Source: Perlucidibaca aquatica (GTDB taxonomy: Bacteria; Pseudomonadota; Gammaproteobacteria; Pseudomonadales; Moraxellaceae). Taken from it: DNA of 64,000 nt. The notes beneath the pieces are model-generated. The model searched no databases, had not been told where the DNA came from, and saw nothing but the letters and a program-made list of their open reading frames with translations. Positions 1 to 64,000 of this stretch are shown in pieces. Both the position numbers and the translations under genes were made by a program. Location: assembly GCF_001676655.1 (NCBI RefSeq), contig NZ_LZDB01000001.1:434001-498000 (forward strand). The letters are read 5' to 3'. Numbering within the stretch: position 1 is the stretch's first letter; every line of letters begins with the position of its first letter.

Positions 1-155
1 ATGTGGTCATTAACCAGCTCGGCGGCATCATTGAGATTCAGGGCACGGCCGAGGGTGCAGCATTCTCGCGTAAGGAAGTGGATGCGCTCATGGATCTGGC
101 CGAGAAGGGTGTGAAAGAGCTGGTGCAGGCGCAGCAGAAAGCACTGAACTGGTAA
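1..155 (+). CDS. rph: Ribonuclease PH, C-terminal end (partial)
   Basis: The frame is open from base 3 and stops at 153-155. About 50 residues are visible. They include [12 protein letters not shown] and a closing amphipathic helix, matching the conserved GG(I/V)IE(V/I)QGTAEG end of RNase PH, the phosphorolytic 3'-5' exoribonuclease that trims tRNA 3' ends. The start lies outside the window. In pseudomonads rph sits next to crc and pyrE, and here an exonuclease III/Crc homologue and pyrE follow within 8 kb. That gene order supports the call. Confidence 0.85.
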
Positions 156-194
156 GCGGGTGAGTTAACTCAACACAACAAGAAGAGGTGGGTC

Positions 195-569
195 ATGCCG
201 GATTTTCACGTGTTCACACTGTTTGTGGCATTCAATACGGTGTTGCTGACGCTGCTCGCGCTTAATGTGTCGCGCGTTCGCATTGGCCTGCGCATTCCGA
301 ATGGGGATGGCAACAGCATCCCCATGAAAAAAGCCATTCGTGCGCATGCTAATGGCGTCGAGCAAGTGGTGGTGTTTGCGCTGGTGCTACTGGCGCTGAC
401 CTACCAGGCGCTATCAGCCGAATGGCTTCTGATGCTGGCGGCTACGTTCAGCGTTGCCCGCGTGGTGCATGCGCTGGGCATGTTAAAGCCGCATATTTTG
501 GCGCGACAACTGGGTGCTGCGCTGACCTTTACGTTGCAGATTGTGGGCGCACTCTTACTGGTGTTTTGA
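195..569 (+). CDS. MAPEG family membrane protein
   Basis: This 124-residue protein has about four membrane helices (roughly residues 5-26, 56-74, 75-96 and 105-123). The MAPEG signature RAHANGVEQ is at 49-57 and a second conserved block, RVVHALGM, at 89-96. MAPEG proteins are integral membrane enzymes related to glutathione transferases and leukotriene C4 synthase; bacterial members are mostly uncharacterised. The start follows a good AGAGGTG ribosome-binding site. The gene stands 39 bp after rph and is followed by a hairpin terminator. The substrate cannot be told from sequence. Confidence 0.85.
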   Translation: MPDFHVFTLFVAFNTVLLTLLALNVSRVRIGLRIPNGDGNSIPMKKAIRAHANGVEQVVVFALVLLALTYQALSAEWLLMLAATFSVARVVHALGMLKPHILARQLGAALTFTLQIVGALLLVF

Positions 570-614
570 GTGTGGCGCACTCACATAGCGACACAATACT
601 GAACAATCCCTCAG

Positions 615-650
615 AATTTCGCTGATAGCACGCTATTGGCGAAATTTTTT
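615..650 (+). terminator. Rho-independent terminator after the MAPEG gene
   Basis: Arms AATTTCGC-TG-ATAG and CTAT-TG-GCGAAATT pair around a CACG loop with two internal mismatches, and the 3' arm runs into TTTTTT. It lies 45 bp after the MAPEG stop and separates that gene from the operon starting at 825. Confidence 0.6.
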
Positions 651-824
651 ACCAACAAAAACAATTACCTATTTCTATTCGTAGCGAGGATTTAGGCGAC
701 TCAATATCCGACTTTTATCAGACCCTCAGTGGGCACTAAACTGCCATTGAAGGATGTAACAGTTATTGCTGACTTTTTCATGGTTGGCGCTGGCATCTGA
801 TGATCAGGATAGAGAGGTCTCCTC

Positions 825-1754
825 ATGAACACTGCTACTGTGCTTGATTTCGCTGCCCATACGCCGGTGCAAAATAAGGCTATCCCTGTGCGGCATTTGG
901 CGTTTAATTTCGATGCCAGTCAGGCCGACGATAAGTTTTATTTACGTGCGGAATTGGCTACCGCCTACTTTGAAGCCCTGTCCATTTTTCTGACCTACGG
1001 CGAAGACCTGGTCATTGATACCGCGCGTCATCATCGCCAGTTCCTCACCGACCCGTTACTCAAGCAGCGCGTCACCGCCTTGATTGGTCAGGAGGCTATT
1101 CATTCAAAAATGCATAATGAATGGAACGATGTGTTGGCGCAGCATCGCTTTCCTGTCCCGCTCTTCCGCTTCCTGGGCAGCAAGGTATTCGAGTACGGCT
1201 TTAATCGATTTCCGCAGCCCTTGAAGCTTTCCATGATGGCAGGCATCGAGCACTTCACGGCGGTGCTGGCGGAATTCATGATGAAGCACGAAGATAATTT
1301 CTTCGAAACCAGCGATGCGCAGCAGCGCGCCTTGTGGATGTGGCACATGCTGGAAGAGTCTGAGCACAAAGACATCGCCTACGATGTGTACCAGACTTTA
1401 TCGGCCAACTACCCCCTGCGGGTGGTGGGCTTCGTGATCGCCCTCATCACCATTACCGTATTAGTGCCTTTCGCCGCCACGCTCATTCCGGTTATTCGCA
1501 AGCCCAGCAATGTATTGAGCCTGAGCTACTGGAAAGATGTGAAACGCAGTGCCGCGCTGATTTTCGGGCGTGAAGACGGTGTTTACGGCAGCAGCCTGAG
1601 CCATATCTTTGACTATTTACGTCGAGACTTTCACCCGAATGATCATGACACCTCCGAATGGCTGGCCTATTACAAGCAGCGTCTGCTAGACCCCAAAACA
1701 GGGTTGCTCGCACCGTATTTCGTGCGTGAATTTACCCCTGGCCTGCAAGCTTAA
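825..1754 (+). CDS. PF10118-type metal-dependent hydrolase with ferritin-like di-iron motifs
   Basis: This 309-residue protein resembles the family annotated as predicted metal-dependent hydrolase (PF10118). Metal-ligand spacing like a four-helix di-iron protein is visible: E60; E90-x-x-H93 (GQEAIH); E142-H143 (AGIEH); and E178-x-E180-H181 (LEESEHKD). A hydrophobic stretch at about 198-222 may be a membrane helix. The start follows AGAGAGG. It is first of three co-directional genes with an SDR (22 bp gap) and a Baeyer-Villiger-type monooxygenase. I infer a role in lipid, sterol or alkane oxidation rather than simple hydrolysis; that role is unproven. Confidence 0.75.
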   Translation: MNTATVLDFAAHTPVQNKAIPVRHLAFNFDASQADDKFYLRAELATAYFEALSIFLTYGEDLVIDTARHHRQFLTDPLLKQRVTALIGQEAIHSKMHNEWNDVLAQHRFPVPLFRFLGSKVFEYGFNRFPQPLKLSMMAGIEHFTAVLAEFMMKHEDNFFETSDAQQRALWMWHMLEESEHKDIAYDVYQTLSANYPLRVVGFVIALITITVLVPFAATLIPVIRKPSNVLSLSYWKDVKRSAALIFGREDGVYGSSLSHIFDYLRRDFHPNDHDTSEWLAYYKQRLLDPKTGLLAPYFVREFTPGLQA

Positions 1755-1776
1755 TCACTCCTGAGATACCTAAGTC

Positions 1777-2613
1777 ATGCTGAATTTTTTAAAAGGGCGA
1801 GCCACCAAGCCAAGTCACTCGGCGTATGCCGTGGTTACGGGAGCCGGCAGTGGCATTGGCCGTAGCTTTTCGCTGGAGCTGGCCCGCCGTCAGGGTGTGG
1901 TGGTGTGTGCCGACATTAATCTGGCAGCCGCCCAAGAAACGGTCGCGCTGATTGAGCAGGCCGGTGGCAGAGCGTATGCCGTGAGCTGTGATGTGGGCGA
2001 GGCGGAGGCGGTGCGCGCCTTGGCGGAAAACGCAGAGCAGTTACTGAGCCATGCGGTCACGCTGCTCATCAATAACGCTGGGGTGGGTCTGGGTGGCAAG
2101 TTTCATGAGCAGTCCTTAGACGACTGGAAGTGGTGCATGCACGTCAACCTATGGGGCGTTATTCATGGCTGCCATTATTTTGTGCCGGGATTTAAGCGAA
2201 ACGGGCGCGGCGCCATCATCAATGTGGCCTCCGCAGCGTCGTATACGGCGGCGCCGGAAATGAGCGCGTACAACGTCACCAAAGCGGGTGTGCGGGCGCT
2301 GTCCGAAACGCTATACGCCGAACTGAAATCGGACAACATTCGCGTAAATGTGCTGTGCCCGACCTTGGTGCCGACCAACATCATCAAAAATGGCCGTATT
2401 CCCGGACGCTACTCCGGCCTCGCCGATCATGCACTGATGAACTTTGCCATGACCACCAGCGACTCGGTGGCGAAACTGACCTTGGATAGACTGGATCAAG
2501 GCCAGCTCTATACCACCCCTCAACTAGACGCCAAGCTGTTTTGGTTAATGAAGCGTTTAGCCCCAAATTGGTATGCCGACTTTCTCGGCCTGTCTTATCG
2601 TTTCTTAAAATAA
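1777..2613 (+). CDS. Short-chain dehydrogenase/reductase
   Basis: A 278-residue classical SDR. The NAD(P)-binding TGAGSGIG is at 21-28, NNAG at 99-102, and the catalytic Ser near 152 with Y165-x-x-x-K169 (SAYNVTK). D46 after the second strand (ADIN) suggests NAD rather than NADP preference. It lies between the ferritin-like protein and the monooxygenase, 22 bp after the former and 20 bp before the latter, so the three are probably cotranscribed. It likely oxidises or reduces a hydroxyl/keto group on the same hydrophobic substrate. The exact substrate is unknown. Confidence 0.88.
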   Translation: MLNFLKGRATKPSHSAYAVVTGAGSGIGRSFSLELARRQGVVVCADINLAAAQETVALIEQAGGRAYAVSCDVGEAEAVRALAENAEQLLSHAVTLLINNAGVGLGGKFHEQSLDDWKWCMHVNLWGVIHGCHYFVPGFKRNGRGAIINVASAASYTAAPEMSAYNVTKAGVRALSETLYAELKSDNIRVNVLCPTLVPTNIIKNGRIPGRYSGLADHALMNFAMTTSDSVAKLTLDRLDQGQLYTTPQLDAKLFWLMKRLAPNWYADFLGLSYRFLK

Positions 2614-2633
2614 TTACTCAAGGGTTATGCGAC

Positions 2634-4157
2634 GTGTCAGCCACTAAACGAAACGTAAAAAAGTCTAGCGCACACATTTATGACACCTTCATCGTGGGTG
2701 CTGGTATCTCGGGCATTGCCGCTGCCGTGAAATTACGTGAAGCAGGGCTTCATGACTTTAAGATCATTGAGCGGGCCGCTCGCGTCGGCGGCACGTGGCG
2801 TGAGAACACGTATCCTGGCTGTGGCTGCGATGTGCCTTCTTCGCTCTACTCCTACTCCTTTTTCTTGAGCAGTAAGTGGAGCCGACTCTTCGCCAAGCAG
2901 CCCGAAATTCTGAGCTACTTGGAAGAAGTGAGTGACGCGCTACAGGTCACCCCACTAATCGATTTCAATACCTCGCTGGAAAGTGCCACGTGGGATGAGT
3001 CTCGTCATGTTTGGGTCCTTGTGACTAATCAAGGCGAATTTTTAGCGCGTTCCGTGGTGTTTGCCACAGGCCCCATTACAGAGTCGAAAACACCCGCGTT
3101 GCCGGGACTGGAGACTTTCACGGGTGAAATGTTCCACTCAGCGAGCTGGAATCATGACTACGACTTGGCGGGTAAGCGCGTGGCGGTTATTGGTACGGGC
3201 GCATCGGCCATTCAGTTTGTGCCGGAAATTCAGCCCAAGGTGAAATCCTTGTTGGTGTTTCAGCGCACCGCTCCGTGGGTTCTGCCTAAGCCAGATATGC
3301 CCCTGGGTGACAGCGCCAAGCAGCTCATCGAACGTCTGCCGGTAATTCAACAGGGCTGGCGCAAAGCCGTTGCCAGCTCGCTGAATGCCGTGAATTTCGG
3401 GCTTCGTAACCCGGCGGTCTTGAAACCTATTAGTACGGCCGCTAAGCAGCTACTGAAACTGCAAATCAAAGACCCTGATCTACGCCGAGCCGTGACACCC
3501 GACTTCACCTTGGGCTGTAAGCGCATTTTATTCGCCAACAATTACTACCCGGCTTTGCAGGCTCCCAACACCCGTTTGATCCCGCACGGATTAGTCGCGG
3601 TTGAGGGCAATACCGTGACTGCTGCCAACGGTGAGCGTCATGAAGTGGATGTGATTATTTGGGGAACCGGCTTTGAGGTTTCGCATCCGCCCATTGGCCG
3701 ACGCGTCATTAATGCGAACGGTGAGCGACTCTCAGACCTTTGGGTGAGCGGCTCCCCCGAAGCCTATTTGGGCGCAACCTTGGCCAATACGCCCAACGCG
3801 TTTTTAGTGCTGGGCCCTAATGTATTGGTCTACGACTCGTTTATTGGCCTGGCGGAAGCGCAACTGGGCTACATCGTGGATGGCATTAAGCAAATTAAAA
3901 CACGCGGCATTCGTAAGCTAACGATCAAGCCCTCGGTACTGAAGGCGCATAACGAAAAAGTGCAGAAGCACCTACAAGGGACGGTGTTTAACAGTGGCGG
4001 TTGCCGTAGCTATTACTTGGATCAGAACGGTCGCAACTTTGCGGCCTGGCCATGGTCGTTAGCGACCTTGCGTAAGCGGCTCAGTGCCTTCCACTTGGAA
4101 GACTACGACGTGGTGTATGAAGAGGCTAAGCAGGCGCTGTCGGCTGAAGTGGCTTAA
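2634..4157 (+). CDS. Flavin monooxygenase, Baeyer-Villiger type
   Basis: From a GTG start at 2634, which has CAAGGG nine bases upstream, the protein is 507 residues. A longer reading from ATG 2541 would overlap the SDR by 73 bp and is less likely. The FAD Rossmann motif GAGISG is at 22-27, the Baeyer-Villiger fingerprint FTGEMFHSASW (FxGxxxHxxxW) at 162-172, and the NADPH Rossmann motif GTGASA at 187-192. These enzymes insert oxygen next to a ketone, giving esters or lactones. It is last of the three-gene operon and its stop overlaps a convergent TetR gene by three bases. Confidence 0.88.
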   Translation: MSATKRNVKKSSAHIYDTFIVGAGISGIAAAVKLREAGLHDFKIIERAARVGGTWRENTYPGCGCDVPSSLYSYSFFLSSKWSRLFAKQPEILSYLEEVSDALQVTPLIDFNTSLESATWDESRHVWVLVTNQGEFLARSVVFATGPITESKTPALPGLETFTGEMFHSASWNHDYDLAGKRVAVIGTGASAIQFVPEIQPKVKSLLVFQRTAPWVLPKPDMPLGDSAKQLIERLPVIQQGWRKAVASSLNAVNFGLRNPAVLKPISTAAKQLLKLQIKDPDLRRAVTPDFTLGCKRILFANNYYPALQAPNTRLIPHGLVAVEGNTVTAANGERHEVDVIIWGTGFEVSHPPIGRRVINANGERLSDLWVSGSPEAYLGATLANTPNAFLVLGPNVLVYDSFIGLAEAQLGYIVDGIKQIKTRGIRKLTIKPSVLKAHNEKVQKHLQGTVFNSGGCRSYYLDQNGRNFAAWPWSLATLRKRLSAFHLEDYDVVYEEAKQALSAEVA

Positions 4158-4759
4158 CTAGGTTGTGCGGCGCTTGTAATGTAGCGCCGCACGATGCCGG
4201 CTAGGCCATCACAGAGCTGTTCAAAGCTGATGGGTGGTTTGGGGTCAGAAAGGTGATGCAGCATCATGTAAATGCCCGTGTTCACCATGATGTAGGCCAT
4301 GGTGGGCAAGTCTTTGATGGCGCCATATTCCGGCTTATTCATGATGAACGCGGTCACCAGCTGCATCAGCATTTGCCGAATGGGATCTAAGTAAAGCAAG
4401 GAATCGCTGTCGACCAGTTTGCGGGCGACTTTTAAATATCGGCCATCATCGCGTTGCAGCAGCGCGCCAAAATGCGTTAGCAACGTTCGTGTGCCCTGAT
4501 CGGGGGGCAGATGCATGATGGTCGGTGTCGTGTCCTGAATCAGCAGCACCACGTCTTGAATGAAGCGTTCATGCATGGCGGCAAAAATCGCTTCTTTATT
4601 GCTGAAGTACTCGTAGAGCGAGCCGATGCTGATGCCTGCAGTCTCAGCGATTTGGCGAGTCGTGGCTTGCGTACCGTGTGAAGCGACCGCTTGAAAGCCC
4701 GCTTCAAGAATGGCATCTACGGTGGCCTTTGCACGACTCTGCTGGGGTTTTCTAGGCAT
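4154..4759 (-). CDS. TetR/AcrR family transcriptional regulator
   Basis: This 201-residue protein has an N-terminal TetR helix-turn-helix at about 14-60 (TTRQIAETAGISIGSLYEYF) followed by an all-helical ligand domain. Its ATG overlaps the stop of the upstream methyltransferase gene by one base, so it is the last gene of a minus-strand run. Its 3' end overlaps the convergent monooxygenase gene. Adjacency suggests it may control the 825-4157 operon, but no operator was identified. Confidence 0.88.
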   Translation of the reverse strand: MPRKPQQSRAKATVDAILEAGFQAVASHGTQATTRQIAETAGISIGSLYEYFSNKEAIFAAMHERFIQDVVLLIQDTTPTIMHLPPDQGTRTLLTHFGALLQRDDGRYLKVARKLVDSDSLLYLDPIRQMLMQLVTAFIMNKPEYGAIKDLPTMAYIMVNTGIYMMLHHLSDPKPPISFEQLCDGLAGIVRRYITSAAQPS

Positions 4760-5364
4760 TAAGCCGTTTTCTCCGCCATCGCCACCGTATACACCTTGCC
4801 TTGCTTGAGCTTGTCGTAATTGCCAAACACTTCCTTCAGCGTGCGGCCCATAAACTCGCGCAAGCCATTAATGGTGACCACGTAGAAGCGGCCACCGGGC
4901 TTGAGGCGCGATAGACTGTCGAAGAGAAATAGGTAGTGCTGCTCCTTGCTGGCCTTGGCGGGCAAATTGGACACAATGAGGTCGAACTTCAGCGCGGGAT
5001 CAATGTGCTGCAAGCCATTCGAGAGTTGAGCTTTCGCGTTCCCGATACGATTTAAGGCGCAGTTACGATTAGCGTATTCCACGGCCATAAAGTCTTTATC
5101 GACCATCAGCGTTTGGCCCTTAGGCGCTTTACGCGCCATGGCCATGCCGAGCGGGCCGTAACCGCAGCCGATATCGAGGCAGTCGGCATCTTCAGCAATC
5201 TCCAGATACTCAAGCAGCATGTGCGTGCCGGCATCAATGGCCTCGGGCGAAAAAATACCCCAGGTCGTGGTGAACTGCAGCGTTTCGCCCAGCAGCGTGT
5301 CACTGAAGCGGATGTCTTCGCGCCAGCGCGTTAGGGTGGCTTTATCGGGGGCGGGGTTGGCCAT
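4759..5364 (-). CDS. Class I SAM methyltransferase, RsmC-like
   Basis: A 201-residue protein matching the catalytic half of RsmC-type small-domain methyltransferases. The SAM motif CLDIGCGYGPLG is at 62-73 and the acidic loop MVDKD at 87-91. The motif IV position reads SNLPAK (132-137), a variant of the NPPF signature of N-methylating enzymes. Full RsmC has an additional non-catalytic N-terminal domain, absent here. It may methylate rRNA guanine N2 or another nucleic acid. It is one base from the lipoprotein gene upstream and overlaps the TetR gene downstream. Confidence 0.75.
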   Translation of the reverse strand: MANPAPDKATLTRWREDIRFSDTLLGETLQFTTTWGIFSPEAIDAGTHMLLEYLEIAEDADCLDIGCGYGPLGMAMARKAPKGQTLMVDKDFMAVEYANRNCALNRIGNAKAQLSNGLQHIDPALKFDLIVSNLPAKASKEQHYLFLFDSLSRLKPGGRFYVVTINGLREFMGRTLKEVFGNYDKLKQGKVYTVAMAEKTA

Positions 5365-5365
5365 A

Positions 5366-5728
5366 TTAGTTAGCGGGTGTCGCCGGTGGGGTAGAACCGT
5401 TAGGCAGGGTCAACGGGTTAGCCCGAATAGACTGGTAGCCAGTCACCGCTTCCGCTTTTAAGGTTTCCCCCAGTGTCACGTTGGCTTCACCTTTGGCGAG
5501 TTCTGCTTTGCCTTCATCAAGTAATTTTTGTGCACGAGCAATCTTATCATTGCCAGATTTAATGGCTTTTTGGCCAGACACCGAGAGCTTTTCGCCGCGA
5601 GTCCATTTATCTGCGAGCGCTTGTTGCTCAGCACTGCGTTGTAAAAGGCTTTCGCCAAAACTAGGCATATTGCTGCTGGCACAAGCACTGAGTAGTAAGG
5701 TGAGGGCTACAGGCGTTAGAAGACGCAT
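5366..5728 (-). CDS. Small lipoprotein with helical repeat-like region
   Basis: A 120-residue protein beginning with a lipoprotein signal peptide; lipobox LSAC ends at C16. Residues 30-95 are charged and predicted helical, with repeated K/A/G-rich segments (KAIKSGNDKIARAQKLLDEG). The tail is Pro/Thr-rich. It is likely a periplasm-facing outer-membrane lipoprotein of unknown function. It lies 11 bp after xthA and one base before the methyltransferase, inside the minus-strand run. Confidence 0.75.
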   Translation of the reverse strand: MRLLTPVALTLLLSACASSNMPSFGESLLQRSAEQQALADKWTRGEKLSVSGQKAIKSGNDKIARAQKLLDEGKAELAKGEANVTLGETLKAEAVTGYQSIRANPLTLPNGSTPPATPAN

Positions 5729-5739
5729 CTAATATTTCC

Positions 5740-6507
5740 TTAAATATCGTAATCAATAACTAAAGGCGCATGGTCGGAGAATTTCTCCCCCATGTAAATG
5801 TCAGCGCTACGAATAAGTGCACCGAGTTCAGGCGATACGATGTGGTAATCAATCCGCCATCCCACATTATTGGCGTAGGCTTGCCCACGATTGCTCCACC
5901 AGGTGTAGCGCTCGGCTCGTTGATCTACAACGCGGAAGGCATCGACATAGCCGACCTCGTCGAAGAGCTGGGTCAGCCAGGCGCGCTCACGCGGCAGAAA
6001 GCCCGAGTTCTTCTGGTTGCCGCGCCAGTTTTTCAGGTCGATTTCTTTGTGCGCGATATTCCAGTCGCCACAGATCACCAGTTTTTCGCCGGCCGCGCGA
6101 CGGGCTTTCAAAATGGGCATGAGTTCGAGCAAGAAAGCGTCTTTTCGGGCTTGCGCGGCATCAGACGCAGAACCGGAGGGTAAATAGAGCGAGACCACGG
6201 TAAGGTCGCCAAATTGAGCTTCGAGCCAGCGGCCTTCGGTGTCGCAGAGTTCAAAGCCGAGACCGGTGCTGACACGGTCAGGCTTCTGACGTGAATAAAT
6301 CGCGGTGCCAGAATAGCCGGGGCGCACGGCATCAAAAAAGTAACGATGCCAACCGGACGGGTTGAAGGTCTCGGCCGCGAGTTGATGCTCCTGGGCTTTG
6401 GTTTCCTGGATGCAGACGATGTCTACCCCCGAGGTTTCCAGCCAAGTGAAGAAGCCCTTGGTCGCGGCGGAGCGGATGCCGTTGAGGTTGGCGGAGACGA
6501 TGCGCAT
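5740..6507 (-). CDS. xthA: Exonuclease III family protein (position of crc)
   Basis: A 255-residue endonuclease/exonuclease/phosphatase-fold protein. The exonuclease III active-site set is visible: N7 (ANLNGIR), E35 (IQETK), Y108, D148 and N150 (CGDWNIAH), D220 (WRIDY) and D245-H246 (SDHAP). The family removes 3' blocking groups and cleaves abasic sites in DNA repair. In Pseudomonas the gene between rph and pyrE is crc, a catalytically dead relative that works with Hfq. Here the gene occupies that neighbourhood but keeps the nuclease residues, so exonuclease III is the better call. It starts 2 bp after the MFS gene. Confidence 0.85.
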   Translation of the reverse strand: MRIVSANLNGIRSAATKGFFTWLETSGVDIVCIQETKAQEHQLAAETFNPSGWHRYFFDAVRPGYSGTAIYSRQKPDRVSTGLGFELCDTEGRWLEAQFGDLTVVSLYLPSGSASDAAQARKDAFLLELMPILKARRAAGEKLVICGDWNIAHKEIDLKNWRGNQKNSGFLPRERAWLTQLFDEVGYVDAFRVVDQRAERYTWWSNRGQAYANNVGWRIDYHIVSPELGALIRSADIYMGEKFSDHAPLVIDYDI

Positions 6508-6509
6508 GT

Positions 6510-7796
6510 TTATTCCTTGCTGAGCGGTGGTATATCACTATTCATCATCGCCGCTGAGACCAGCGCAATGGCTGTGAGTAGCCACAAATAGATCACGACA
6601 AAATGTGGCTCGCCGCCACCCTTGGCAAGCAGCGCCGTGGCAATCATCGGGGCTAAACCGCCGCCGAGCACGCCGGCAATTTGAACGCCAAGCGAAATAC
6701 CGCTGTAACGCACGGCGGCGGGAAATTGTCGGGAAAATAGTAGCGACTCGGGTGCATACATGAGCGGAAAAACTAGGCCAATGGCAATCACCAGCGCCAA
6801 CCAAGCTGACGCTAATTCACGACTGCCCAACAGGGTAAAAAATGGCCAAACATAAAGTGCCAGTATGCTTAAGCCGATCAAATAAAGTCGCTTTGCGCCG
6901 ATGCGGTCCGCGAGCCAGCCGGCGAGTGGCATGGTGAGGAGTGACAATGCCGCGCCCGCGGTGATGGCGCTGAGTATTTCTGCTCGGGGGAGTGCCAAAG
7001 TGCCTGTCGCGTAGGCCAAGGCAAATGTCGCGGACAAATAGAACCAAGCGTTCTCCGCCATGCGCGCGCCAATGATGGTCAGCACGGGACGGCGGTGATG
7101 TCGCAGGATGACCGCAAGCGGCGCTTGCACAGCAGTCTGCTGGGTTTTTAGTGACACAAACTCCGGTGATTCCGGTACACGGGAGCGTATCAGCCAGCCG
7201 ACACCTAGCAGCACGACGCTGGCCAGAAAGGGCAGGCGCCAACCCCAGCTCATCAGGTCTTCTTCCGGTAGTTGCGCGACAGCACCCATGGCCAGCGATG
7301 ACAGTACTAAACCTGCACCCACACCGGTTTGCGGCAAGCTGCCATAAAATCCTTTTTGATCTGGCGGGGCATGTTCGACCGCCATCAAAACGGCGCCGCC
7401 CCATTCGCCGCCCACCGCGACACCTTGTAAAAAACGCAGCAGCACCAGAAGCGCAGCGGCCCAATAGCCAATTTGGTCGTGGGTGGGAATCAAGCCAATG
7501 GCGATGGTGGGAATGCCCATCATCAGCAACGTTAGGATCAGCATGGCTTTACGGCCAACGCGATCGCCAAAATGACCAAAAACAATGCCGCCGAGCGGTC
7601 GGCCAATGAAGCCGACGGCGTAAGTTGCGAACGCCGCGAAAAGGCCACTGAGGGGGTCCATTTCGGGGAAAAACAGTTTGTTAAACACCAGCGCGGCGGC
7701 AGTGCCATAAAGAAAGAAGTCGTACCACTCAATGGTGGTGCCGGCAAAGCTGGCGAGCCCGGCTATCCGGTGATGAGATTGCTTGGGGCTCGACAT
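6510..7796 (-). CDS. MFS transporter, metabolite:H+ symporter type
   Basis: A 428-residue, 12-helix major facilitator. The N-terminal block TTIEWYDFFLYGTAAAL and the loop 2-3 motif GHFGDRVGRK (74-83) are typical of the MHS subfamily (ProP, KgtP, ShiA), which moves organic acids, osmolytes or shikimate with protons. The substrate is unknown. It lies 17 bp after the preceding lipocalin-like gene and 2 bp before xthA in the minus-strand run. Confidence 0.88.
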   Translation of the reverse strand: MSSPKQSHHRIAGLASFAGTTIEWYDFFLYGTAAALVFNKLFFPEMDPLSGLFAAFATYAVGFIGRPLGGIVFGHFGDRVGRKAMLILTLLMMGIPTIAIGLIPTHDQIGYWAAALLVLLRFLQGVAVGGEWGGAVLMAVEHAPPDQKGFYGSLPQTGVGAGLVLSSLAMGAVAQLPEEDLMSWGWRLPFLASVVLLGVGWLIRSRVPESPEFVSLKTQQTAVQAPLAVILRHHRRPVLTIIGARMAENAWFYLSATFALAYATGTLALPRAEILSAITAGAALSLLTMPLAGWLADRIGAKRLYLIGLSILALYVWPFFTLLGSRELASAWLALVIAIGLVFPLMYAPESLLFSRQFPAAVRYSGISLGVQIAGVLGGGLAPMIATALLAKGGGEPHFVVIYLWLLTAIALVSAAMMNSDIPPLSKE

Positions 7797-7813
7797 ACGA
7801 TGGCCTCGATGTT

Positions 7814-8293
7814 TTAGCTGGCTTTGCGGCGGCGATACACCACTTCGCCATCGGACAGATCCTTCAAACTCATGCCCTCTGGTGAGATAGAGATCACCTC
7901 GAAGCGTTTCACGTGATTGGGCTTGATGAACTGCGAAGGGTCAGAAACAAATTCGTTCAGCGTTAGTACGCCATTTTTAACGGACCAACGAAAGCTTAGA
8001 CCGACTTTCACATCACTGGTGTAGCCATCGTTATAGACATAGGTGGCGGTGGTATAACCCGTCGCGCTGCCATCCGCGAGGAAGGTGCCTTCACCATTAA
8101 TCGTGGGTGATGTCGGAGCGTCCATTGCCTGCCACGTGCCGAGCAGCGCTTGCCTGAGTGCCAGATCATTGGCGGCATTATTGGCAGCATCTTTGGCGCT
8201 GAGCTTGGCGGGTGAAAGGGCAAGGCTCGGTGTGGCGATCAAGCTCAGCACGGGAAAAATAAAAGCGCTAAGCAGGGTAGTGGTTTTGAACAT
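7814..8293 (-). CDS. Secreted lipocalin-like protein of unknown function
   Basis: A 159-residue protein with a signal peptide (hydrophobic core 7-22, likely cleavage near ALA at 24-26). A beta-rich body follows, with LLGTWQ and GTFLADGSATGY, resembling small periplasmic lipocalin-like (DUF4488/lipocalin_5-type) proteins. It ends in a basic YRRRKAS tail. It is first of the minus-strand run and diverges from pyrE, with a 125 bp gap. Function is not recognised. Confidence 0.65.
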   Translation of the reverse strand: MFKTTTLLSAFIFPVLSLIATPSLALSPAKLSAKDAANNAANDLALRQALLGTWQAMDAPTSPTINGEGTFLADGSATGYTTATYVYNDGYTSDVKVGLSFRWSVKNGVLTLNEFVSDPSQFIKPNHVKRFEVISISPEGMSLKDLSDGEVVYRRRKAS

Positions 8294-8418
8294 AACGTAG
8301 TCACTGGCTTTGATGGGTCGGAGCGATCACAACGGCTGAGTTTGTATCACGGCATACGCCTGTTGCGACAGTCGCGTTATCATCGCCGACTCAGACATTC
8401 TCTATTCAGGTCTCGTCC

Positions 8419-9066
8419 ATGCGTGATTATCAACGCGAGTTCATTGAATTCGCTCTGGCCCAAGGCGTTTTGCGCTTCGGAAGCTTCACCCTAAAGTCCG
8501 GTCGTCAGTCCCCGTACTTCTTCAATGCCGGCCTGTTCAACACCGGCAAACGCTTGGCGGCGCTAGGTCGCTTCTATGCGGCCGCGATTGTGGACAGTGG
8601 TATCGAGGCCGATGTGTTGTTCGGCCCAGCGTACAAGGGTATTCCCATTGCCTCAGCCACAGCGGTGCAGCTGGCGGAAGAATTCGATCGCGATTTACCG
8701 TGGTGCTTCAATCGCAAAGAAGCCAAAGATCACGGCGAAGGTGGCCTGATCGTCGGCTCGCCGTTAGCGGGTCGTGTGCTCATCATTGATGATGTGATTA
8801 CCGCCGGCACCGCCATCCGCGAAGTCATGACACTGGTCCAGAATGCGCGTGCGGCAGCGGTCGGCGTGGTGGTTGCGGTGGATAGACAGGAGCGCGGTAA
8901 GGGCGAGCTGTCCGCCATACAAGAAGTGGTGCGCGATTTCGGTATTCCGGTGATCGCCATTATTAAACTCAACCAGATCATTGCCTATCTGGAAGAGACC
9001 GGGCTGCACGCTGAGCACCTCGAGGCCGTGCGCCGCTACCGCGACGAATTTGGTGTGGATGCCTGA
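8419..9066 (+). CDS. pyrE: Orotate phosphoribosyltransferase
   Basis: A 215-residue protein. The PRPP-binding signature [13 protein letters not shown] is near residues 117-129, and the N-terminal motif [15 protein letters not shown] is typical of PyrE. It adds orotate to PRPP to give OMP, the fifth step of pyrimidine synthesis. Its nearness to rph and the exonuclease III/Crc homologue matches pseudomonad order. pyrB and the pyrC-like gene lie only 5-6 kb downstream, so three pyrimidine genes are close here. Confidence 0.95.
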
Positions 9067-9105
9067 TCGCTGATTTCTAGCTGGGTTCAAACAGGAGAGC
9101 TGTAC

Positions 9106-10101
9106 ATGCGTATTGCCGTGGTCATGGACCCGATTGCATCGGTGAATTACAAGAAAGACTCGACGCTGGCCATGCTCTGGGCAGCGGCAAAACGCGGCCA
9201 CGAGCTGTTCTATCTGGAGGCCGGCGATCTGTCGCTGCGCGAAGGGCGAGCCTACGGTCGGTTAGCGCCCTTGCAGGTGTTCGAAGATCCGGCAAAGTGG
9301 TTTGAGCTGGGCGAAGCGGAACTGCGTCCGCTGGCGGAGATGGATGCCATCCTGATGCGCAAAGATCCGCCCTTCGACATGAACTTTATTTACGCCACCT
9401 ACCTGCTCGAACGCGCCGAGAGCGAGGGCGTGCTGGTGGTGAACAAGCCGCAATCGCTGCGTGACTGCAACGAGAAACTCTTTGCCACGGCGTTCGCGGA
9501 TTGCATGGTACCCACCATCGTCACCAGCCGCAGCGCGGAGTTGCGGGCGTTCATCGCCGAGCATCACGATGTGATTGTGAAGCCGCTGGACGGTATGGGC
9601 GGCACCGGCATCTTCCGCCTCACGGCGGGCGGGCCGAACATTGGCGCCACGCTGGAAGTGCTTACGGACAGTACGAACGGCGTGGGCGCGCGGCCGATCA
9701 TGGCGCAGCGCTACATCCCCGAAATTGTAGATGGCGACAAGCGCGTGCTGATGATCGATGGCGAGCCCGTGCCGTTCGTGCTGGCGCGTATTCCGCAGGG
9801 CGATGAGATTCGCGGCAACCTCGCCGCCGGCGGTCGCGGCGAAGCGCGTCCGATCAACGATGATGAGCGCCGCATCGCAGCCCGTGTCGGCCCGGAGCTG
9901 AAGAAGCGCGGCCTGCTGTTTGTCGGGCTCGATGTCATTGGCTCCTACCTCACGGAAGTGAATGTGACCAGCCCGACCTGCATCCGCGAAATTGATCGCG
10001 AGTACGGCTACGGCATCGCCGACAAGCTTATCGAAGCGGTGGAAAATCGCCGACAGCAGCAAAAAGAGCAACAGCAAGCGCTGGCGAAATGCAGTCTGTA
10101 A
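9106..10101 (+). CDS. gshB: Glutathione synthetase
   Basis: A 331-residue ATP-grasp enzyme joining gamma-glutamylcysteine and glycine. The N-terminal MRIAVVMDPI, the ATP-grasp loop around GMGGTGIF, IPQGDEIRGNLAAGG and the C-terminal NVTSPTCIREID block are characteristic of GshB. A Gln/Lys-rich tail follows. The start has GGAGA upstream. It leads the gshB-methyltransferase-tonB group and overlaps the next gene by 13 bp. Confidence 0.95.
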   Translation: MRIAVVMDPIASVNYKKDSTLAMLWAAAKRGHELFYLEAGDLSLREGRAYGRLAPLQVFEDPAKWFELGEAELRPLAEMDAILMRKDPPFDMNFIYATYLLERAESEGVLVVNKPQSLRDCNEKLFATAFADCMVPTIVTSRSAELRAFIAEHHDVIVKPLDGMGGTGIFRLTAGGPNIGATLEVLTDSTNGVGARPIMAQRYIPEIVDGDKRVLMIDGEPVPFVLARIPQGDEIRGNLAAGGRGEARPINDDERRIAARVGPELKKRGLLFVGLDVIGSYLTEVNVTSPTCIREIDREYGYGIADKLIEAVENRRQQQKEQQQALAKCSL

Positions 10102-10787
10102 ACCGAATGCTAGATACTCACAGCGAAGCCTTGCTGGCACAGGCACTGACGGCACGCATCCAGCCGCATTTGTCGGCGGCAAGGATCGCCCCGGAAACAC
10201 TGCCCGACTGTGGTGGCTTGCAACTGTTTCTGCTCAACGACGATTTCCCGCACGACGCACTCAGCCCTTCGGAAATGGACTGGGCGCTAAACGAGCCGGC
10301 CTACTGGATGTTCTGCTGGGCCTCTGGTCTGGCGCAGGCGCGGCAGATTCTGAGTAACCCTGAGCTGGTGCGCGGCAAGTCCGTGCTCGATTTCGGCACA
10401 GGCTCTGGCGTGGTCGCTATTGCAGCGGCGATGGCCGGCGCGGCGCGAGTGGTCGCCTGCGATATTGATCCGGCTTCTCTGGATGCCACGGCCGCCAACG
10501 CCGCGCTCAATGGCGTGCAGCTGGAACTGGCCGGTGACTTTTTCCAGCTCGATGAGCACTTCGATGTGCTGTTTGCCGCCGACGTGCTCTACGACCGCGC
10601 CAATCGCGATTTCTTGCCGGCATTTCTGGATCGTGCCAATACAGTCTGGCTCGCCGATTCACGGGTGAAAAATCTGCAGGCCGAGCACTACACCCAGGTC
10701 GCTTCGGTCATGGCTGAAACCCTGCCGGACCTCAATGAATTCGACGAGTTTCGTCGCGTGAATGTCTACCGTGGCCAGCGCGGCTGA
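10089..10787 (+). CDS. METTL20/ETFB-type protein-lysine methyltransferase homologue
   Basis: A 232-residue class I methyltransferase. Motif I LDFGTGSGVVA is at 100-110, the acidic ACDIDP at 123-128 and DVLYD at 165-169. The N-terminal region with YWMFCWASG (72-80) resembles the ETFbeta lysine methyltransferase (METTL20) family, whose bacterial members modify electron-transfer flavoprotein. The target here is not proven. The start at 10089 overlaps gshB; an alternative ATG at 10107 would still give a complete fold. It overlaps the TonB-family gene by 26 bp, implying tight coupling. Confidence 0.75.
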   Translation: MQSVNRMLDTHSEALLAQALTARIQPHLSAARIAPETLPDCGGLQLFLLNDDFPHDALSPSEMDWALNEPAYWMFCWASGLAQARQILSNPELVRGKSVLDFGTGSGVVAIAAAMAGAARVVACDIDPASLDATAANAALNGVQLELAGDFFQLDEHFDVLFAADVLYDRANRDFLPAFLDRANTVWLADSRVKNLQAEHYTQVASVMAETLPDLNEFDEFRRVNVYRGQRG

Positions 10788-11655
10788 GCGGCAGCTGCCG
10801 CCGGTGTCGCCGATTACACCGGCGGACCGCTTGGCATTCACTCTGGTGATGGCGCTGCTGGTGCATGCGCTGGTGCTCTTCGGCATCCGTTTTGTGGTGC
10901 CGAAAACACAGGCCGCGCCGGTGATGGAAGTGACCCTGGTGCCAGCCAAAAGTGAGAAAGCGCCGGTCAAAGCGGACTTCCTCGCGCAGGCGCAGCAGGA
11001 GGGCAGCGGCACTTTAGCGGAAGCACGCCTGCTGACCACGCGTGAGCGCACACCGTTGCCGGGGCAGGGTCGTGGCGCTCAGCCGGTCGCCCCGAAAGCG
11101 CCGGAGCCCGTTGCAGCGCTGGCCGAACAGAAGCAACCGACATTGATCAGTACACGTCAGCCCTCAACGCCGGTCGCTACCGCAAAAGCCCCAGCGCCAC
11201 CGCTTGCGCCGCCCGTGCCACCCTCTCCCGATCTCGATGCCGACATCGCTGCCCTCGAAGCGCGCCTCTCGGCGAGCAAGCAGGCCTACGCCAAGCGCCC
11301 GCGCATTCGTACGCTGGCGGCGGTGAGTACGCGTCAGGATGATTGGGCGGGTTACATTGATCAGTTCCGTCAGCGTGTTGAGTCGGTGGGTAATGCTCAA
11401 TTCCCTGCTGAGGTGCGGGCGCAGCGCCTTCAGGGGCAAGTACGCTTGCTGGTCGCGATCTATCCGGATGGCCGTGTTCAGCGCATCCAGATTCTGCAGT
11501 CATCCGGTCATGCCATTTTGGATCGCGCCGCCGAGCAATCGGTGCGGCAGGCCGAACCCTTTGCGCGCTTCCCGGCCTCTCAGCAAGGCCAGATTGATGT
11601 GCTGCAGATCATCCGCACTTGGCGCTTTGCCGACACGCTGGCGACCGGCGTGTAA
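10762..11655 (+). CDS. TonB-family energy transducer
   Basis: A 297-residue protein with one membrane anchor near residues 24-46, a long Pro/Ala/Lys-rich periplasmic linker and a C-terminal TonB domain. The domain includes GQVRLLVAIYPDGRVQ and RAAEQSVRQAEPFARFP. TonB proteins pass inner-membrane energy to outer-membrane receptors. The gshB-tonB-yqgE-ruvX order is the pseudomonad arrangement. No exbB or exbD is visible in the window. It converges on the SDR gene nine bases away. Confidence 0.85.
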   Translation: MSTVASAAERQLPPVSPITPADRLAFTLVMALLVHALVLFGIRFVVPKTQAAPVMEVTLVPAKSEKAPVKADFLAQAQQEGSGTLAEARLLTTRERTPLPGQGRGAQPVAPKAPEPVAALAEQKQPTLISTRQPSTPVATAKAPAPPLAPPVPPSPDLDADIAALEARLSASKQAYAKRPRIRTLAAVSTRQDDWAGYIDQFRQRVESVGNAQFPAEVRAQRLQGQVRLLVAIYPDGRVQRIQILQSSGHAILDRAAEQSVRQAEPFARFPASQQGQIDVLQIIRTWRFADTLATGV

Positions 11656-11658
11656 GCA

Positions 11659-11674
11659 GGCGAATTACTTCGCC
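11659..11674. terminator. Short hairpin between convergent genes
   Basis: GGCGAA and TTCGCC pair perfectly around a TTAC loop, spanning the stop of the minus-strand SDR and lying just after the TonB-family stop. There is no T tract on either side, so termination is only possible, not shown. Confidence 0.3.
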
Positions 11675-12444
11675 ATTAACTTCCCGGTAATCCGTGCCAG
11701 CATCGTGCGCGGCATGAGACGGCTCATCATGGGTAATGGCTTGTTTACCCAGCCGGTCACCACCACGGAATCGCCATTTTGCAGGGCTTTATAAGCCTGT
11801 TCCGCGACCGTTTCCGCGCTGTCCATAAACTTCGCGACCAGTGAGCGATCGCTGCCGGCCACGGCATGGAAGCCACTGGATGTTGAGCCGGGGCAAACCG
11901 CCGTGACGGTAATGCCGCTGGTTTCCAGCTCAATCGCTAGGGCTTCGCTGAACGACAGCACATAGGCCTTGCTCGCACCATAGGCGGCAAAATTCGGGCA
12001 GGGCTGGAAGGCGGCAATCGACGCGACGTTGAGAATGCGACCACTGCGGCGGGCGCGCATGGCTGGCACTACGCCATGTGTTAGCTCGGTAAGCGCAGTG
12101 ATGTTGAGCTGTAGCATGCCACTGACGCGAGCAAGGGTCATATCTTGCAAAGGGCCGTTAAGACCGAAGCCGGCGTTATTCACCAGCGTATCGACGGTTA
12201 GGCCGAGTTGGTCAATTTGTGCCAGTAATTGAGCTGCTGCACCCGGCACTTCCAGATCAGCCTCAATCACCTGTGTTTCGGTACCAAATCGGTTTTTGAA
12301 TTCTTCCGCAAGGGCATGCATGGGCGCAGTACGTCGGGCCACAAGCACCAGTACGCGGCTGGGTTCGCGGGCAAAACTAGCGGCCAGTGCTGCGCCAATG
12401 CCAGAGGATGCGCCGGTAACGAGGGTGGCGAGACGGTGGGCCAT
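11665..12444 (-). CDS. Short-chain dehydrogenase/reductase
   Basis: A 259-residue SDR: TGASSGIG at 10-17, NNAG at 89-92, S142 and Y155-x-x-x-K159 (AAYGASK). The C-terminal half (YKALQNGDSVVVTGWVNKPL and a following basic stretch) resembles the DltE-like acyl/keto reductase SDRs. It is inserted on the opposite strand within the otherwise plus-strand gshB-tonB-yqgE-ruvX group, so it is a lineage-specific insertion relative to the usual order. Substrate unknown. Confidence 0.88.
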   Translation of the reverse strand: MAHRLATLVTGASSGIGAALAASFAREPSRVLVLVARRTAPMHALAEEFKNRFGTETQVIEADLEVPGAAAQLLAQIDQLGLTVDTLVNNAGFGLNGPLQDMTLARVSGMLQLNITALTELTHGVVPAMRARRSGRILNVASIAAFQPCPNFAAYGASKAYVLSFSEALAIELETSGITVTAVCPGSTSSGFHAVAGSDRSLVAKFMDSAETVAEQAYKALQNGDSVVVTGWVNKPLPMMSRLMPRTMLARITGKLMAK

Positions 12445-12580
12445 GCGAGTACTCCAAAATAGGTGGTTTACGACTAGGCGGTCACGATACGGAGTGGCGG
12501 CATCAGCGTCAATGCTTGATCTTTGGCCTGTTTAATCTGTGCCCCTTGTCTCCTGAGCGGGGAGTCCCCATAGTCTGGGC

Positions 12581-13150
12581 ATGAGCATTGCAGACACGCC
12601 TCTTACCCATCAGTTCCTCATCGCCATGCCTGAATTGGCCGATGGTATTTTTCATCGCGCGGTGATTTACCTCTTTCGCAGTGATGAAGATGGTTCCGCC
12701 GGACTCATCATTAATCAGCCTAGTGAGCTGCGCTTTGGCGATTTGCTCACGGACTTGCGTCTGCCACCGCTGAAGCCCTTGCGCCGCCCGGATCAGCCGG
12801 TGCTGGTGGGCGGTCCGGTGCATCCGGAGCTGGGTTTTGTCTTGCATCGCGACCATGGCCCGTGGACGTCGACCATGCACAGTGCGGCCAATATTGCGGT
12901 AACGCATTCGCGTGATGTGCTCGATGCCATCTCGCAAGGTCACGGCCCCAGTGAGTATTTGGTGTCCCTTGGATATGCCGGTTGGGAGCCGGGTCAGCTC
13001 GAACAGGAGTTGGCCGATAATTTGTGGCTCACGCTGCCGGCAAATGAAACCGTTCTGTTTGACTTGCCCTACGAGCAGCGATGGGAATCGGCCATTCAGC
13101 AAATCGGCTTGGACTGGCGTTTGCTGTCGCACGAGGTCGGGCATGCCTGA
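12581..13150 (+). CDS. yqgE: YqgE/AlgH family protein
   Basis: A 189-residue protein with family blocks FLIAMPELADGIFHRAV, GLIINQP, VLVGGPV and SLGYAGWEPGQLEQEL. In Pseudomonas this family is called AlgH and has been linked to alginate regulation; the biochemical function is unclear. It overlaps ruvX by 8 bp, a widely conserved pairing. A perfect 11-bp palindrome (GGGGAGTCCCC, 12559-12569) lies just upstream of the start. Confidence 0.92.
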   Translation: MSIADTPLTHQFLIAMPELADGIFHRAVIYLFRSDEDGSAGLIINQPSELRFGDLLTDLRLPPLKPLRRPDQPVLVGGPVHPELGFVLHRDHGPWTSTMHSAANIAVTHSRDVLDAISQGHGPSEYLVSLGYAGWEPGQLEQELADNLWLTLPANETVLFDLPYEQRWESAIQQIGLDWRLLSHEVGHA

Positions 13151-13583
13151 GCTGCCGGAGCGCGTGCTGGCCTTTGATTTCGGCACCAAGCGCATGGGCG
13201 TGGCCAGCGGTCAGCCCATTACGGCCATGGGTTCACCCTTGGCACCGGTCACGGCGCGTGATGGTATTCCGGACTGGGATCAGGTGGATGCCCTGGTGAA
13301 GCTGCATCGTCCGCAGGTGTTTATTGTGGGCAATCCTTTAAACATGGATGGCACGGTGTCGGAGTTGAGTTTGCGTGCCTTGAAATTTGCCCGACGACTG
13401 GCGGCGCGTTATCCCGAAGTGCCTGTTTATCGCCAGGATGAGCGTTTAAGTACGCGGGCTGCGCGCGAAACGTTGGCCGAGGTCAGCCAGCAACGACGCG
13501 GAAAATTGCCGTCGCTGGACTCGACCGCCGCCTGTCATATTGTCGCGTCATGGTTTGCCGAGCCCAATTGGACTCGGGTGTAA
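13143..13583 (+). CDS. ruvX: RuvX/YqgF pre-16S rRNA nuclease
   Basis: Starting at the ATG inside the yqgE stop region, the protein is 146 residues, the usual family length. The RNase H-like core is visible: D12 (AFDFGTKRMG), the block VGNPLNMDG (62-70), E100 (RQDERLSTRAA) and D126 (LDSTAACHI). YqgF takes part in 16S rRNA 5' end maturation. It overlaps yqgE and precedes the unknown 123-residue gene by 16 bp. Confidence 0.92.
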   Translation: MPELPERVLAFDFGTKRMGVASGQPITAMGSPLAPVTARDGIPDWDQVDALVKLHRPQVFIVGNPLNMDGTVSELSLRALKFARRLAARYPEVPVYRQDERLSTRAARETLAEVSQQRRGKLPSLDSTAACHIVASWFAEPNWTRV

Positions 13584-13599
13584 GGTCAGCGAGAAGGGC

Positions 13600-13971
13600 A
13601 TGAAAGTCGCGATTGAAGGGTTAGAGTTAGTGGTGAGGCCGGGTGGTCTGCGTGGCGTGACGCGAGTGCCGTTGGCGGAGATAAGCTCGTGGGACATCTT
13701 GTATGAGTTGCTCGGCCGTCGTTACTTGGCCTTTCATCTCGGCGACCGCACAGCCTATGCCCAATTGCCGCGTTTAGCTGTTGAAGCCCGTGACGCGCTT
13801 GTCGCTGAACTCACCGCACTGACCGGTCGCGCGCCGGACGTGTCTTTGCTCGAAAGTGAGCGCGATAACGAGCACTGGATTAAGGTCTGGGAGTACATCA
13901 AGTGGATCGGCAGTTATTTGCGCCTTTTCATCAACCCCATGCGTCCACCGGGTAAGCGGCCAAAAGGCTGA
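13600..13971 (+). CDS. Uncharacterised 123-residue protein in the pyrR position
   Basis: I chose ATG 13600, which has GAGAAGG five bases upstream; an earlier ATG at 13540 would overlap ruvX by 44 bp. The protein begins with a beta-rich segment (MKVAIEGLELVVRPGGLRGV...VPLAEISSW) that looks like a small bacterial PH-like or sensor fold. A Trp-rich helix follows (HWIKVWEYIKWIGSYLR, 92-108) and the C-terminus is basic (PPGKRPKG). In Pseudomonas pyrR lies between ruvX and pyrB; this protein has no PRPP motif and is not PyrR. Function not recognised. Confidence 0.7.
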   Translation: MKVAIEGLELVVRPGGLRGVTRVPLAEISSWDILYELLGRRYLAFHLGDRTAYAQLPRLAVEARDALVAELTALTGRAPDVSLLESERDNEHWIKVWEYIKWIGSYLRLFINPMRPPGKRPKG

Positions 13972-14028
13972 AGATCGGCGCGACGAGTTCAGCTACAATC
14001 GCGGCACGCTGATTCAGGATGCCGCCCC

Positions 14029-15018
14029 ATGCACCAATCTCACGCCCATCAGGCAAGTCGTTTGCAGCTCAATGGCCAAGGCCAGCTCAAGCACTTTCTC
14101 AGCACCGAAGGTTTATCCCGCGAGCTGCTCACCGAAATTCTCGACCGCGCTGAAAGCTTTCTGGATGATCAAGGCGGTATCCGCAATGTGCCGCTGCTGG
14201 CGGGGCGCACGGTGATGAACTTGTTCTTCGAACCCTCCACGCGCACGCGCACCACCTTCGAGGTCGCGGCCAAACGCCTGTCGGCGGATGTGCTTAACAT
14301 CGACATTTCGAAAAGTTCGACTAGCAAGGGCGAGACCCTGCGCGACATGCTCTGGAACCTCGAGGCCATGACCGCCGATGTTTTTGTGGTCCGCCACGGG
14401 CTGTCCGGTGCGCCGCACTTTATTGCCAGCCAGGTCACACCAAAAATTGCCGTCATCAATGCGGGTGACGGCCGTCACGCCCACCCGACGCAGGCCATGC
14501 TCGACATGCTGACTATCCGTCGCCATGCCGGTGCCTTTGAGAATCTGACCGTGGCCATCATTGGCGACATCCGCCACTCGCGTGTGGCGCGCTCGGAAAT
14601 CCATGCTTTGCAGACCCTGGGCGCAAAAGAAATTCGCGTGATTGGCCCACGCACGCTGCTGCCAATAGACTTCGAACAGCTCGGCGTGCAGGTGTTCGAA
14701 GACATGACGGCGGGCCTGGCTGGAGCCGATGTTGCCATCGCCTTACGCATCCAGAACGAACGCATGGAGTCGGCGCTGCTGCCCGGCTCCAGCGAATTTT
14801 ACGGCCTCTTCGGGCTGACTCGTGAGCGCTTGAAAGTGGCCAGCCCCAATGTATTGGTCATGCATCCGGGCCCGATCAATCGCGGCGTTGAAATTGAATC
14901 AGAAGTGGCTGATGGCCCGCAGTCGTTAATCTTAAAACAGGTTAACTACGGCATTGCTGTGCGCATGGCGGTACTGGTGATGTCGGTGGAAGGACAGCTT
15001 CAGGAGAACGGGCAATGA
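14029..15018 (+). CDS. pyrB: Aspartate carbamoyltransferase catalytic subunit
   Basis: A 329-residue ATCase catalytic chain. The carbamoyl-phosphate motif [13 protein letters not shown] is at 66-78. [11 protein letters not shown] and [15 protein letters not shown] are also visible. It condenses carbamoyl phosphate with aspartate. The roughly 25-residue N-terminal extension before the first conserved helix is the kind seen in pseudomonad PyrB, where it is tied to nucleotide control and to assembly with the inactive PyrC-like chain. Its stop overlaps the next start (ATGA). Confidence 0.95.
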
Positions 15019-16262
15019 GCGCCTTGATTCGCTACACCGGCGTACGCGTCATCGATCCCGCGACCGGCACCGATACGGTGCAAAGCGCCGTCGTACAGGA
15101 CGGCGTGGTGGTGGCATTGGGTTCGGCAGCCGACTTACTGGTGGTGAATGAAACACAGGCGGCCGATGGCTGCTGGCTGACGCCGGCCTTTGTCGATCTC
15201 TGTGCCCGCTTACGCGAGCCGGGCCCGAAACAGCACGGCACCATCGCCAGCGAAACGCGAGCCGCTGCAGCGGCTGGTTTCAAACACCTCGTGCTGCCGC
15301 CCGACACGCACCCGGTTATTGATCATGGTGCGGTGGCATTGCAGGTGATTGAAAAAGCCACAGCCGCTGGTTATGCCCAAGTCTATCCGGTCGGTGCGTT
15401 AACAAAAGGTTTGGAAGGCAAGTCGCTGGCCAGCATGGGCGGCCTGAAAGCGGCTGGCTGCGTCGGTGTGGGTCAGGCGCGCCAGCCGGTGGCCAGTCTC
15501 GACACGCTGCTGCGTTGCCTTGAATACGCCAGCTCCATGGGCCTCACCGTGTTCTTCTCGCCGGAAGAGCAGGCGCTGGCCAGCGGCTGTGCGCACGATG
15601 GCTTCATGGCGGCACGCCTCGGCCTCACTGGCATCCCCGAAACGGCCGAGACCATTGCGCTGGCCTCCGCGCTGCTGCTAGTGGAGCAGACCGGTGTGCG
15701 CGCCCACTTCGGCCAGCTCTCCTGTGCCGGCTCCGTCACGCTCATTCGTCTCGCCAAAGATAAAGGCCTGCCGGTTACCGCCGATGTGTCTATGCACCAG
15801 CTGCATCTCACCGATGCCGCGATTGACGGTTTCAACGCCATGGCTCATGTGCGGCCCCCGCTGCGCAGCGAAGCTGATCGCGTGGCGCTGATTGCCGGCG
15901 TGCGCGAAGGCGTGATTGACGCTATTTGCTCCGATCACCAACCCCTGAACGCCGCCGCTAAGTTAGCGCCGTTCGCCGAAGCCCTGCCGGGCATGTCCAC
16001 GCTGGAGACCGTGCTGCCGCTGGGCCTGAAACTGGTGGCGGATGGCGAATTGTCGGCACGTCGCTTGATCGAGGCTTTGACCTCGGCACCGGCGCGCATC
16101 CTGCAAAAGCCGATTGGGGCGCTGGGCGAGGCGGCGTCGGGTGTGCTGTTGATTGATCCGGCGCAGACTTGGCAGGTTGCCGGGGAAGAGTGGTTGTCTG
16201 TGGGCCGCAATACGGTGTTTGCCGGGCAGAAGATGGTGGGGCGGGTGCGGGCGGGTCATTGA
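15015..16262 (+). CDS. pyrX: Non-catalytic dihydroorotase-like subunit (PyrC'/PyrX)
   Basis: A 415-residue amidohydrolase-fold protein resembling class I dihydroorotase. The metal motif DxHxHLRxPG is replaced by [10 protein letters not shown] (61-70), so both zinc-binding histidines are lost (C63, R65). The later block [21 protein letters not shown] is kept. This pattern is known for the inactive pyrC-like gene next to pyrB in Pseudomonas, where the protein is needed structurally for ATCase assembly. The genuine dihydroorotase must lie elsewhere. Translational coupling to pyrB (ATGA overlap) supports the partnership. Confidence 0.9.
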
Positions 16263-16274
16263 GGGCTGCGTTCG

Positions 16275-16306
16275 CAATGCGGAGGTCTGACCATCCCCCC
16301 GCATTG
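16275..16306. terminator. Hairpin after the pyrB-pyrX pair
   Basis: An eight-base perfect inverted repeat (CAATGCGG / CCGCATTG) with a 16-nt loop lies 12 bp after the pyrX stop. No T tract follows, so it may be a weak terminator or an mRNA-end stabiliser. Confidence 0.35.
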
Positions 16307-16368
16307 TCGCCAAACTGAAACCTTCGCTAGCTATGGTTCGGGCTCTGAATTCTGCCTGAGCCCTTCCT

Positions 16369-18183
16369 ATGCAACGCCGTCAATTCCTTCAAAACAGTCT
16401 GCTTCTGGGCGCGACTCTGCCGAGTTTGGTGGCTTGTCTGGGCTCGGATGGCTCATCGGACTCCAGCGTACAGCCGCCGACCTCGGGTGTGGGTGGCAGC
16501 ACGCCATCGGCCCGTGAAGTGGATGCCCTGCTCGCCGCCAATGCCTTCCCCTATGGCGTGGCCAGTGGCGATCCCGACGCCGACAAGATCATCCTGTGGA
16601 CAGCGCTGAAACCGCTGAATGCCGATGTGGCATCGATACCCTTGCGTCTGGAATATGTGCTGTCGCCGCAGCGCCTTGCCAAGGAAAGCGATTGGGCAGC
16701 CTTGTTCACGGCCAATGCCGTCCGCCGTCTCGGTACCTTTCTGGCGCTGAAGGCGCGTGACTACACGGTGAAGATCGACCTCGGCAATGTCGCGCTGTAT
16801 CAAGGCACGCGCTTTGCCGAAGGCACGATGACCGCATTGCCTGCCGGCCAGTTTGTCTATTACCGCTTTGTTGCCGGCTCGCAGGTGTCACGCATTGGTC
16901 GCGCCAGAACGCAGCCGGCGGCCTCTGCCGTGACGACCGCCAACTTTGCCGTCGCCAGCTGCTCGAACTTGCCGGAAGGTTTTTTCAGCGTCTACGACAT
17001 GATCAGCCAGGAGGACAATCTCGACTTTGTCGTGCACCTCGGCGACTACCTCTACGAGTACGGCGAGGACGAATATGGCGATGGCTCGGCGCTGGTCCGC
17101 AACGGCCAGGATCGCGTGCCGGAACCGCCCACGGAGATGATCACGCAGCAGGATTATGTGCTGCGTCATGCCCAGTACAAGCGCGACCCCGAGCTGCAGC
17201 GCCTGCATGCGCAGTTCCCCATGATCTGCATCTGGGACGATCACGAGTTTACCAACGACACCTGGCGTGACGGTGCCGAGAATCACACCGAAGGGACAGA
17301 AGGCAGCTGGACTGATCGCAGTGGTTTCAGCATCCGCGCCTATTTCAACTGGATGCCGCTGCGTGAGCAGTTCAGCCGTCAGGCGACCACGCTGCGCCCG
17401 GATCCGCGCGAAGTGATTTATCGCCGCATTCGCGTCGGCGGCTTGATGGATCTGATCATGCTCGACACCCGCTATGTCGGCCGCGACAAGCAGGCGGCGA
17501 CACCGGCGGTCGATCCGGATCGGACTAACCCGAATCGCTCGCTGCTCGGGCAGAGCCAGCGCGAATGGCTGCAGCTGCAACTCTTGCTGGCGAAGAACGA
17601 AGGCGCGAAATGGACCTTCCTCGGCCAGCAGGTCATGTTCGGCCAGCTCAATCTGGTCGAGTTGCCGCAGTTACAACTACTCGGGCAAAAGGTACTGGGC
17701 AATATCGCGGCGGTGAACATGGATCAGTGGGATGGCTATGTCGCCGAGCGCGACCGCGTGCGCGACTTCGTCAAAGCCATCGGCCTGCAGAATCTGGTGG
17801 TGCTCACGGGGGATATCCACACCAGTTGGGCCATCGAGCTATACGAGAACCCGTTCCTGCTCGCCGGCAATCTGCTGGAGAAGCCGTTTGGCGTCGAGCT
17901 GGTCGCACCCTCGGTGACATCGCCGGGCTTTCCCGATGGCGTCGCGGAAGTGGTATCTGCCGCGATTCCGGTCGCAAACCCGCACATCCGTTACAACGAG
18001 CTGAAGTCGCATGGCTTCGTGCTGGTCAGCCTCACTGCCGAGCGCATGATCGCGCAGTGGCGTTACGCCGCGAACATTGTCGATCCCGCGCAGATCGGCG
18101 TGGAGAGTCTGGCCATGCGCAAGACTTTCACCGTTGCCGCCGGCACCAGCAAGCTGACCGATATTGCCGATCCGTTTGCCTGA
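16369..18183 (+). CDS. phoD: PhoD-type alkaline phosphatase/phosphodiesterase
   Basis: A 604-residue protein. The N-terminus has twin arginines (R3-R4, QRRQFLQ) and an apparent lipobox LVAC at 20-23, so Tat export with lipidation is possible. PhoD blocks follow: PYGVASGDPDADKIILWT, FVVHLGDYLYEY, IWDDHEFTND, MLDTRYVGRD and VVLTGDIHTSWA. These supply Fe/Ca ligands in PhoD enzymes, which hydrolyse phosphate mono- and diesters outside the cytoplasm. No Pho box was recognised upstream. The 3' end faces the RES toxin gene seven bases away. Confidence 0.9.
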   Translation: MQRRQFLQNSLLLGATLPSLVACLGSDGSSDSSVQPPTSGVGGSTPSAREVDALLAANAFPYGVASGDPDADKIILWTALKPLNADVASIPLRLEYVLSPQRLAKESDWAALFTANAVRRLGTFLALKARDYTVKIDLGNVALYQGTRFAEGTMTALPAGQFVYYRFVAGSQVSRIGRARTQPAASAVTTANFAVASCSNLPEGFFSVYDMISQEDNLDFVVHLGDYLYEYGEDEYGDGSALVRNGQDRVPEPPTEMITQQDYVLRHAQYKRDPELQRLHAQFPMICIWDDHEFTNDTWRDGAENHTEGTEGSWTDRSGFSIRAYFNWMPLREQFSRQATTLRPDPREVIYRRIRVGGLMDLIMLDTRYVGRDKQAATPAVDPDRTNPNRSLLGQSQREWLQLQLLLAKNEGAKWTFLGQQVMFGQLNLVELPQLQLLGQKVLGNIAAVNMDQWDGYVAERDRVRDFVKAIGLQNLVVLTGDIHTSWAIELYENPFLLAGNLLEKPFGVELVAPSVTSPGFPDGVAEVVSAAIPVANPHIRYNELKSHGFVLVSLTAERMIAQWRYAANIVDPAQIGVESLAMRKTFTVAAGTSKLTDIADPFA

Positions 18184-18190
18184 GCCCGTT

Positions 18191-18937
18191 TCAGAGCGGA
18201 ATGTCTGCCGTGGTCCAGCGCACGACATCAATGCCTCGACGACTGCTCCGGCTGCTGAAAGCAACACTGTCTGCGCGTGTTTCACATAACCAAGGCTGCA
18301 TTTCTAGGGGCGTCTCGGAGTGCAGACCTTCGGGTTTGAACAAGGCCACATTGATGCCTTTTTGCGGGCAGCGCGCCGATTCAAACTCGAAGCCCTGAGC
18401 GCCTTGCTGCCGAAGCCAGCTGCCAGCGGCTTGTGAAGTGCTGTAATCGCTACGATGCGTCAATGACGCTTGCCACTGCGCCCAAGGCGGGTTTTGAAGT
18501 CTCGCGCCGGTCGGGCAAGCGTAGTCCGCACTGAATGAATCATGCTGCGTGATCAGCACGCCGGAGGGTGGCGGCACACTCATGCCCTGCCAAAATCGCA
18601 AGCGATAGTAGGCGGTCTCCGCCTGAGCGGTTTGCAAATCACACGAGCCGTAGAAAATACCGGGCTCCCATTCAAGACCAAAGCGAGAGCCCCACGGTAG
18701 AGGAGGGTATCGAAACGGCGTGGCCAGCAAGTAGTGAAGCCGCTCTGTCCCCGCTGGATATGGCGGTTTTCGGCCCTCCAGCAGCTGTTCCAGCACAGCG
18801 CTTTCATCCATCGAGCTAACCAGACGATTTGTTGCTACCTGCTCCTGGCTTTCAACCAGCCGCCACAGCCTGCCTTGGATGGACGAAAAGGCATCTTCCC
18901 GATTCAAGGATGCCCAAGGCTCGGCAGCCATAATCAT
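18191..18937 (-). CDS. RES-domain toxin (NAD-degrading type)
   Basis: A 248-residue RES-family protein. Visible family features are LWRLVES (24-30), RYPPLPWGSRFG (76-87) and GIFYGSCDLQTAQAETAYYR (93-112), which supply conserved Arg, Tyr and Glu. Known RES toxins degrade NAD by ADP-ribosyltransferase-like chemistry. The start lies two bases after the stop of an Xre/ParS-type antitoxin gene, the standard antitoxin-then-toxin order. It appears intact. Confidence 0.85.
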   Translation of the reverse strand: MIMAAEPWASLNREDAFSSIQGRLWRLVESQEQVATNRLVSSMDESAVLEQLLEGRKPPYPAGTERLHYLLATPFRYPPLPWGSRFGLEWEPGIFYGSCDLQTAQAETAYYRLRFWQGMSVPPPSGVLITQHDSFSADYACPTGARLQNPPWAQWQASLTHRSDYSTSQAAGSWLRQQGAQGFEFESARCPQKGINVALFKPEGLHSETPLEMQPWLCETRADSVAFSSRSSRRGIDVVRWTTADIPL

Positions 18938-18939
18938 GC

Positions 18940-19335
18940 CTAGACCTTGCCGCGCATCGCATCAAGGTAGGTCATGGTGCGCACTAATCCTTGGGTTTGC
19001 TTGAGCAACTCTTTGGGGATGCCGCCCAGATGATGGTTGGGCGTGCTGATCCAGTGCTGAATGTCTGCATCCTTGCCGCCGACCAGAACAAAAAGCGCGC
19101 GATAACAACGAATCAGTAGCAATGCCAACTCACCCGGCTTTGAGTCAGGTGCGAGTCCGCTACGAGACAAGCTGGATCGTTCGCGACCAATGATATGGCC
19201 GACCTCTTCTTGCGTCAGGCCCATACCTTTTCCGGCATTGACGACTGCTTTCGCCAGAACCAGTGAGGGATCAGGCTTGCTGCTCTCTAGTGCGCTCATG
19301 GGCATATTTCTGTGATATTTGTCGTATTTAAGCAT
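18940..19335 (-). CDS. Xre/MbcA/ParS-type antitoxin
   Basis: A 131-residue protein with an N-terminal helix-turn-helix (GLTQEEVGHIIGRERSSLSR, about 39-58) and a C-terminal domain (LLIRCYRALFVLVGGKDADIQHWISTPNHHLGGIPKELL) typical of MbcA/ParS/Xre antitoxins that block RES toxins. Internal ATG codons at residues 11 and 13 are alternative starts. A palindrome just upstream of ATG 19335 is a likely autoregulatory operator. Confidence 0.87.
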   Translation of the reverse strand: MLKYDKYHRNMPMSALESSKPDPSLVLAKAVVNAGKGMGLTQEEVGHIIGRERSSLSRSGLAPDSKPGELALLLIRCYRALFVLVGGKDADIQHWISTPNHHLGGIPKELLKQTQGLVRTMTYLDAMRGKV

Positions 19336-19339
19336 TTAT

Positions 19340-19355
19340 TGTTGCTTTTGCAACA
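19340..19355. promoter_or_regulatory. Candidate operator upstream of the antitoxin gene
   Basis: TGTTGC-TTTT-GCAACA is a perfect six-base inverted repeat; it extends to eight bases with one mismatch. It lies 5-20 bp before the antitoxin ATG, in an AT-rich stretch. Antitoxins of this class usually repress their own operon, so an operator is the natural reading. A hairpin at the mRNA 5' end is the alternative. Confidence 0.5.
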
Positions 19356-19378
19356 TTTTAAGTCGGTTTCCCACCCCT

Positions 19379-20386
19379 TTAGCTAAATCCCCCACGCTCC
19401 CAAGCCTGCGCCCGTGTCTGCATCCCTAAGCTCCCTCCGGTCTGCATGACGCTGTGAATCTGCGCGAGCCGATGCTCACGAATGAGGTGTCGTACTGCCG
19501 AGGTGGCGATCAGCACTTCGCGCAGGGCGCGCGCCTGGCCATCCTGCCAGATCAGCTCTTGTGCCAATACGCCGACCAGGGTTTCGGCGAGCAGGGCTTG
19601 GGCCAGCTCTTGCTCGTCGGGCGGGAACAGGCTGAGCAGGCGGTCAATCGCGCCGACGGCGGAAGCGGTGTGCAGCGTGGTCAGCACCAAATGCCCGGTC
19701 TCGGCGGCAGACAGCGCCAACCGCGCCGTTTCGGCATCGCGCAGTTCGCCGATCAGCAGCACATCGGGGTCTTGTCGCAGCGCGGCACGCAGGGCGCTGG
19801 CAAAGCTCAGGCTGTCGCGGCCGATCTCGCGCTGGCTGATGCGGCCCTGATCTTGATGAGAGTCATAGCGAAACTCGATAGGGTCTTCGAGGGTGATGAC
19901 ATGGCCACCCTGAGCGTGTCGTCGATGTTCGACGAGCGCGGCGAGGGTGCTAGATTTGCCCGAGCCGGTAGCACCGGTGATCAGCACCAGTCCTTGTGCG
20001 GGCAGCAGGCGATTGGCAACTGTCGTGTCGAGTTGCACATCCAGCAGGCTGGGCACTTGCCCGCGAATCAGACGCATGACCAGCATCAGGCCGTGATCGG
20101 TCCGCGCCAGACTCCAGCGTGCGCGGCCCAGCGCAGGGTGCTCGAAGGCGCCTTCGGCTTCGCCGGCAGTCTGGCCTTGCAGCAGGCGTTGCGCGGAGGC
20201 ATCGCTAAAGTAGGCAGCGAGACCCGGCCAGGGCAGCGGCGGACAGGGTGAGCCAGATGTGAGTGGCACAAGCTGGCCGCGACAACGCATCAGGGGCATC
20301 TGGCCGCTCGCCAGGTGCAGATCGGCAGCCTGAGCTGCCAGTGCCTGCGCCCAAGCTGACAACAGCCAGCGATCATCCTCAGCCAT
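19379..20386 (-). CDS. pilT: PilT-like twitching/retraction ATPase, short form
   Basis: The ATG at 20386 has GGAGG five bases upstream, so I prefer it to the ATG at 20398 whose codons contain that site. The 335-residue protein has Walker A GATGSGKSS (138-146), ITLEDPIEF (165-172), Walker B LLIGELRD (210-217), the His box TTLHTASA and AVRHLIRE (297-304, AIRNLIRE in PilT). PilT powers type IV pilus retraction. Here the protein ends soon after LGMQT (320-324), about 20 residues earlier than typical PilT. It may be a diverged paralogue. It diverges from yggS, as in pseudomonads. Confidence 0.85.
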   Translation of the reverse strand: MAEDDRWLLSAWAQALAAQAADLHLASGQMPLMRCRGQLVPLTSGSPCPPLPWPGLAAYFSDASAQRLLQGQTAGEAEGAFEHPALGRARWSLARTDHGLMLVMRLIRGQVPSLLDVQLDTTVANRLLPAQGLVLITGATGSGKSSTLAALVEHRRHAQGGHVITLEDPIEFRYDSHQDQGRISQREIGRDSLSFASALRAALRQDPDVLLIGELRDAETARLALSAAETGHLVLTTLHTASAVGAIDRLLSLFPPDEQELAQALLAETLVGVLAQELIWQDGQARALREVLIATSAVRHLIREHRLAQIHSVMQTGGSLGMQTRAQAWERGGFS

Positions 20387-20484
20387 TCCGACCTCCATGT
20401 CGTAGAGTTAGCCGCTAGGTTTGTCAGCACAGGTTTGCGACAATCCCTGCTCTCAAGCAAAGACCACGCCGCGAGGTTTCGCTA

Positions 20485-21204
20485 GTGCATCCGCCCGAAA
20501 AAAATGATTCAGAACTGTTGGCACGCTGGCGGGCGGTTAACGCTGGCGTGCGCGCCGCTGAGCAGGCCGCTGATCGGCCTTCGGGCAGCGTGGCCTTGCT
20601 GGCTGTCAGTAAGCTGCACCCGGCGCAGGCTATCCGCACTTTACATGCCGCGGGGCAAATCGCCTTTGGCGAGAATTATGTGCAAGAGGCGTTAGACAAG
20701 ATGGCCGAGCTGGCGGACTTGCCGCTGCAATGGCATCTCATCGGTCCGCTGCAAAGTAATAAGACTCAATCCGTCGCTGCCCATTTTGACTGGGTGCATT
20801 CGGTGGACAGGTTGAAGATCGCCCAGCGCTTGTCGGCGCAACGACCCGCCGAATTGCCACCGTTGCAGATCTGTTTGCAGGTCAATATCGACGATGAGGA
20901 CAGCAAGTCCGGCTGTGCGCTGGCGGATCTTCCGGCGTTAGCGGAGGCCGTGCTGGCGCTGCCCCATGTCAGGTTGCGCGGGCTTATGGCGATCCCGAAA
21001 CCGGGCAATGTCGCAGCGCATGCGCTGCTGGCAAAGACAGCTTCGGATTTACTCGCTAGACTGCCGGCTTTAGCCGCCCAGCCCTTCGATACCTTATCGA
21101 TGGGAATGTCTGATGATTTGACGGATGCGGTGGCCGCCGGCAGCACAATGGTACGTATTGGTACGGCTATTTTTGGTGCGCGACCGGCACCTGAGAGCGA
21201 TTAA
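20485..21204 (+). CDS. yggS: YggS/PLPBP family PLP-binding protein
   Basis: A 239-residue protein from a GTG start with GCGAGG nine bases upstream. The PLP lysine is K43 (LLAVSKLHP). FGENYVQEALDK, WHLIGPLQSNK and the closing SMGMSDDLTDAVAAGSTMVRIGTAIFG are diagnostic. The family controls PLP and amino-acid homeostasis without a known catalytic reaction. It precedes proC and yggT, the usual bacterial grouping. Confidence 0.93.
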   Translation: MHPPEKNDSELLARWRAVNAGVRAAEQAADRPSGSVALLAVSKLHPAQAIRTLHAAGQIAFGENYVQEALDKMAELADLPLQWHLIGPLQSNKTQSVAAHFDWVHSVDRLKIAQRLSAQRPAELPPLQICLQVNIDDEDSKSGCALADLPALAEAVLALPHVRLRGLMAIPKPGNVAAHALLAKTASDLLARLPALAAQPFDTLSMGMSDDLTDAVAAGSTMVRIGTAIFGARPAPESD

Positions 21205-21216
21205 TTGAGTGCAAGC

Positions 21217-22053
21217 ATGACGGATTCAAATTACCCCCAGTTAGGCTTTATCGGTGCCGGCAATATGGCGTCGGCACTGGTCGGCGGCCTGCTCGCACAG
21301 GGCTGGCCCGCGAGCCATCTCTGGTTGTCCGACTCCAATGTTGGGCAACTGGCGGCACATGCGGCGCGCGGCTGCAAAACCGTGACCGATAATGCCGTTT
21401 TGGCCGCTTCGGTGGATTTGCTGGTGCTGTCCGTGAAGCCGCAGGTGATGGCCGATGTACTGCGTCCCCTGGCCGCTGTGGTGCAAGCGAAACAACCCCT
21501 GATTTTGTCCATTGCGGCGGGTATTCCTAGCGATAGTCTGGTGCGCTGGCTTGGCGGCAACCTGGCTGTGGTGCGCGCCATGCCGAACACGCCTGCGCTG
21601 GTGCAATCGGGCGCTACCGGCCTGTTTGCCAACGACCGCGTCAGTAACGAGCAACGCCGTTTGGCCGAGCAAGTCTTGGGTGCTGTGGGGATTACCCTGT
21701 GGGTCGAGCACGAAGATTTGATTGATGCCGTGACTGCCGTGTCCGGCTCCGGCCCGGCCTATTTCTTCTATGTCATGGAAGCCATGATTGCGGCAGGTGT
21801 GAGACTGGGCTTGGATGAGCGCGATGCGCGTGCCCTGACGTTGCAGACTGCGCTGGGTTCGGCACAAATGGCCATCACCGCCGATGTCGCTCCCGCTGAA
21901 CTGCGTCGTCGCGTCACGTCGCCCGCCGGCACCACCGAGCAGGCCGTGAAAGTGTTTGATCAAGCCGAACTGAGTGTCATTTTCGAGCGCGCCTTGCGTG
22001 CCTGTGCCGATCGTGGCGCGCAAATGGCCCTAGAGCTCGGCGCTGCCGACTAA
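21217..22053 (+). CDS. proC: Pyrroline-5-carboxylate reductase
   Basis: ATG 21217 gives 278 residues; a TTG at 21205 directly after the yggS stop would add four. The Rossmann motif GFIGAGNMASAL starts near residue 10. The catalytic region with AVSGSGPAYFFYVMEAM and the C-terminal TSPAGTTEQAV match ProC, which makes proline from P5C with NAD(P)H. It lies between yggS and yggT in an apparent operon. Confidence 0.95.
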   Translation: MTDSNYPQLGFIGAGNMASALVGGLLAQGWPASHLWLSDSNVGQLAAHAARGCKTVTDNAVLAASVDLLVLSVKPQVMADVLRPLAAVVQAKQPLILSIAAGIPSDSLVRWLGGNLAVVRAMPNTPALVQSGATGLFANDRVSNEQRRLAEQVLGAVGITLWVEHEDLIDAVTAVSGSGPAYFFYVMEAMIAAGVRLGLDERDARALTLQTALGSAQMAITADVAPAELRRRVTSPAGTTEQAVKVFDQAELSVIFERALRACADRGAQMALELGAAD

Positions 22054-22071
22054 TGTTGAGGAGTTTTTGAG

Positions 22072-22653
22072 ATGGATCCGCTGAGCCAAATTGCCCTGTT
22101 ATTGATCAACACCGCCTGTAGCGTATTTCTGATGCTGGTGTGGTTGCGTTTTTTGCTGCAGGCCTCCGGCGCAGATTTCTACAACCCGATGTCGCAGTTT
22201 GTGGTGAAGGCCACTAGCCCGATTTTGCATCCGCTGCGGCGTGTGATTCCGTCGGTGTTTGGTTTGGACTTCGCGGCACTGGTTCTAATTTTTGTGGTCA
22301 AGCTGGTGCAACTGGCGGCCACGGCCTATCTCACCGAGCAAGCCGCAACGCCTGCGTTGCTGGCCGTGACGGCAGTATTCGGGTTGCTGCTGGCGGCCTC
22401 GAGCTTCTTTTTCTGGCTGATTTTGCTCATGGTGATCCTGAGCTGGGTCAGCATGGCGTCCGGCGGCGTTAGCCCGGCCTTGATGCCAATTTTTCAGCTC
22501 TCCGAGTTCATTTTGGCGCCTTGCCGTCGTTTATTGCCGAGCATGGGCGGCTTTGACCTGTCGCCAATCATTGCATTCCTCGCCATTCAGATCTTTGAGA
22601 TTCTGGTGAAGTCGGCTTACCCCACCGCGCTGGCGCTGGTAGGGGCGGGCTGA
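22072..22653 (+). CDS. yggT: YggT family membrane protein
   Basis: A 193-residue integral membrane protein made of two YggT repeats, each with paired hydrophobic helices and a conserved [24 protein letters not shown] / [11 protein letters not shown]-type segment. The function is unclear; the family has been linked to osmotic shock tolerance and envelope processes. The start follows GAGGAG. Its stop overlaps the metX start by one base. Confidence 0.92.
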
Positions 22654-23834
22654 TGTCTGACGCGGCATCGTTCGTCTATCCCGCCGACAGCGTGGGCCTT
22701 GCCACGCCGCAGACGGTGCATTTCGACACGCCGCTGACGCTGGCTAGCGGCCGCGTGCTGAAAGCCTACGACATCGTTTACGAGACTTACGGCACGCTTA
22801 ACGCCGAGCGCAGCAATGCTGTGCTGATCTGCCATGCGCTGTCCGGGCATCATCATGCCGCCGGTTTCCATGCTGGCGAAGATCCGGCCAAAGCCAAGCC
22901 GGGCTGGTGGGATGCGGCCATCGGGCCGGGCAAGGTCATCGATACCGATCACTTCTTTGTGGTAGCCATGAACAACCTCGGCGGCTGCCATGGCTCGACC
23001 GGGCCAGCGTCGATTAACCCCGACACGGGCGTGCCGTTCGGCCCAGACTTTCCGCTGGTGGCGGTGCGTGACTGGGTCAAGGTGCAGGCGCAGGTCTCGG
23101 ACTATCTCGGCATTCAGTGCTGGGCTGCGGTGGTCGGGGGGTCGCTCGGCGGCATGCAGGTGCTGCGCTGGAGCATCGATCAGCCAGATCGCATCGCCAA
23201 TGCGGTGATCATCGCCAGCGCGCCGAAGCTGTCAGCTCAGAACATCGCCTTCAATGAAGTGGCGCGTCAGGCCATCCGCCGCGACCCGGATTTTCATGGC
23301 GGTCATTACTACGCGCATGGCGTGGTGCCGGAAGTGGGTTTGTCGCTGGCGCGCATGGTCGGCCACATCACCTATCTGTCCGACGATGCCATGCACCAGA
23401 AGTTCGGTCGCGATCTGCGAGCCAAGACCTACCAGTACGGGTTTGATGCCGAGTTTCAGGTCGAGTCCTATCTGCGCTATCAGGGCGAGGTCTTTTCCAA
23501 GCGCTTCGATGCCAATACCTATTTGCTGATGACGCGCGTGCTCGACTATTTCGATCCGGCGCGCGACTACGATCACGACCTCGCCAAGACTTTTGCCAAG
23601 GCAAAATGCCGCTTTTTGGTGCTGTCCTTTAGTACCGACTGGCGCTTTGCCCCCGAGCGATCACGCGAAATCGTGGATGCCTTGGTCGAGGCCGGCAAGT
23701 GCGTGTCCTATGCGGAAATTGATGCACCACAGGGTCATGATTCTTTCCTACTCGACAACCCGCGCTACCTCGCCGTGTTTGGGGCTTATATGCGCCGCGT
23801 CGCCGAAGAGCAGGAGGCTTGCCATGCGTCTTGA
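22653..23834 (+). CDS. metX: Homoserine O-acyltransferase (MetX family)
   Basis: A 393-residue alpha/beta hydrolase-fold enzyme. [11 protein letters not shown] (61-71), [12 protein letters not shown] (107-118), nucleophile S164 (VGGSLGGMQ), D329 and H362 (QGHDSFLLD) are all in place. It activates homoserine for methionine synthesis. The family contains both acetyl- and succinyltransferases; which acyl donor is used cannot be settled here, although the pseudomonad orthologue is described as succinyl-dependent. It overlaps metW by 11 bp. Confidence 0.93.
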
Positions 23835-24426
23835 TCTGGCATTGGTCAAGCAATGGGTGCGACCCGATACGCGCGTACTCGACCTCGGTTGTGGTGATGG
23901 CGAGCTCTTGGCGCATCTGCGCGACACGCTCAATGTGCGCGGCTACGGCCTGGAAATTGATCCGGACAAACTCACCATCGCCATTGGGCGCGGCGTTAAC
24001 GTCATTGAGCAGGACCTGAATAAAGGTCTGAGCAATTTCAGCGACGACAGCTTCGATACCCTGCTCATGGCGCAGGCGCTACAGGCCGTGCAACGCCCGG
24101 ACGAACTGCTCGACGACATGGTGCGGGTGGCGCGCGAAGTCATCGTTACCTTTCCCAATTTCGGCCACTGGAAAACGCGCTGGTACTTGATTCGAAATGG
24201 CCGCATGCCGGTGTCGCGCGCGCTGCCCTACGGCTGGTACGACACGCCGAACATTCACCTCTGTACCTTCCGCGACTTCGAAGCCATGTGCCGCGACAAG
24301 GGTCTGCACGTGCTCGATCGCCTCGCCGTGGATCAGGATCAACAGGACAGTGTGCTGTCGCGCTGGTTCCCGAATTTATTCGGGGAAATTGGAATTTTCC
24401 GCGTCACGCGCGGGAGTGGCGCATGA
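23824..24426 (+). CDS. metW: Methionine biosynthesis protein MetW
   Basis: From the ATG inside the metX end, the protein is 200 residues. A SAM-binding motif [12 protein letters not shown] is at 18-29, with [16 protein letters not shown] and [11 protein letters not shown] further on. MetW always accompanies MetX in these bacteria and is needed for full acyltransferase activity. The overlaps (11 bp with metX, 4 bp with rdgB) indicate one transcript. Confidence 0.93.
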
Positions 24427-25040
24427 CTAAGTTAGTCTTGGCCACCGGCAATGCCGGCAAGCTTAAAGAGCTACAGGCGCTGCTCGCTGACACGGGCGTT
24501 GAAGTGCTTTCGCAGAAATTGTTTGACGTGCCGGATGCGGATGAGACCGGGCTGTCTTTTGTCGAAAACGCCATCCTGAAAGCTCGCCACGCCGCTCAGC
24601 TGACGGGCCTGCCGGCCTTGGCCGATGACTCAGGATTGGTTGTTGATGCCTTGCTCGGCGCACCCGGCATCTACTCTGCACGCTATGCCGCTGACCCACT
24701 CACTGGCGCACCGGCAGGCGATGCCGCCAATAACGCCAAGCTGCTCGATGCGCTGGCAGCGCTGCCAGCCAATACCCCGCGTACTGCACGATTTGTCTGT
24801 GTACTTGCCTTTGTGCGTCACGCCGATGACCCGCTGCCGGTGCTCTGCCAGGCGGTGTGGGAGGGCGAAATCGCGCACGCGCTCTCGGGTGAAGGCGGCT
24901 TCGGCTACGACCCCTTGTTCATGGTACCGGGCGAGGGCATGACCAGTGCGGAGCTTTCCCGTGAGCGCAAGGCTCAGCTCAGTCATCGAGGCCGCGCCTT
25001 GCAACAGTTGAAGGCGCGCTGGGGCGAGACCGGGCTTTGA
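24423..25040 (+). CDS. rdgB: dITP/XTP pyrophosphatase (RdgB/HAM1)
   Basis: From ATG 24423 the protein is 205 residues. [14 protein letters not shown] (4-17), [12 protein letters not shown] with D68-D69, [10 protein letters not shown] and [11 protein letters not shown] are the family signature. It removes non-canonical purine triphosphates such as dITP and XTP. The ATGA overlap with metW and the TTGA overlap with hemW place it mid-operon. Confidence 0.95.
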
Positions 25041-26212
25041 GCCATCTACCCCCGCTTAGCCTCTATGTGCACATGCCCTGGTGCGTGCGCAAATGCCCGT
25101 ATTGCGACTTCAACTCTCACGCCGCGCCCGGTGACGAGCAGGGTGGCGTGCCCGAAGCGGCCTACATCGCGGCGCTGCTGCAAGATCTCGATCAGGACCT
25201 CGCGGACTTCCCCGATGCACAGGCTGGCGAACGTGAGCTGGTCTCGATTTTCATTGGCGGCGGCACGCCTTCACTGATTTCACCAGCAGGTTATGCCGCG
25301 CTTTTTGACGGACTTCGTGCGCGCTTGAATTTCGCTGACGATATCGAAATCACCCTCGAAGCCAACCCCGGCACGGTCGAGCAGGGCTTGTTCCAGGGCT
25401 ATCGCGAGGTCGGCATCAATCGCTTATCGATTGGTGTGCAAACCTTCCAGACCGCGCAACTGAAAGCGCTAGGTCGCATCCACTCGGGTGATGAAGCGCA
25501 GCGCGCCGCGCAGTCGGCACGCGAGGCCGGCTTCAGCAATTTCAATCTCGATCTTATGCACGGGCTTCCCGGGCAAACGCTGGAGCAGGCGTTGGATGAT
25601 TTGCGCCAGGCCATCGCGCTCGAGCCCACGCATCTGTCTTGGTATCAGCTCACGCTGGAGCCGAACACCGTGTTTTTCCGCGAACAGCCCGTCTTGCCCG
25701 ATGAAGACGTGCTTGCCGATATTCAGGATGCTGGTCAGGCATTGCTGGCCGCTGAGGGCTATGTGCAGTACGAGGTCTCGGCCTATGCCCGTCACAATCA
25801 GCGTTGCCGACATAACCTGAACTACTGGCAGTTTGGCGACTATCTCGGTATCGGAGCGGGCGCGCATGGCAAGCTCACGCAGGTAACGGCTACCGGCCTG
25901 GATGTCCTGCGAACCAGCAAGACTCGGGTGCCGAAAGACTATCTCGCGGCGACGCGCTTTCGCGTGGCTGAGACTTTGATTGCTGCCGAGGCGCTGCCCT
26001 TTGAATTCATGCTCAATACCCTGCGCCTAATTGAGGGTGTGTCCACAACGCTGTGGTCGGAACGAACCGGCTTAAGTGCGCAGGTGCTGGCCGAGACAGT
26101 GACGGCTTTACAGCGTAAAGGCTTGCTGCAAAACGACACCCGCACGTTGGTTGCAACAGCGTTGGGGCAGCGCTACCTGAATCGGGTCATCGAGGCATTT
26201 TTGCCGGAATGA
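25037..26212 (+). CDS. hemW: HemW, radical SAM heme chaperone
   Basis: A 391-residue radical SAM protein with C16-x-x-x-C20-x-x-C23-x-[21 protein letters not shown] and a HemN C-terminal domain. The start appears to be TTG at 25037, overlapping the rdgB stop; the next ATG (residue 13) would fall just before the cluster motif and remove the conserved first strand. HemW is a heme chaperone, distinct from coproporphyrinogen dehydrogenase HemN, which has a longer N-terminus. Confidence 0.92.
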
Positions 26213-26271
26213 ATTACTATGACTCGACGTTCATTGCGTCGTCACACTTCCTGAACTTGAGTAACTGAACC

Positions 26272-26727
26272 ATGCCTTCTGCCATCTGGGTTGATGCGGA
26301 TGCCTGCCCAATCGTCATTAAAGACATGCTGATTCGCGCCTGCGAACGCACCGGCATTTCAATTACCTTTGTCGCCAACCAGCCGGTGCGTGTGCCCGCT
26401 GGCTTGCCCATGAAGGCCGTACAGGTGCCTGCCGGTTTTGATGTGGCAGATAACTACATCGTGCAGCACTCCGATGTACATGATTTAGTGGTCACACAGG
26501 ACATCCCATTGGCCGCTGAGCTGGTGAAGAAAGGTGTGGCGGCGGTGACACCGCGTGGACAATTCCATACCAAAGAATCCATTGGTCAGCGCTTAGCCAT
26601 CCGGGATCTGATGAGTGATTTGCGTGATGCTGGCATGGTGCGTGGTGGCCCGCCGCCGTTCTCGCAAGCGGATCGGCAGAATTTCGCCAATCAGCTCGAC
26701 AAATGGCTGGCCCAGCGTAAGCGATAA
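26272..26727 (+). CDS. yaiI: YaiI/YqxD family (UPF0178) protein
   Basis: A 151-residue protein with IWVDADACPIVIKDML (5-20), FVANQPVRVP, VTQDIPLAAELV and GPPPFSQADRQNFANQLD. These blocks define the UPF0178 family, which has a PIN/NYN-like nuclease fold judged from its acidic residues; function is unproven. It stands 59 bp after hemW. Confidence 0.9.
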   Translation: MPSAIWVDADACPIVIKDMLIRACERTGISITFVANQPVRVPAGLPMKAVQVPAGFDVADNYIVQHSDVHDLVVTQDIPLAAELVKKGVAAVTPRGQFHTKESIGQRLAIRDLMSDLRDAGMVRGGPPPFSQADRQNFANQLDKWLAQRKR

Positions 26728-26756
26728 GCCAACTTTTATTTCCTCAGGAGCGCGCA

Positions 26757-26990
26757 ATGACGCCTGCCGACAACAACATCGCCCTTCAGGCTCTGGCGCG
26801 AAGACTACGTCGGCCAGTCGCCAGTTTGGCGGATTTCGCTGAGTTGTCGCCCCGCCATTTACAGCAATTGAATGCGCTGCTGGAAGCGGCAAGTCAGCGT
26901 GAGGCCAAGCTGCTGCAGCACGATCTCAGGCATAGATTGCTGTTACCGCTGCGGTGGTTGTTGCAGCGCCGCTTAAGGCATGGCGCATGA
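26757..26990 (+). CDS. Small basic protein coupled to the solenoid gene
   Basis: A 77-residue Leu/Arg-rich protein (LARRLRRPVASL, LLLPLRWLLQRRLRHG) that looks like amphipathic helices with a possible membrane-associating C-terminus. The ribosome-binding site CAGGAG is good. Its last codons overlap the next gene as ATGA, so the two are translationally coupled. No family recognised. Confidence 0.65.
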   Translation: MTPADNNIALQALARRLRRPVASLADFAELSPRHLQQLNALLEAASQREAKLLQHDLRHRLLLPLRWLLQRRLRHGA

Positions 26991-28180
26991 GTCGGTTATC
27001 GAGTCAGGCTGAAGTGATTAAGCTAGGCCGCCTGCTGGGGGTGTCGCCTGCGCAATTGGAATTTTTGACAGACTTACCTTCTGGTTCATTACATCATTTT
27101 CGCACGGCCATTTCGGATCAGTTGTTTGATGAGCAGAGAGAGCTGATTCAGGCCATGGCAGCCCTAACCCGATGGCTACCCAGTTGGCTGGCAGCTTTAT
27201 TAGCGCGTTATTGGTTGGGCGCGACGCTCACGGCGCGTTTGGCGAGTGAATTGCCCGCATGGCGTGTGGCGGCTATTGCCCGCTATTTGCCCAAAGATTT
27301 CATGACCAATATTGCGGAAAGGCTGGACCCTCGAGGCGCACGCGAGCTGCTGTACTTACTGCCAGCGGCCCAAATTGCAGAGATTATGCAAATTTTGCTC
27401 GCCCGCCGTGACTACATCACGTTGGGTCGTTTTGTGGCGCTGCTTCCTGACGCTGTGGTGAGCGAGCTCGCCGCTCACATCCCGGATGAGGGCGATCTCA
27501 TTCAAATCGTCTTTTTTATTGAGTCGCGGCATCGCATTGACCACCTCATCCGAGTGTTGCCTCGGGAGCGCATTGAGCGCGCCATGTTGATGGTCTGCGA
27601 TACCGAGCGCCGTCCGCTCTGGCCACACATACTTTCGCTCCTGGCCAACTCGAGTTACGGACTAAAACGCGAGCTCGGTGAGTTGGTAGCATCGCAAGGT
27701 GAGGACGTGCTGAATGCGGTGGTCCATGCCGCGCAAGAAGAGGATCTCTGGGAAGACTTGCTGCCGGTCGTGGCATGCCTATCGCCCGAGGTACAGCGCC
27801 ACGTCGTGAATTTAGCGTCATTGCAGGTGCCCGAGGTGTTGCAGCGGATTCTGATCGCTACGGAGCGCAAAGGCCTGTGGACAGCCATGCTGGCGTTGGC
27901 GGAGTACATGAATGAAGCGGGCCGTGAGGCACTTGCGGCTGTCTTGGCGGAAGCAGAAAACAGCATGCTTGAACGGGCGTGCTATGCCGCCCTACTGAGC
28001 GCGCAATGGAACCCCTTGCTGGATATTGCTCGTCGGCTGTCGCCCGCCAAGCGTCAGGCCTGCCTAGATATTCTCGATCCCTACCTCACCACACTGGATC
28101 AAGAGACACTCTCTCATCTGCGTGACTTACTGGCGCATTACGGGATAGCCCAGCAGCCCACGCTCCCAACGACAAACTAG
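26987..28180 (+). CDS. Alpha-solenoid protein with 43-residue repeats, function unknown
   Basis: From ATG 26987 the protein is 397 residues, predicted almost wholly helical. Residues 211-253, 254-296 and 297-340 are tandem repeats of 43-44 residues, each starting LW with a following helix (LWPHILSLLA, LWEDLLPVVA, LWTAMLALAE). A partial fourth begins at W341. More degenerate units (LLPDAVVSELAAHIPDEGDL) occupy 85-210, giving an MgtE-N/HEAT-like solenoid. A hydrophobic stretch at 62-82 may contact the membrane. It is translationally coupled to the 77-residue gene and converges on the cNMP-patatin gene one base away. A scaffold or protein-binding role is inferred only from shape. Confidence 0.75.
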   Translation: MSRLSSQAEVIKLGRLLGVSPAQLEFLTDLPSGSLHHFRTAISDQLFDEQRELIQAMAALTRWLPSWLAALLARYWLGATLTARLASELPAWRVAAIARYLPKDFMTNIAERLDPRGARELLYLLPAAQIAEIMQILLARRDYITLGRFVALLPDAVVSELAAHIPDEGDLIQIVFFIESRHRIDHLIRVLPRERIERAMLMVCDTERRPLWPHILSLLANSSYGLKRELGELVASQGEDVLNAVVHAAQEEDLWEDLLPVVACLSPEVQRHVVNLASLQVPEVLQRILIATERKGLWTAMLALAEYMNEAGREALAAVLAEAENSMLERACYAALLSAQWNPLLDIARRLSPAKRQACLDILDPYLTTLDQETLSHLRDLLAHYGIAQQPTLPTTN

Positions 28181-28181
28181 G

Positions 28182-29960
28182 TTAGCGCAGTAGGTTTTCG
28201 CGTATAGGTGCTAACAACGTGAGCGCGTGCTCATAGCCACGTTCAATCAATTCATCTAAGCGCTGCCAGTCAAACATACCAATGTCTTCGATAGGCATGC
28301 GGATATACGTGTCGGCGCGCTCAATGGATGCCTGCTGCGTGACGGTGTCGCTGGTGAGTGTGGCGGTTCGCATCAGAATTTCGGTCAGTGTTGGTGCGCG
28401 GGTGTCGCTTTTCCAGTTGAGCAGGGCGAGCTGATCCGGTTCGCCTAAGCCAGCGCCGGGCGCGCGGATATCGCCATTATTGCTGACGTTGCAGGCAATG
28501 ATCACGCCGCGTTCCAAGTGCTGCATGACATCGGTGGGTAAGTTGTTCACGATGCCGCCATCACAGAGCAGGTCGCCCTCAAAGGCGATGGGTGGCGCCA
28601 CACCCGGCACACTCATGCTGGTGCCGACCCAAGACGCTAAATGGCCCTGATCATGGACCATGGGTAAGCCCGTGGTGAGGTTGGTTGAGATGCAATAGTA
28701 GCTGCGTCGCAATTCCTCAATACGCCGTGAGCCAAAGATACTGGTTAGTCGGGCATGAAAGCGCTCACCTCGAATCAGTGACACTTTGGGCAGGGTATAG
28801 TCGTTGAGGAAGTTTCGCGCCACGAAGGTTTCATGCGCGATATGCGACATTTCAACGCTGTCGAAACCGCAGGCTAAGAGCGCCGATACGAAAGCCCCCA
28901 TGCTGGTGCCACCGACAATATCAATCGGGATTTGCAGCTGCTCCAGAGCTCTCACCAAGCCAATATGCGCAAAGCCACGGGCACCGCCTCCGCCAAGCAC
29001 CAAGCCTATTCCGCGACCGGAAATTTGCCGTGCCAATGCGGCAATTTCAGCCTTGGCCCAAGGGTGAACAAAATAATGAGCTCTGGCGCCAGTGGCGCGA
29101 CACCAGGCCAATGTATTGGGTGCAGCATCACCTTCGGGACGCAGAAGTACCAGCTCGACGGGAGTGACTAGGCTGCCAGCTTGCAAGGTATTTAAAACAG
29201 GGACTGGCTCTGGAGTGGCGCTCGATTCAGCCAGCATCAAAATGCGATCCGCCTGACGCAGGCAGCGTAAAGACCAGGGGTCATGACCATTGTCGGCGGC
29301 ATACAAGATGAAGCGATGCTTATGCTCCAAGTCGGCCAACCAGCTGCGTAAGCGGGTGTCTTCTTCGCTGCCATCGAGAGGTGTTTGAGCACTCCCATCG
29401 CCAAACACGCTATTTACATGAGCCGACGTAATTAAACGAGTTTCCGGCCAACCCTGCATGTGTGCGGTCAGGGCTTCTGCTAATTGAACGGCAGGCACAC
29501 CGGCGGCAGCAGGAATTAGTGCCAGTGTCCCGCCTTTAGCGTTCGCCGACGCTGAGCGGAAGTTTTGGTAGTGACGTCCTCGGGCAATGATGAGTCGAGT
29601 CATCTGCACAAGGCAGTCTGGCTGACTCCGCATGAAAATCATGAACGTGCTGGCGGGAATGCTGAGGAGCAAGCAGTCGCGTAAGGCGCGAACTGTGGCG
29701 TTACGCGCCTCCGCAGCGACAACACCCATCTCACCCACCAGCTCGTGACGATTGATATAGCCGAGTATTTTGCCTTTAGCGGTGACCTGCAGTCGGCCGT
29801 GCACGAGGATGTATAGCTGGCGGGGCGGCTCGCCTTCCGAATAGAGTGTTTCTCCGCTGACCAATGTCTGTACTTTTACAGACTCGGCCAGGGTGCTGAG
29901 TGCTTCTTCCGATAGGTCGGAGAAGATTTCGACTTGCGATAGCGCGGCTGCAAAATCCAT
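28182..29960 (-). CDS. Patatin-like phospholipase with cyclic-nucleotide-binding domain
   Basis: A 592-residue NTE-type protein. An N-terminal cNMP-binding domain occupies about 8-125 (LYSEGEPPRQLYILVHGRLQ, GEMG). A linker with a P-loop-like or Rossmann segment follows at 145-300, and a patatin domain from 318. The oxyanion motif GGGGARG is at 323-329, nucleophile S353 in GGTSMG, and the catalytic Asp D467 in CDGG. It is expected to hydrolyse lysophospholipid or phospholipid at the membrane under nucleotide control. It starts 31 bp after the voltage-sensor-like gene. Confidence 0.9.
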   Translation of the reverse strand: MDFAAALSQVEIFSDLSEEALSTLAESVKVQTLVSGETLYSEGEPPRQLYILVHGRLQVTAKGKILGYINRHELVGEMGVVAAEARNATVRALRDCLLLSIPASTFMIFMRSQPDCLVQMTRLIIARGRHYQNFRSASANAKGGTLALIPAAAGVPAVQLAEALTAHMQGWPETRLITSAHVNSVFGDGSAQTPLDGSEEDTRLRSWLADLEHKHRFILYAADNGHDPWSLRCLRQADRILMLAESSATPEPVPVLNTLQAGSLVTPVELVLLRPEGDAAPNTLAWCRATGARAHYFVHPWAKAEIAALARQISGRGIGLVLGGGGARGFAHIGLVRALEQLQIPIDIVGGTSMGAFVSALLACGFDSVEMSHIAHETFVARNFLNDYTLPKVSLIRGERFHARLTSIFGSRRIEELRRSYYCISTNLTTGLPMVHDQGHLASWVGTSMSVPGVAPPIAFEGDLLCDGGIVNNLPTDVMQHLERGVIIACNVSNNGDIRAPGAGLGEPDQLALLNWKSDTRAPTLTEILMRTATLTSDTVTQQASIERADTYIRMPIEDIGMFDWQRLDELIERGYEHALTLLAPIRENLLR

Positions 29961-29991
29961 GATGAGCTTCCTTCAGGTTGCAGCGATAGAA

Positions 29992-30759
29992 CTAGCGTCG
30001 GCTTCGGGTCTGCTCCGCGACGGCGCTGCGAATTTGCGAGATATTCTCACGCAACATATCGGCCACCAACTCATCGGTGCGTGGATCAAGCAAGACCTGT
30101 TCGGTGACACGCAGCACGGTATCCGTCACGCTTTCAATAATCTCGTTATAGAACGGCATGCGCTTAAAGCGGCCCGCCTGCGGGTCGTTACGCAGCTTTT
30201 CGCGCACCATGTCCCGCAGTTCACTTTGATTCTCTTCCAGTGCATTGGCGATATTGCGCGTGTAAGTGCCCTTCACAAGAACTTCAGCGACCTCATCCAA
30301 CACGGCCACGGTAATGACGCCGCTCACGGCATTGACGACGCTGTCTTTCACGCGATTGAGCAGGCGCAGCGTAAAGCCATCACCCAGAATGCGATCTACG
30401 GCGCGACCCAAGCGCGCCATGGTGAGGATGAAGCGCAGGATGGGCCAGTCATGAAACATGACGTGCGACACCGGAATCATGCCCAGAAACGCATACCAGT
30501 TGCGCGCGAGGTAATGACGTGTCCAGCCGTCTTGACGCCAGTGGTAAAAGAATTCGAAGGCGAAGATGCTGCACACGGTGTAGTCCACCGTGCGTATCCA
30601 CCATAAGGCTTGCTTACTGACGTGGAAAAAGTTCTGCCAGGCCAGCAATACCAGCGAGAGCATGGCGAGGGCAAACAAGATCCAGTCAGTCACGCCGCCG
30701 CTAAACAGGGCGGGGCGGGGTTCGTTCGCGGGTTTTACCGGCTCGAGCACAAGTGCCAT
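29992..30759 (-). CDS. Ion-transporter-like protein with voltage-sensor-like helices and no pore
   Basis: A 255-residue protein with hydrophobic helices near 25-45, 57-75, 85-105 and a fourth, Arg-containing segment (ILRFILTMARLGRAVDRIL). This is similar to the S1-S4 sensor of ion-transport proteins. After it comes a long polar helical region (TRNIANALEENQSELRDMVREKL onward) and no recognisable pore loop. It may be a stand-alone sensor. It sits between trmB (one base away upstream) and the patatin gene. Confidence 0.65.
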   Translation of the reverse strand: MALVLEPVKPANEPRPALFSGGVTDWILFALAMLSLVLLAWQNFFHVSKQALWWIRTVDYTVCSIFAFEFFYHWRQDGWTRHYLARNWYAFLGMIPVSHVMFHDWPILRFILTMARLGRAVDRILGDGFTLRLLNRVKDSVVNAVSGVITVAVLDEVAEVLVKGTYTRNIANALEENQSELRDMVREKLRNDPQAGRFKRMPFYNEIIESVTDTVLRVTEQVLLDPRTDELVADMLRENISQIRSAVAEQTRSRR

Positions 30760-30760
30760 A

Positions 30761-31462
30761 TCAATCCATCCGTGTATAAATCAGATCCCAAACGCCATGC
30801 CCGGCGATATGGCCGCGCATTTCAAACTTGCTCACCGGGCGCCAATCGGGGCGTGGGTAATATTCCCCTTTCGCCCAGGCATTGGTAAAGCCCGGCGCTG
30901 CCTCCATATGCTCAAGCATCCATTCTGCATAGGGTGCCCAGTCTGTGGCCATGTGAAAGCGTCCGCCCATGCGAAGTTTACGGCGCACCAATTCAATCAA
31001 GTCAGGGCGCACGAAGCGGCGTTTATGATGTCTCGCCTTTTGCCAAGGGTCAGGGAAGTACAATTGCAGGGTATCAATGCCGCCATCGACGATGCCTTGC
31101 TCCAGCACTTGCACGGCATCGTCAGCGTAAAAGCGCAAGTTGGTTAGGCCACGCGTGCCGGCATCGAAGCAAAGCTGTGCGATGCCCGGCTTATGAATTT
31201 CAATACCAATGAAGTCGCGCTCCGGTGCGGCTTCCGCCATGGCGATCAGCGTCTGTCCCATGCCAAAGCCGATCTCCAGCGTTAAAGGCGCCTGCCGACC
31301 AAAGACTTTAACGGGGTCTAGCAGGCCATCCGATAGTTTCAGCTCGTAGCGGGACGCAAACTCTTCCATGCCACGCTGCTGGGAGGTGTTCAGCGGGGAA
31401 GTACGCGGCATGAAGGTTTTGATGCGCTCGGTGAACGGGCGCTGGCTGGATGTGTCGCTCAT
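30761..31462 (-). CDS. trmB: tRNA (guanine-N7)-methyltransferase
   Basis: A 233-residue TrmB. The SAM motif LEIGFGMGQTL, FIGIEIHKPGI and the hallmark FPDPWQKARHHKRR with RLKxGG-like RRKLRMGGRFH are present. It methylates G46 of tRNAs. In the pseudomonad order trmB lies between hemW and thiG; here that interval has been expanded by several unrelated genes. It diverges from sodC. Confidence 0.95.
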   Translation of the reverse strand: MSDTSSQRPFTERIKTFMPRTSPLNTSQQRGMEEFASRYELKLSDGLLDPVKVFGRQAPLTLEIGFGMGQTLIAMAEAAPERDFIGIEIHKPGIAQLCFDAGTRGLTNLRFYADDAVQVLEQGIVDGGIDTLQLYFPDPWQKARHHKRRFVRPDLIELVRRKLRMGGRFHMATDWAPYAEWMLEHMEAAPGFTNAWAKGEYYPRPDWRPVSKFEMRGHIAGHGVWDLIYTRMD

Positions 31463-31603
31463 GAAAGGCTCTGCGGAGAGGCGGCTGATGGCGCGAATTG
31501 TAAGCGTTGCAGAGGAGTGGGTGTAGCCTGATCTACGGCGCTGTGTCGTTGTTGGTTGGCAGAGAGTTTGTCATGATGGCACGTACTGTTAGGGAGCATT
31601 GAT

Positions 31604-32122
31604 ATGAAGTCTGTCATGGGATTGATTCTAGCCTCGGCCTCGTTTTCCGCCTCGGCGGTAAGTTATGCCCCGATGAATTTGGTCGACGCCTTGGGTATTG
31701 GCCCGGCCATTGGCACCATCACGATCACCAATACACCCTATGGCTTGGTGTTTACCCCGGCACTAAAGGGCTTGTCACCCGGGCTGCATGGTTTTCATGT
31801 GCACCAAAACCCGAGCTGTGCGCCTAAGGAGAAAGACGGCAAGCCCGTGGCGGCGTTGGCTGCCGGTGGCCACTTGGATTTGACCGGCGCAAACAAGCAC
31901 GGTGAGCCCTGGGGCGATGGTCATATTGGCGACTTGCCCGCCCTTTTTGTGGATGGCGATGGCACTGCATCCCAGCCGGTGCTTGCCCCGCGTTTAAAGC
32001 ACGCAGACCTCGTAGGCCGATCATTAATGATTCATGTTGGCGGAGATAATCATGCGGATCACCCGGCGGTCTTGGGTGGCGGTGGTGCACGTATGGCCTG
32101 TGGTGTCGTGGAGCCCGGTTGA
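31604..32122 (+). CDS. sodC: Periplasmic Cu,Zn superoxide dismutase
   Basis: A 172-residue protein with a signal peptide ending near ASA (16-18). The full ligand set is visible: H65 and H67 (HGFHVH), bridging H90, H99, H107 and D110 for zinc, and H144 for copper. C72/C166 form the expected disulfide and R163 guides superoxide. It detoxifies superoxide in the periplasm. RBS is AGGGAG. It leads a plus-strand group in which each gene touches or nearly touches the next. Confidence 0.93.
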
Positions 32123-32496
32123 TGTACAGCGAATGGTTGTTTTCCTACGGCACCCTACAACTGCCCTCAGTGCAAATAGCTACCTTTGGCAGGTTGCTTG
32201 ACGGCGCGGCGGATGCCTTGCCAGGGTTCGAGCAGACGATGGTGCAGATTGAAGATGCCGAGGTAGTGGCCACAAGTGGGCAGACCCATCATCCCATTCT
32301 GCGTTTTAGCGGCGACCCCGCGAATCGCGTTGTGGGTCAGGTGTTTCGCATTTCATCTGATGAGCTCGCCCAAGCCGATCGTTATGAAGTCGCGGCTTAT
32401 CGTCGCGTATCGGTTATGTTGGCATCCGGGCAGCAGGCGTGGGTCTATGTGGATGCGCGCTATGCGCCACCCCAATCCTTAGGCGAAGCAAGCTAA
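32122..32496 (+). CDS. Gamma-glutamylcyclotransferase-like (AIG2) protein
   Basis: The ATG at 32122 overlaps the sodC stop (TGATG), giving 124 residues. It has the GGCT fold start LFSYGTLQL, a central acidic candidate in DRYEVAAYRRV, and a final strand AWVYVDA. Such proteins open gamma-glutamylamine or related amides; the substrate here is unknown. The stop abuts the next ATG directly. Confidence 0.82.
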   Translation: MYSEWLFSYGTLQLPSVQIATFGRLLDGAADALPGFEQTMVQIEDAEVVATSGQTHHPILRFSGDPANRVVGQVFRISSDELAQADRYEVAAYRRVSVMLASGQQAWVYVDARYAPPQSLGEAS

Positions 32497-32814
32497 ATGA
32501 ACTGGATTATCTTAATTGCGGCAGGTCTTTTTGAAGTGGTTTGGGCTATTGGTCTTAAGTACACCGAAGGTTTCTCCCGCTTTTGGCCCTCGGTAATTAC
32601 CTTGGCGGCTATGGCCATCAGTGTCGGCCTGCTGGGGTGGGCAATGAAGTCCCTACCGGTTGGCACCGCTTACGCTGTCTGGGTCGGTATCGGCGCAATT
32701 GGCACAGCCATCCTCGGCATGGTGCTGTTTAATGAGCCTGCCACGCTCATGCGAGGCCTGAGTCTGGCGCTGATTTTTGCTGGCATCATTGGCCTCAAGT
32801 TGGCGTCACACTAA
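32497..32814 (+). CDS. gdx: Gdx/SugE small multidrug resistance protein
   Basis: A 105-residue, four-helix SMR transporter. The conserved glutamate E13 ([18 protein letters not shown]) and the block [23 protein letters not shown] match the SugE/Gdx subgroup, which exports guanidinium in exchange for protons. No guanidine riboswitch is visible immediately upstream because the gene starts directly after the GGCT-like stop. Confidence 0.9.
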
Positions 32815-32830
32815 TTTTATGGAGCATTTT

Positions 32831-33178
32831 GTGAAGGACGATGAGCAAACAAAATTTTGTCGCGATTGTGGCGCCTCGCTGAATGCGCGAGCTGAAATTT
32901 GCCCGGCTTGCGGCATTCGGCAAATCCCCGCGCCTAGCATCATTCAGTTAGGCACTATTGCGCCCAATGGACGCAGTAAATTAGCGGCCATTCTGCTCGC
33001 CTTTTTTCTTGGCGGCTTTGGCATTCACAAGTTCTATCTGGGCCAGATTGGCTGGGGCATCGTTTATCTGTTGTTATGCTGGACGTTCATTCCCGCATTT
33101 GTCGCCATCATTGAAGCCATTTTACTGCTGGTCATGAGTGATGAGCGTTTCAATGCAAAGTTTGGCCAGCAGCGATAA
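32831..33178 (+). CDS. TM2-domain protein with N-terminal zinc ribbon
   Basis: GTG 32831 has GGAG six bases upstream and is preferred over ATG 32819. The 115-residue protein has a zinc ribbon (CRDCG...CPACG, within the first 30 residues), then a TM2 domain (KLAAILLAFFLGGFGIHKFYLGQIGWGIVYLLL) with two membrane helices. The function of TM2 proteins in bacteria is unknown. It follows gdx by 16 bp. Confidence 0.85.
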   Translation: MKDDEQTKFCRDCGASLNARAEICPACGIRQIPAPSIIQLGTIAPNGRSKLAAILLAFFLGGFGIHKFYLGQIGWGIVYLLLCWTFIPAFVAIIEAILLLVMSDERFNAKFGQQR

Positions 33179-33244
33179 CGCCGCGTCATTTAGTTTTTTT
33201 TGAAGTAAGCGCCCGCATGTCGCCGGTGCTCAGGGAGAGACACA

Positions 33245-33637
33245 ATGTTTAATCACATCATGGTGGGTTCAAATGACATCGAGCGCTCTAAGCGCTTTTA
33301 TGATGCCGTCTTAGGCTTACTCGGTGCCAGCGCGCCCGTGCGTAATGTGGCTAACTCGGGCCATGTTCGCCTGTTTTATCGCCACGACGGCAACACTTTT
33401 TGCGTGACCGAGCCGATCAATGGCGAGCCTGCAACAGCCGCTAACGGGTCAACATTCGGTTTCAAATGCAGCTCCCCAGAGCAAGTGCAGGCGTTTCACG
33501 ATGTCGCGGTCGCTCATGGCGGCACCTCGATTGAAGCGCCGCCCGGCTTACGCAGCAGCAGTTTGGGTGAGCTGTATCTGTCGTATGTGCGTGACCCTGA
33601 TGGTCACAAGCTGTGCGCCTTGCATCGCCCCAGCTAA
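33245..33637 (+). CDS. VOC superfamily (glyoxalase-like) protein
   Basis: A 130-residue protein with the paired beta-alpha-beta-beta-beta pattern of the VOC family: FNHIMVGSNDIERSKRFYDAVLG at the start and YLSYVRDPDGHKLCALH at the end. Candidate metal ligands are H4 and a late Glu/His. Substrate unknown; relatives include glyoxalase I and fosfomycin-resistance proteins. It is last of the sodC group and converges on thiG. Confidence 0.85.
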   Translation: MFNHIMVGSNDIERSKRFYDAVLGLLGASAPVRNVANSGHVRLFYRHDGNTFCVTEPINGEPATAANGSTFGFKCSSPEQVQAFHDVAVAHGGTSIEAPPGLRSSSLGELYLSYVRDPDGHKLCALHRPS

Positions 33638-33647
33638 GTCGTCGCTC

Positions 33648-34442
33648 CTAGCGGAACGCGACACCGTCAATCGGGCTGGATGCCGTGGCATAGAGTTTGC
33701 GCGGCATCCGCCCGGCAAGGTATGCCTCGCGTCCGGCTTCCACGGCCTTGCGCATCGCTGACGCCATCAGCACGGGCTGGCCTGCCGCCGCAATGGCGGT
33801 GTTCATGAGCACGCCCGCAGCCCCCAATTCCATCGCCACAGCAGCATCTGACGCTGTGCCCACGCCGGCATCAATGAGTACCGGCACCGTGGCCTCTTCT
33901 AAAATGATGCGCAGGTTGTAGGGATTGACGATGCCGAGGCCTGAGCCAATGAGTGAGCCCAATGGCATGACCGCCACGCAGCCCATCTGCGCGAACAAGC
34001 GCGCGGCAATTGGGTCATCGTTGCAATAGACCATCACCTCGAAGCCTTCGTTGACCAGCGTTTCAGCCGCCTTCAGGGTCTCTGGCATGTTCGGATACAG
34101 CGTTTTTTGGTCGCCCAACACTTCCAGCTTGACCAGCTTATGGTCGTCGAGCAGTTCGCGCGCCAGTCGGCAGGTGCGAACGGCTTCTTCAGCGGTATAG
34201 CAGCCAGCGGTATTCGGCAAAATGGTGTAACGATCGGGCGAGATGACATCGAGCAAATTCGGCTCGCCTTTTGTCTGGCCAATATTCGTGCGGCGCACGG
34301 CAACGGTGACAATTTCTGCACCGCTCGCGGCAATGGCGTCACGGGTTTCGTTCATGTCCTTGTATTTGCCAGTGCCGACCAGCAGGCGGGAATGAAAAGT
34401 TCGGCCGGCAAGAACAAAAGCGTCAGTCATTGGATGGGACAT
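33648..34442 (-). CDS. thiG: Thiazole synthase
   Basis: ATG 34442 gives 264 residues; a TTG at 34460 would add six. The TIM-barrel thiazole synthase blocks [21 protein letters not shown] (with the Schiff-base lysine), [13 protein letters not shown] and [31 protein letters not shown] are clear. It makes the thiamin thiazole ring from DXP, dehydroglycine and ThiS thiocarboxylate. Its partner thiS is not adjacent but about 5.6 kb away on the same strand. Confidence 0.95.
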
Positions 34443-34502
34443 GGGGCAGGGCTCGGGCAAGTGGCGTGTACCGGTGATTGTACGAGGGCTGCCCGCGCTC
34501 AG

Positions 34503-34736
34503 CTAGGATACTTGCCTTCTAGTCGCCTCTGAATTGGCTTCATTGAAGTAGAAATCAGCCGCCAGCTGGGCGATAGAGAGCTTAGCGCGTAGTAGGGCAA
34601 TTTCTTCTTGCAGGCGGTAGTTCAGCGCGAGCAGCTCGTCAAGCTGAGGCGTTTCGGGTGAACCTACGCTGGAAATGTCGTCATTCACGTGGCATACCTG
34701 TTGCGGCAATTGAAGTGAAGAGGTCGTGTCACTCAC
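34503..34736 (-). CDS. Small putative coiled-coil protein
   Basis: A 77-residue frame from a GTG start. Residues 32-60 (LDELLALNYRLQEEIALLRAKLSIAQL) form a convincing heptad coiled coil. The N-terminus is Ser/Gln-rich and the tail polar. No good ribosome-binding site is seen upstream, so the start is uncertain. No family recognised. Confidence 0.5.
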   Translation of the reverse strand: MSDTTSSLQLPQQVCHVNDDISSVGSPETPQLDELLALNYRLQEEIALLRAKLSIAQLAADFYFNEANSEATRRQVS

Positions 34737-35152
34737 AAGTTGTTCGCTTGTAAATTTATATGAAGATGGTAAACGAATGCGAAAGACCGGCGTTCCGTTG
34801 TTAGGGAAAATCTTTGTTTTTTATGTGAAGAAAAGTAATTAAACAATTCAGTATGTTGCGTCATATAGATTTTCTGGTGAGTTATACCTGCTGGCTAGGG
34901 CGATAAGGCGTCTTTATTAAATTTCGTATCTAAATGGCGTGGATATGGCCTTAAATTCCCGTTTGTACGCCTAAGCTTTGTGCGAGAAAAATCATAAGCC
35001 ACTGAAAGTAAAAGCCATTAATATTTTACAAATTACTACAGTGTGGCTCGGAGGCCTGATTTGTTTCGCGCTTATAAACATTAATGAAACGGTATGAATA
35101 GTTTTCCGATGGTTTTATTGCGGTCGTAGCCAATAACCCACGGAATTTAACT
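34737..35152. other. AT-rich intergenic region
   Basis: About 416 bp without a supported gene, clearly richer in A and T than the neighbours. It presumably holds the divergent promoters for the small coiled-coil gene and the lipoprotein gene at 35153. I see no convincing -35/-10 pair, tRNA, riboswitch or repeat array. Confidence 0.6.
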
Positions 35153-36223
35153 ATGAATATGCAAACCTCACAAAAACAGGCGATTTTATTACTGTCAGCT
35201 ACATTGCTTTTAGCAGGCTGTAATAGCGGCGGGGACGAAACCAGTAGTGAAACGACTACGCCACCGGCCCCTACAGCCCCCAAGGTAGCGATTTGCAACT
35301 CAGAAAGCATGACCCCGGCCAAAATGGTTGAAGTCTTTGCGCAAAAACCTGTCGCAAAAGAATTGTCTGCCCTTGTGCTGACCCTGGTTGATCCTCAAAA
35401 GCAAACCCTGGCAGCGTTGACGACAGCGATTGATAACGTCGTAGCACTGGATGGTGCGAACTTTTGTGAGCTTACCGTTTTTCTGCAAGAGCTCATTAAC
35501 GACGAAAAAAGTGAAGATCTGCAGCCACTGGCGTTCACGCTGAACATTATTTTAACCGGCCTGAATAACGGCATGACCTCCCAGCAGATTTCCAGCGGCT
35601 TAGTCCCGTTGCTGAATGGAACGTATGGACAGGCCAACAAGTCGGGTTTGATTTCCTCGGTGACGGACTTAACAGGAAACTTGCTGGGTGGCAGTGTGCT
35701 TAGCCCCGTTCAAGAGTTGCTGAAAGGCTTGCTCAGTCCTCAGACTGGCCTGCTGTCACCGCTGACCAAGCCATTGGATGAACTGACGGCCGTTGATGGT
35801 GGTCCTTTAAGCCCGCTCACTCAGCTGGTGAATACCTTAGTGAACACGAAAGATCAGGCATTAGAACCGCTCATTGCCTTGCTTAACGGTGTCTTAGGCG
35901 GCATGGAAAACGGACAAACGTCTCTCGAAATTGAGAACGGTATTAAAGCGCTGGATGAAGGCCAGCTATTCGTTAAGTCGTTCTTATCGAAAGTACCCTT
36001 CTATGGCGCTGCTCTGGCAGCACAGGCGCCCGCCGTTGCGCCTAAGCCGGTGGTGACCGCGCCTCCAAAGCCTACCAATCCGTTAGCTGGTTTGGGCGGT
36101 GGTAGCACGGAAGCAAAGACCCCGATTCTTGGCCCAGTCTTGGTGCAAATTCCGGTGCTCGGCCCCGTGCTTGATGGCCTGCTGGGCGGTTTGTTAGGCG
36201 GGCTGATGGGTCTGGCAAAGTAA
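35153..36223 (+). CDS. Lipoprotein with LSPLT-type repeats
   Basis: A 356-residue protein with a lipoprotein signal (lipobox LLAGC ends at C23). A Gly/Ser/Thr-rich linker follows, then helical segments containing repeated motifs: LSPVQELLKGL, LSPQTGL, LSPLTKPL and LSPLTQLV, roughly residues 182-225. The end is hydrophobic and glycine-rich (LLGGLLGGLMGL). It resembles the collagen-like/Gly-rich surface lipoproteins annotated in Moraxellaceae but no function is known. It ends before a strong hairpin. Confidence 0.75.
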   Translation: MNMQTSQKQAILLLSATLLLAGCNSGGDETSSETTTPPAPTAPKVAICNSESMTPAKMVEVFAQKPVAKELSALVLTLVDPQKQTLAALTTAIDNVVALDGANFCELTVFLQELINDEKSEDLQPLAFTLNIILTGLNNGMTSQQISSGLVPLLNGTYGQANKSGLISSVTDLTGNLLGGSVLSPVQELLKGLLSPQTGLLSPLTKPLDELTAVDGGPLSPLTQLVNTLVNTKDQALEPLIALLNGVLGGMENGQTSLEIENGIKALDEGQLFVKSFLSKVPFYGAALAAQAPAVAPKPVVTAPPKPTNPLAGLGGGSTEAKTPILGPVLVQIPVLGPVLDGLLGGLLGGLMGLAK

Positions 36224-36237
36224 GCGTTGAGTGAATC

Positions 36238-36280
36238 CAGTAAGCCGTGGTTTCTCAGTAACGAGAGATCAGGCTTACTG
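36238..36280. terminator. Bidirectional hairpin between convergent genes
   Basis: Arms CAGTAAGCC and GGCTTACTG (nine perfect bases) enclose an inner TCTC/GAGA pairing. It lies 14 bp after the lipoprotein stop and 39 bp before the stop of the convergent membrane-protein gene. No clear T tract is present. A second stem, TGCCAC/GTGGCA, lies next to it at 36294-36313. Confidence 0.5.
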
Positions 36281-36319
36281 CAAACCACGCGATTGCCACT
36301 GTATTCCGTGGCAGTCGAA

Positions 36320-37744
36320 TTAGCCCTGAATCGGTTGCGCTAAAATCCAAAGGCCGGACGTGGTGAACAACACCATAAGTACCAACATAGGTATTTGGCT
36401 GATCATGGCCGCACGCGCCGAGCCAAAGCTGCGCAGCGCCTGCTGATGCGCCAAGTAAACACTCACCACATGTCCAATCAAGATCAGCGCAACTTGCGTA
36501 TGCCAGACAGTGCCCATGTCGGGCAGGATGGGTGCGCGCCAGAGCTGAGCGGTTCCAAACAGGTCCCAGCCCCAGCCGAAAGGGTCCGACAATAAGCTGA
36601 CGATCTTGACGCCTTGCGACAGCAGCAGCGTGTAGTAGTGCGTAATGTGATACACCAATGCGATGGGAATCAGTGAAAAACCAAAGTCGCCGAGGAGCCT
36701 TAACAACGGTGTTTTACTTCCGGTCAGCAATCGGCCCAGCCAAATAAAAACGGTAAAAACCAGCAAATAAAGCCAGGGTGAAATGATTAAGCACAAGGTT
36801 TCATAGGCAAGGTAGAACGGTCTTAGCTCAACAAATGCGTGAATAGGGGGTTTGCCTATCCAGGCATAAATCAATCCGTAGGGGTCGGTCCAAAACAAGC
36901 GATACCACGGCACGGTCCCGCGAAGCCCATCAAACGCGGTCGCAGAAAGCATGAAGAGAATGAAAACGACCAGACTCAAGTGCTCCGCGCGTGCTTGCTG
37001 TAAGCCAGAAAACGGTAATCGCCAGCGCACACCCTGATTGGCGGTGTAATACAGCGGGGAGGCAAGCGCGAGCAAGCGTAAAAAGACTGAAAAAAACTCG
37101 CCATAACGGAGCCAGGCATCGCGGCCAAAGCAGGCCATGCCAGTCAACGTTATCGCCGAATAAATGAGTAAGTATTTGGCTAAGGCTTCAGGGCGAGTCA
37201 GGCTGAACAGCTCAATCCAAATAAAGCCCTGAAGCAGCAGTAGGGCTGGCCAGTAACTGAGCCAGCGTGGGTACTGCCAGCGACCCTCCATGAAGCGCCC
37301 AAACCCTAGGCTGATGACACGCCAGGGATTTAGTACTTCATAAAAATTGCCCAAGAAGGCGCTCAAATAAGCGATGCCTAAAACAAAAATGATCCAGAAA
37401 AACGTCATGTTGAAATTGCGATAGGGGTCTTGCACACCCCAGATGCCAGTGACGATGCACAGCAATAAAAGCCCGACACTGAGGGTGCTCAACCCGGGCC
37501 GCAAGCGCTTGCTCAGCTGCGTCAGCCAAGCGGCTGGGTAACTGGGTAGCGCACTTGGGCGGGCTTGGGTGGCGAGCAAGCCGATGACCAAAAATGAGAT
37601 CAGCAGCGTGGCTGCCGCTGCATAAAGATAAAGCCAGAACGGCACCGGAAGCGTGTAGAGGCGACCAAACGAGTGAGCGAAAACGGGCCCAGCGAATAGG
37701 GACAGCCCAGTTGCGAAGAGGGCTTTTTTTACCAAATGGGTCAT
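36320..37744 (-). CDS. Polytopic membrane protein, function unknown
   Basis: A 474-residue protein with an apparent signal or first helix (residues 5-23, ending PVFAHSF), then about eleven hydrophobic helices. His and aromatic residues cluster in the last third (ALVYHITHYYTLLL, WHTQVALILIGHVVSVYLAH), which could bind metal or heme. It diverges from the M19-like lipoprotein gene with a 114 bp gap. I do not recognise the family securely. Confidence 0.75.
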   Translation of the reverse strand: MTHLVKKALFATGLSLFAGPVFAHSFGRLYTLPVPFWLYLYAAAATLLISFLVIGLLATQARPSALPSYPAAWLTQLSKRLRPGLSTLSVGLLLLCIVTGIWGVQDPYRNFNMTFFWIIFVLGIAYLSAFLGNFYEVLNPWRVISLGFGRFMEGRWQYPRWLSYWPALLLLQGFIWIELFSLTRPEALAKYLLIYSAITLTGMACFGRDAWLRYGEFFSVFLRLLALASPLYYTANQGVRWRLPFSGLQQARAEHLSLVVFILFMLSATAFDGLRGTVPWYRLFWTDPYGLIYAWIGKPPIHAFVELRPFYLAYETLCLIISPWLYLLVFTVFIWLGRLLTGSKTPLLRLLGDFGFSLIPIALVYHITHYYTLLLSQGVKIVSLLSDPFGWGWDLFGTAQLWRAPILPDMGTVWHTQVALILIGHVVSVYLAHQQALRSFGSARAAMISQIPMLVLMVLFTTSGLWILAQPIQG

Positions 37745-37858
37745 TTCCTATCTCTCGTTTTTATTGGACGCAATCCTACATTTGTATTAGTTTCGTTCAA
37801 CTCTTTTTGGCTGATGATTTTCGGTCGAGATTTTTTGATGAAATGCGGGAGAACACGC

Positions 37859-40057
37859 ATGCAGATTCACGGTAGCCAAGCTCGCTTGTGCCTTGCACTT
37901 TTCTTATCGGCATTCAGCTTGAGTGCCTGCGGCCCTTGGTCCTCAGACTCAGACGACGCCGATAAATCCCCTAGCCCTTCTGTGCGCGCTGCGCCTGTCA
38001 CCAAGTTTGATTTAGCCAATGGTTGCTACCGCTTGCAACCGCAGGGCGGATCGGGCTTTGTTGGGCAGTCCGGTAATGCGTGGACGGCTAATGCCACGTC
38101 GGCAAAGGCCGCACTCTTTTATCTCAAGCCTACAGCGCTGGCCCAGTACCTGCTTTTTGATACCTCCAGCCAGATGCTCGCTGGCCAGTCGGGGCAGATT
38201 AGCGCGGTGGCGAGAGCCAGCGATGCGGCCAACTGGACATTGGCTACCGTTAAGCCGGGTCAATACACCTTGAACCTGAGCAGTGCCGGGCAATTTTTAG
38301 CCGCTGGAACGAATGGCGCGCTTTCCTTAGCGGCTGCGCCGACCATTTTTAATTTTGTCGATGCCTCGGGCTGCAAGCCTTATCCCGAAATTAGCGATGA
38401 CATTATCGGTGAGACCTATCGTGGTCAGGGTGTAGATAAGCCCGTGATCGGCTTTGCCGAAGTGCATACCCACATGGCCATGGGCCATGAAATGTCCGAC
38501 GGGAGTCAGTTGGTTGGGCCATCGGCTGGCGGGGTTATGTACGGGCAAATGTTCCATCGCTTTGGCGTGCCCCATGCCATGGATAACTGTGAAGATTGGC
38601 ATGGTCCCAATGGCATTCGTGACCCTGAGGCCCTGATCCTCGATCTGAAGCCGCTGACGACGCACGAAACGGCGGGCTGGCCAAGTTTCGTGGCTTGGCC
38701 GGCGTATGACTCGCAGTTGCACCAAGCGATGTACTACAAATGGGTCGAGCGTGCGTGGAAGGCAGGGATGCGAATCATGGTGTCGGAAGGCACTAACATT
38801 GCGGCCCTGTGTGAAGTCGGGCGTCTAGGGGTTTTGCGCCCCGATGCCGATTGCAACGACATGAGCCTGGGTATTAAGCAGGTGAAATACCTGTTCGACT
38901 TGCAGAACTATGTGGATGCCCAAGAAGGCGGGCCGGGCAAAGGCTGGTTCCGCATTGTGACCAGTCCGAAAATGGCCCGAGAGGTCATTAACGAAGGCAA
39001 GCTGGCGGTGGTGGCAGGGTTAGAGTTTGCCAATTTGTTTGACTGCACCGTTAAGTTCAATCCGCTCGGTGGTGAGACGCGTGGCTGTACAAAGGAAAGT
39101 ATCGACCGCCAAATTGAAGAGGTTTGGAACCTTGGTGTGCGAGAGCTTTATCCCTATCACGATGTGAATAGCGCGCTGGGTGGCACCGGTATTTTTAATG
39201 GCGATACCCTGAATTTGGTTGGCTTTGTTGGCACCAACCAATTTTGGAAAACCTATGACTGCGCGGATACCGGCGAAGGGGCTAAATACTTCTATCCTGC
39301 TGGCGCGATTATGACGACCGCGGTGCCGGGCACGGGTAGTGACCCTTTGAGTCAGGCGGTGATTGGCTTGCTACAAGGTCCCGCGCCCATTTATCCGCCC
39401 GACCGTCGTCAGTGCAACGCCCGTGGCATGACCGATCTGGGTGAGTACGCCATGCAGCAATTGATGAAGAAGAAATTCATCATCGACATCGATCATGCGG
39501 AAATCTCCATCAAACAGAAAATGTTGGACATGGCTAAGGCACAAAAACCGTCTTATCCCATGATTTCGGCACACGGTGGTCATGGCGGCATCAGCCTGGC
39601 GCAGGCCAAGGAAATTCTAGATAACGGTGGATTGATTTACCCGTTTAAGCCCAACGGTAAGGGTCATGTTGAGTTTATGAACAAGCTCAAACCCATTTGG
39701 CCGGCCAACAAACCTATGGCTGTTGGCTATGGCATGGATGCAAATGGCATTGCCGACCGTGCGCCGCCGCGTGGTGCGGGCAGCAAGCCTGTGAAGTACC
39801 CCTTTACGCTCTTTAGTGGTCCAGATTGGGGTGACCGCTATGCCAAAGCAGGCATTAAGCCCATCTCGGTGAAGCTGCAAACTGTGCCTGAAAGTGGCAA
39901 GAGCTGGCACATTGATGAGGTGGGCACGGCCCACTACGGCATGGTGGCCGATTACGTCGAGGAAGTTCGCTTGGAAGGTGGTCAGGAAGCCCTAGACGCC
40001 TTGTACAACTCGGCGGAAGCCTATCTGCAAATGTGGGAGCGAGTCGTTAATCGCTAA
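37859..40057 (+). CDS. Lipoprotein metallohydrolase, M19/amidohydrolase-like
   Basis: ATG 37859, with GGGAGA upstream, gives 732 residues and places the lipobox LSAC at 21-24. Upstream in-frame starts would bury the signal peptide. Residues 50-170 look like a beta-trefoil-type domain (CYRLQP, YLLFDTSSQMLAG, FLAAGTNGALSL). The rest has metal-site blocks: EVHTHM with H203 and H205, IDIDH with H546, and SAHGGHGG with H572/H575. These resemble membrane dipeptidase or amidohydrolase sites. It is probably an envelope-anchored hydrolase; the substrate is unknown. Confidence 0.7.
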   Translation: MQIHGSQARLCLALFLSAFSLSACGPWSSDSDDADKSPSPSVRAAPVTKFDLANGCYRLQPQGGSGFVGQSGNAWTANATSAKAALFYLKPTALAQYLLFDTSSQMLAGQSGQISAVARASDAANWTLATVKPGQYTLNLSSAGQFLAAGTNGALSLAAAPTIFNFVDASGCKPYPEISDDIIGETYRGQGVDKPVIGFAEVHTHMAMGHEMSDGSQLVGPSAGGVMYGQMFHRFGVPHAMDNCEDWHGPNGIRDPEALILDLKPLTTHETAGWPSFVAWPAYDSQLHQAMYYKWVERAWKAGMRIMVSEGTNIAALCEVGRLGVLRPDADCNDMSLGIKQVKYLFDLQNYVDAQEGGPGKGWFRIVTSPKMAREVINEGKLAVVAGLEFANLFDCTVKFNPLGGETRGCTKESIDRQIEEVWNLGVRELYPYHDVNSALGGTGIFNGDTLNLVGFVGTNQFWKTYDCADTGEGAKYFYPAGAIMTTAVPGTGSDPLSQAVIGLLQGPAPIYPPDRRQCNARGMTDLGEYAMQQLMKKKFIIDIDHAEISIKQKMLDMAKAQKPSYPMISAHGGHGGISLAQAKEILDNGGLIYPFKPNGKGHVEFMNKLKPIWPANKPMAVGYGMDANGIADRAPPRGAGSKPVKYPFTLFSGPDWGDRYAKAGIKPISVKLQTVPESGKSWHIDEVGTAHYGMVADYVEEVRLEGGQEALDALYNSAEAYLQMWERVVNR

Positions 40058-40084
40058 GCAGAACGGGGGCGGTCAAGGCCTGAC

Positions 40085-40285
40085 TTAGCCCCCACCAATG
40101 GCATGCACAATCTCGATGTTATCGTTCGCTATGCAGAGGCATTGTGCATGCAAGCTGCGCGGCACTATCTCGCCGTTACGTTCAATGGCGATGCGCTTGC
40201 CGACCAGCCCTTGGGCGGCCACAAGGTCAGCGAGCGTGCAGCCTTCAGCGACTTCCGTGGGCTCTCCATTTAAGCGAATGTTCAT
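40085..40285 (-). CDS. thiS: Sulfur carrier protein ThiS
   Basis: ATG 40285 has GGAG eight bases upstream and gives 66 residues; a GTG at 40294 would add three. The ubiquitin-like fold is evident (MNIRLNGEPTEV...TLADLVAAQGL...RIAIERNGEIVPRS) and it ends in the required GG (HAIGGG). Its C-terminal thiocarboxylate gives sulfur to ThiG. It follows the DUF423 gene by one base. Confidence 0.92.
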   Translation of the reverse strand: MNIRLNGEPTEVAEGCTLADLVAAQGLVGKRIAIERNGEIVPRSLHAQCLCIANDNIEIVHAIGGG

Positions 40286-40286
40286 C

Positions 40287-40670
40287 TTACGCACTCCGCA
40301 TGAGGCTGTAGGCCAGCCATAACCAGCCTGCGATAAAAGCGAGTCCGCCTATCGGTGTAATGGCGCCAAACCAACGCGGTGCGCCCAGAGCCATGGCGTA
40401 CAGGCTGCCGGAGAAAATGATAATGCCCAGCTGTAACAGTATCGCGCTGGTTTGAATGCCCGCGACGGGCAATGCCGGGGCTACGCTACTCAGGCGCAAC
40501 AGCACGCCCAGTGCGACTAAACCCAAGGCATGCCACATCTGATAAGACACCGCGGTTTGCCAACAGCCTAAGGCCTCGGTGGACAGGCGTGCTTTCAGCG
40601 CATGGGCGCCAAAAGCACCGGTCATTACGGCTAAGGCCATATTCAGGGCGGCAAGTGCAAGCCAGTTCAT
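40287..40670 (-). CDS. DUF423 family membrane protein
   Basis: ATG 40670, with GGAG eight bases upstream, gives 127 residues. MTGAFGAHALKARL, AVSYQMWHALGLVALG and FSGSLYAMAL are hallmark DUF423 (YgdD) blocks, with four membrane helices. The function is unknown. The pseudomonad order thiS-DUF423-...-rpoH is kept. Confidence 0.92.
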   Translation of the reverse strand: MNWLALAALNMALAVMTGAFGAHALKARLSTEALGCWQTAVSYQMWHALGLVALGVLLRLSSVAPALPVAGIQTSAILLQLGIIIFSGSLYAMALGAPRWFGAITPIGGLAFIAGWLWLAYSLMRSA

Positions 40671-40689
40671 GTCGGTTTCTCCGGCACAT

Positions 40690-40715
40690 AAAAAGACCCG
40701 CAACGGTGGCGGGCC
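40690..40715 (-). terminator. Rho-independent terminator of rpoH
   Basis: On the minus strand the arms GGCCCGC and GCGGGTC, with a CACCGTT loop, are followed by TTTTT. This lies 22 bp after the rpoH stop and before the DUF423 start. Confidence 0.75.
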
Positions 40716-40737
40716 TGATGGGGAAGGATGGATCAGA

Positions 40738-41598
40738 TTAGGCCGTCAGGGCTGCTCTGACTTTATCCATGGCATTTTTTTCGAGCTGACGAATACGCTC
40801 GGCGGACACGCCAAACTCATCCGCTAACTCATGCAAGGTGGCCTTCTCTTCGCTGAGCCAGCGTCGAGCCAGAATGGCCTGACTGCGGGTATCGAGCGCG
40901 TGAATCGCGGCCATCAGGTTATCGGTGTTGCGGCTCTCGGTATCGTCGGCCTCAACCAGCAATGCCGGATCGTAACGGTGATCTTCGAGATAATGAATCG
41001 GGGCTTTCGCCGCTTTTTCATCATCGTCATCCAGGCTGCCTTCGAGCGCTGTATCGTGAGACAGCAGGCGGCCTTCCATTTCGAAGACATCACGCATGGA
41101 GACGTTCAGGTCTTCGGCGATAGCCGCAGCTTCAGCTTGAGTTAAGCCACGCGACGATTTTTTCATGCTGCGCAGATTAAAGAACAGCTTGCGTTGCGCC
41201 TTCGTGGTGGCCACTTTCACGATGCGCCAATTTTTGATGACGTATTCGTGAATTTCGGCTTTGATCCAGTGCACCGCAAACGATACCAAGCGAACGCCCA
41301 TGGTCGGGTCGAAGCGCTTCACGGCTTTCATCAGGCCGATATTACCTTCTTGAATCAAGTCGGCTTGGGGTAGGCCGTAGCCGGCATAACTCTTGGCGAT
41401 ATGAACGACAAAACGCAGGTGCGCCAGCACGAGTTGGCGTGCTGCATCGAGGTCATCGTGAAAGTGTAGACGCTCGGCAAGCGCGCGTTCTTCATCGGCC
41501 GTTAAGACCGCCACGCGGCTAACAGACTGGATATACGACCCGAGATTGACTCCCGGCACTGTCACTGCGATGGGCTGCAAGTGCTTGCAGTCACTCAT
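40738..41598 (-). CDS. rpoH: RNA polymerase sigma-32 (heat shock)
   Basis: I chose ATG 41598, with GGAGG nine bases upstream, giving 286 residues; the ATG at 41628 would translate through that site. Region 2 ([42 protein letters not shown]), the RpoH box QRKLFFNLR and region 4.2 ([20 protein letters not shown]) are clear. It directs heat-shock transcription. A candidate promoter and an inverted repeat lie between it and ftsX. Confidence 0.95.
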
Positions 41599-41652
41599 CT
41601 TTTTACGCCTCCAATGGCCTATAGCCATACGCTGGGTTTATCACGACCGTGG

Positions 41653-41680
41653 ATAATAGCATCGATATGCTGCCCTGCAA
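41653..41680 (-). promoter_or_regulatory. Candidate sigma-70 promoter for rpoH
   Basis: On the minus strand, TTGCAG (41675-41680) and TATTAT (41653-41658) are 16 bp apart, 54 bp before the rpoH ATG. The -10 matches 5 of 6 consensus bases, the -35 only 3 of 6. Confidence 0.45.
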
Positions 41681-41720
41681 GATGACGAGCGAGCAGCGGC
41701 TCGGTTGACGTGCAGGGCAG
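41670..41720. repeat. Inverted repeat between ftsX and rpoH
   Basis: Perfect ten-base arms CTGCCCTGCA (41670-41679) and TGCAGGGCAG (41711-41720) enclose an inner CGAGC/GCTCG pairing. It may be the ftsX terminator without a T tract, or a regulatory site, since one arm covers the candidate rpoH -35. Confidence 0.55.
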
Positions 41721-41732
41721 GGTCTAGCGCAA

Positions 41733-42701
41733 TTAGGACTCTAATTCGCGCAAATGACGGCCAACCGCCATCCATGCACCCAACCATCCTAAGAAGCTGG
41801 ATCCGGCCAATACCGCCATGCCTGTGCCAAAAGAGGGGTAGCTCAAGCTAAAGTTGCTGCTGTAGAGGCTGGCCATTTGTGTCACGGGCACATTGAGCCA
41901 TGCGGTGAAGCTACTGACGGCAATGAGGGTAAACACCCCGGCGCTTAAGCCGCACCAGACGCCCATGTAAATAAAGGGGCGACGGACAAAGCCATGGGTG
42001 CCGCCAAGCAAGGAAATGACACGAATTTCATCGCGGCGTGACTCAATGCTCAGGCGAATGGTGTTGCCCACTACCAACAATCCGCCGAGGAGCAGGGCGC
42101 CGCCAACGGCCCAAAGCAGGCGCTGACCCAACTCAAGCATGGATTGAAGACGCTGTACCCAGGCGATGTCTACTTCTGCCAAAGCGACTTCTGGCCATTG
42201 AGCCAACTGATCCCGCAGCGCAGTCATTTCGCTGGAGCTGGCATTATTCTTTGGAAACACTTCTAGCACGGCAGGTAAGGGGTTGTAGCCAAGCTGATCT
42301 AATGCGGGCCCATAGCCCGACTGCTGCTTGAACTCTTCTAAAGCCCCATCGGATGAAATAATGCGCGCCGAGCGAATGCCGGGCAGGGCTTGGGCGCGTG
42401 CCAGTACGCTGGCTTGTACTTCCGCGGGCGTCTCTTCCTTCAGATAAATCGACAGCCTGGCTTCGCCATCCCAGCCACTGGCTGCACTGCTGGCGTCATC
42501 CAGTAACTTGCCTAAACCCAGTGGCAGGGTCAGCGAGATGGTCATGACCAGCACGGTCATCAGCGTGGAAAGCGGCGATTGGGCGAGGCGGCCAAAACTA
42601 TCTTTGGCTTCGCGCTGATGGTGTTGCAGCCAGTGGGTGGCGCGAGACGAAAAGGTGCTGGTTTGTTTTTCAGCACCGCGAGCAGCAATTGGCTGATTCA
42701 T
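41733..42701 (-). CDS. ftsX: Cell-division membrane protein FtsX
   Basis: A 322-residue FtsX. A cytoplasmic N-terminus with ATHWLQHHQREAKDSFGRL leads into the first helix (about 48-68). A periplasmic domain (LSIYLKEETPAEVQ...) follows, then three more helices. FtsEX couples ATP use to activation of septal peptidoglycan hydrolases. Its start overlaps the ftsE stop by four bases. Confidence 0.93.
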   Translation of the reverse strand: MNQPIAARGAEKQTSTFSSRATHWLQHHQREAKDSFGRLAQSPLSTLMTVLVMTISLTLPLGLGKLLDDASSAASGWDGEARLSIYLKEETPAEVQASVLARAQALPGIRSARIISSDGALEEFKQQSGYGPALDQLGYNPLPAVLEVFPKNNASSSEMTALRDQLAQWPEVALAEVDIAWVQRLQSMLELGQRLLWAVGGALLLGGLLVVGNTIRLSIESRRDEIRVISLLGGTHGFVRRPFIYMGVWCGLSAGVFTLIAVSSFTAWLNVPVTQMASLYSSNFSLSYPSFGTGMAVLAGSSFLGWLGAWMAVGRHLRELES

Positions 42702-43369
42702 ACGGAGGCTCCGGTGTCGGCGACCAGCTGACCAGCCTTCAAAGTCAAGAGACGATGGCGGAAGCGGGCAATCAGGGACAAATCATGAGTGGCGACAAGA
42801 ATGCTAACGCCCACGCGCGACAGTTCTTCAAAGATATTCATCACTTCCACGGCTAACTGCGGGTCAAGGTTGCCCGTGGGCTCGTCGGCAAGAATGACGG
42901 CCGGTTTGCTGACCACGGCGCGGGCGATGCCGACACGCTGTTGCTCACCGCCGGAAAGCTCGAAGGGCTGCGATTTTGCGCGATGCTTGAGGCCGACCAG
43001 ATCGAGCGCGGCATAGACGCGATTAGGGATGTCACGCGGCTGCATGCCAGCGATGATTAACGGCAGTGCCACGTTGTCATAGACCGAGCGATCGTCGAGC
43101 AGGTTGTGATCTTGGTAGATCATGCCGATGTCGCGCCGCGCCAGCGCAATTTGATTGCCCTTGAGCTGGCTGTGGTCGCGATCGTTCACGATAACGCGGC
43201 CGCTGCTGGCGCGCTCGATCAGCATAATGAGCTTAAGCAGCGTCGATTTACCTGCGCCTGAATGGCCGGTGAGGAAGGCCATTTCGCCGGTCGGTAACTC
43301 AAAGCTCAGCTCACGCAGCGCATCGAATTGCGGTGCATAACGCTTGCTGACAGATTCAAAACGGATCAT
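42698..43369 (-). CDS. ftsE: Cell-division ATP-binding protein FtsE
   Basis: A 223-residue ABC ATPase with Walker [12 protein letters not shown] (34-44), signature [10 protein letters not shown] and Walker [13 protein letters not shown]. It starts [11 protein letters not shown] as FtsE does, and pairs with FtsX. It lies 30 bp after ftsY. Confidence 0.95.
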
Positions 43370-43399
43370 CTAACGATCTCCAACGGGCGGCGACGACGC

Positions 43400-44356
43400 T
43401 TAACGCGTTTCGTCGAACAGCGCCTCAACAAATTCGGCAGCCACAAAAGGCCGCAGGTCATCAACACCTTCACCCACACCCACATACCGAATGGGGAGGT
43501 GGGTTCGGCTAGCAATATTAAACAGCACGCCACCTTTGGCCGTGCCATCCAGTTTGGTAATGACCAAGCCGCTGAGTTTGACGGCTTGGTCGAAGTCTTG
43601 CACCTGGTTCAGCGCATTTTGGCCAGTGCCGGCATCAACCACGAGTAGCGTTTCATGCGGTGCATTGGCATCCAGCTTTTGCAGTACACGCACGACCTTG
43701 CTCAGCTCATCCATCAGATGGCTTTTGTTATGCAGACGGCCGGCGGTGTCGGCAATCAGCACATCAATGCCCTTGGCTTGCGCGCTTTGCAGGGCATCGA
43801 ACAGGACCGACGCGGAGTCAGCGCCACTGCCCTGTGCAATCACCGGAACATTATTGCGCTCACCCCAGACTTGCAGCTGTTCGACCGCAGCGGCACGGAA
43901 TGTGTCGCCGGCGGCGAGCATGACGGACTTACCTTCACGCTGCAGACGCTTGGCTAGTTTACCGATGGTCGTGGTTTTACCGACGCCATTAACGCCCACC
44001 ACTAAAATCACAAACGGAGTGGCGGCTTTGGGAATGACCAAAGGCTGTTGTCGCGGCGCGAGCAATTCGGCCAACTCTTTTTGCAAGGCGTCGTAGAGCG
44101 CATGCGAATGCAGTAGCTCATTGCGCGAGACGCGCTCGGTCAACGCATCCACAACGCGCTTCGTGGCATCGATGCCAACGTCGGCAACGAGCAGCTGAGT
44201 CTCAATGTCCTCCAGCAGCTCGTCATCAATTTCTTTGGCGCCGATCAGTAGCGTCGCCATGCCTTGGCTAAAGCTTTTGCGGGTTTTGGAGAGCCCGCTT
44301 TTCATGCGACTAAGGAAGCCGCCAGCCTCGTGAGAGGCGGTCTGGTCTGTACTCAT
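43400..44356 (-). CDS. ftsY: Signal recognition particle receptor FtsY
   Basis: ATG 44356 gives 318 residues; a TTG at 44368 would add four. The NG domain shows GVNGVGKTTTIGKLA, DTFRAAAVEQL, DTAGRLHNK and TKLDGTAKGG. The acidic N-terminal A domain is very short compared with E. coli FtsY, as is common outside enterics. It docks the SRP ribosome complex at the membrane. Confidence 0.93.
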   Translation of the reverse strand: MSTDQTASHEAGGFLSRMKSGLSKTRKSFSQGMATLLIGAKEIDDELLEDIETQLLVADVGIDATKRVVDALTERVSRNELLHSHALYDALQKELAELLAPRQQPLVIPKAATPFVILVVGVNGVGKTTTIGKLAKRLQREGKSVMLAAGDTFRAAAVEQLQVWGERNNVPVIAQGSGADSASVLFDALQSAQAKGIDVLIADTAGRLHNKSHLMDELSKVVRVLQKLDANAPHETLLVVDAGTGQNALNQVQDFDQAVKLSGLVITKLDGTAKGGVLFNIASRTHLPIRYVGVGEGVDDLRPFVAAEFVEALFDETR

Positions 44357-44446
44357 TTGGGTGTCCAACCTGTGCCAGCTTGTTGCAGTGCGACAAGCTC
44401 GGGATGCGCTATGCTACCACCCGTTTTCCTAATGCGGTGATGTCTT

Positions 44447-45832
44447 ATGCGGCGGCTAGTTCAGCGAATTCCCATGGGTGTGGCGATCAGAACGGTATTG
44501 ATCTTGCCGCTGTTCATCATGGCATCGTTGGCTTCGGCAGCGATTGCGCCGGTCAGCTTTAACTTGGCCAATGGCCTGCGCGTCATTGTGCAGGAAGATC
44601 ATCGTGCGCCCGTGGTGCTGACGCAGGTCTGGTATCGGGTGGGCTCGTCGGACGAACCGCCGGGACTGACGGGCTTGTCGCATGTGTTGGAGCACATGAT
44701 GTTTAAAGGCACGGCGAAAGTGCCTGTGGGTGAGTTCTCGCGGTTGGTCGCCTATGCCGGTGGCGATGACAATGCGTACACCAATGACAACTTCACTGTC
44801 TATTTTCAGCAGCATTTGGCCGACAGATTGCCGCTGGCATTGGAGCTGGAAGCGGATCGCATGATGGGCCTGACGCTCGACGCGGAGGAGTTTGCCCGCG
44901 AGCTCAAAGTCGTGATGGAAGAACGTCGCTTGCGTACCGACGATAATCCCCAGGCACTGGCGATGGAACGTTTTCAAGCACTGTCTTTGCTCTCCAGTCC
45001 CGAGCGAAATCCCACCATTGGTTGGATGCGTGACTTAGAGCGCTTGACCGTGGAAGACGCGCGAGCGTGGTACCAGCGCTGGTATGCGCCAGCCAATGCC
45101 ACGCTGATTGTTGTGGGCGATGTCACCGTGGCTCAGGTGCGCGAATTAGTGGAGCGTTATTTTGCTCCATTACCGTTAGTCAGCATTCCTCGCCGCGCGT
45201 TAATTCGTGAGCTCGACAGTCCGGGTGAGCGCAGCCTCAGTCTGACTTTGCCGGGGCAGGTACCTTCTTTGTATATAGGGTTTAACTTGCCCAGCTTGGC
45301 GAGTGCACGCGACCCCAAAGATGCCTATGCCTTGCAGCTGCTATCGGGGGTGCTCGATGGCGGCATCAGTGCGCGCTTGGAGCGTGACGTGGTGCGTACC
45401 AATCAGGCGGCGGCGATACGGTCGGGTTATGACGTGTTAGCCCGCGGCGATACGCAGTTAACCATTACGGCCGTGCCTGCAGCGGGCCAATCCTTAACAG
45501 CCTTGCGCGAGGTGATTCTGAAATCGGTTTATGCCTTACGCGATGAGGAAGTGAGCGCCGACGAGCTGGCCAAGGTCATGGCGAATGTGCGTGCGCAAGC
45601 GGTCTATGGCCGTGATGAATTGGATGATCGTGCCCAGCAGCTCGGCCGCCTCGATGCGCTGGGCTTGCCGTTAACCTGGGACGACGAATTGCCTGCGCGA
45701 CTAAAGGCCATTACGCCCAAAACGATTCGTGAAGTGGCTAGGCAGTATTTACAACCCGAGCGATTAGCGACGTTGTTTTTGTATACGCCGAACTCGCCCG
45801 CACCGACCCAGCCAGTTGGGGTGACACCGTGA
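44447..45832 (+). CDS. M16 zinc peptidase (active-site partner)
   Basis: A 461-residue pitrilysin-type protein with a signal peptide (about 12-31). The zinc motif HVLEH is at 79-83 and the distal glutamate near E159 (VMEERR), so this copy looks catalytic. It probably acts in the periplasm. The downstream gene lacks the zinc motif, and the two likely form a heterodimer, as known for mitochondrial processing peptidase and described for paired bacterial M16B proteins. It diverges from ftsY. Confidence 0.9.
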   Translation: MRRLVQRIPMGVAIRTVLILPLFIMASLASAAIAPVSFNLANGLRVIVQEDHRAPVVLTQVWYRVGSSDEPPGLTGLSHVLEHMMFKGTAKVPVGEFSRLVAYAGGDDNAYTNDNFTVYFQQHLADRLPLALELEADRMMGLTLDAEEFARELKVVMEERRLRTDDNPQALAMERFQALSLLSSPERNPTIGWMRDLERLTVEDARAWYQRWYAPANATLIVVGDVTVAQVRELVERYFAPLPLVSIPRRALIRELDSPGERSLSLTLPGQVPSLYIGFNLPSLASARDPKDAYALQLLSGVLDGGISARLERDVVRTNQAAAIRSGYDVLARGDTQLTITAVPAAGQSLTALREVILKSVYALRDEEVSADELAKVMANVRAQAVYGRDELDDRAQQLGRLDALGLPLTWDDELPARLKAITPKTIREVARQYLQPERLATLFLYTPNSPAPTQPVGVTP

Positions 45833-45849
45833 TTAAGGTTGGCAGCAGC

Positions 45850-47292
45850 ATGAAACAACGATCATTGTGGCGTATGGCTGTGGGATTTGTGGCGCTGGTG
45901 GCCGTGACGGGTGTTCAGGCCAGTGCCGATCACAGCAGCACGCCAGATGGCCCGCTCACCGCATTGCAGCGCTTATCGAGCGCAGCGGCGTTGGAGCAAG
46001 CCCGTAGTCAACGTTTGAGCCTGAATATCCCCGTTCAGCAATGGCAAACGGCAGAAGGTTTACGCGTTTTATTCTGGCCGAATGACCAAATTCCTTTGCT
46101 GGATACGCGCTTGGTTTTTGATGCCGGCGCAGCTCGTGACGGTGATATGTCCGGCCTTGCGTCCGCCGTCTCCAGCCTGATGGATGAAGGTACGACGCGG
46201 CGTTCGGCCCAAGCTGTTGCCGAAGGGTTTGAGCGCGTGGGTGCGGAGTTTTCTGCGTCGTCATACCGCGACATGGCCTTGCTGCAACTGCGTACGCTGA
46301 GTCAGCCCGAGTATCGCGATCAGGCCCTGGCCTTGTTTGCTGAAATGGCCAGTCAGCCTGCGTTTAGCGAAGAGGCTTGGCTGCGCTTGCAGGAGTCCCT
46401 GCGTATTGGCCAGCGTCAGCGTCTGCAGTCGCCTTCGGGGCGAGCCGGCTTAGCGTTTTATCAATCGTTGTATGGCAGCCACCCCTATGCCAATCCACTG
46501 GCTGGATTTGCCACTAGCGTGCAGAGCATCAAAACAAAAGATATCAAAGCCTTCCATGCCCGCTTTTACACGGTGGAAAATGCCGTACTGGTTTTAGTCG
46601 GCGACATCGATCGCACGAACGCCGAACGCATAGCGCGAGAGATCAGTGTTGCGCTGTTGCCGGGGGCCGCCGCAGAACCGTTGCCGCTGCCCAAGGCCGT
46701 CAAGCGGGGTCAGCGCGAACACATAGAAATGCCATCACAACAGACATTTGTGCTGCTGGGCGAGCTCGGTCTTAGCCGTTTGGATGCGGATTTCTTCCCC
46801 TTAATCGTGGCGAATGAAATTCTCGGAGGCAGCGGATTTGGCAGTGTGCTGACGCGAGAGCTGCGTGAAAAGCGCGGCCTGACCTACAGTGTCAGTAGTC
46901 AATTTGTGCCGATGCGTGTACCCGGGCCATTCCAAATCAGCTTCGCCACGCGTGCTGATCAAGCCGAGGCTGCGCTGGCGCTTACGCAGCAGATACTTCG
47001 CGACTTTGTGCGCCAAGGGCCGGATGCAGCGGCGGTCGCCAATGCGTTGGCGCAGCTGACGCAAGCCTTCCCGCGCAGCTTGGTGCGCACCGATGCCATT
47101 GCCAGCTATCTCGGCATGATGGGCTTTTACCAGCTGCCACCAGATTACTTGTCGCAGTACGTGGAACAGCTGTCTGCGGTAACACCCGAACAGGTTCGTG
47201 ATGCCTTGAAGCGTCGTATCCACCCGGATCGCATGATCGTGATTACGGCGGGTCAAAAGCGCCCGTCTTCGGCAACTCAGGGTGCGCGATGA
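45850..47292 (+). CDS. M16 peptidase-like protein lacking the zinc motif
   Basis: ATG 45850 gives 480 residues with a signal peptide (cleavage near ASA, 24-26); a GTG at 45829 overlaps the previous stop and is the alternative. The fold matches M16, but HxxEH is replaced by the segment AVSSLMDEGT (106-115). It keeps the C-terminal substrate-binding block (GSGFGSVLTRELREKRGLTYSV). It is probably the non-catalytic partner of the upstream gene. ATGA couples it to rsmD. Confidence 0.88.
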   Translation: MKQRSLWRMAVGFVALVAVTGVQASADHSSTPDGPLTALQRLSSAAALEQARSQRLSLNIPVQQWQTAEGLRVLFWPNDQIPLLDTRLVFDAGAARDGDMSGLASAVSSLMDEGTTRRSAQAVAEGFERVGAEFSASSYRDMALLQLRTLSQPEYRDQALALFAEMASQPAFSEEAWLRLQESLRIGQRQRLQSPSGRAGLAFYQSLYGSHPYANPLAGFATSVQSIKTKDIKAFHARFYTVENAVLVLVGDIDRTNAERIAREISVALLPGAAAEPLPLPKAVKRGQREHIEMPSQQTFVLLGELGLSRLDADFFPLIVANEILGGSGFGSVLTRELREKRGLTYSVSSQFVPMRVPGPFQISFATRADQAEAALALTQQILRDFVRQGPDAAAVANALAQLTQAFPRSLVRTDAIASYLGMMGFYQLPPDYLSQYVEQLSAVTPEQVRDALKRRIHPDRMIVITAGQKRPSSATQGAR

Positions 47293-47930
47293 CACGAGCA
47301 AAAACGTCCCCCGCCGCTAAGACCGGCCGACGCGATCTGCGCATCATCGGCGGTGTTTGGCGGAGTCGGAAAATTCAATTTCTGGATTTGCCCGGCCTGC
47401 GCCCGACGCCGGATCGTGTTCGTGAAACCGTGTTTAACTGGCTGCAATTAGCACTCGCGGGCCAGCATGTGCTGGATGTTTTTGCGGGTAGCGGAGCGAT
47501 GGGCTTTGAGGCGTTATCGCGAGGCGCAGCCAGCCTAACGCTGTTGGAGCGCGACCTACAGCAGGCGGCCTGTTTACGCGAGCAGGCCGCTAAGTTGGAG
47601 GCGGCATCCTGCCAAATTTTGTGTGTCGATAGCCTGCGCTGGCTGCAAGATGCCCAAGCGCCAGCGGGGGGGTACGGGCTGATTTTTCTCGATCCCCCGT
47701 TCCATTTTGGATTAGTAAATGCCATTTTGCAGCGTATAGCGCAGAAAGGCTGGTTAACGCAGACGCGCTGGGTGTATGTTGAAACTGAGCTGGCGTTGAG
47801 TGACCTGAATTTGCCGACGGCACTTCAGCTGCATCGCCAAACCAAAGCGGGTTTAGTTAATGCGTTTTTATTTCGTTGCGACGCCCTACAAATCCAAGAC
47901 GTTATTGAGCTCGAACATGACACGCTCTGA
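47289..47930 (+). CDS. rsmD: 16S rRNA (guanine-966-N2)-methyltransferase
   Basis: A 213-residue RsmD. RIIGGVWRSRKIQF, PTPDRVRETVFNWL, VLDVFAGSGAMGFEALSRGA and the motif IV FLDPPF are all present. It methylates G966 of 16S rRNA. It overlaps the M16 partner by four bases and the hydrolase gene by 14. Confidence 0.94.
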   Translation: MTRAKTSPAAKTGRRDLRIIGGVWRSRKIQFLDLPGLRPTPDRVRETVFNWLQLALAGQHVLDVFAGSGAMGFEALSRGAASLTLLERDLQQAACLREQAAKLEAASCQILCVDSLRWLQDAQAPAGGYGLIFLDPPFHFGLVNAILQRIAQKGWLTQTRWVYVETELALSDLNLPTALQLHRQTKAGLVNAFLFRCDALQIQDVIELEHDTL

Positions 47931-49035
47931 TCAGGAAACCTTCACCCCCGGTATCAACCGTAGTCCTTTCAAACCGGCCTGGTGGCTACACAATGCGCAC
48001 TTACAAACGCTATATCCTTCCCTGTTCCGCCGTGTAGAACCGCTGCCCAGGGTGCGCGAGCGAGTCGCGCTGAGAGATGGTGATTGGATTTATCTGGATT
48101 GGCGACTACCGAAAGCGTGGATAGGCAGTGGCAAGCCGTTAATTGCCATTGTGCATGGCTTGAGTGGGTGCAGCGGCTCTCACTACGTTGTGGGGCTGCA
48201 GCGTAGTTTGGAGGCTTTGGGCTGGGCCAGTGTTGCGATCAATTGTCGTGGTGCCACGGGTGAGCCTAACGATACCCCGCGTGCCTATCATGCGGGTGCG
48301 CATGATGATCTCGCCGACATCATGACAGCGCTGTATGAGCGTTATCCCGATGTGCCCTTGGGCTTGGTTGGCTACTCGCTTGGTGGTGCAATTTCGTTGA
48401 ATTACCTAGCGCAAGAGTGCACGCCGCCGAATGTGTTTGCGGCCAGTACCGTCTCAGTCCCGCTATTGCTCGGCGCTTGCGCGGATCGGTTGGACCAAGG
48501 TTTTTCGCGAGTGTATCGCAAGCATTTGCTGGGCTTGTTGCAGCAGTCCTGGGTGCGTAAAGCTGACCATCTTGCGCAACGAGGGGATGAAGAAGTGGCT
48601 GTGCACATCCGTGAGTGCCTGGCTCAAGGGCCATTCACGTCGTTCCGTCACTTTGATGATGTTTTGGTCGCTGGACTGCATGGCTTTAAAAATGGTGAGG
48701 ACTATTATCAGCGGTGCAGCCCTCGCCAGAGCCTAGCTAAAATCAACGTCCCCACGCTGTTATTACAAGCGGTAGATGATCCGTTTTTGACCCCAGAGTG
48801 TTTTCCCACGGCGCGAGAGTTGTCGCCCTCGGTGTATCTGGAAATTGCCCCATGCGGTGGTCATGTTGGATTTATTGAGGCCGGTGAGCACTGGCGTGAA
48901 CCGCAGTTTTATCTAGAGCGCCGTATTCCTGAGTTTTTGCAGCGCCAAGCCGAGAGTTTTCAGGTGCCAAAAGTGCTTTCCCCTCGGGCACAGGGCGAGA
49001 AAGTGTCGCGCTTACGTCATGCTGTTAATGCTTAA
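47917..49035 (+). CDS. YheT-type alpha/beta hydrolase
   Basis: From ATG 47917 the protein is 372 residues. The NAHLQTLYPSLFRR block near the start, HGLSGCSGSHYV, the nucleophile elbow GYSLGGA, a late Asp (DDPFLT) and His (GGHVGF) match the YheT/UPF0017 hydrolases. Substrate unknown, probably an ester or lipid. It overlaps rsmD by 14 bp and the convergent TetR gene by 24 bp. Confidence 0.88.
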   Translation: MTRSDQETFTPGINRSPFKPAWWLHNAHLQTLYPSLFRRVEPLPRVRERVALRDGDWIYLDWRLPKAWIGSGKPLIAIVHGLSGCSGSHYVVGLQRSLEALGWASVAINCRGATGEPNDTPRAYHAGAHDDLADIMTALYERYPDVPLGLVGYSLGGAISLNYLAQECTPPNVFAASTVSVPLLLGACADRLDQGFSRVYRKHLLGLLQQSWVRKADHLAQRGDEEVAVHIRECLAQGPFTSFRHFDDVLVAGLHGFKNGEDYYQRCSPRQSLAKINVPTLLLQAVDDPFLTPECFPTARELSPSVYLEIAPCGGHVGFIEAGEHWREPQFYLERRIPEFLQRQAESFQVPKVLSPRAQGEKVSRLRHAVNA

Positions 49036-49671
49036 GGCTTGGCCGTAACGAGTCTTAAGCTCAACCAAGCCGTCTCTTGCTTCGCCGCGTAAGTAAGGCG
49101 CTTCTAAGCAAATGACTTGATAAATCCCCTGACGCAACATGGCTTGCGTCAGCGGCTCCTGAAAGCCGAAGAAGCCCGTGGTGCTGAGGAAGTTGACCCA
49201 GCTAGTGGCAATGATCCAGATGTTGACGAGCAGCGCACCAATTTCTTCCTCGGTGGCTTCAAGCAGGCCAGAGTTGATCTGCAGCGTATAGAGCAAATGC
49301 ACGCTGCTGAGCATGCGCTTGGCAAACTCACGGTAGTGTTCGCGCAGTTCCGCGTTGTCGGTGATCAGGTGCGTCATGTCGCGATGTAAAAAGCGATAAC
49401 GCCATAGGCAATCGAGGATGTGTTCAAACAGCTGCACTTTATCAAGCTGCGTCAGCGGCCTATCGCTAGGTAGGTGCAGCGTAGACTGCATCTGGTCGGC
49501 ATATTGCTGAAACAGCTCAAAGATAATCGCGTCTTTGTTGGGGAAGTGGTAATACAAATTACCAGGGCTCATGCCCAAGGCAGCCGCCAAATGGTTGGTG
49601 GTAATGAGCCGCTCGCCCTGCTCATTGAACAGCTCAAGACTTTTTAACAGGATGCGATCACGCGTTTTCAC
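49012..49671 (-). CDS. TetR family regulator of the aldehyde dehydrogenase genes
   Basis: A 219-residue TetR protein from a GTG start. The helix-turn-helix spans about 24-46 (TTNHLAAALGMSPGNLYYHF). It is divergent from the aldehyde dehydrogenase gene, and a palindrome lies in the 120 bp between them within that gene's likely promoter. It probably represses the operon at 49792-53497 in response to an aldehyde or fatty acid ligand; the ligand is inferred only from context. Confidence 0.88.
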   Translation of the reverse strand: MKTRDRILLKSLELFNEQGERLITTNHLAAALGMSPGNLYYHFPNKDAIIFELFQQYADQMQSTLHLPSDRPLTQLDKVQLFEHILDCLWRYRFLHRDMTHLITDNAELREHYREFAKRMLSSVHLLYTLQINSGLLEATEEEIGALLVNIWIIATSWVNFLSTTGFFGFQEPLTQAMLRQGIYQVICLEAPYLRGEARDGLVELKTRYGQALSINSMT

Positions 49672-49706
49672 AGAGTTGGGATGTCCTGAATGTCGTGGCC
49701 AGTGAA

Positions 49707-49735
49707 TTGACAGCCTAGAGTAAATGCTCTAAAAA
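49707..49735 (+). promoter_or_regulatory. Candidate promoter of the aldehyde dehydrogenase operon
   Basis: A perfect -35 TTGACA (49707-49712) and a -10 TAAAAA (4 of 6, 49730-49735) are 17 bp apart, 57 bp before ATG 49792. The TetR palindrome fills most of the spacer. Confidence 0.5.
49716..49731. promoter_or_regulatory. Candidate TetR operator
   Basis: TAGAG-TAAATG-CTCTA is a 16-base palindrome with five-base arms located between the -35 and -10 hexamers. A repressor bound here would block RNA polymerase. It lies between the divergent TetR and dehydrogenase genes. Confidence 0.5.
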
Positions 49736-49791
49736 CGCCGCACAAGGTGTTTACCCTTTTGGTAGCACAGGAATTTCGTTTTGAGGTCATT

Positions 49792-51237
49792 ATGGTTGCT
49801 CATCTCGCTCAGCTCGCTGCATCGAACCCACAAGTTGCTGAAATGCAGCGTATTTTTCAGTCTCAGCGGTCGGCATACAACCTACGTCCTATGCCGTCGG
49901 CGAGCGAGCGTATTGCCCATTTGACTCGTCTGCGCGCCGTCATTATCAAGTATCAGGACGATTTGGCCGATGCGGTCAGCCAAGATTTCGGCCATCGCTC
50001 AAAAGATGAAACCAAGATCGCTGAGGTTCTGACCTCGCTGGAAGCGGTGAAGTACGCCAGCAAAAATCTGACCAACTGGATGAAGCCACAGAAGCGTCAC
50101 CCTGGCATTTTGGCGACACCCGCCAAGGCTCGCGTAGTGCCGCAGCCACTGGGTCTGGTGGGTGTTGTGGTGCCGTGGAACTACCCAATTTTCCTCGCCA
50201 TTGGCCCGTTGGTTGGCGCGCTCAGTGCCGGCAACCGCGTCATGATCAAGACCTCCAGCTTCACGCCACGTTTGGGCGAGACGCTGAAGCGCATGCTCGC
50301 CGAGGCCTTCACCGAAGATACCGTGGCGGTCATCACCGGTCGCGGCGAAGTGTCGGAAGCCTTCAGCCACATGGCATTTGACCAGATCACCTTCACCGGC
50401 TCGACCAATGTCGGTCGCACCATCATGCAGAATGCCGCCGCCAATCTGACGCCGGTGCTGCTGGAGCTGGGCGGCAAGTCCCCAGCCATCGTGCACGAGT
50501 CCTACCCGATGGCCGATGCCGCTGAGCGTATTGCTTTCGGCAAATGCTGGAACGCCGGCCAGACCTGTGTGGCGCCAGACTATGTGTTGATGCCGCGTGG
50601 CAAGACCGACGAGTTCGTCATCGCGTTCACGGCCCAGGTCAGCAAGATGTACCCAACGCTGGTCACCAACGCCGACTACACCAGCATCGTCAATGAAAAG
50701 CAGTACACGCGTATTCAGAGCTACCTCGACGATGCCCGTGCGCAAGGTGCGCGCGTCATCGAGATCAATCCGGCCAACGAGCGCTTTATTGATACCCGCA
50801 AGATTCCGCCAACGCTGGTCTTGGGCGCTACGCCAGACATGCTGATCATGCAAAACGAAATCTTCGGACCCATTTTGCCGATCATCGAGCGCGAATCGCT
50901 GTCGCAGGCGCTGGAGTTCGTGAATGCGCGTCCACGCCCACTGGCGTTGTACTACTTCGACAATGACACGGCGCGTGCCGATTATGTGGTCACCCACACG
51001 CATTCCGGCGCAACCGGCATTAACGATGTGGTCACCCATGTTGGCGTTGACGATCTGCCATTTGGTGGCGTTGGCCCGTCCGGTATGGGTCGTTACCACG
51101 CGAAAGAAGGGTTTGAAACCTACTCGAACATGAAGGCGGTGTTGGAGCGCTCGAGCATCTACTCCGTGCGTTACATCCTGCCGCCATTCGGTCGCGTGGC
51201 TCACGGCCTGATTCAGAAACTATTCTTGAGTAAGTAA
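49792..51237 (+). CDS. Aldehyde dehydrogenase, coniferyl-aldehyde-dehydrogenase type
   Basis: ATG 49792 has GAGG six bases upstream and gives 481 residues. The catalytic glutamate E225 (LELGGKSP) and cysteine C259 (GQTCVAPDY) are present, with VPWNYPIFLAIGPL and TFTGSTNVGR around the NAD site. It belongs to the membrane-leaning class 3-like group that includes coniferyl and fatty aldehyde dehydrogenases. A hydrophobic C-terminus (YILPPFGRVAHGLIQKLFL) may anchor it. Next come the Tat protein and GMC oxidoreductase, so alcohol-to-acid oxidation is likely. Confidence 0.9.
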   Translation: MVAHLAQLAASNPQVAEMQRIFQSQRSAYNLRPMPSASERIAHLTRLRAVIIKYQDDLADAVSQDFGHRSKDETKIAEVLTSLEAVKYASKNLTNWMKPQKRHPGILATPAKARVVPQPLGLVGVVVPWNYPIFLAIGPLVGALSAGNRVMIKTSSFTPRLGETLKRMLAEAFTEDTVAVITGRGEVSEAFSHMAFDQITFTGSTNVGRTIMQNAAANLTPVLLELGGKSPAIVHESYPMADAAERIAFGKCWNAGQTCVAPDYVLMPRGKTDEFVIAFTAQVSKMYPTLVTNADYTSIVNEKQYTRIQSYLDDARAQGARVIEINPANERFIDTRKIPPTLVLGATPDMLIMQNEIFGPILPIIERESLSQALEFVNARPRPLALYYFDNDTARADYVVTHTHSGATGINDVVTHVGVDDLPFGGVGPSGMGRYHAKEGFETYSNMKAVLERSSIYSVRYILPPFGRVAHGLIQKLFLSK

Positions 51238-51287
51238 TATCCCGAGGCGCTGCTGTCCCGAAAATAACAAAAAGCAGGGGTGAATGG

Positions 51288-51839
51288 ATGCAAGCAGTTA
51301 CGACTCATGCGATGGCGCTCAGCCGTCGTCACTTTTTAAAAACCGGTGCGATGGGCGGCATGCTGCTCGCCACCGGCTCAGCAGCCGCACTCCTGACCGG
51401 CTGCGCGCAAGCGCAACCGGCAACAGGATATGTCTATCTTCGCGAGGCCGAATTAACGGTTTTGCGAGCAGTGATCCCCTCTGTACTGGCCGGCACTTTG
51501 CCTGAGGGTAAGGCACGGCCTGCCGCGCTCGACAAGGCGCTAGCGTCGCTGGATCAGCTCCTTGCTAACAGCAGTGTTGCGGTTGGCGACCAAATTCATC
51601 AGCTCTTCGCGCTGCTCAGCATGGCCCCCACACGCATTGCGATGGCCGGCGTATGGTCGGATTGGCCAGATGCCAGCCCGGAGGACATCGAAGCCTTCCT
51701 ATTACGTTGGCGCGATAGTCGCTTAGAGCTCTTGCGTGGCGCCTACCTTGGCTTGAGCAAAATCATCAACGTCGCTTGGTACTTGCTGCCGGAAAGCTAC
51801 GCCGCCGTGGGTTACAGCGCCCCCGTGCGCACGATTTAA
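51288..51839 (+). CDS. Tat-exported small subunit-like protein beside a GMC oxidoreductase
   Basis: A 183-residue protein with a twin-arginine signal (SRRHFLKTG, R13-R14) and a possible lipobox LLTGC. The rest is helical with YLREAELTVLRAVIPSVL, which resembles gluconate 2-dehydrogenase subunit 3-type proteins. Those partner GMC flavoproteins and help their export. ATG 51312 is an alternative start. The GMC gene begins 11 bp later. Confidence 0.75.
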   Translation: MQAVTTHAMALSRRHFLKTGAMGGMLLATGSAAALLTGCAQAQPATGYVYLREAELTVLRAVIPSVLAGTLPEGKARPAALDKALASLDQLLANSSVAVGDQIHQLFALLSMAPTRIAMAGVWSDWPDASPEDIEAFLLRWRDSRLELLRGAYLGLSKIINVAWYLLPESYAAVGYSAPVRTI

Positions 51840-51850
51840 GGAGCGTTGAG

Positions 51851-54302
<2,452 letters not shown>

Positions 54303-54312
54303 TTAGATATTT

Positions 54313-54336
54313 AAAAGTAACTTGATGTTAACTTTT
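54313..54336. promoter_or_regulatory. AT-rich inverted repeat between coaD and the esterase gene
   Basis: AAAAGT-AAC and GTT-AACTTTT form an inverted repeat with one bulged base. It lies 31-54 bp before ATG 54367 in the promoter-sized gap of two divergent genes. It could be an operator. Confidence 0.35.
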
Positions 54337-54366
54337 GCCCACTAAAATAAATATAGAGCGCTGCGA

Positions 54367-56499
54367 ATGCCTTTTTTGAATTTTCCCCGCAAATCTTTCG
54401 CCCTAGCGGCCGTCTGTTCAGTTTTTCTGTTGGCCTGTGGCAGTGAAGATCGATCGGCTCCGCGCTCACCGGCTGCCAATGTCACGAACGCGCCCTGTGA
54501 TCGAAGCTCATGGGTGGCGGGCAGTACGGAATACTGTCAGGGCACGTTGATCTATCGCGATTATGTTTATGACGACTTTGGCGCAGATGCCGGGCTGATC
54601 GCAGGCGGCCCCACGGTACTCAACGTCACCACGCGGCTTGGTCAGCGTGGAAATCCTTTCGCAACCACGCCCAGTCTGTTGGCGCCTTCTGCGGGCGATG
54701 TCACGTATCCTGCTGGACTGACCAATACCGCTGACTTGGTCAAGCTCAGTTTGAGCGTGAGCGGCAACGAGCTGCTGGCGGAGTTTGAGCTGAACACCCT
54801 ATTCAATGCCAATGACGCAATCGTTGCGTTAGCTATTGATACGGATAATAACGCCGCCACAGGTGGCGGGGCATGGACCCCATTGCAGGTGAGCAGTCGG
54901 GGTTGGGACGTGCTGAAAACCGTCGCGGTGGGCGATCCCGTGAGCAATCGACTGCAGCTCCGTATGCCCGTCCCTGCCGGCAGTGTTTGGCGGGTGCAGG
55001 CCGCGGTATCGCAAGCTAATGGCAAGGTGATGAATGTCGCTTTCCGTGGCATGGATGAGCAGGCCGGGGCTGATGGTCTGCAGGGGCAACTTTTGCCCAA
55101 TAAGGGCAATTACTGGGAAGACAAGCAGGCAGCGGCCTTGGCTTCGGGAGATATCTCGCAGTTTGGTGAAACGCTACGTGTGGCGGACTTACGTAATGGC
55201 CTGACTAAGGTGGCACCAGCCCCCGTCGGCTTTCATCAGCGTGTCTACACGTCGAAATATGTTTTGGGAGAAGGCGTTGAATTAGCAGGGGTAGCGGGTC
55301 GCGATGGCGACACCGGTGGCTTCTGCTCACAGTCCTTTAATTATCTGGGTAAGTATCAGCCCTATGGTATTTACTTGCCCAAGGCGCAGGCGGCAAAGCC
55401 CGGCATACAAGTGGTCATGCATGGCTGTGAAGCGAATCACGCCAGTCAGATCAATCAGCTCGGCTTTCAGCAGCAAATGGGTGAGGATCGCAACCGAATC
55501 TTGGTTGCTCCCTTGGGTCGCGGACCCTATGGATTTTACGCGGGCATTTCAGAGCGCGATGTTCTGGATGTCATTGCCGATGCCGAGGCGACGTATGTTA
55601 CGGACCCCGAGCGCATGATCGCTTCCGGCTACTCCATGGGTGGCTTTGGCGCGATGCACTTGGCAACGAACTACCCCGATCGCTTTGCCGGCATGGTGAA
55701 TTGGGTCGGCTTCACGGGCAGTTTGCGCAACATCCCCAACACCAACACGCCTTTAGATGCTGTGCTCACCACGCTGACCGATGCACTCAAGCCCGTGTTG
55801 GATGTGGCTGGCCCGATAAACGGCTCGATTGCTTACGAAAACGTCATTCACTACATCGGCAACTTGCGCCATGTGCCCAGCGCCAATCTCTACAGTGGTG
55901 CGGATGAATTGGTGCAGGTCAATCAGGCCATTGCGCTGGCGCAAACGCTTGATCGAACCGGTGTGCCGTATCGCTTTTATCTGCATCCTGTATCGGAGCA
56001 TTTGACCTTTATGGTCTTAGATAACTGGCAGAAAGAGTCGGAGGCAAGCGCCGATTGGGTGCGTGTGAAAAATCCGCGCCGCGTCACCTACCGTTTTGAT
56101 CCGCGCTTTGACTATCCCGAATACGCGGTTAAGCATGACCGTGCTTACTGGCTGTCACAGCTGGTCTCGCGGGATGGCTTGGAAGCGGAAGTGGAACTGG
56201 TAGCCAATGGGTGTGGCGGTCATGAAGTCACCTATACGGCGGGACAAGATGCCGGGCCTAGCCCACTGCCGTGGGTGGGTCTCAATCGCGTGAAGACGGG
56301 ACAAGAGCCTGTGGCCGCCGCAAGCACACTCTCCGGTAGCCTGCGTAATGTCGCGACCGGCCTTATTGAGGCTTCGGCGGTTTGCTTGGGTTCGGGCACA
56401 TTGAGCTATGACATTATCAGTGATGGCGCAGCGCAATTGCGCCTGAGCTCAGGCAAGGTCATACGCTTGATCGCAGGACGTAACCAAGGCTCGCTCTAA
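54367..56499 (+). CDS. Esterase/peptidase-like lipoprotein with an N-terminal sugar-binding-like domain
   Basis: A 710-residue protein with lipobox LLAC at 21-24. Residues 45-285 form a beta-rich domain like the CBM9/glucodextranase C type (YRDYVYDDFG, ALAIDTDNNAATGG). From about 300 comes an alpha/beta hydrolase: VVMHGCEAN, nucleophile S423 in GYSMGG and H545 (SEHLTFM). It is probably anchored to the outer membrane or exported, and hydrolyses an ester or peptide. A final beta domain occupies 600-710. Converges on mutM with a 10 bp gap. Confidence 0.75.
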   Translation: MPFLNFPRKSFALAAVCSVFLLACGSEDRSAPRSPAANVTNAPCDRSSWVAGSTEYCQGTLIYRDYVYDDFGADAGLIAGGPTVLNVTTRLGQRGNPFATTPSLLAPSAGDVTYPAGLTNTADLVKLSLSVSGNELLAEFELNTLFNANDAIVALAIDTDNNAATGGGAWTPLQVSSRGWDVLKTVAVGDPVSNRLQLRMPVPAGSVWRVQAAVSQANGKVMNVAFRGMDEQAGADGLQGQLLPNKGNYWEDKQAAALASGDISQFGETLRVADLRNGLTKVAPAPVGFHQRVYTSKYVLGEGVELAGVAGRDGDTGGFCSQSFNYLGKYQPYGIYLPKAQAAKPGIQVVMHGCEANHASQINQLGFQQQMGEDRNRILVAPLGRGPYGFYAGISERDVLDVIADAEATYVTDPERMIASGYSMGGFGAMHLATNYPDRFAGMVNWVGFTGSLRNIPNTNTPLDAVLTTLTDALKPVLDVAGPINGSIAYENVIHYIGNLRHVPSANLYSGADELVQVNQAIALAQTLDRTGVPYRFYLHPVSEHLTFMVLDNWQKESEASADWVRVKNPRRVTYRFDPRFDYPEYAVKHDRAYWLSQLVSRDGLEAEVELVANGCGGHEVTYTAGQDAGPSPLPWVGLNRVKTGQEPVAAASTLSGSLRNVATGLIEASAVCLGSGTLSYDIISDGAAQLRLSSGKVIRLIAGRNQGSL

Positions 56500-56509
56500 G
56501 TCGAGACGC

Positions 56510-57325
56510 TTAGCGCTGGCAGTGCCCGCAAAACACCGTGCTGCGGGCACTCAAACGCACTTCCTTCAGTGCCTTGCCGCACTGCCGGCACGGTTGCCCG
56601 GCACGCCCGTAGACCAGTAATTCCTGCTGAAAATATCCCGGCTCGCCCTGGCTGTTGACGAAGTCGCGTAGCGTTGTGCCGCCGCGCGTGATGGCGTGCG
56701 CGAGAATATCGCGGATAGCCTGCGACAGCCGCTGATAGCGCTCCGCGCTGATGCGGCCCGCTTCGCGCAATGGGTGGATGCCGACCTGAAACAGCGCTTC
56801 ATTGGCGTAGATATTGCCGACGCCGACCACCACATGGCTATCCATGATGAAGCTTTTCACCGGCGCAGTTTTGCCACGGCTGAGGCGGAATAGGTGATGG
56901 TTATCGAACTCGGCCTGCAGCGGCTCCGGCCCCAGCGATGCCAGCAGGGGGTGCTTGAGCGGATCATCGCGCAGCCACAGGCAGCAACCGAAGCGGCGTG
57001 GGTCGTGGTAGCGCATGAGCCAGTTGTTATCCAGCGTCCATTCGAGGTGATCATGGGTCTTGCGCGGCGTACCGGGCGTGACCAGCCGCAGGCTGCCGGA
57101 CATGCCCAGATGCACCATCATGACGCCGGTGTCGATGTGGAAGAGCAGGTATTTGCCGCGTCGGCTGATGCGTGCCACGCGCTGATTCGCCAACAATTCG
57201 GGTAGCTCGGGCGGAACGGGCCAACGCAGCCGTGCGTTGTGTACACGCAGGCTGACAATACGTTGGCCTTCAACAAACGGTTGGATGCCGCGGCGAGTGG
57301 TTTCTACTTCGGGGAGTTCAGGCAT
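56510..57325 (-). CDS. mutM: Formamidopyrimidine-DNA glycosylase
   Basis: A 271-residue MutM/Fpg. The N-terminal catalytic PELPEVETTRRGI, the H2TH region with VGNIYANEALF, and the C-terminal zinc finger (CRQCGKALKE...CGHC) are complete. It removes 8-oxoguanine from DNA. It starts 9 bp after the HvfC-like gene, so it is probably cotranscribed with the RiPP operon. Confidence 0.96.
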   Translation of the reverse strand: MPELPEVETTRRGIQPFVEGQRIVSLRVHNARLRWPVPPELPELLANQRVARISRRGKYLLFHIDTGVMMVHLGMSGSLRLVTPGTPRKTHDHLEWTLDNNWLMRYHDPRRFGCCLWLRDDPLKHPLLASLGPEPLQAEFDNHHLFRLSRGKTAPVKSFIMDSHVVVGVGNIYANEALFQVGIHPLREAGRISAERYQRLSQAIRDILAHAITRGGTTLRDFVNSQGEPGYFQQELLVYGRAGQPCRQCGKALKEVRLSARSTVFCGHCQR

Positions 57326-57334
57326 GGCATCAGT

Positions 57335-58102
57335 TTAGCCGAGGAAGGCCAGGCCGCCATGCTGCAATTGCAGTAATACGCGCTGGCAGGCTGCCAGTGC
57401 TTGCTCGTGGCCGATACCGGGGCTGGCGTGAACCAGCTCATCGGCTAGGTTGTTGAGAGTTTGGTCACCGAGCTGGATGCGCTCGACCAGCCAGGCCGTC
57501 AGCGGCTCCACCACCAGAGAACGAACTTCGTCGTCACGGTTGCGCCAGAGCACAACCGCCTGCGCCTGCGCGTGCAGATCGGCAGGATCGGTCTCGACCG
57601 ACCAGCTCGCGACTGGCCACTGGTAAGCCAGCGGCCACGCCGGCATCGCGAGTCGGATTGGCGCATCGAGTCGTTCCCAGCGGCTCTCGTCGGCGAGGAC
57701 GCAGTCGGCCGCGACGCTGGGGTTGGGTTCTTCGGTGATGTCTGCCGCCAGCTCCATCCACTCGTAATGCAGCAGCTCGGTCAGCCACGGGAAGTCGGCC
57801 AGTTCGGGCCAGTCCAGCGCCGCCACAAATTCCCTGAAGTGCAGAGAGATGTCGTAGAAAAAGGGCGACTGGCAGTGATAGTCCGCAAAAAAGTGATCGC
57901 TCAGACGTTGCCAGAGTGGTTCTGGCAACAATGCCTTGGCGACCGGAAACGTGATGTCGACAAAGTTGATGACATTGTTGAACAGCAGCTCGCGATAAGT
58001 GTGCATGCGCGCCGGCAGTACCCCGGTTGGCAGCGGGGCGGAGTCCGGCTGTCGCAACCAGTGGGTGAACTCAGCCTGAGTTTGCTGAAAATCACGCGGC
58101 AT
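57335..58102 (-). CDS. HvfC/BufC-type DUF2063 partner protein
   Basis: A 255-residue protein. The N-terminal DUF2063 block (FTHWLRQPD, LFNNVINFVDITFPV, DYHCQSPFFYDISLHFREF) and a C-terminal winged-helix-like part (LTAWLVERIQLGDQTLNNLADEL) match the partner proteins found with DUF692 oxidases. The pair binds the precursor peptide and presents it. It overlaps the oxidase gene by 11 bp and precedes mutM. Confidence 0.88.
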   Translation of the reverse strand: MPRDFQQTQAEFTHWLRQPDSAPLPTGVLPARMHTYRELLFNNVINFVDITFPVAKALLPEPLWQRLSDHFFADYHCQSPFFYDISLHFREFVAALDWPELADFPWLTELLHYEWMELAADITEEPNPSVAADCVLADESRWERLDAPIRLAMPAWPLAYQWPVASWSVETDPADLHAQAQAVVLWRNRDDEVRSLVVEPLTAWLVERIQLGDQTLNNLADELVHASPGIGHEQALAACQRVLLQLQHGGLAFLG

Positions 58103-58955
58103 CGCGGTGAGCTTGCTGGTATTGGCGGATGATGCTCATTTCGGCGAGCAGATCCGGCAACGCTGGGATGTTGAAGTCGCGCTCCAGCAAGGTCGGGAAC
58201 GTGCCGAAGTGTTCATAGGCCGTGCGCAGCAAGGCCCAGACATCGGCGCAGACATCATCGCCATGAGTGTCGATGCGCAGGTCTTCGGCTTCCACGAAAT
58301 GCCCGGCAATATGGGCATAGCGTATGCGTTGCGCCGGCAGCGAGCGCAGGTAGTGCTCGGCATTGAAGCCATGATTGATGCTGTTGACGAAGATGTTGTT
58401 CACATCCAGCAGCAGATCGCAGTCAGCCTTTTCCAGCACGGCGCAGACAAAATCCTGCTCGCTCATGTCGCTGCCCGGTGCGGCATAGGTCGACACATTC
58501 TCCAGCGCAATGCGCCGGCCGAGGATGTCTTGCACTTGCCCAACGCGCGCCGCGACATAATCAACGGCGGCTTGCGTCATCGGAATTGGCAGCAAGTCAT
58601 AGAGGTGCCCGGCATCGCCGGTATAGCTCAGGTGCTCGGAATAGGTCGCGATCTGATGACTGTCGAGGAACTTGCGCAGGCGCTGGAGAAATTCAATATC
58701 CAGCGGTGCCGGGCCGCCTATCGACAAGGACAGGCCGTGAGTGACAAAGCAGTGGCGCTCCGTGAGTGCGCGAAGGTTACGCGCATAACGGCCGCCAAGA
58801 CCGATCCAGTTTTCCGGAGCGATCTCGAAAAAATCGGGGAGGGTGGCAGCAGGCACCGAGTCCAACACCGCTAAAAAACTGCGGCGCAGACCCAGGCCAG
58901 CTCCCTGCACGGGAAAACCTTGCACCGGAAAATGCTGTGCTGTTGTCCCGTTCAT
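58092..58955 (-). CDS. HvfB/BufB-type DUF692 multinuclear iron oxidase
   Basis: A 287-residue TIM-barrel MNIO. The metal-ligand blocks are EIAPENW (45-51), HGLSLSIGG (73-81), YSEHLSYTG (104-112), ALENVSTY, DVNNIFVNSINHGFN, HIAGH, DTHGD and LERDFNIP. MNIOs use two or three irons to oxidise cysteines of precursor peptides into heterocycles and thioamides. It lies eight bases after the precursor gene. Confidence 0.92.
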   Translation of the reverse strand: MNGTTAQHFPVQGFPVQGAGLGLRRSFLAVLDSVPAATLPDFFEIAPENWIGLGGRYARNLRALTERHCFVTHGLSLSIGGPAPLDIEFLQRLRKFLDSHQIATYSEHLSYTGDAGHLYDLLPIPMTQAAVDYVAARVGQVQDILGRRIALENVSTYAAPGSDMSEQDFVCAVLEKADCDLLLDVNNIFVNSINHGFNAEHYLRSLPAQRIRYAHIAGHFVEAEDLRIDTHGDDVCADVWALLRTAYEHFGTFPTLLERDFNIPALPDLLAEMSIIRQYQQAHRDAA

Positions 58956-58963
58956 GAGTCAGC

Positions 58964-59236
58964 TTACTTCTTGGCGCCGCACTTGCCTTCGCCACATTTG
59001 CCTTCGTGAGCTTTCTTAGCTGCGCCGCACTTGGCTTCAGCGGCTTTCTTGTCTGCACCACACTTGGCTTCGGCGTCTTTTTTGGCGCCACACTTTGCTT
59101 CGCCACACTTGCCTTCAGCGTGAGCAGCGGCAGGAGCAGCAGCGGCAGCAGCCGGTGCTTCGCCAGCGTGAACCAGGCCCGTAACGGACAGAGCGAAGAG
59201 AGCGGCGATCGGGGTCAGAGTTTGCAGCTTATTCAT
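58964..59236 (-). CDS. HvfA/bufferin-like RiPP precursor with six Cys motifs
   Basis: A 90-residue precursor. The signal peptide is about 1-24 (ending LVHA), then an Ala/Pro spacer to residue 40. The core has six E(G/A)KCG motifs with cysteines at 44, 49, 59, 70, 81 and 86. Three are EGKCG (44, 81, 86) and three EAKCG (49, 59, 70). In HvfA from Haemophilus influenzae the EGKCG cysteines are reported to become oxazolone-thioamide groups that bind copper. The RBS GAGG is nine bases upstream. It precedes the oxidase gene. Confidence 0.9.
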   Translation of the reverse strand: MNKLQTLTPIAALFALSVTGLVHAGEAPAAAAAAPAAAHAEGKCGEAKCGAKKDAEAKCGADKKAAEAKCGAAKKAHEGKCGEGKCGAKK

Positions 59237-59318
59237 GATTCATATCCTCAGGATTTTTGGGTGATCACCAACGAATATTCGCTAGTGTCACCCTTTAGAG
59301 TATTGACGGCGGCATTTG

Positions 59319-59350
59319 TTACGGAATGAAAGAAAATACTTTCACGGTAA
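59319..59350. promoter_or_regulatory. Imperfect palindrome upstream of the RiPP precursor gene
   Basis: TTACGGAATGAAAG and CTTTCACGGTAA are inverted around AAAATA. The inner TGAAAG/CTTTCA is perfect; the outer TTAC-G halves pair with small mismatches. It lies 83-114 bp before the precursor start and 84 bp after the zinc-finger gene stop. It may be an operator. The minus-strand GTAACA at 59317-59322 resembles ECF -35 elements, but no matching -10 was secured. Confidence 0.45.
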
Positions 59351-59433
59351 TGTCCGAACACTTGCGCTGTCAGAACAGAAGTAACGACCAAGCCGAGAAA
59401 TAGAGTACAGGAAGTACAAATGCCCGCTCCAGT

Positions 59434-59679
59434 CTAGTGATGCGTATGGCCTGAGTGGTCATGGTCCAACGCTTCCATCCACATCTTGATCTGTGCTTCA
59501 GTCGGTGGCTTGGCCGGGCGTTTACGCAGTGCGCGTAGCATGGTCAGAATTTGGATAACGGCGAGTCGGCAATTGCCACAGCGCAGCAAGTGCCAAACCA
59601 CACCCAAGTTGACGCGCCAGGGCAGTGCTCCGGAAAGGAATTCGGTGGCATTCGTGCCCACATCTTTACATTTCAACAT
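59434..59679 (-). CDS. ZAS-type zinc-finger protein with His-rich tail (putative anti-sigma)
   Basis: An 81-residue soluble protein. C4 and the H30-x-x-x-C34-x-x-C37 motif give the ZAS zinc-binding pattern of anti-sigma factors. The end is DHDHSGHTHH (H73, H75, H78, H80, H81), a likely metal site. No membrane helix is present. Its ATG overlaps the ECF sigma stop by seven bases, the usual sigma/anti-sigma coupling. I infer it holds the sigma factor until metal or thiol stress. Confidence 0.75.
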   Translation of the reverse strand: MLKCKDVGTNATEFLSGALPWRVNLGVVWHLLRCGNCRLAVIQILTMLRALRKRPAKPPTEAQIKMWMEALDHDHSGHTHH

Positions 59680-60311
59680 TCGCCGGTCTCCTCGTAGTGG
59701 GACACCATGGAAAACACCCGGATTCGGGCACGGTGCAGCAATACGCGAAAATTAGACGGGCTAATGCTCAGCGTGTTACAGATTTCTGTCGGGGAAAGTC
59801 CTTCCATGTCTTTCAGTGTTAGCGCTAAGCGCTGGCCTTCGGGCATGTCGTCCATGTGGTGCTCGATACATTCTTGCAGCACACGTGCGCTGAGCAGCGC
59901 GTCTGGCGTGTCGTCATCCCACTGTTGCCATTGTTTAGCCCATTGTCCCGCGCTGTTAAAAGCGCCATCGAGAGGGTCATGCTGGGCTTCTAAGCCTTCC
60001 AGTGATACTTCACGGCCCTGCTTGCGCAGGTAGTTGTAGGCCTTATTGATGGTGATGCGGGTCAGCCACGTTTTTAGGCCAGAACGACCTTCGAAATCCT
60101 TAATGGCGCCATAGACTGAAATCCACGCGTCTTGAACGGCGTCTTCAGCATGTTGCGGTGCGACAGCACGCGCAGCGGCCAGCATGGCGCCACCAAAGCG
60201 ACGCATGGCTTCGCGATAGGCGAGGCGGTCGCCAACGCGCAAGGCGGAGAGGAGGATGGATTCGCTGCTTTCAGCATTAAAGCGCGCGCCACCGGGACTT
60301 GCAGAGGCCAT
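59673..60311 (-). CDS. ECF-type RNA polymerase sigma factor
   Basis: A 212-residue sigma-70 family protein. Region 2 (HAEDAVQDAWISVYGAIKDFEGRSGLKTWLTRITINKAYNYLRKQGR, 54-100 overall) and region 4 (GQRLALTLKDMEGLSPTEICNTLSISPSNFRVLLHRARIRVF, about 160-200) are recognisable. The RBS GGAG is six bases upstream. It lies 12 bp after the DUF815 gene and overlaps the zinc-finger gene, next to the RiPP genes it probably controls. Confidence 0.92.
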   Translation of the reverse strand: MASASPGGARFNAESSESILLSALRVGDRLAYREAMRRFGGAMLAAARAVAPQHAEDAVQDAWISVYGAIKDFEGRSGLKTWLTRITINKAYNYLRKQGREVSLEGLEAQHDPLDGAFNSAGQWAKQWQQWDDDTPDALLSARVLQECIEHHMDDMPEGQRLALTLKDMEGLSPTEICNTLSISPSNFRVLLHRARIRVFSMVSHYEETGEC

Positions 60312-60323
60312 GAGAGCTCCGGA

Positions 60324-61127
60324 TTAGTGTGATGGTTCTGTGAATAATAATTGTTGTCGACCCGACCAGTCGCGAGCGAACTGCATAGCAACACGGCCGC
60401 TGCGTGAGGCGCGTGTCTGAGCCCAGCGCAATGCCTCGCCACGCACCTGATCATTCCATTGGGTGTAGTCGAGTTGCTGCAAATGGTGCTGTACCAAGTC
60501 CAAGTATTCGTTCTGGCCGAAAGCGAGAAAGGACAGCCAAAGCCCGAAGCGTTCCGACAGCGAAATTTTTTCCTCAACCGACTCGCCGGGGTGAACTTCG
60601 TCGTCTATCCACTGGTACTCGGCGTTGTCGGACTTGAGCGACGGCATCAGGTAGCGGCGGTTGCTGGTGGCGTAAATCAGCACATTGTCCGGCGCTTCTT
60701 CGACGCCGCCATCCAGCGCCGTTTTCAACGCGATGAGGGCCGGATCATTGCTGGCCACGGAAAAGTCATCGACATAGAGAATGAATTTCTCGGCACGGCC
60801 ACGCAGCGGCGCGACGATGTCGGGCAGGTCAATGAGGTCGTGCGGCGGCACTTCGATCAGGCGCAGGCCATCGCTGGCGAACTCATGCAGCAAGGCTTTC
60901 ACCAGCGAGGATTTGCCGGTGCCACGAGCACCGGTGAGCAACACATGATTGGCCGGCAGGCCACGAACAAATTGTTCGGTGTTCCGGCGCAATGCCTGCT
61001 TCTGACGGTCGATGTTGAGCAAATGGGCCAGCGGAACGGCCTGTGTTTTCGCAACGGCTTGCAGTTGGCCCTGACGCCAACGCCAGGCCAACGTCATGTC
61101 AGGTAACGGAAGAGTGTGGTGTGACAT
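60324..61127 (-). CDS. DUF815 AAA ATPase
   Basis: A 267-residue protein with Walker A GARGTGKSS (66-74), Walker B FILYVDDFS (about 115-123) and the DUF815 blocks IEVPPHDLIDLPDI and LIYATSNRRYLMP. The function of the family is unclear. It is upstream of the sigma gene on the same strand with a 12 bp gap, so it may be the first gene of that transcript. Confidence 0.9.
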   Translation of the reverse strand: MSHHTLPLPDMTLAWRWRQGQLQAVAKTQAVPLAHLLNIDRQKQALRRNTEQFVRGLPANHVLLTGARGTGKSSLVKALLHEFASDGLRLIEVPPHDLIDLPDIVAPLRGRAEKFILYVDDFSVASNDPALIALKTALDGGVEEAPDNVLIYATSNRRYLMPSLKSDNAEYQWIDDEVHPGESVEEKISLSERFGLWLSFLAFGQNEYLDLVQHHLQQLDYTQWNDQVRGEALRWAQTRASRSGRVAMQFARDWSGRQQLLFTEPSH

Positions 61128-61295
61128 GGGTGTGTACTAGCTAATAGTTGAGCTTGAGTATAGTTCGCCGATTGCTCCCGTGCGACTGCACAGAGTCGCT
61201 AGCTAATCGCTGATCTTTGCCCCTGCGGAAGGAGCAGGGTAGAGTGCGAAGTCTACTTTCCGCAAGCTGCCCTTAAGAGCAGTCTGGAGCCTGCA

Positions 61296-64000
61296 ATGAA
61301 CATCCGTTATATGGCGCAAAAAGCCAGCATCCCATTTTTCATCGTGTGGCTAACGGCCTGTGGCTTGGGTGACGACAACCGCGCGGCAGGCCGAAATACG
61401 GCTGCGGCGGATTTCGTGCTGAAGGCAGAAACGGTGCTGCCGCCGGGGCAGAGCGGTTTCTTCAGTCTGCCAGGTCAGGCGCAGGGCATGCTGACAGGCA
61501 AGCCGGGTGATTTTGGCGCTCATGTGGATGATCAGCGAGAACTCTATTGGAGCTTTAAAGCCAAGCCTGCCGTACTGGGTACTCGACCGGGCACACCGAC
61601 ATCCCCGAAGAGTGGAGTGCAGGTTTATCGCGATAGCTACGGCGTGCCGATTATCTATGCCGATACGGTGCGTGATCTTTGGTTTGGCGTGGGGCATGCG
61701 GTCACCACGGACAGGCTCTTTTTACTGGATGCCGTGCGCCGGACAGCGCGGGGGACGTTGGCCGAATTGACGGGCTGTGGGGCGGTCCCTGCGGATTTAC
61801 AACAGCGTGTGGTCGGTTATACCGATGCCGAATACCAAACCTACTTCGATAAATTATCGCCCGATGCCCGCGATGCTGTGCTGGGGTATGTTGATGGCGC
61901 CAACGCTCGTATCGCCGAAGTACGGGGCAATCCAACGCTCTTGCCTGCCGAATATGCCCTACTGAGTAGCTTGCCAGAGCCGATCAACGCCATTGATGTG
62001 CTCGCGGCGGGCGTCTATATCACGCGCTTTGTGGCAGCCGAGGGCGGCAACGAGTTTCAAAACATCAGCCTGCTGAAAGCCCTGTCTAAGCGTTTAGGTT
62101 CGTCACGGGCGGGTAAAGATGCTTTTCTCGATCTGACATGGCTAGACGATGCAAAGGCGGCTGTTTCGGTGCCAGTGGGGACGGGCAATTTCAGCAATCA
62201 GGCAGGATCGCTGGCGGTGCGAGAGGCGGCATTCGAGCAAATGGCAGATTGGGCCGTTACCTTACCGGACTCACTCGCGCTGGGTGATGGCACAGGGAGT
62301 CGCGCAGCACCCGCACCGTGCTCGCAACCCTCGCTGGCGATGGCCACATCGGCGTCCAGTGGATTGCGTGGGGCGACCCAGCGTGAGCTGGCTTTCGCGC
62401 CAGAGATTAAACGAATAACAGCAGCCAAAACGCTGGCTAAAACGGCTAACCCTAAGGCTTACAAAGCCTCTGGCCCACAGGTACAGCGACACATTGCCTT
62501 GGCCTTAAACGAGTTGCGCGCCTATTTGCATGGCGGCTCTCACGCGTATGCCGTGGGGCCGTCACGCACCCGCGATGGCGGTACGCTGTTGGTGAGTGGT
62601 CCGCAGTTGGGCTATGACTATCCCTTGCTGCTGGTCGAGTATGAAATTCATGGCGCGGGGTATCACGCACGCGGATCGTCGGTGCCTACGCTGCCCGTCG
62701 TGGGTATTGGCTACACCGAACATGCTGCGTGGGGATTAACCACAGGCTATTCCAAAACCATTGATAGCTTTATTGAAACCCTGTGTTCGACCGCGCAACA
62801 GGCAACGGGTGCGTGTCAGGCCGATCAATATTTCCACGACGGCAAATGGAAGGCCATGAATTGTCGGACGGAAACATTTAAGTTCCGTGCGGCTACCTCC
62901 GGCGTCCCCATTGGCCCAGCGGTGTTGAACCAAGCCAATAAAATATGCCGTACGGTGCATGGGCCGCTGGTAGCCCGAGATGATGCTAAAGGCTTGGGGC
63001 GTAGCGTGGCCTATGCCATGTGGAAGCGGGAAATTGAAACCATTGAAGGCATTCGTGCCTGGAATAAGGCGCGCAACTTTGCTGAATTCGATGCCGCCAT
63101 GCGTTTGGTCACGTGGAATGAAAACACCACGGTAGCCACACGCGATGGTCATATTGCTTTCTATCATCCCGGTCTGCATTTTGAGCGCAACGCGCAAACA
63201 GACATGCGCTTTCCCATTCCCGGCACAGGTGCTTTCGACCATGCCGGCCTTTTGCCGTTCGAGAAAACACCGCAAGTGCGCGATCCGGCGCAAGGCTATT
63301 TGGCCAACTGGAATAATAAGCCCGCTGTAGGCTGGCTTGATGGCGAAGGGTTAGGCAGCACCAGTCGTCCTGGTGGGGCGGGCCAGCGCGTGACCATCAT
63401 TCTCGATAAGTTAGCCACGCGTAGCGATTGGGCCTTCACAGATTTAAAGGCCCTGGATGAGCATGCGGGCACAATAGACCCTCGCGCACGGGAGTACCTG
63501 CCGGTGTTGCGTGCTTTCCGGAGCAGTGCGCAGGCGCAACTCAACGGCACTGAAAAGGCTGCACTGGATCTGGTGCTGGGATGGGATCGCAGCCATTACG
63601 GCCCGAACATCGACCTTAACGACACTGCCGCCCGCGATGGCGCAGCGGCGACTATTTTTGGTGAACTGGTCACGGCCTTACGCGATGAGTTATTTGCAGG
63701 CCTCAAGGGTGATGTACTGGCCCCTGACCTGACGGCTTATGACCGTGTTTCGGGCGTAGGCAGCCATGTTTTCGACCAAAGTGTGATGGATAACGTGGTG
63801 GTGCGGATTTTGGCGCCTAACACGTCAGCCTTGGTTAATCGTCGCGATTGGACCGGCGGGCGCTCGCGTGATGCGATCATGCTTGCCGCATTAAAGACGA
63901 CGCTGGCGCGTTTAGCGGCAAGCTACAACAGTGGCAATGCACTCACGGCGACAGATCTCGGTAAATGCACGCGCATTCATCCGCGCAGCAAAATTTGCTC
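61296..64000 (+). CDS. Penicillin acylase family lipoprotein (truncated by the window end)
   Basis: ATG 61296 has GGAG six bases upstream; the frame stays open for 901 codons to the window edge. The lipobox is LTAC (19-22). GVPIIYA, WFGVGHAVTTDRLFLLD and the catalytic S415 in GGSHAYAVGPSRTRDGG identify an Ntn-hydrolase of the penicillin acylase type. The usual motif is SNxW, here SHAY. Such enzymes cut amides such as acyl-homoserine lactones, beta-lactams or peptides. The 3' end is outside. Confidence 0.85.
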   Translation, partial: MNIRYMAQKASIPFFIVWLTACGLGDDNRAAGRNTAAADFVLKAETVLPPGQSGFFSLPGQAQGMLTGKPGDFGAHVDDQRELYWSFKAKPAVLGTRPGTPTSPKSGVQVYRDSYGVPIIYADTVRDLWFGVGHAVTTDRLFLLDAVRRTARGTLAELTGCGAVPADLQQRVVGYTDAEYQTYFDKLSPDARDAVLGYVDGANARIAEVRGNPTLLPAEYALLSSLPEPINAIDVLAAGVYITRFVAAEGGNEFQNISLLKALSKRLGSSRAGKDAFLDLTWLDDAKAAVSVPVGTGNFSNQAGSLAVREAAFEQMADWAVTLPDSLALGDGTGSRAAPAPCSQPSLAMATSASSGLRGATQRELAFAPEIKRITAAKTLAKTANPKAYKASGPQVQRHIALALNELRAYLHGGSHAYAVGPSRTRDGGTLLVSGPQLGYDYPLLLVEYEIHGAGYHARGSSVPTLPVVGIGYTEHAAWGLTTGYSKTIDSFIETLCSTAQQATGACQADQYFHDGKWKAMNCRTETFKFRAATSGVPIGPAVLNQANKICRTVHGPLVARDDAKGLGRSVAYAMWKREIETIEGIRAWNKARNFAEFDAAMRLVTWNENTTVATRDGHIAFYHPGLHFERNAQTDMRFPIPGTGAFDHAGLLPFEKTPQVRDPAQGYLANWNNKPAVGWLDGEGLGSTSRPGGAGQRVTIILDKLATRSDWAFTDLKALDEHAGTIDPRAREYLPVLRAFRSSAQAQLNGTEKAALDLVLGWDRSHYGPNIDLNDTAARDGAAATIFGELVTALRDELFAGLKGDVLAPDLTAYDRVSGVGSHVFDQSVMDNVVVRILAPNTSALVNRRDWTGGRSRDAIMLAALKTTLARLAASYNSGNALTATDLGKCTRIHPRSKIC

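Follow-up and report, generated by a model that had tools for sequence, protein, structure and literature searches.

Does the five-gene minus-strand locus of Perlucidibaca aquatica encode a new kind of modified-cysteine peptide with regulators of its own, or a known peptide under a broader switch, and how would such a switch be controlled? According to an initial annotation of the window (the whole 64,000-nt stretch of DNA analysed here), an ECF sigma factor, a zinc-finger protein, a Cys-motif precursor, a DUF692 oxidase and a DUF2063 partner form a complete Hvf/bufferin-type locus with its own, possibly undescribed, regulators. Our analysis indicates that the type of peptide operon, the sigma/anti-sigma pairing and the sigma control of hvf genes are already known and that the new element is a promoter motif inside the sigma gene.

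Layout of the locus and class of the peptide

A check of the sequence and its open reading frames confirmed all five genes on the minus strand (Table 1), and the families match the order that had been described. The ECF gene overlaps the zinc-finger gene by 7 nt, a 197-nt gap separates the latter from hvfA, and hvfA is followed after 8 nt by the DUF692 gene, which overlaps the DUF2063 gene by 11 nt. This gene order is kept in six of the seven genomes of the genus and is therefore not a chance arrangement. The synteny of the DUF815 gene and of mutM with the locus is likewise retained across the genus.

Table 1. Features of the hvf locus and its neighbours, with positions in the window.
Feature	Position	Strand	Description	Basis
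mutM (formamidopyrimidine-DNA glycosylase)	56510..57325	-	downstream of hvfC; outside the system	sequence, genus synteny
hvfC	57335..58102	-	DUF2063 / PME1 partner (RiPP recognition) protein, 255 aa	NF050145, PF09836, PF22106 NGO1945_C
hvfB	58092..58955	-	MNIO (DUF692) iron oxidase, 287 aa	NF003818, BufB NF050167, PDB 3bww
hvfA	58964..59236	-	precursor, 90 aa	NF050137, sequence, precursor type shared with relatives
Predicted ECF promoter of hvfABC	59295..59322	-	GTAAC-N18-TCTAA	
Putative ZAS-type anti-sigma factor	59434..59679	-	81 aa	ligand positions, NF052368, tail conserved in genus
Internal promoter motif within the sigma gene	59752..59780	-	TGTAAC-N18-TCTAA over codons C-N-T-L-S-I-S-P-S-N	
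ECF sigma factor	59673..60311	-	212 aa	PF04542, PF08281, TIGR02937 above cutoff
DUF815 AAA ATPase	60324..61127	-	12 nt upstream of the ECF gene	PF05673 312.7 bits, genus synteny

The oxidase matches PF05114 (336 bits), the HvfB equivalog NF003818 (412.6 bits, cutoff 360) and the structure PDB 3bww (E 1.6e-60), and its score against BufB (NF050167) is 271.9 bits, under the cutoff of 310. It thus belongs to the HvfB clade and does not fall outside the HvfB/BufB group. The partner protein scores 203.9 bits against the HvfC equivalog NF050145 (cutoff 142) and carries the NGO1945_C domain. In the precursor, the HvfA KCGExKCG domain NF050137 was matched at 62 bits (cutoff 19.5), while the full-length HvfA equivalog NF050188 gave 41.5 bits, below the required 95. 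All six cysteines lie inside EGKCG or EAKCG units (six KCG units), an N-terminal signal peptide is apparent by eye, and the same precursor type is present in relatives. Profile searches of the precursor and locus found no DUF2282 match, the mark of bufferin 1. The failed BufB cutoff and the missing DUF2282 match rule out a bufferin, so that only the Hvf half of the proposed assignment stands. The peptide genes form a captophorin (oxazolin) operon of the ordinary EGKCG type, a known kind.

The expected thio-heterocycle or thioamide product needs correction: the class is now assigned a copper-binding 5-thiooxazole (PMC12668002; PMC13419390). A product with oxazolone/thioamide groups, as in methanobactin, would agree with the original structural assignment of oxazolin and with the NCBIfam family name, which still says so. 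However, alkylation-assisted HMBC gave 5-thiooxazole in both oxazolin and gonophorin, and oxazolin was revised accordingly (PMC12668002); a later HvfB paper likewise works with 5-thiooxazole (PMC13419390). We consider the oxazolone/thioamide product very improbable. The EAKCG units of the precursor differ from EGKCG and may count against modification here; in the FonABC system, an AKCGA variant received just one modification from FonBC.

The sigma factor, its putative inhibitor and the candidate regulon

The ECF protein matches Sigma70_r2 and Sigma70_r4_2 as well as TIGR02937, and contains regions 2 and 4 without region 3. The zinc-finger protein scores below the curated cutoffs (zf-HC2, 16.8 against 22.2; antisigmaE NF052368, 27.5 against 50), and its assignment is based on its ligands C4/H30/C34/C37, which occupy exactly the MseR positions (Cys, then H-x3-C-x2-C), and on the location of its gene immediately after the ECF gene. 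It is thus a putative ZAS (MseR/HrsE/RsrA-like) anti-sigma factor of the adjacent sigma factor. Its C-terminal tail is His-rich (HDHDHSGHTHH) and conserved in the genus. The linked ECF and zinc-finger regulators had been correctly recognized, but they are not undescribed: both the pairing and sigma control of hvf have been published, for NMB2140-2145 of N. meningitidis (PMC2893595) and for RpoE2/HrsE of H. influenzae (PMC7907618).

The promoter-sized gap before the precursor does hold an ECF-type promoter motif, which ends approximately 59 nt before the hvfA ATG. The pattern GTAACN{18,19}TCTA occurs twice in the window (0.09 expected) and upstream of 15 of 33 hvfA genes (0.11 expected). At these 15 genes the spacing and the TCTA -10 agree with the neisserial sigmaE consensus GTMAGBWTT-N12/13-CGTCTAAH (PMC2893595); in the window the -35 is GTAAC instead of GTMAG and the -10 is ACTCTAA instead of CGTCTAA, so the architecture is shared and the boxes are not identical. 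Own-genome targets were sought by pattern search, and the scan of named genomes yielded three loci only. The motif TGTAAC-N18/19-TCTAA stands before hvfA and msrBA (with one -35 mismatch at msrB in this genome) as well as before a radical-SAM/VTT operon and a FAD/DUF1365/CFA cluster, and in relatives it precedes arsS-like radical SAM, FAD oxidoreductase and MsrB genes. The genome-wide count does not exceed that of a reversed-pattern control (9 vs. 47), and the case for the candidate targets therefore depends on their position and conservation. Four of the nine own-genome matches (L058, L061, L063 and L064) were dismissed as coding or antisense sequence. A match at a PBP-like (pstS-type) gene (L056), present in only two near-identical genomes, was kept as uncertain.

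In the closest relative (G006/UBA2477) the promoter motif of hvfA is gone, and another relative (G003) retains the ECF gene, the anti-sigma gene and mutM without hvf. Because this pair persists without hvf and the motif precedes several non-hvf genes, regulators dedicated to hvf are ruled out, and the phrase "its own sigma factor" does not hold. The idea of a copper- or thiol-stress regulon fared better: a role in metal or redox stress is probable, with copper as a possible signal.

A promoter motif within the sigma gene

The initial annotation had noticed the promoter-sized gap; a second motif, within the sigma gene, was not visible to it. This internal motif overlies codons of region 4.2, approximately 73 nt before the start of the anti-sigma gene. 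The part of the sigma gene that encodes the DNA-reading helix thus seems to hide a promoter for the anti-sigma gene. In sequence comparisons, the internal motif is conserved across many Gammaproteobacteria.

The motif could be a by-product of the region-4.2 amino acids, because region 4.2 is functionally constrained and the C-N and S-N residues are conserved in the clade. However, it is the synonymous positions that are fixed. The Cys codon of the motif is TGT in all 44 homologues, whereas other Cys codons of the same genes are TGT in 31 of 115 cases (27%); the Ser codon is TCT or TCC in 43 of 44, against 118 of 476 for other Ser codons. On the tree, the Cys codon changed 0 times in carriers, compared with 12 and 12 times at two other Cys columns, and the codons that separate the boxes are free to vary. 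Moreover, a nested clade that lacks the internal motif has other residues at the box positions and, in 8 of 9 cases, has the motif in front of the sigma gene, and paralogues without the motif use TGT as well as TGC. A mere by-product is therefore unlikely.

Codon-level constraint does not by itself name the element responsible, which might also be an overlapping gene, an RNA element or a regulator site. Against this, alternative and antisense frames across 43 sites are open at no more than 13, which excludes an overlapping antisense gene as the cause; the hvfA, arsS and msrB promoters have the same boxes and spacing; and internal and upstream motifs are mutually exclusive (the internal motif alone in 43, the upstream motif alone in 8, neither in 8 and both in none). 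We regard such another element as somewhat less likely still than a by-product. GC-rich families have TCCAA as the internal -10, which is possibly weaker. For swaps between internal and upstream positions, a sign test for independence had too few pairs.

We therefore favor a self-read promoter. In a large gammaproteobacterial ECF group, the region-4.2 DNA probably doubles as a promoter that is read by the encoded sigma factor and drives the downstream anti-sigma gene; a nested clade would have shifted the promoter to a site before the sigma gene, with loss of the coded copy, and the placement would set damping or amplification. Because it would both encode the helix and serve as a promoter, this stretch would be under two codes at once. 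If true, it would be an example of dual-coding DNA of unusual clarity, in which the DNA-recognition codons of a transcription factor form its own target, and a natural switch, by promoter position, between negative-feedback and self-amplifying designs of stress circuits.

Proposed working of the switch and comparison with known systems

Gene families, synteny, conservation of the motif at several genes and nucleotide-level constraint on the internal motif were observed here, and we consider it quite likely that the captophorin operon is controlled by the ECF sigma/ZAS anti-sigma switch. For the signal, the chemistry, the copper binding and all transcription, we infer the following course. Low-level read-through from the DUF815 transcript would supply basal sigma factor, which the zinc-bound anti-sigma factor would keep off at rest. 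Oxidants or a thiol-reactive metal such as copper would disturb the Zn-Cys site, and perhaps also the His-rich tail, and free the sigma factor, which would then fire the promoters of hvfABC, msrBA, the radical-SAM/VTT genes and the FAD/DUF1365/CFA repair genes. It would also fire the motif inside its own gene, and the resulting anti-sigma factor would provide negative feedback in place of the usual self-amplification. HvfB and HvfC would oxidise the six precursor cysteines to 5-thiooxazoles (a 4-Da loss per Cys), and the Sec-exported peptide would bind excess Cu(I) in the periplasm. The active sigma factor is thus predicted to yield its own inhibitor together with a copper-binding peptide.

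The switch may instead be mainly an oxidative or hypochlorite sensor, with a redox-protective peptide. Its candidate regulon contains methionine sulfoxide reductase and the FAD/DUF1365/CFA cluster, the counterparts in Neisseria and Haemophilus have been linked to oxidative stress, and H. influenzae RpoE2, which is tied to hypochlorite stress, runs a DoxX/DUF692/DUF2063 operon (PMC7907618). However, captophorins bind copper and excess metal is their frequent inducer (PMC12668002), the anti-sigma tail is His-rich, and an ECF paralogue (55% identical) overlaps the end of cusA in a Cus efflux locus of the same genome. We consider a mainly oxidative sensor less likely. Under the copper-handling reading that we prefer, the operon extends a copper-handling RiPP class found in important pathogens to a member of the Moraxellaceae and ties this class to a candidate regulon of Msr repair, membrane-lipid modification and radical-SAM genes.

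The H. influenzae oxazolin system (HvfABC, RpoE2-HrsE; PMC7907618, PMC13419390) shares HvfB, HvfC, a Cys-repeat precursor and regulation by an ECF sigma factor with a small ZAS anti-sigma factor that extends to msrAB. Its sigma genes lie elsewhere and its operon includes DoxX, whereas here the regulatory pair is adjacent to hvfA and the sole DoxX match is distant from the locus. In the Neisseria gonophorin/sigmaE-MseR operon (NMB2140-2145; PMC2893595, PMC12668002), ECF, ZAS, DUF692, DUF2063 and precursor genes share one locus, the MseR ligand positions are identical, the promoter has equal -35/-10 spacing and a TCTAA -10, and msr belongs to the regulon, all as here; the gene order differs and DoxX is present. 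The portion of PMC2893595 available describes one autoregulated polycistronic operon and does not mention an internal promoter. Fontiphorin (FonABC, Fontimonas thermophila; PMC12668002) is likewise an EGKCG-type captophorin with MNIO and PME1, but it has seven Cys sites against six here, and the present precursor mixes EAKCG with EGKCG. The Caulobacter bufferins with SigF-NrsF (DUF2282 type; PMC12452194, PMC3511200) also combine an MNIO/DUF2063 operon, an ECF sigma factor and metal stress, and differ in precursor family, NrsF-type anti-sigma factor and BufB clade. For internal promoters of anti-sigma genes, the open-access literature yielded a precedent in Corynebacterium glutamicum only. In its sigH-rshA pair, which belongs to the actinobacterial SigH/SigR family and has a different promoter sequence (GGAA-GTT), a sigma-dependent promoter located within sigH drives the anti-sigma gene (PMC3489674), the arrangement predicted here.

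Family assignment and neighbourhood of the hvf locus

The five minus-strand genes are present as described in the initial annotation, which had named the locus Hvf/bufferin-type; when the precursor and oxidase were searched against curated families, the Hvf half of this name was upheld and the bufferin half was not. The DUF692 (MNIO) protein is an HvfB-family maturase (412.6 bits, cutoff 360) that falls under the cutoff of the BufB model (271.9 bits, cutoff 310). The DUF2063 (PME1) protein is HvfC (203.9 bits, cutoff 142), and the precursor carries the HvfA repeat domain (62 bits, cutoff 19.5) and misses the cutoff of the full-length HvfA model (41.5 bits, cutoff 95). The ECF sigma factor also scores above its family cutoffs; the 81-aa zinc-finger protein (the putative anti-sigma) is recognized only weakly. 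The nearest solved structure for HvfB is 3bww, a DUF692 protein assigned to a Histophilus somni RiPP locus (PMC12668002), and the best named relative of hvfB is from the Moraxellaceae MAG UBA2477 (94% identical). The genome has no MNIO gene other than hvfB, and the sole DoxX gene found lies elsewhere, unlinked to the locus.

A DUF815 ATPase gene lies 12 nt upstream of the ECF gene, and mutM flanks the locus downstream. The order ECF-anti-sigma-hvfA-hvfB-hvfC-mutM is kept in five of the seven genus genomes (G000, the window's own, G001, G004, G005 and G006), and G002 follows it up to the end of its short contig. In G003, ECF, anti-sigma and mutM stand together without hvf, and hvfABC (L037/L116) lies at another site, beside and convergent to a second ECF/anti-sigma pair. 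The operon has therefore switched neighbours within one genus, and perhaps its regulators along with them. In other families, hvf-type genes are found directly 3′ of ECF and anti-sigma genes (L139, L141, L144, L145, L147, L150, L151).

The precursor has 90 aa, a signal-peptide-like start and six Cys residues, every one within an EGKCG or EAKCG unit. The MNIO-PME1 operons for fontiphorin, oxazolin and gonophorin form 5-thiooxazole on Cys and their products bind copper, an assignment that revises the earlier oxazolone/thioamide one (PMC12668002; PMC13419390). By analogy, the Cys residues of the window peptide would be modified and the peptide would bind copper. Because the AKCGA variant of FonA is modified only once by FonBC, the EAKCG units probably suit the preference of the window's own HvfB.

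Coordinates of the features discussed
Feature	Source	Position	Strand	Content
Internal motif	window	59752-59780	-	region 4.2 codons TGT AAC ACG CTG AGC ATT AGC CCG TCT AAT
hvfA promoter motif	window	59295-59322	-	
Anti-sigma gene	window	59434-59679	-	overlaps sigma gene
L152	G000:C2:466000-480000	6401-7030		sigma paralogue
L154	G000:C2:741500-747500	8-3824		FAD oxidoreductase, DUF1365-like, CFA synthase, DUF3833-like
L056	G000:C1	near 274743		motif 33 nt ahead of phosphate-binding-protein-like gene (PBP_like_2)
L144	other family	2360-2700		ECF/anti-sigma switch

A promoter-like motif within the sigma factor gene

The internal motif lies about 73 nt upstream of where the anti-sigma gene begins. 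In a set of 11 close homologues, its Cys codon is TGT in 11/11, its Asn codon AAC in 11/11 and its Ser codon TCT in 10/11, and codon use varies at most other invariant residues; all three would fall within the seven best-conserved of 72 columns by chance with a probability of 0.0006. Across family, order and class, TGT occurs in 44/44 homologues (31/115 at other Cys codons of the same genes), and TCT or TCC in 43/44 (118/476 at other Ser codons). On a protein tree computed without the motif columns, no change of the TGT codon falls among motif carriers (both of its two changes are in paralogues that lack the motif), against 12 changes at each of two other Cys columns.

Nine homologues in one nested clade have different residues at the site and lack the internal motif, and in eight of these nine the sigma gene is preceded by GTAAC-N18/19-TC[TC]A. 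Among the homologues tallied, 43 have the motif internally only, eight upstream only and eight at neither place; none has both. An overlapping gene was considered and rejected, since neither the alternative frames nor the antisense ones are open as a rule. On these comparisons, the internal motif is most likely a sigma-dependent promoter of the anti-sigma gene. The internal -10 of GC-rich families reads TCCAA, perhaps a weaker form.

Two more codons of the ECF gene, at alignment columns 250 (Val GTG, 11/11) and 253 (Tyr TAC, 10/11), are also unusually fixed; they lie near its 3′ end, not far from where the anti-sigma gene begins, and an overlapping ribosome-binding region is perhaps the cause.

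Motifs at other genes and a possible link to copper

The genus and further members of the family have [TC]GTAAC-N18/19-TCTAA in common upstream of hvfA. The window contains two strict matches (0.09 expected), one of them the internal motif, and the motif precedes hvfA in 15 of 33 hvf loci (0.11 expected). Genome-wide, its count is not enriched over a reversed-pattern control, so lone matches carry little weight and the argument is one of conserved position. Such positions are immediately ahead of an arsS-like radical-SAM gene that has a VTT-domain gene next downstream (G000, G001, G003, G006), before the FAD oxidoreductase leading a DUF1365/CFA-synthase cluster (G000, G001, G003) and before a TAT-type MsrB gene (G001, G004); msrBA of the own genome has GTAGC-N18-TCTAA, with one mismatch. 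In the closest relative, G006 (L040/L002), a deletion between the anti-sigma and hvfA genes removed the hvfA site, and hvfABC would there rely on the internal promoter or on read-through. The own-genome cluster L154, with the ECF motif upstream, resembles the regulon that responds to singlet oxygen in other ECF systems. The L056 motif, found in G000 and G006 only, is either a real target or a chance match.

A sigma paralogue in the same genome (L152, 55% identical) lies in a CusCBA-like copper-efflux locus with CusRS-like and multicopper-oxidase-like genes, where its start overlaps the 3′ end of cusA; these names are read off translations and not profile-derived. No anti-sigma gene lies beside the paralogue. 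A paralogue of this second sigma group adjoins hvfABC in G003. Together these placements favour a role for copper, be it as signal or as target, though perhaps not the only one; published relatives are linked to oxidants, so the signal may be of either kind.

Comparison with known systems

According to the initial annotation, the regulators might be undescribed; linkage of sigma/anti-sigma pairs to such genes is, however, known. In Neisseria, the pair shares one operon with DUF692/DUF2063 genes (PMC2893595), whose identity we take from the naming of NGO1945 (PF22106) and the ngo cluster in PMC12668002, and in H. influenzae RpoE2/HrsE controls an hvf-type operon and msrAB (PMC7907618). The zinc ligands of the window anti-sigma (Cys4, His30, Cys34, Cys37) have numbering identical to those of meningococcal MseR (PMC2893595), and the hvfA motif has the spacing and -10 type of the neisserial sigmaE consensus GTMAGBWTT-N12/13-CGTCTAAH, although its boxes in the window differ from that consensus (-35 GTAAC in place of GTMAG, -10 ACTCTAA). 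The anti-sigma C-terminus is His-rich throughout the genus (e.g., HDHDHSGHTHH, EEHKHHHHPH, DDAHPHDH), a tail that is missing from most homologues outside it and is possibly a metal-sensing addition. At L144, the switch, with both promoter motifs, stands ahead of a precursor of the CKG type (Buf2-like) together with an MNIO, whereas a landscape survey reported sigma genes in Buf1 clusters and not in Buf2 clusters (PMC12452194). PrshA inside sigH of C. glutamicum is a precedent for the architecture of the internal motif, but not for its sequence (PMC3489674). The hvf operon is a further member of an already known kind, and the internal promoter motif, a prediction from sequence comparison with strong conservation behind it, would set the regulatory unit apart as a new variant.
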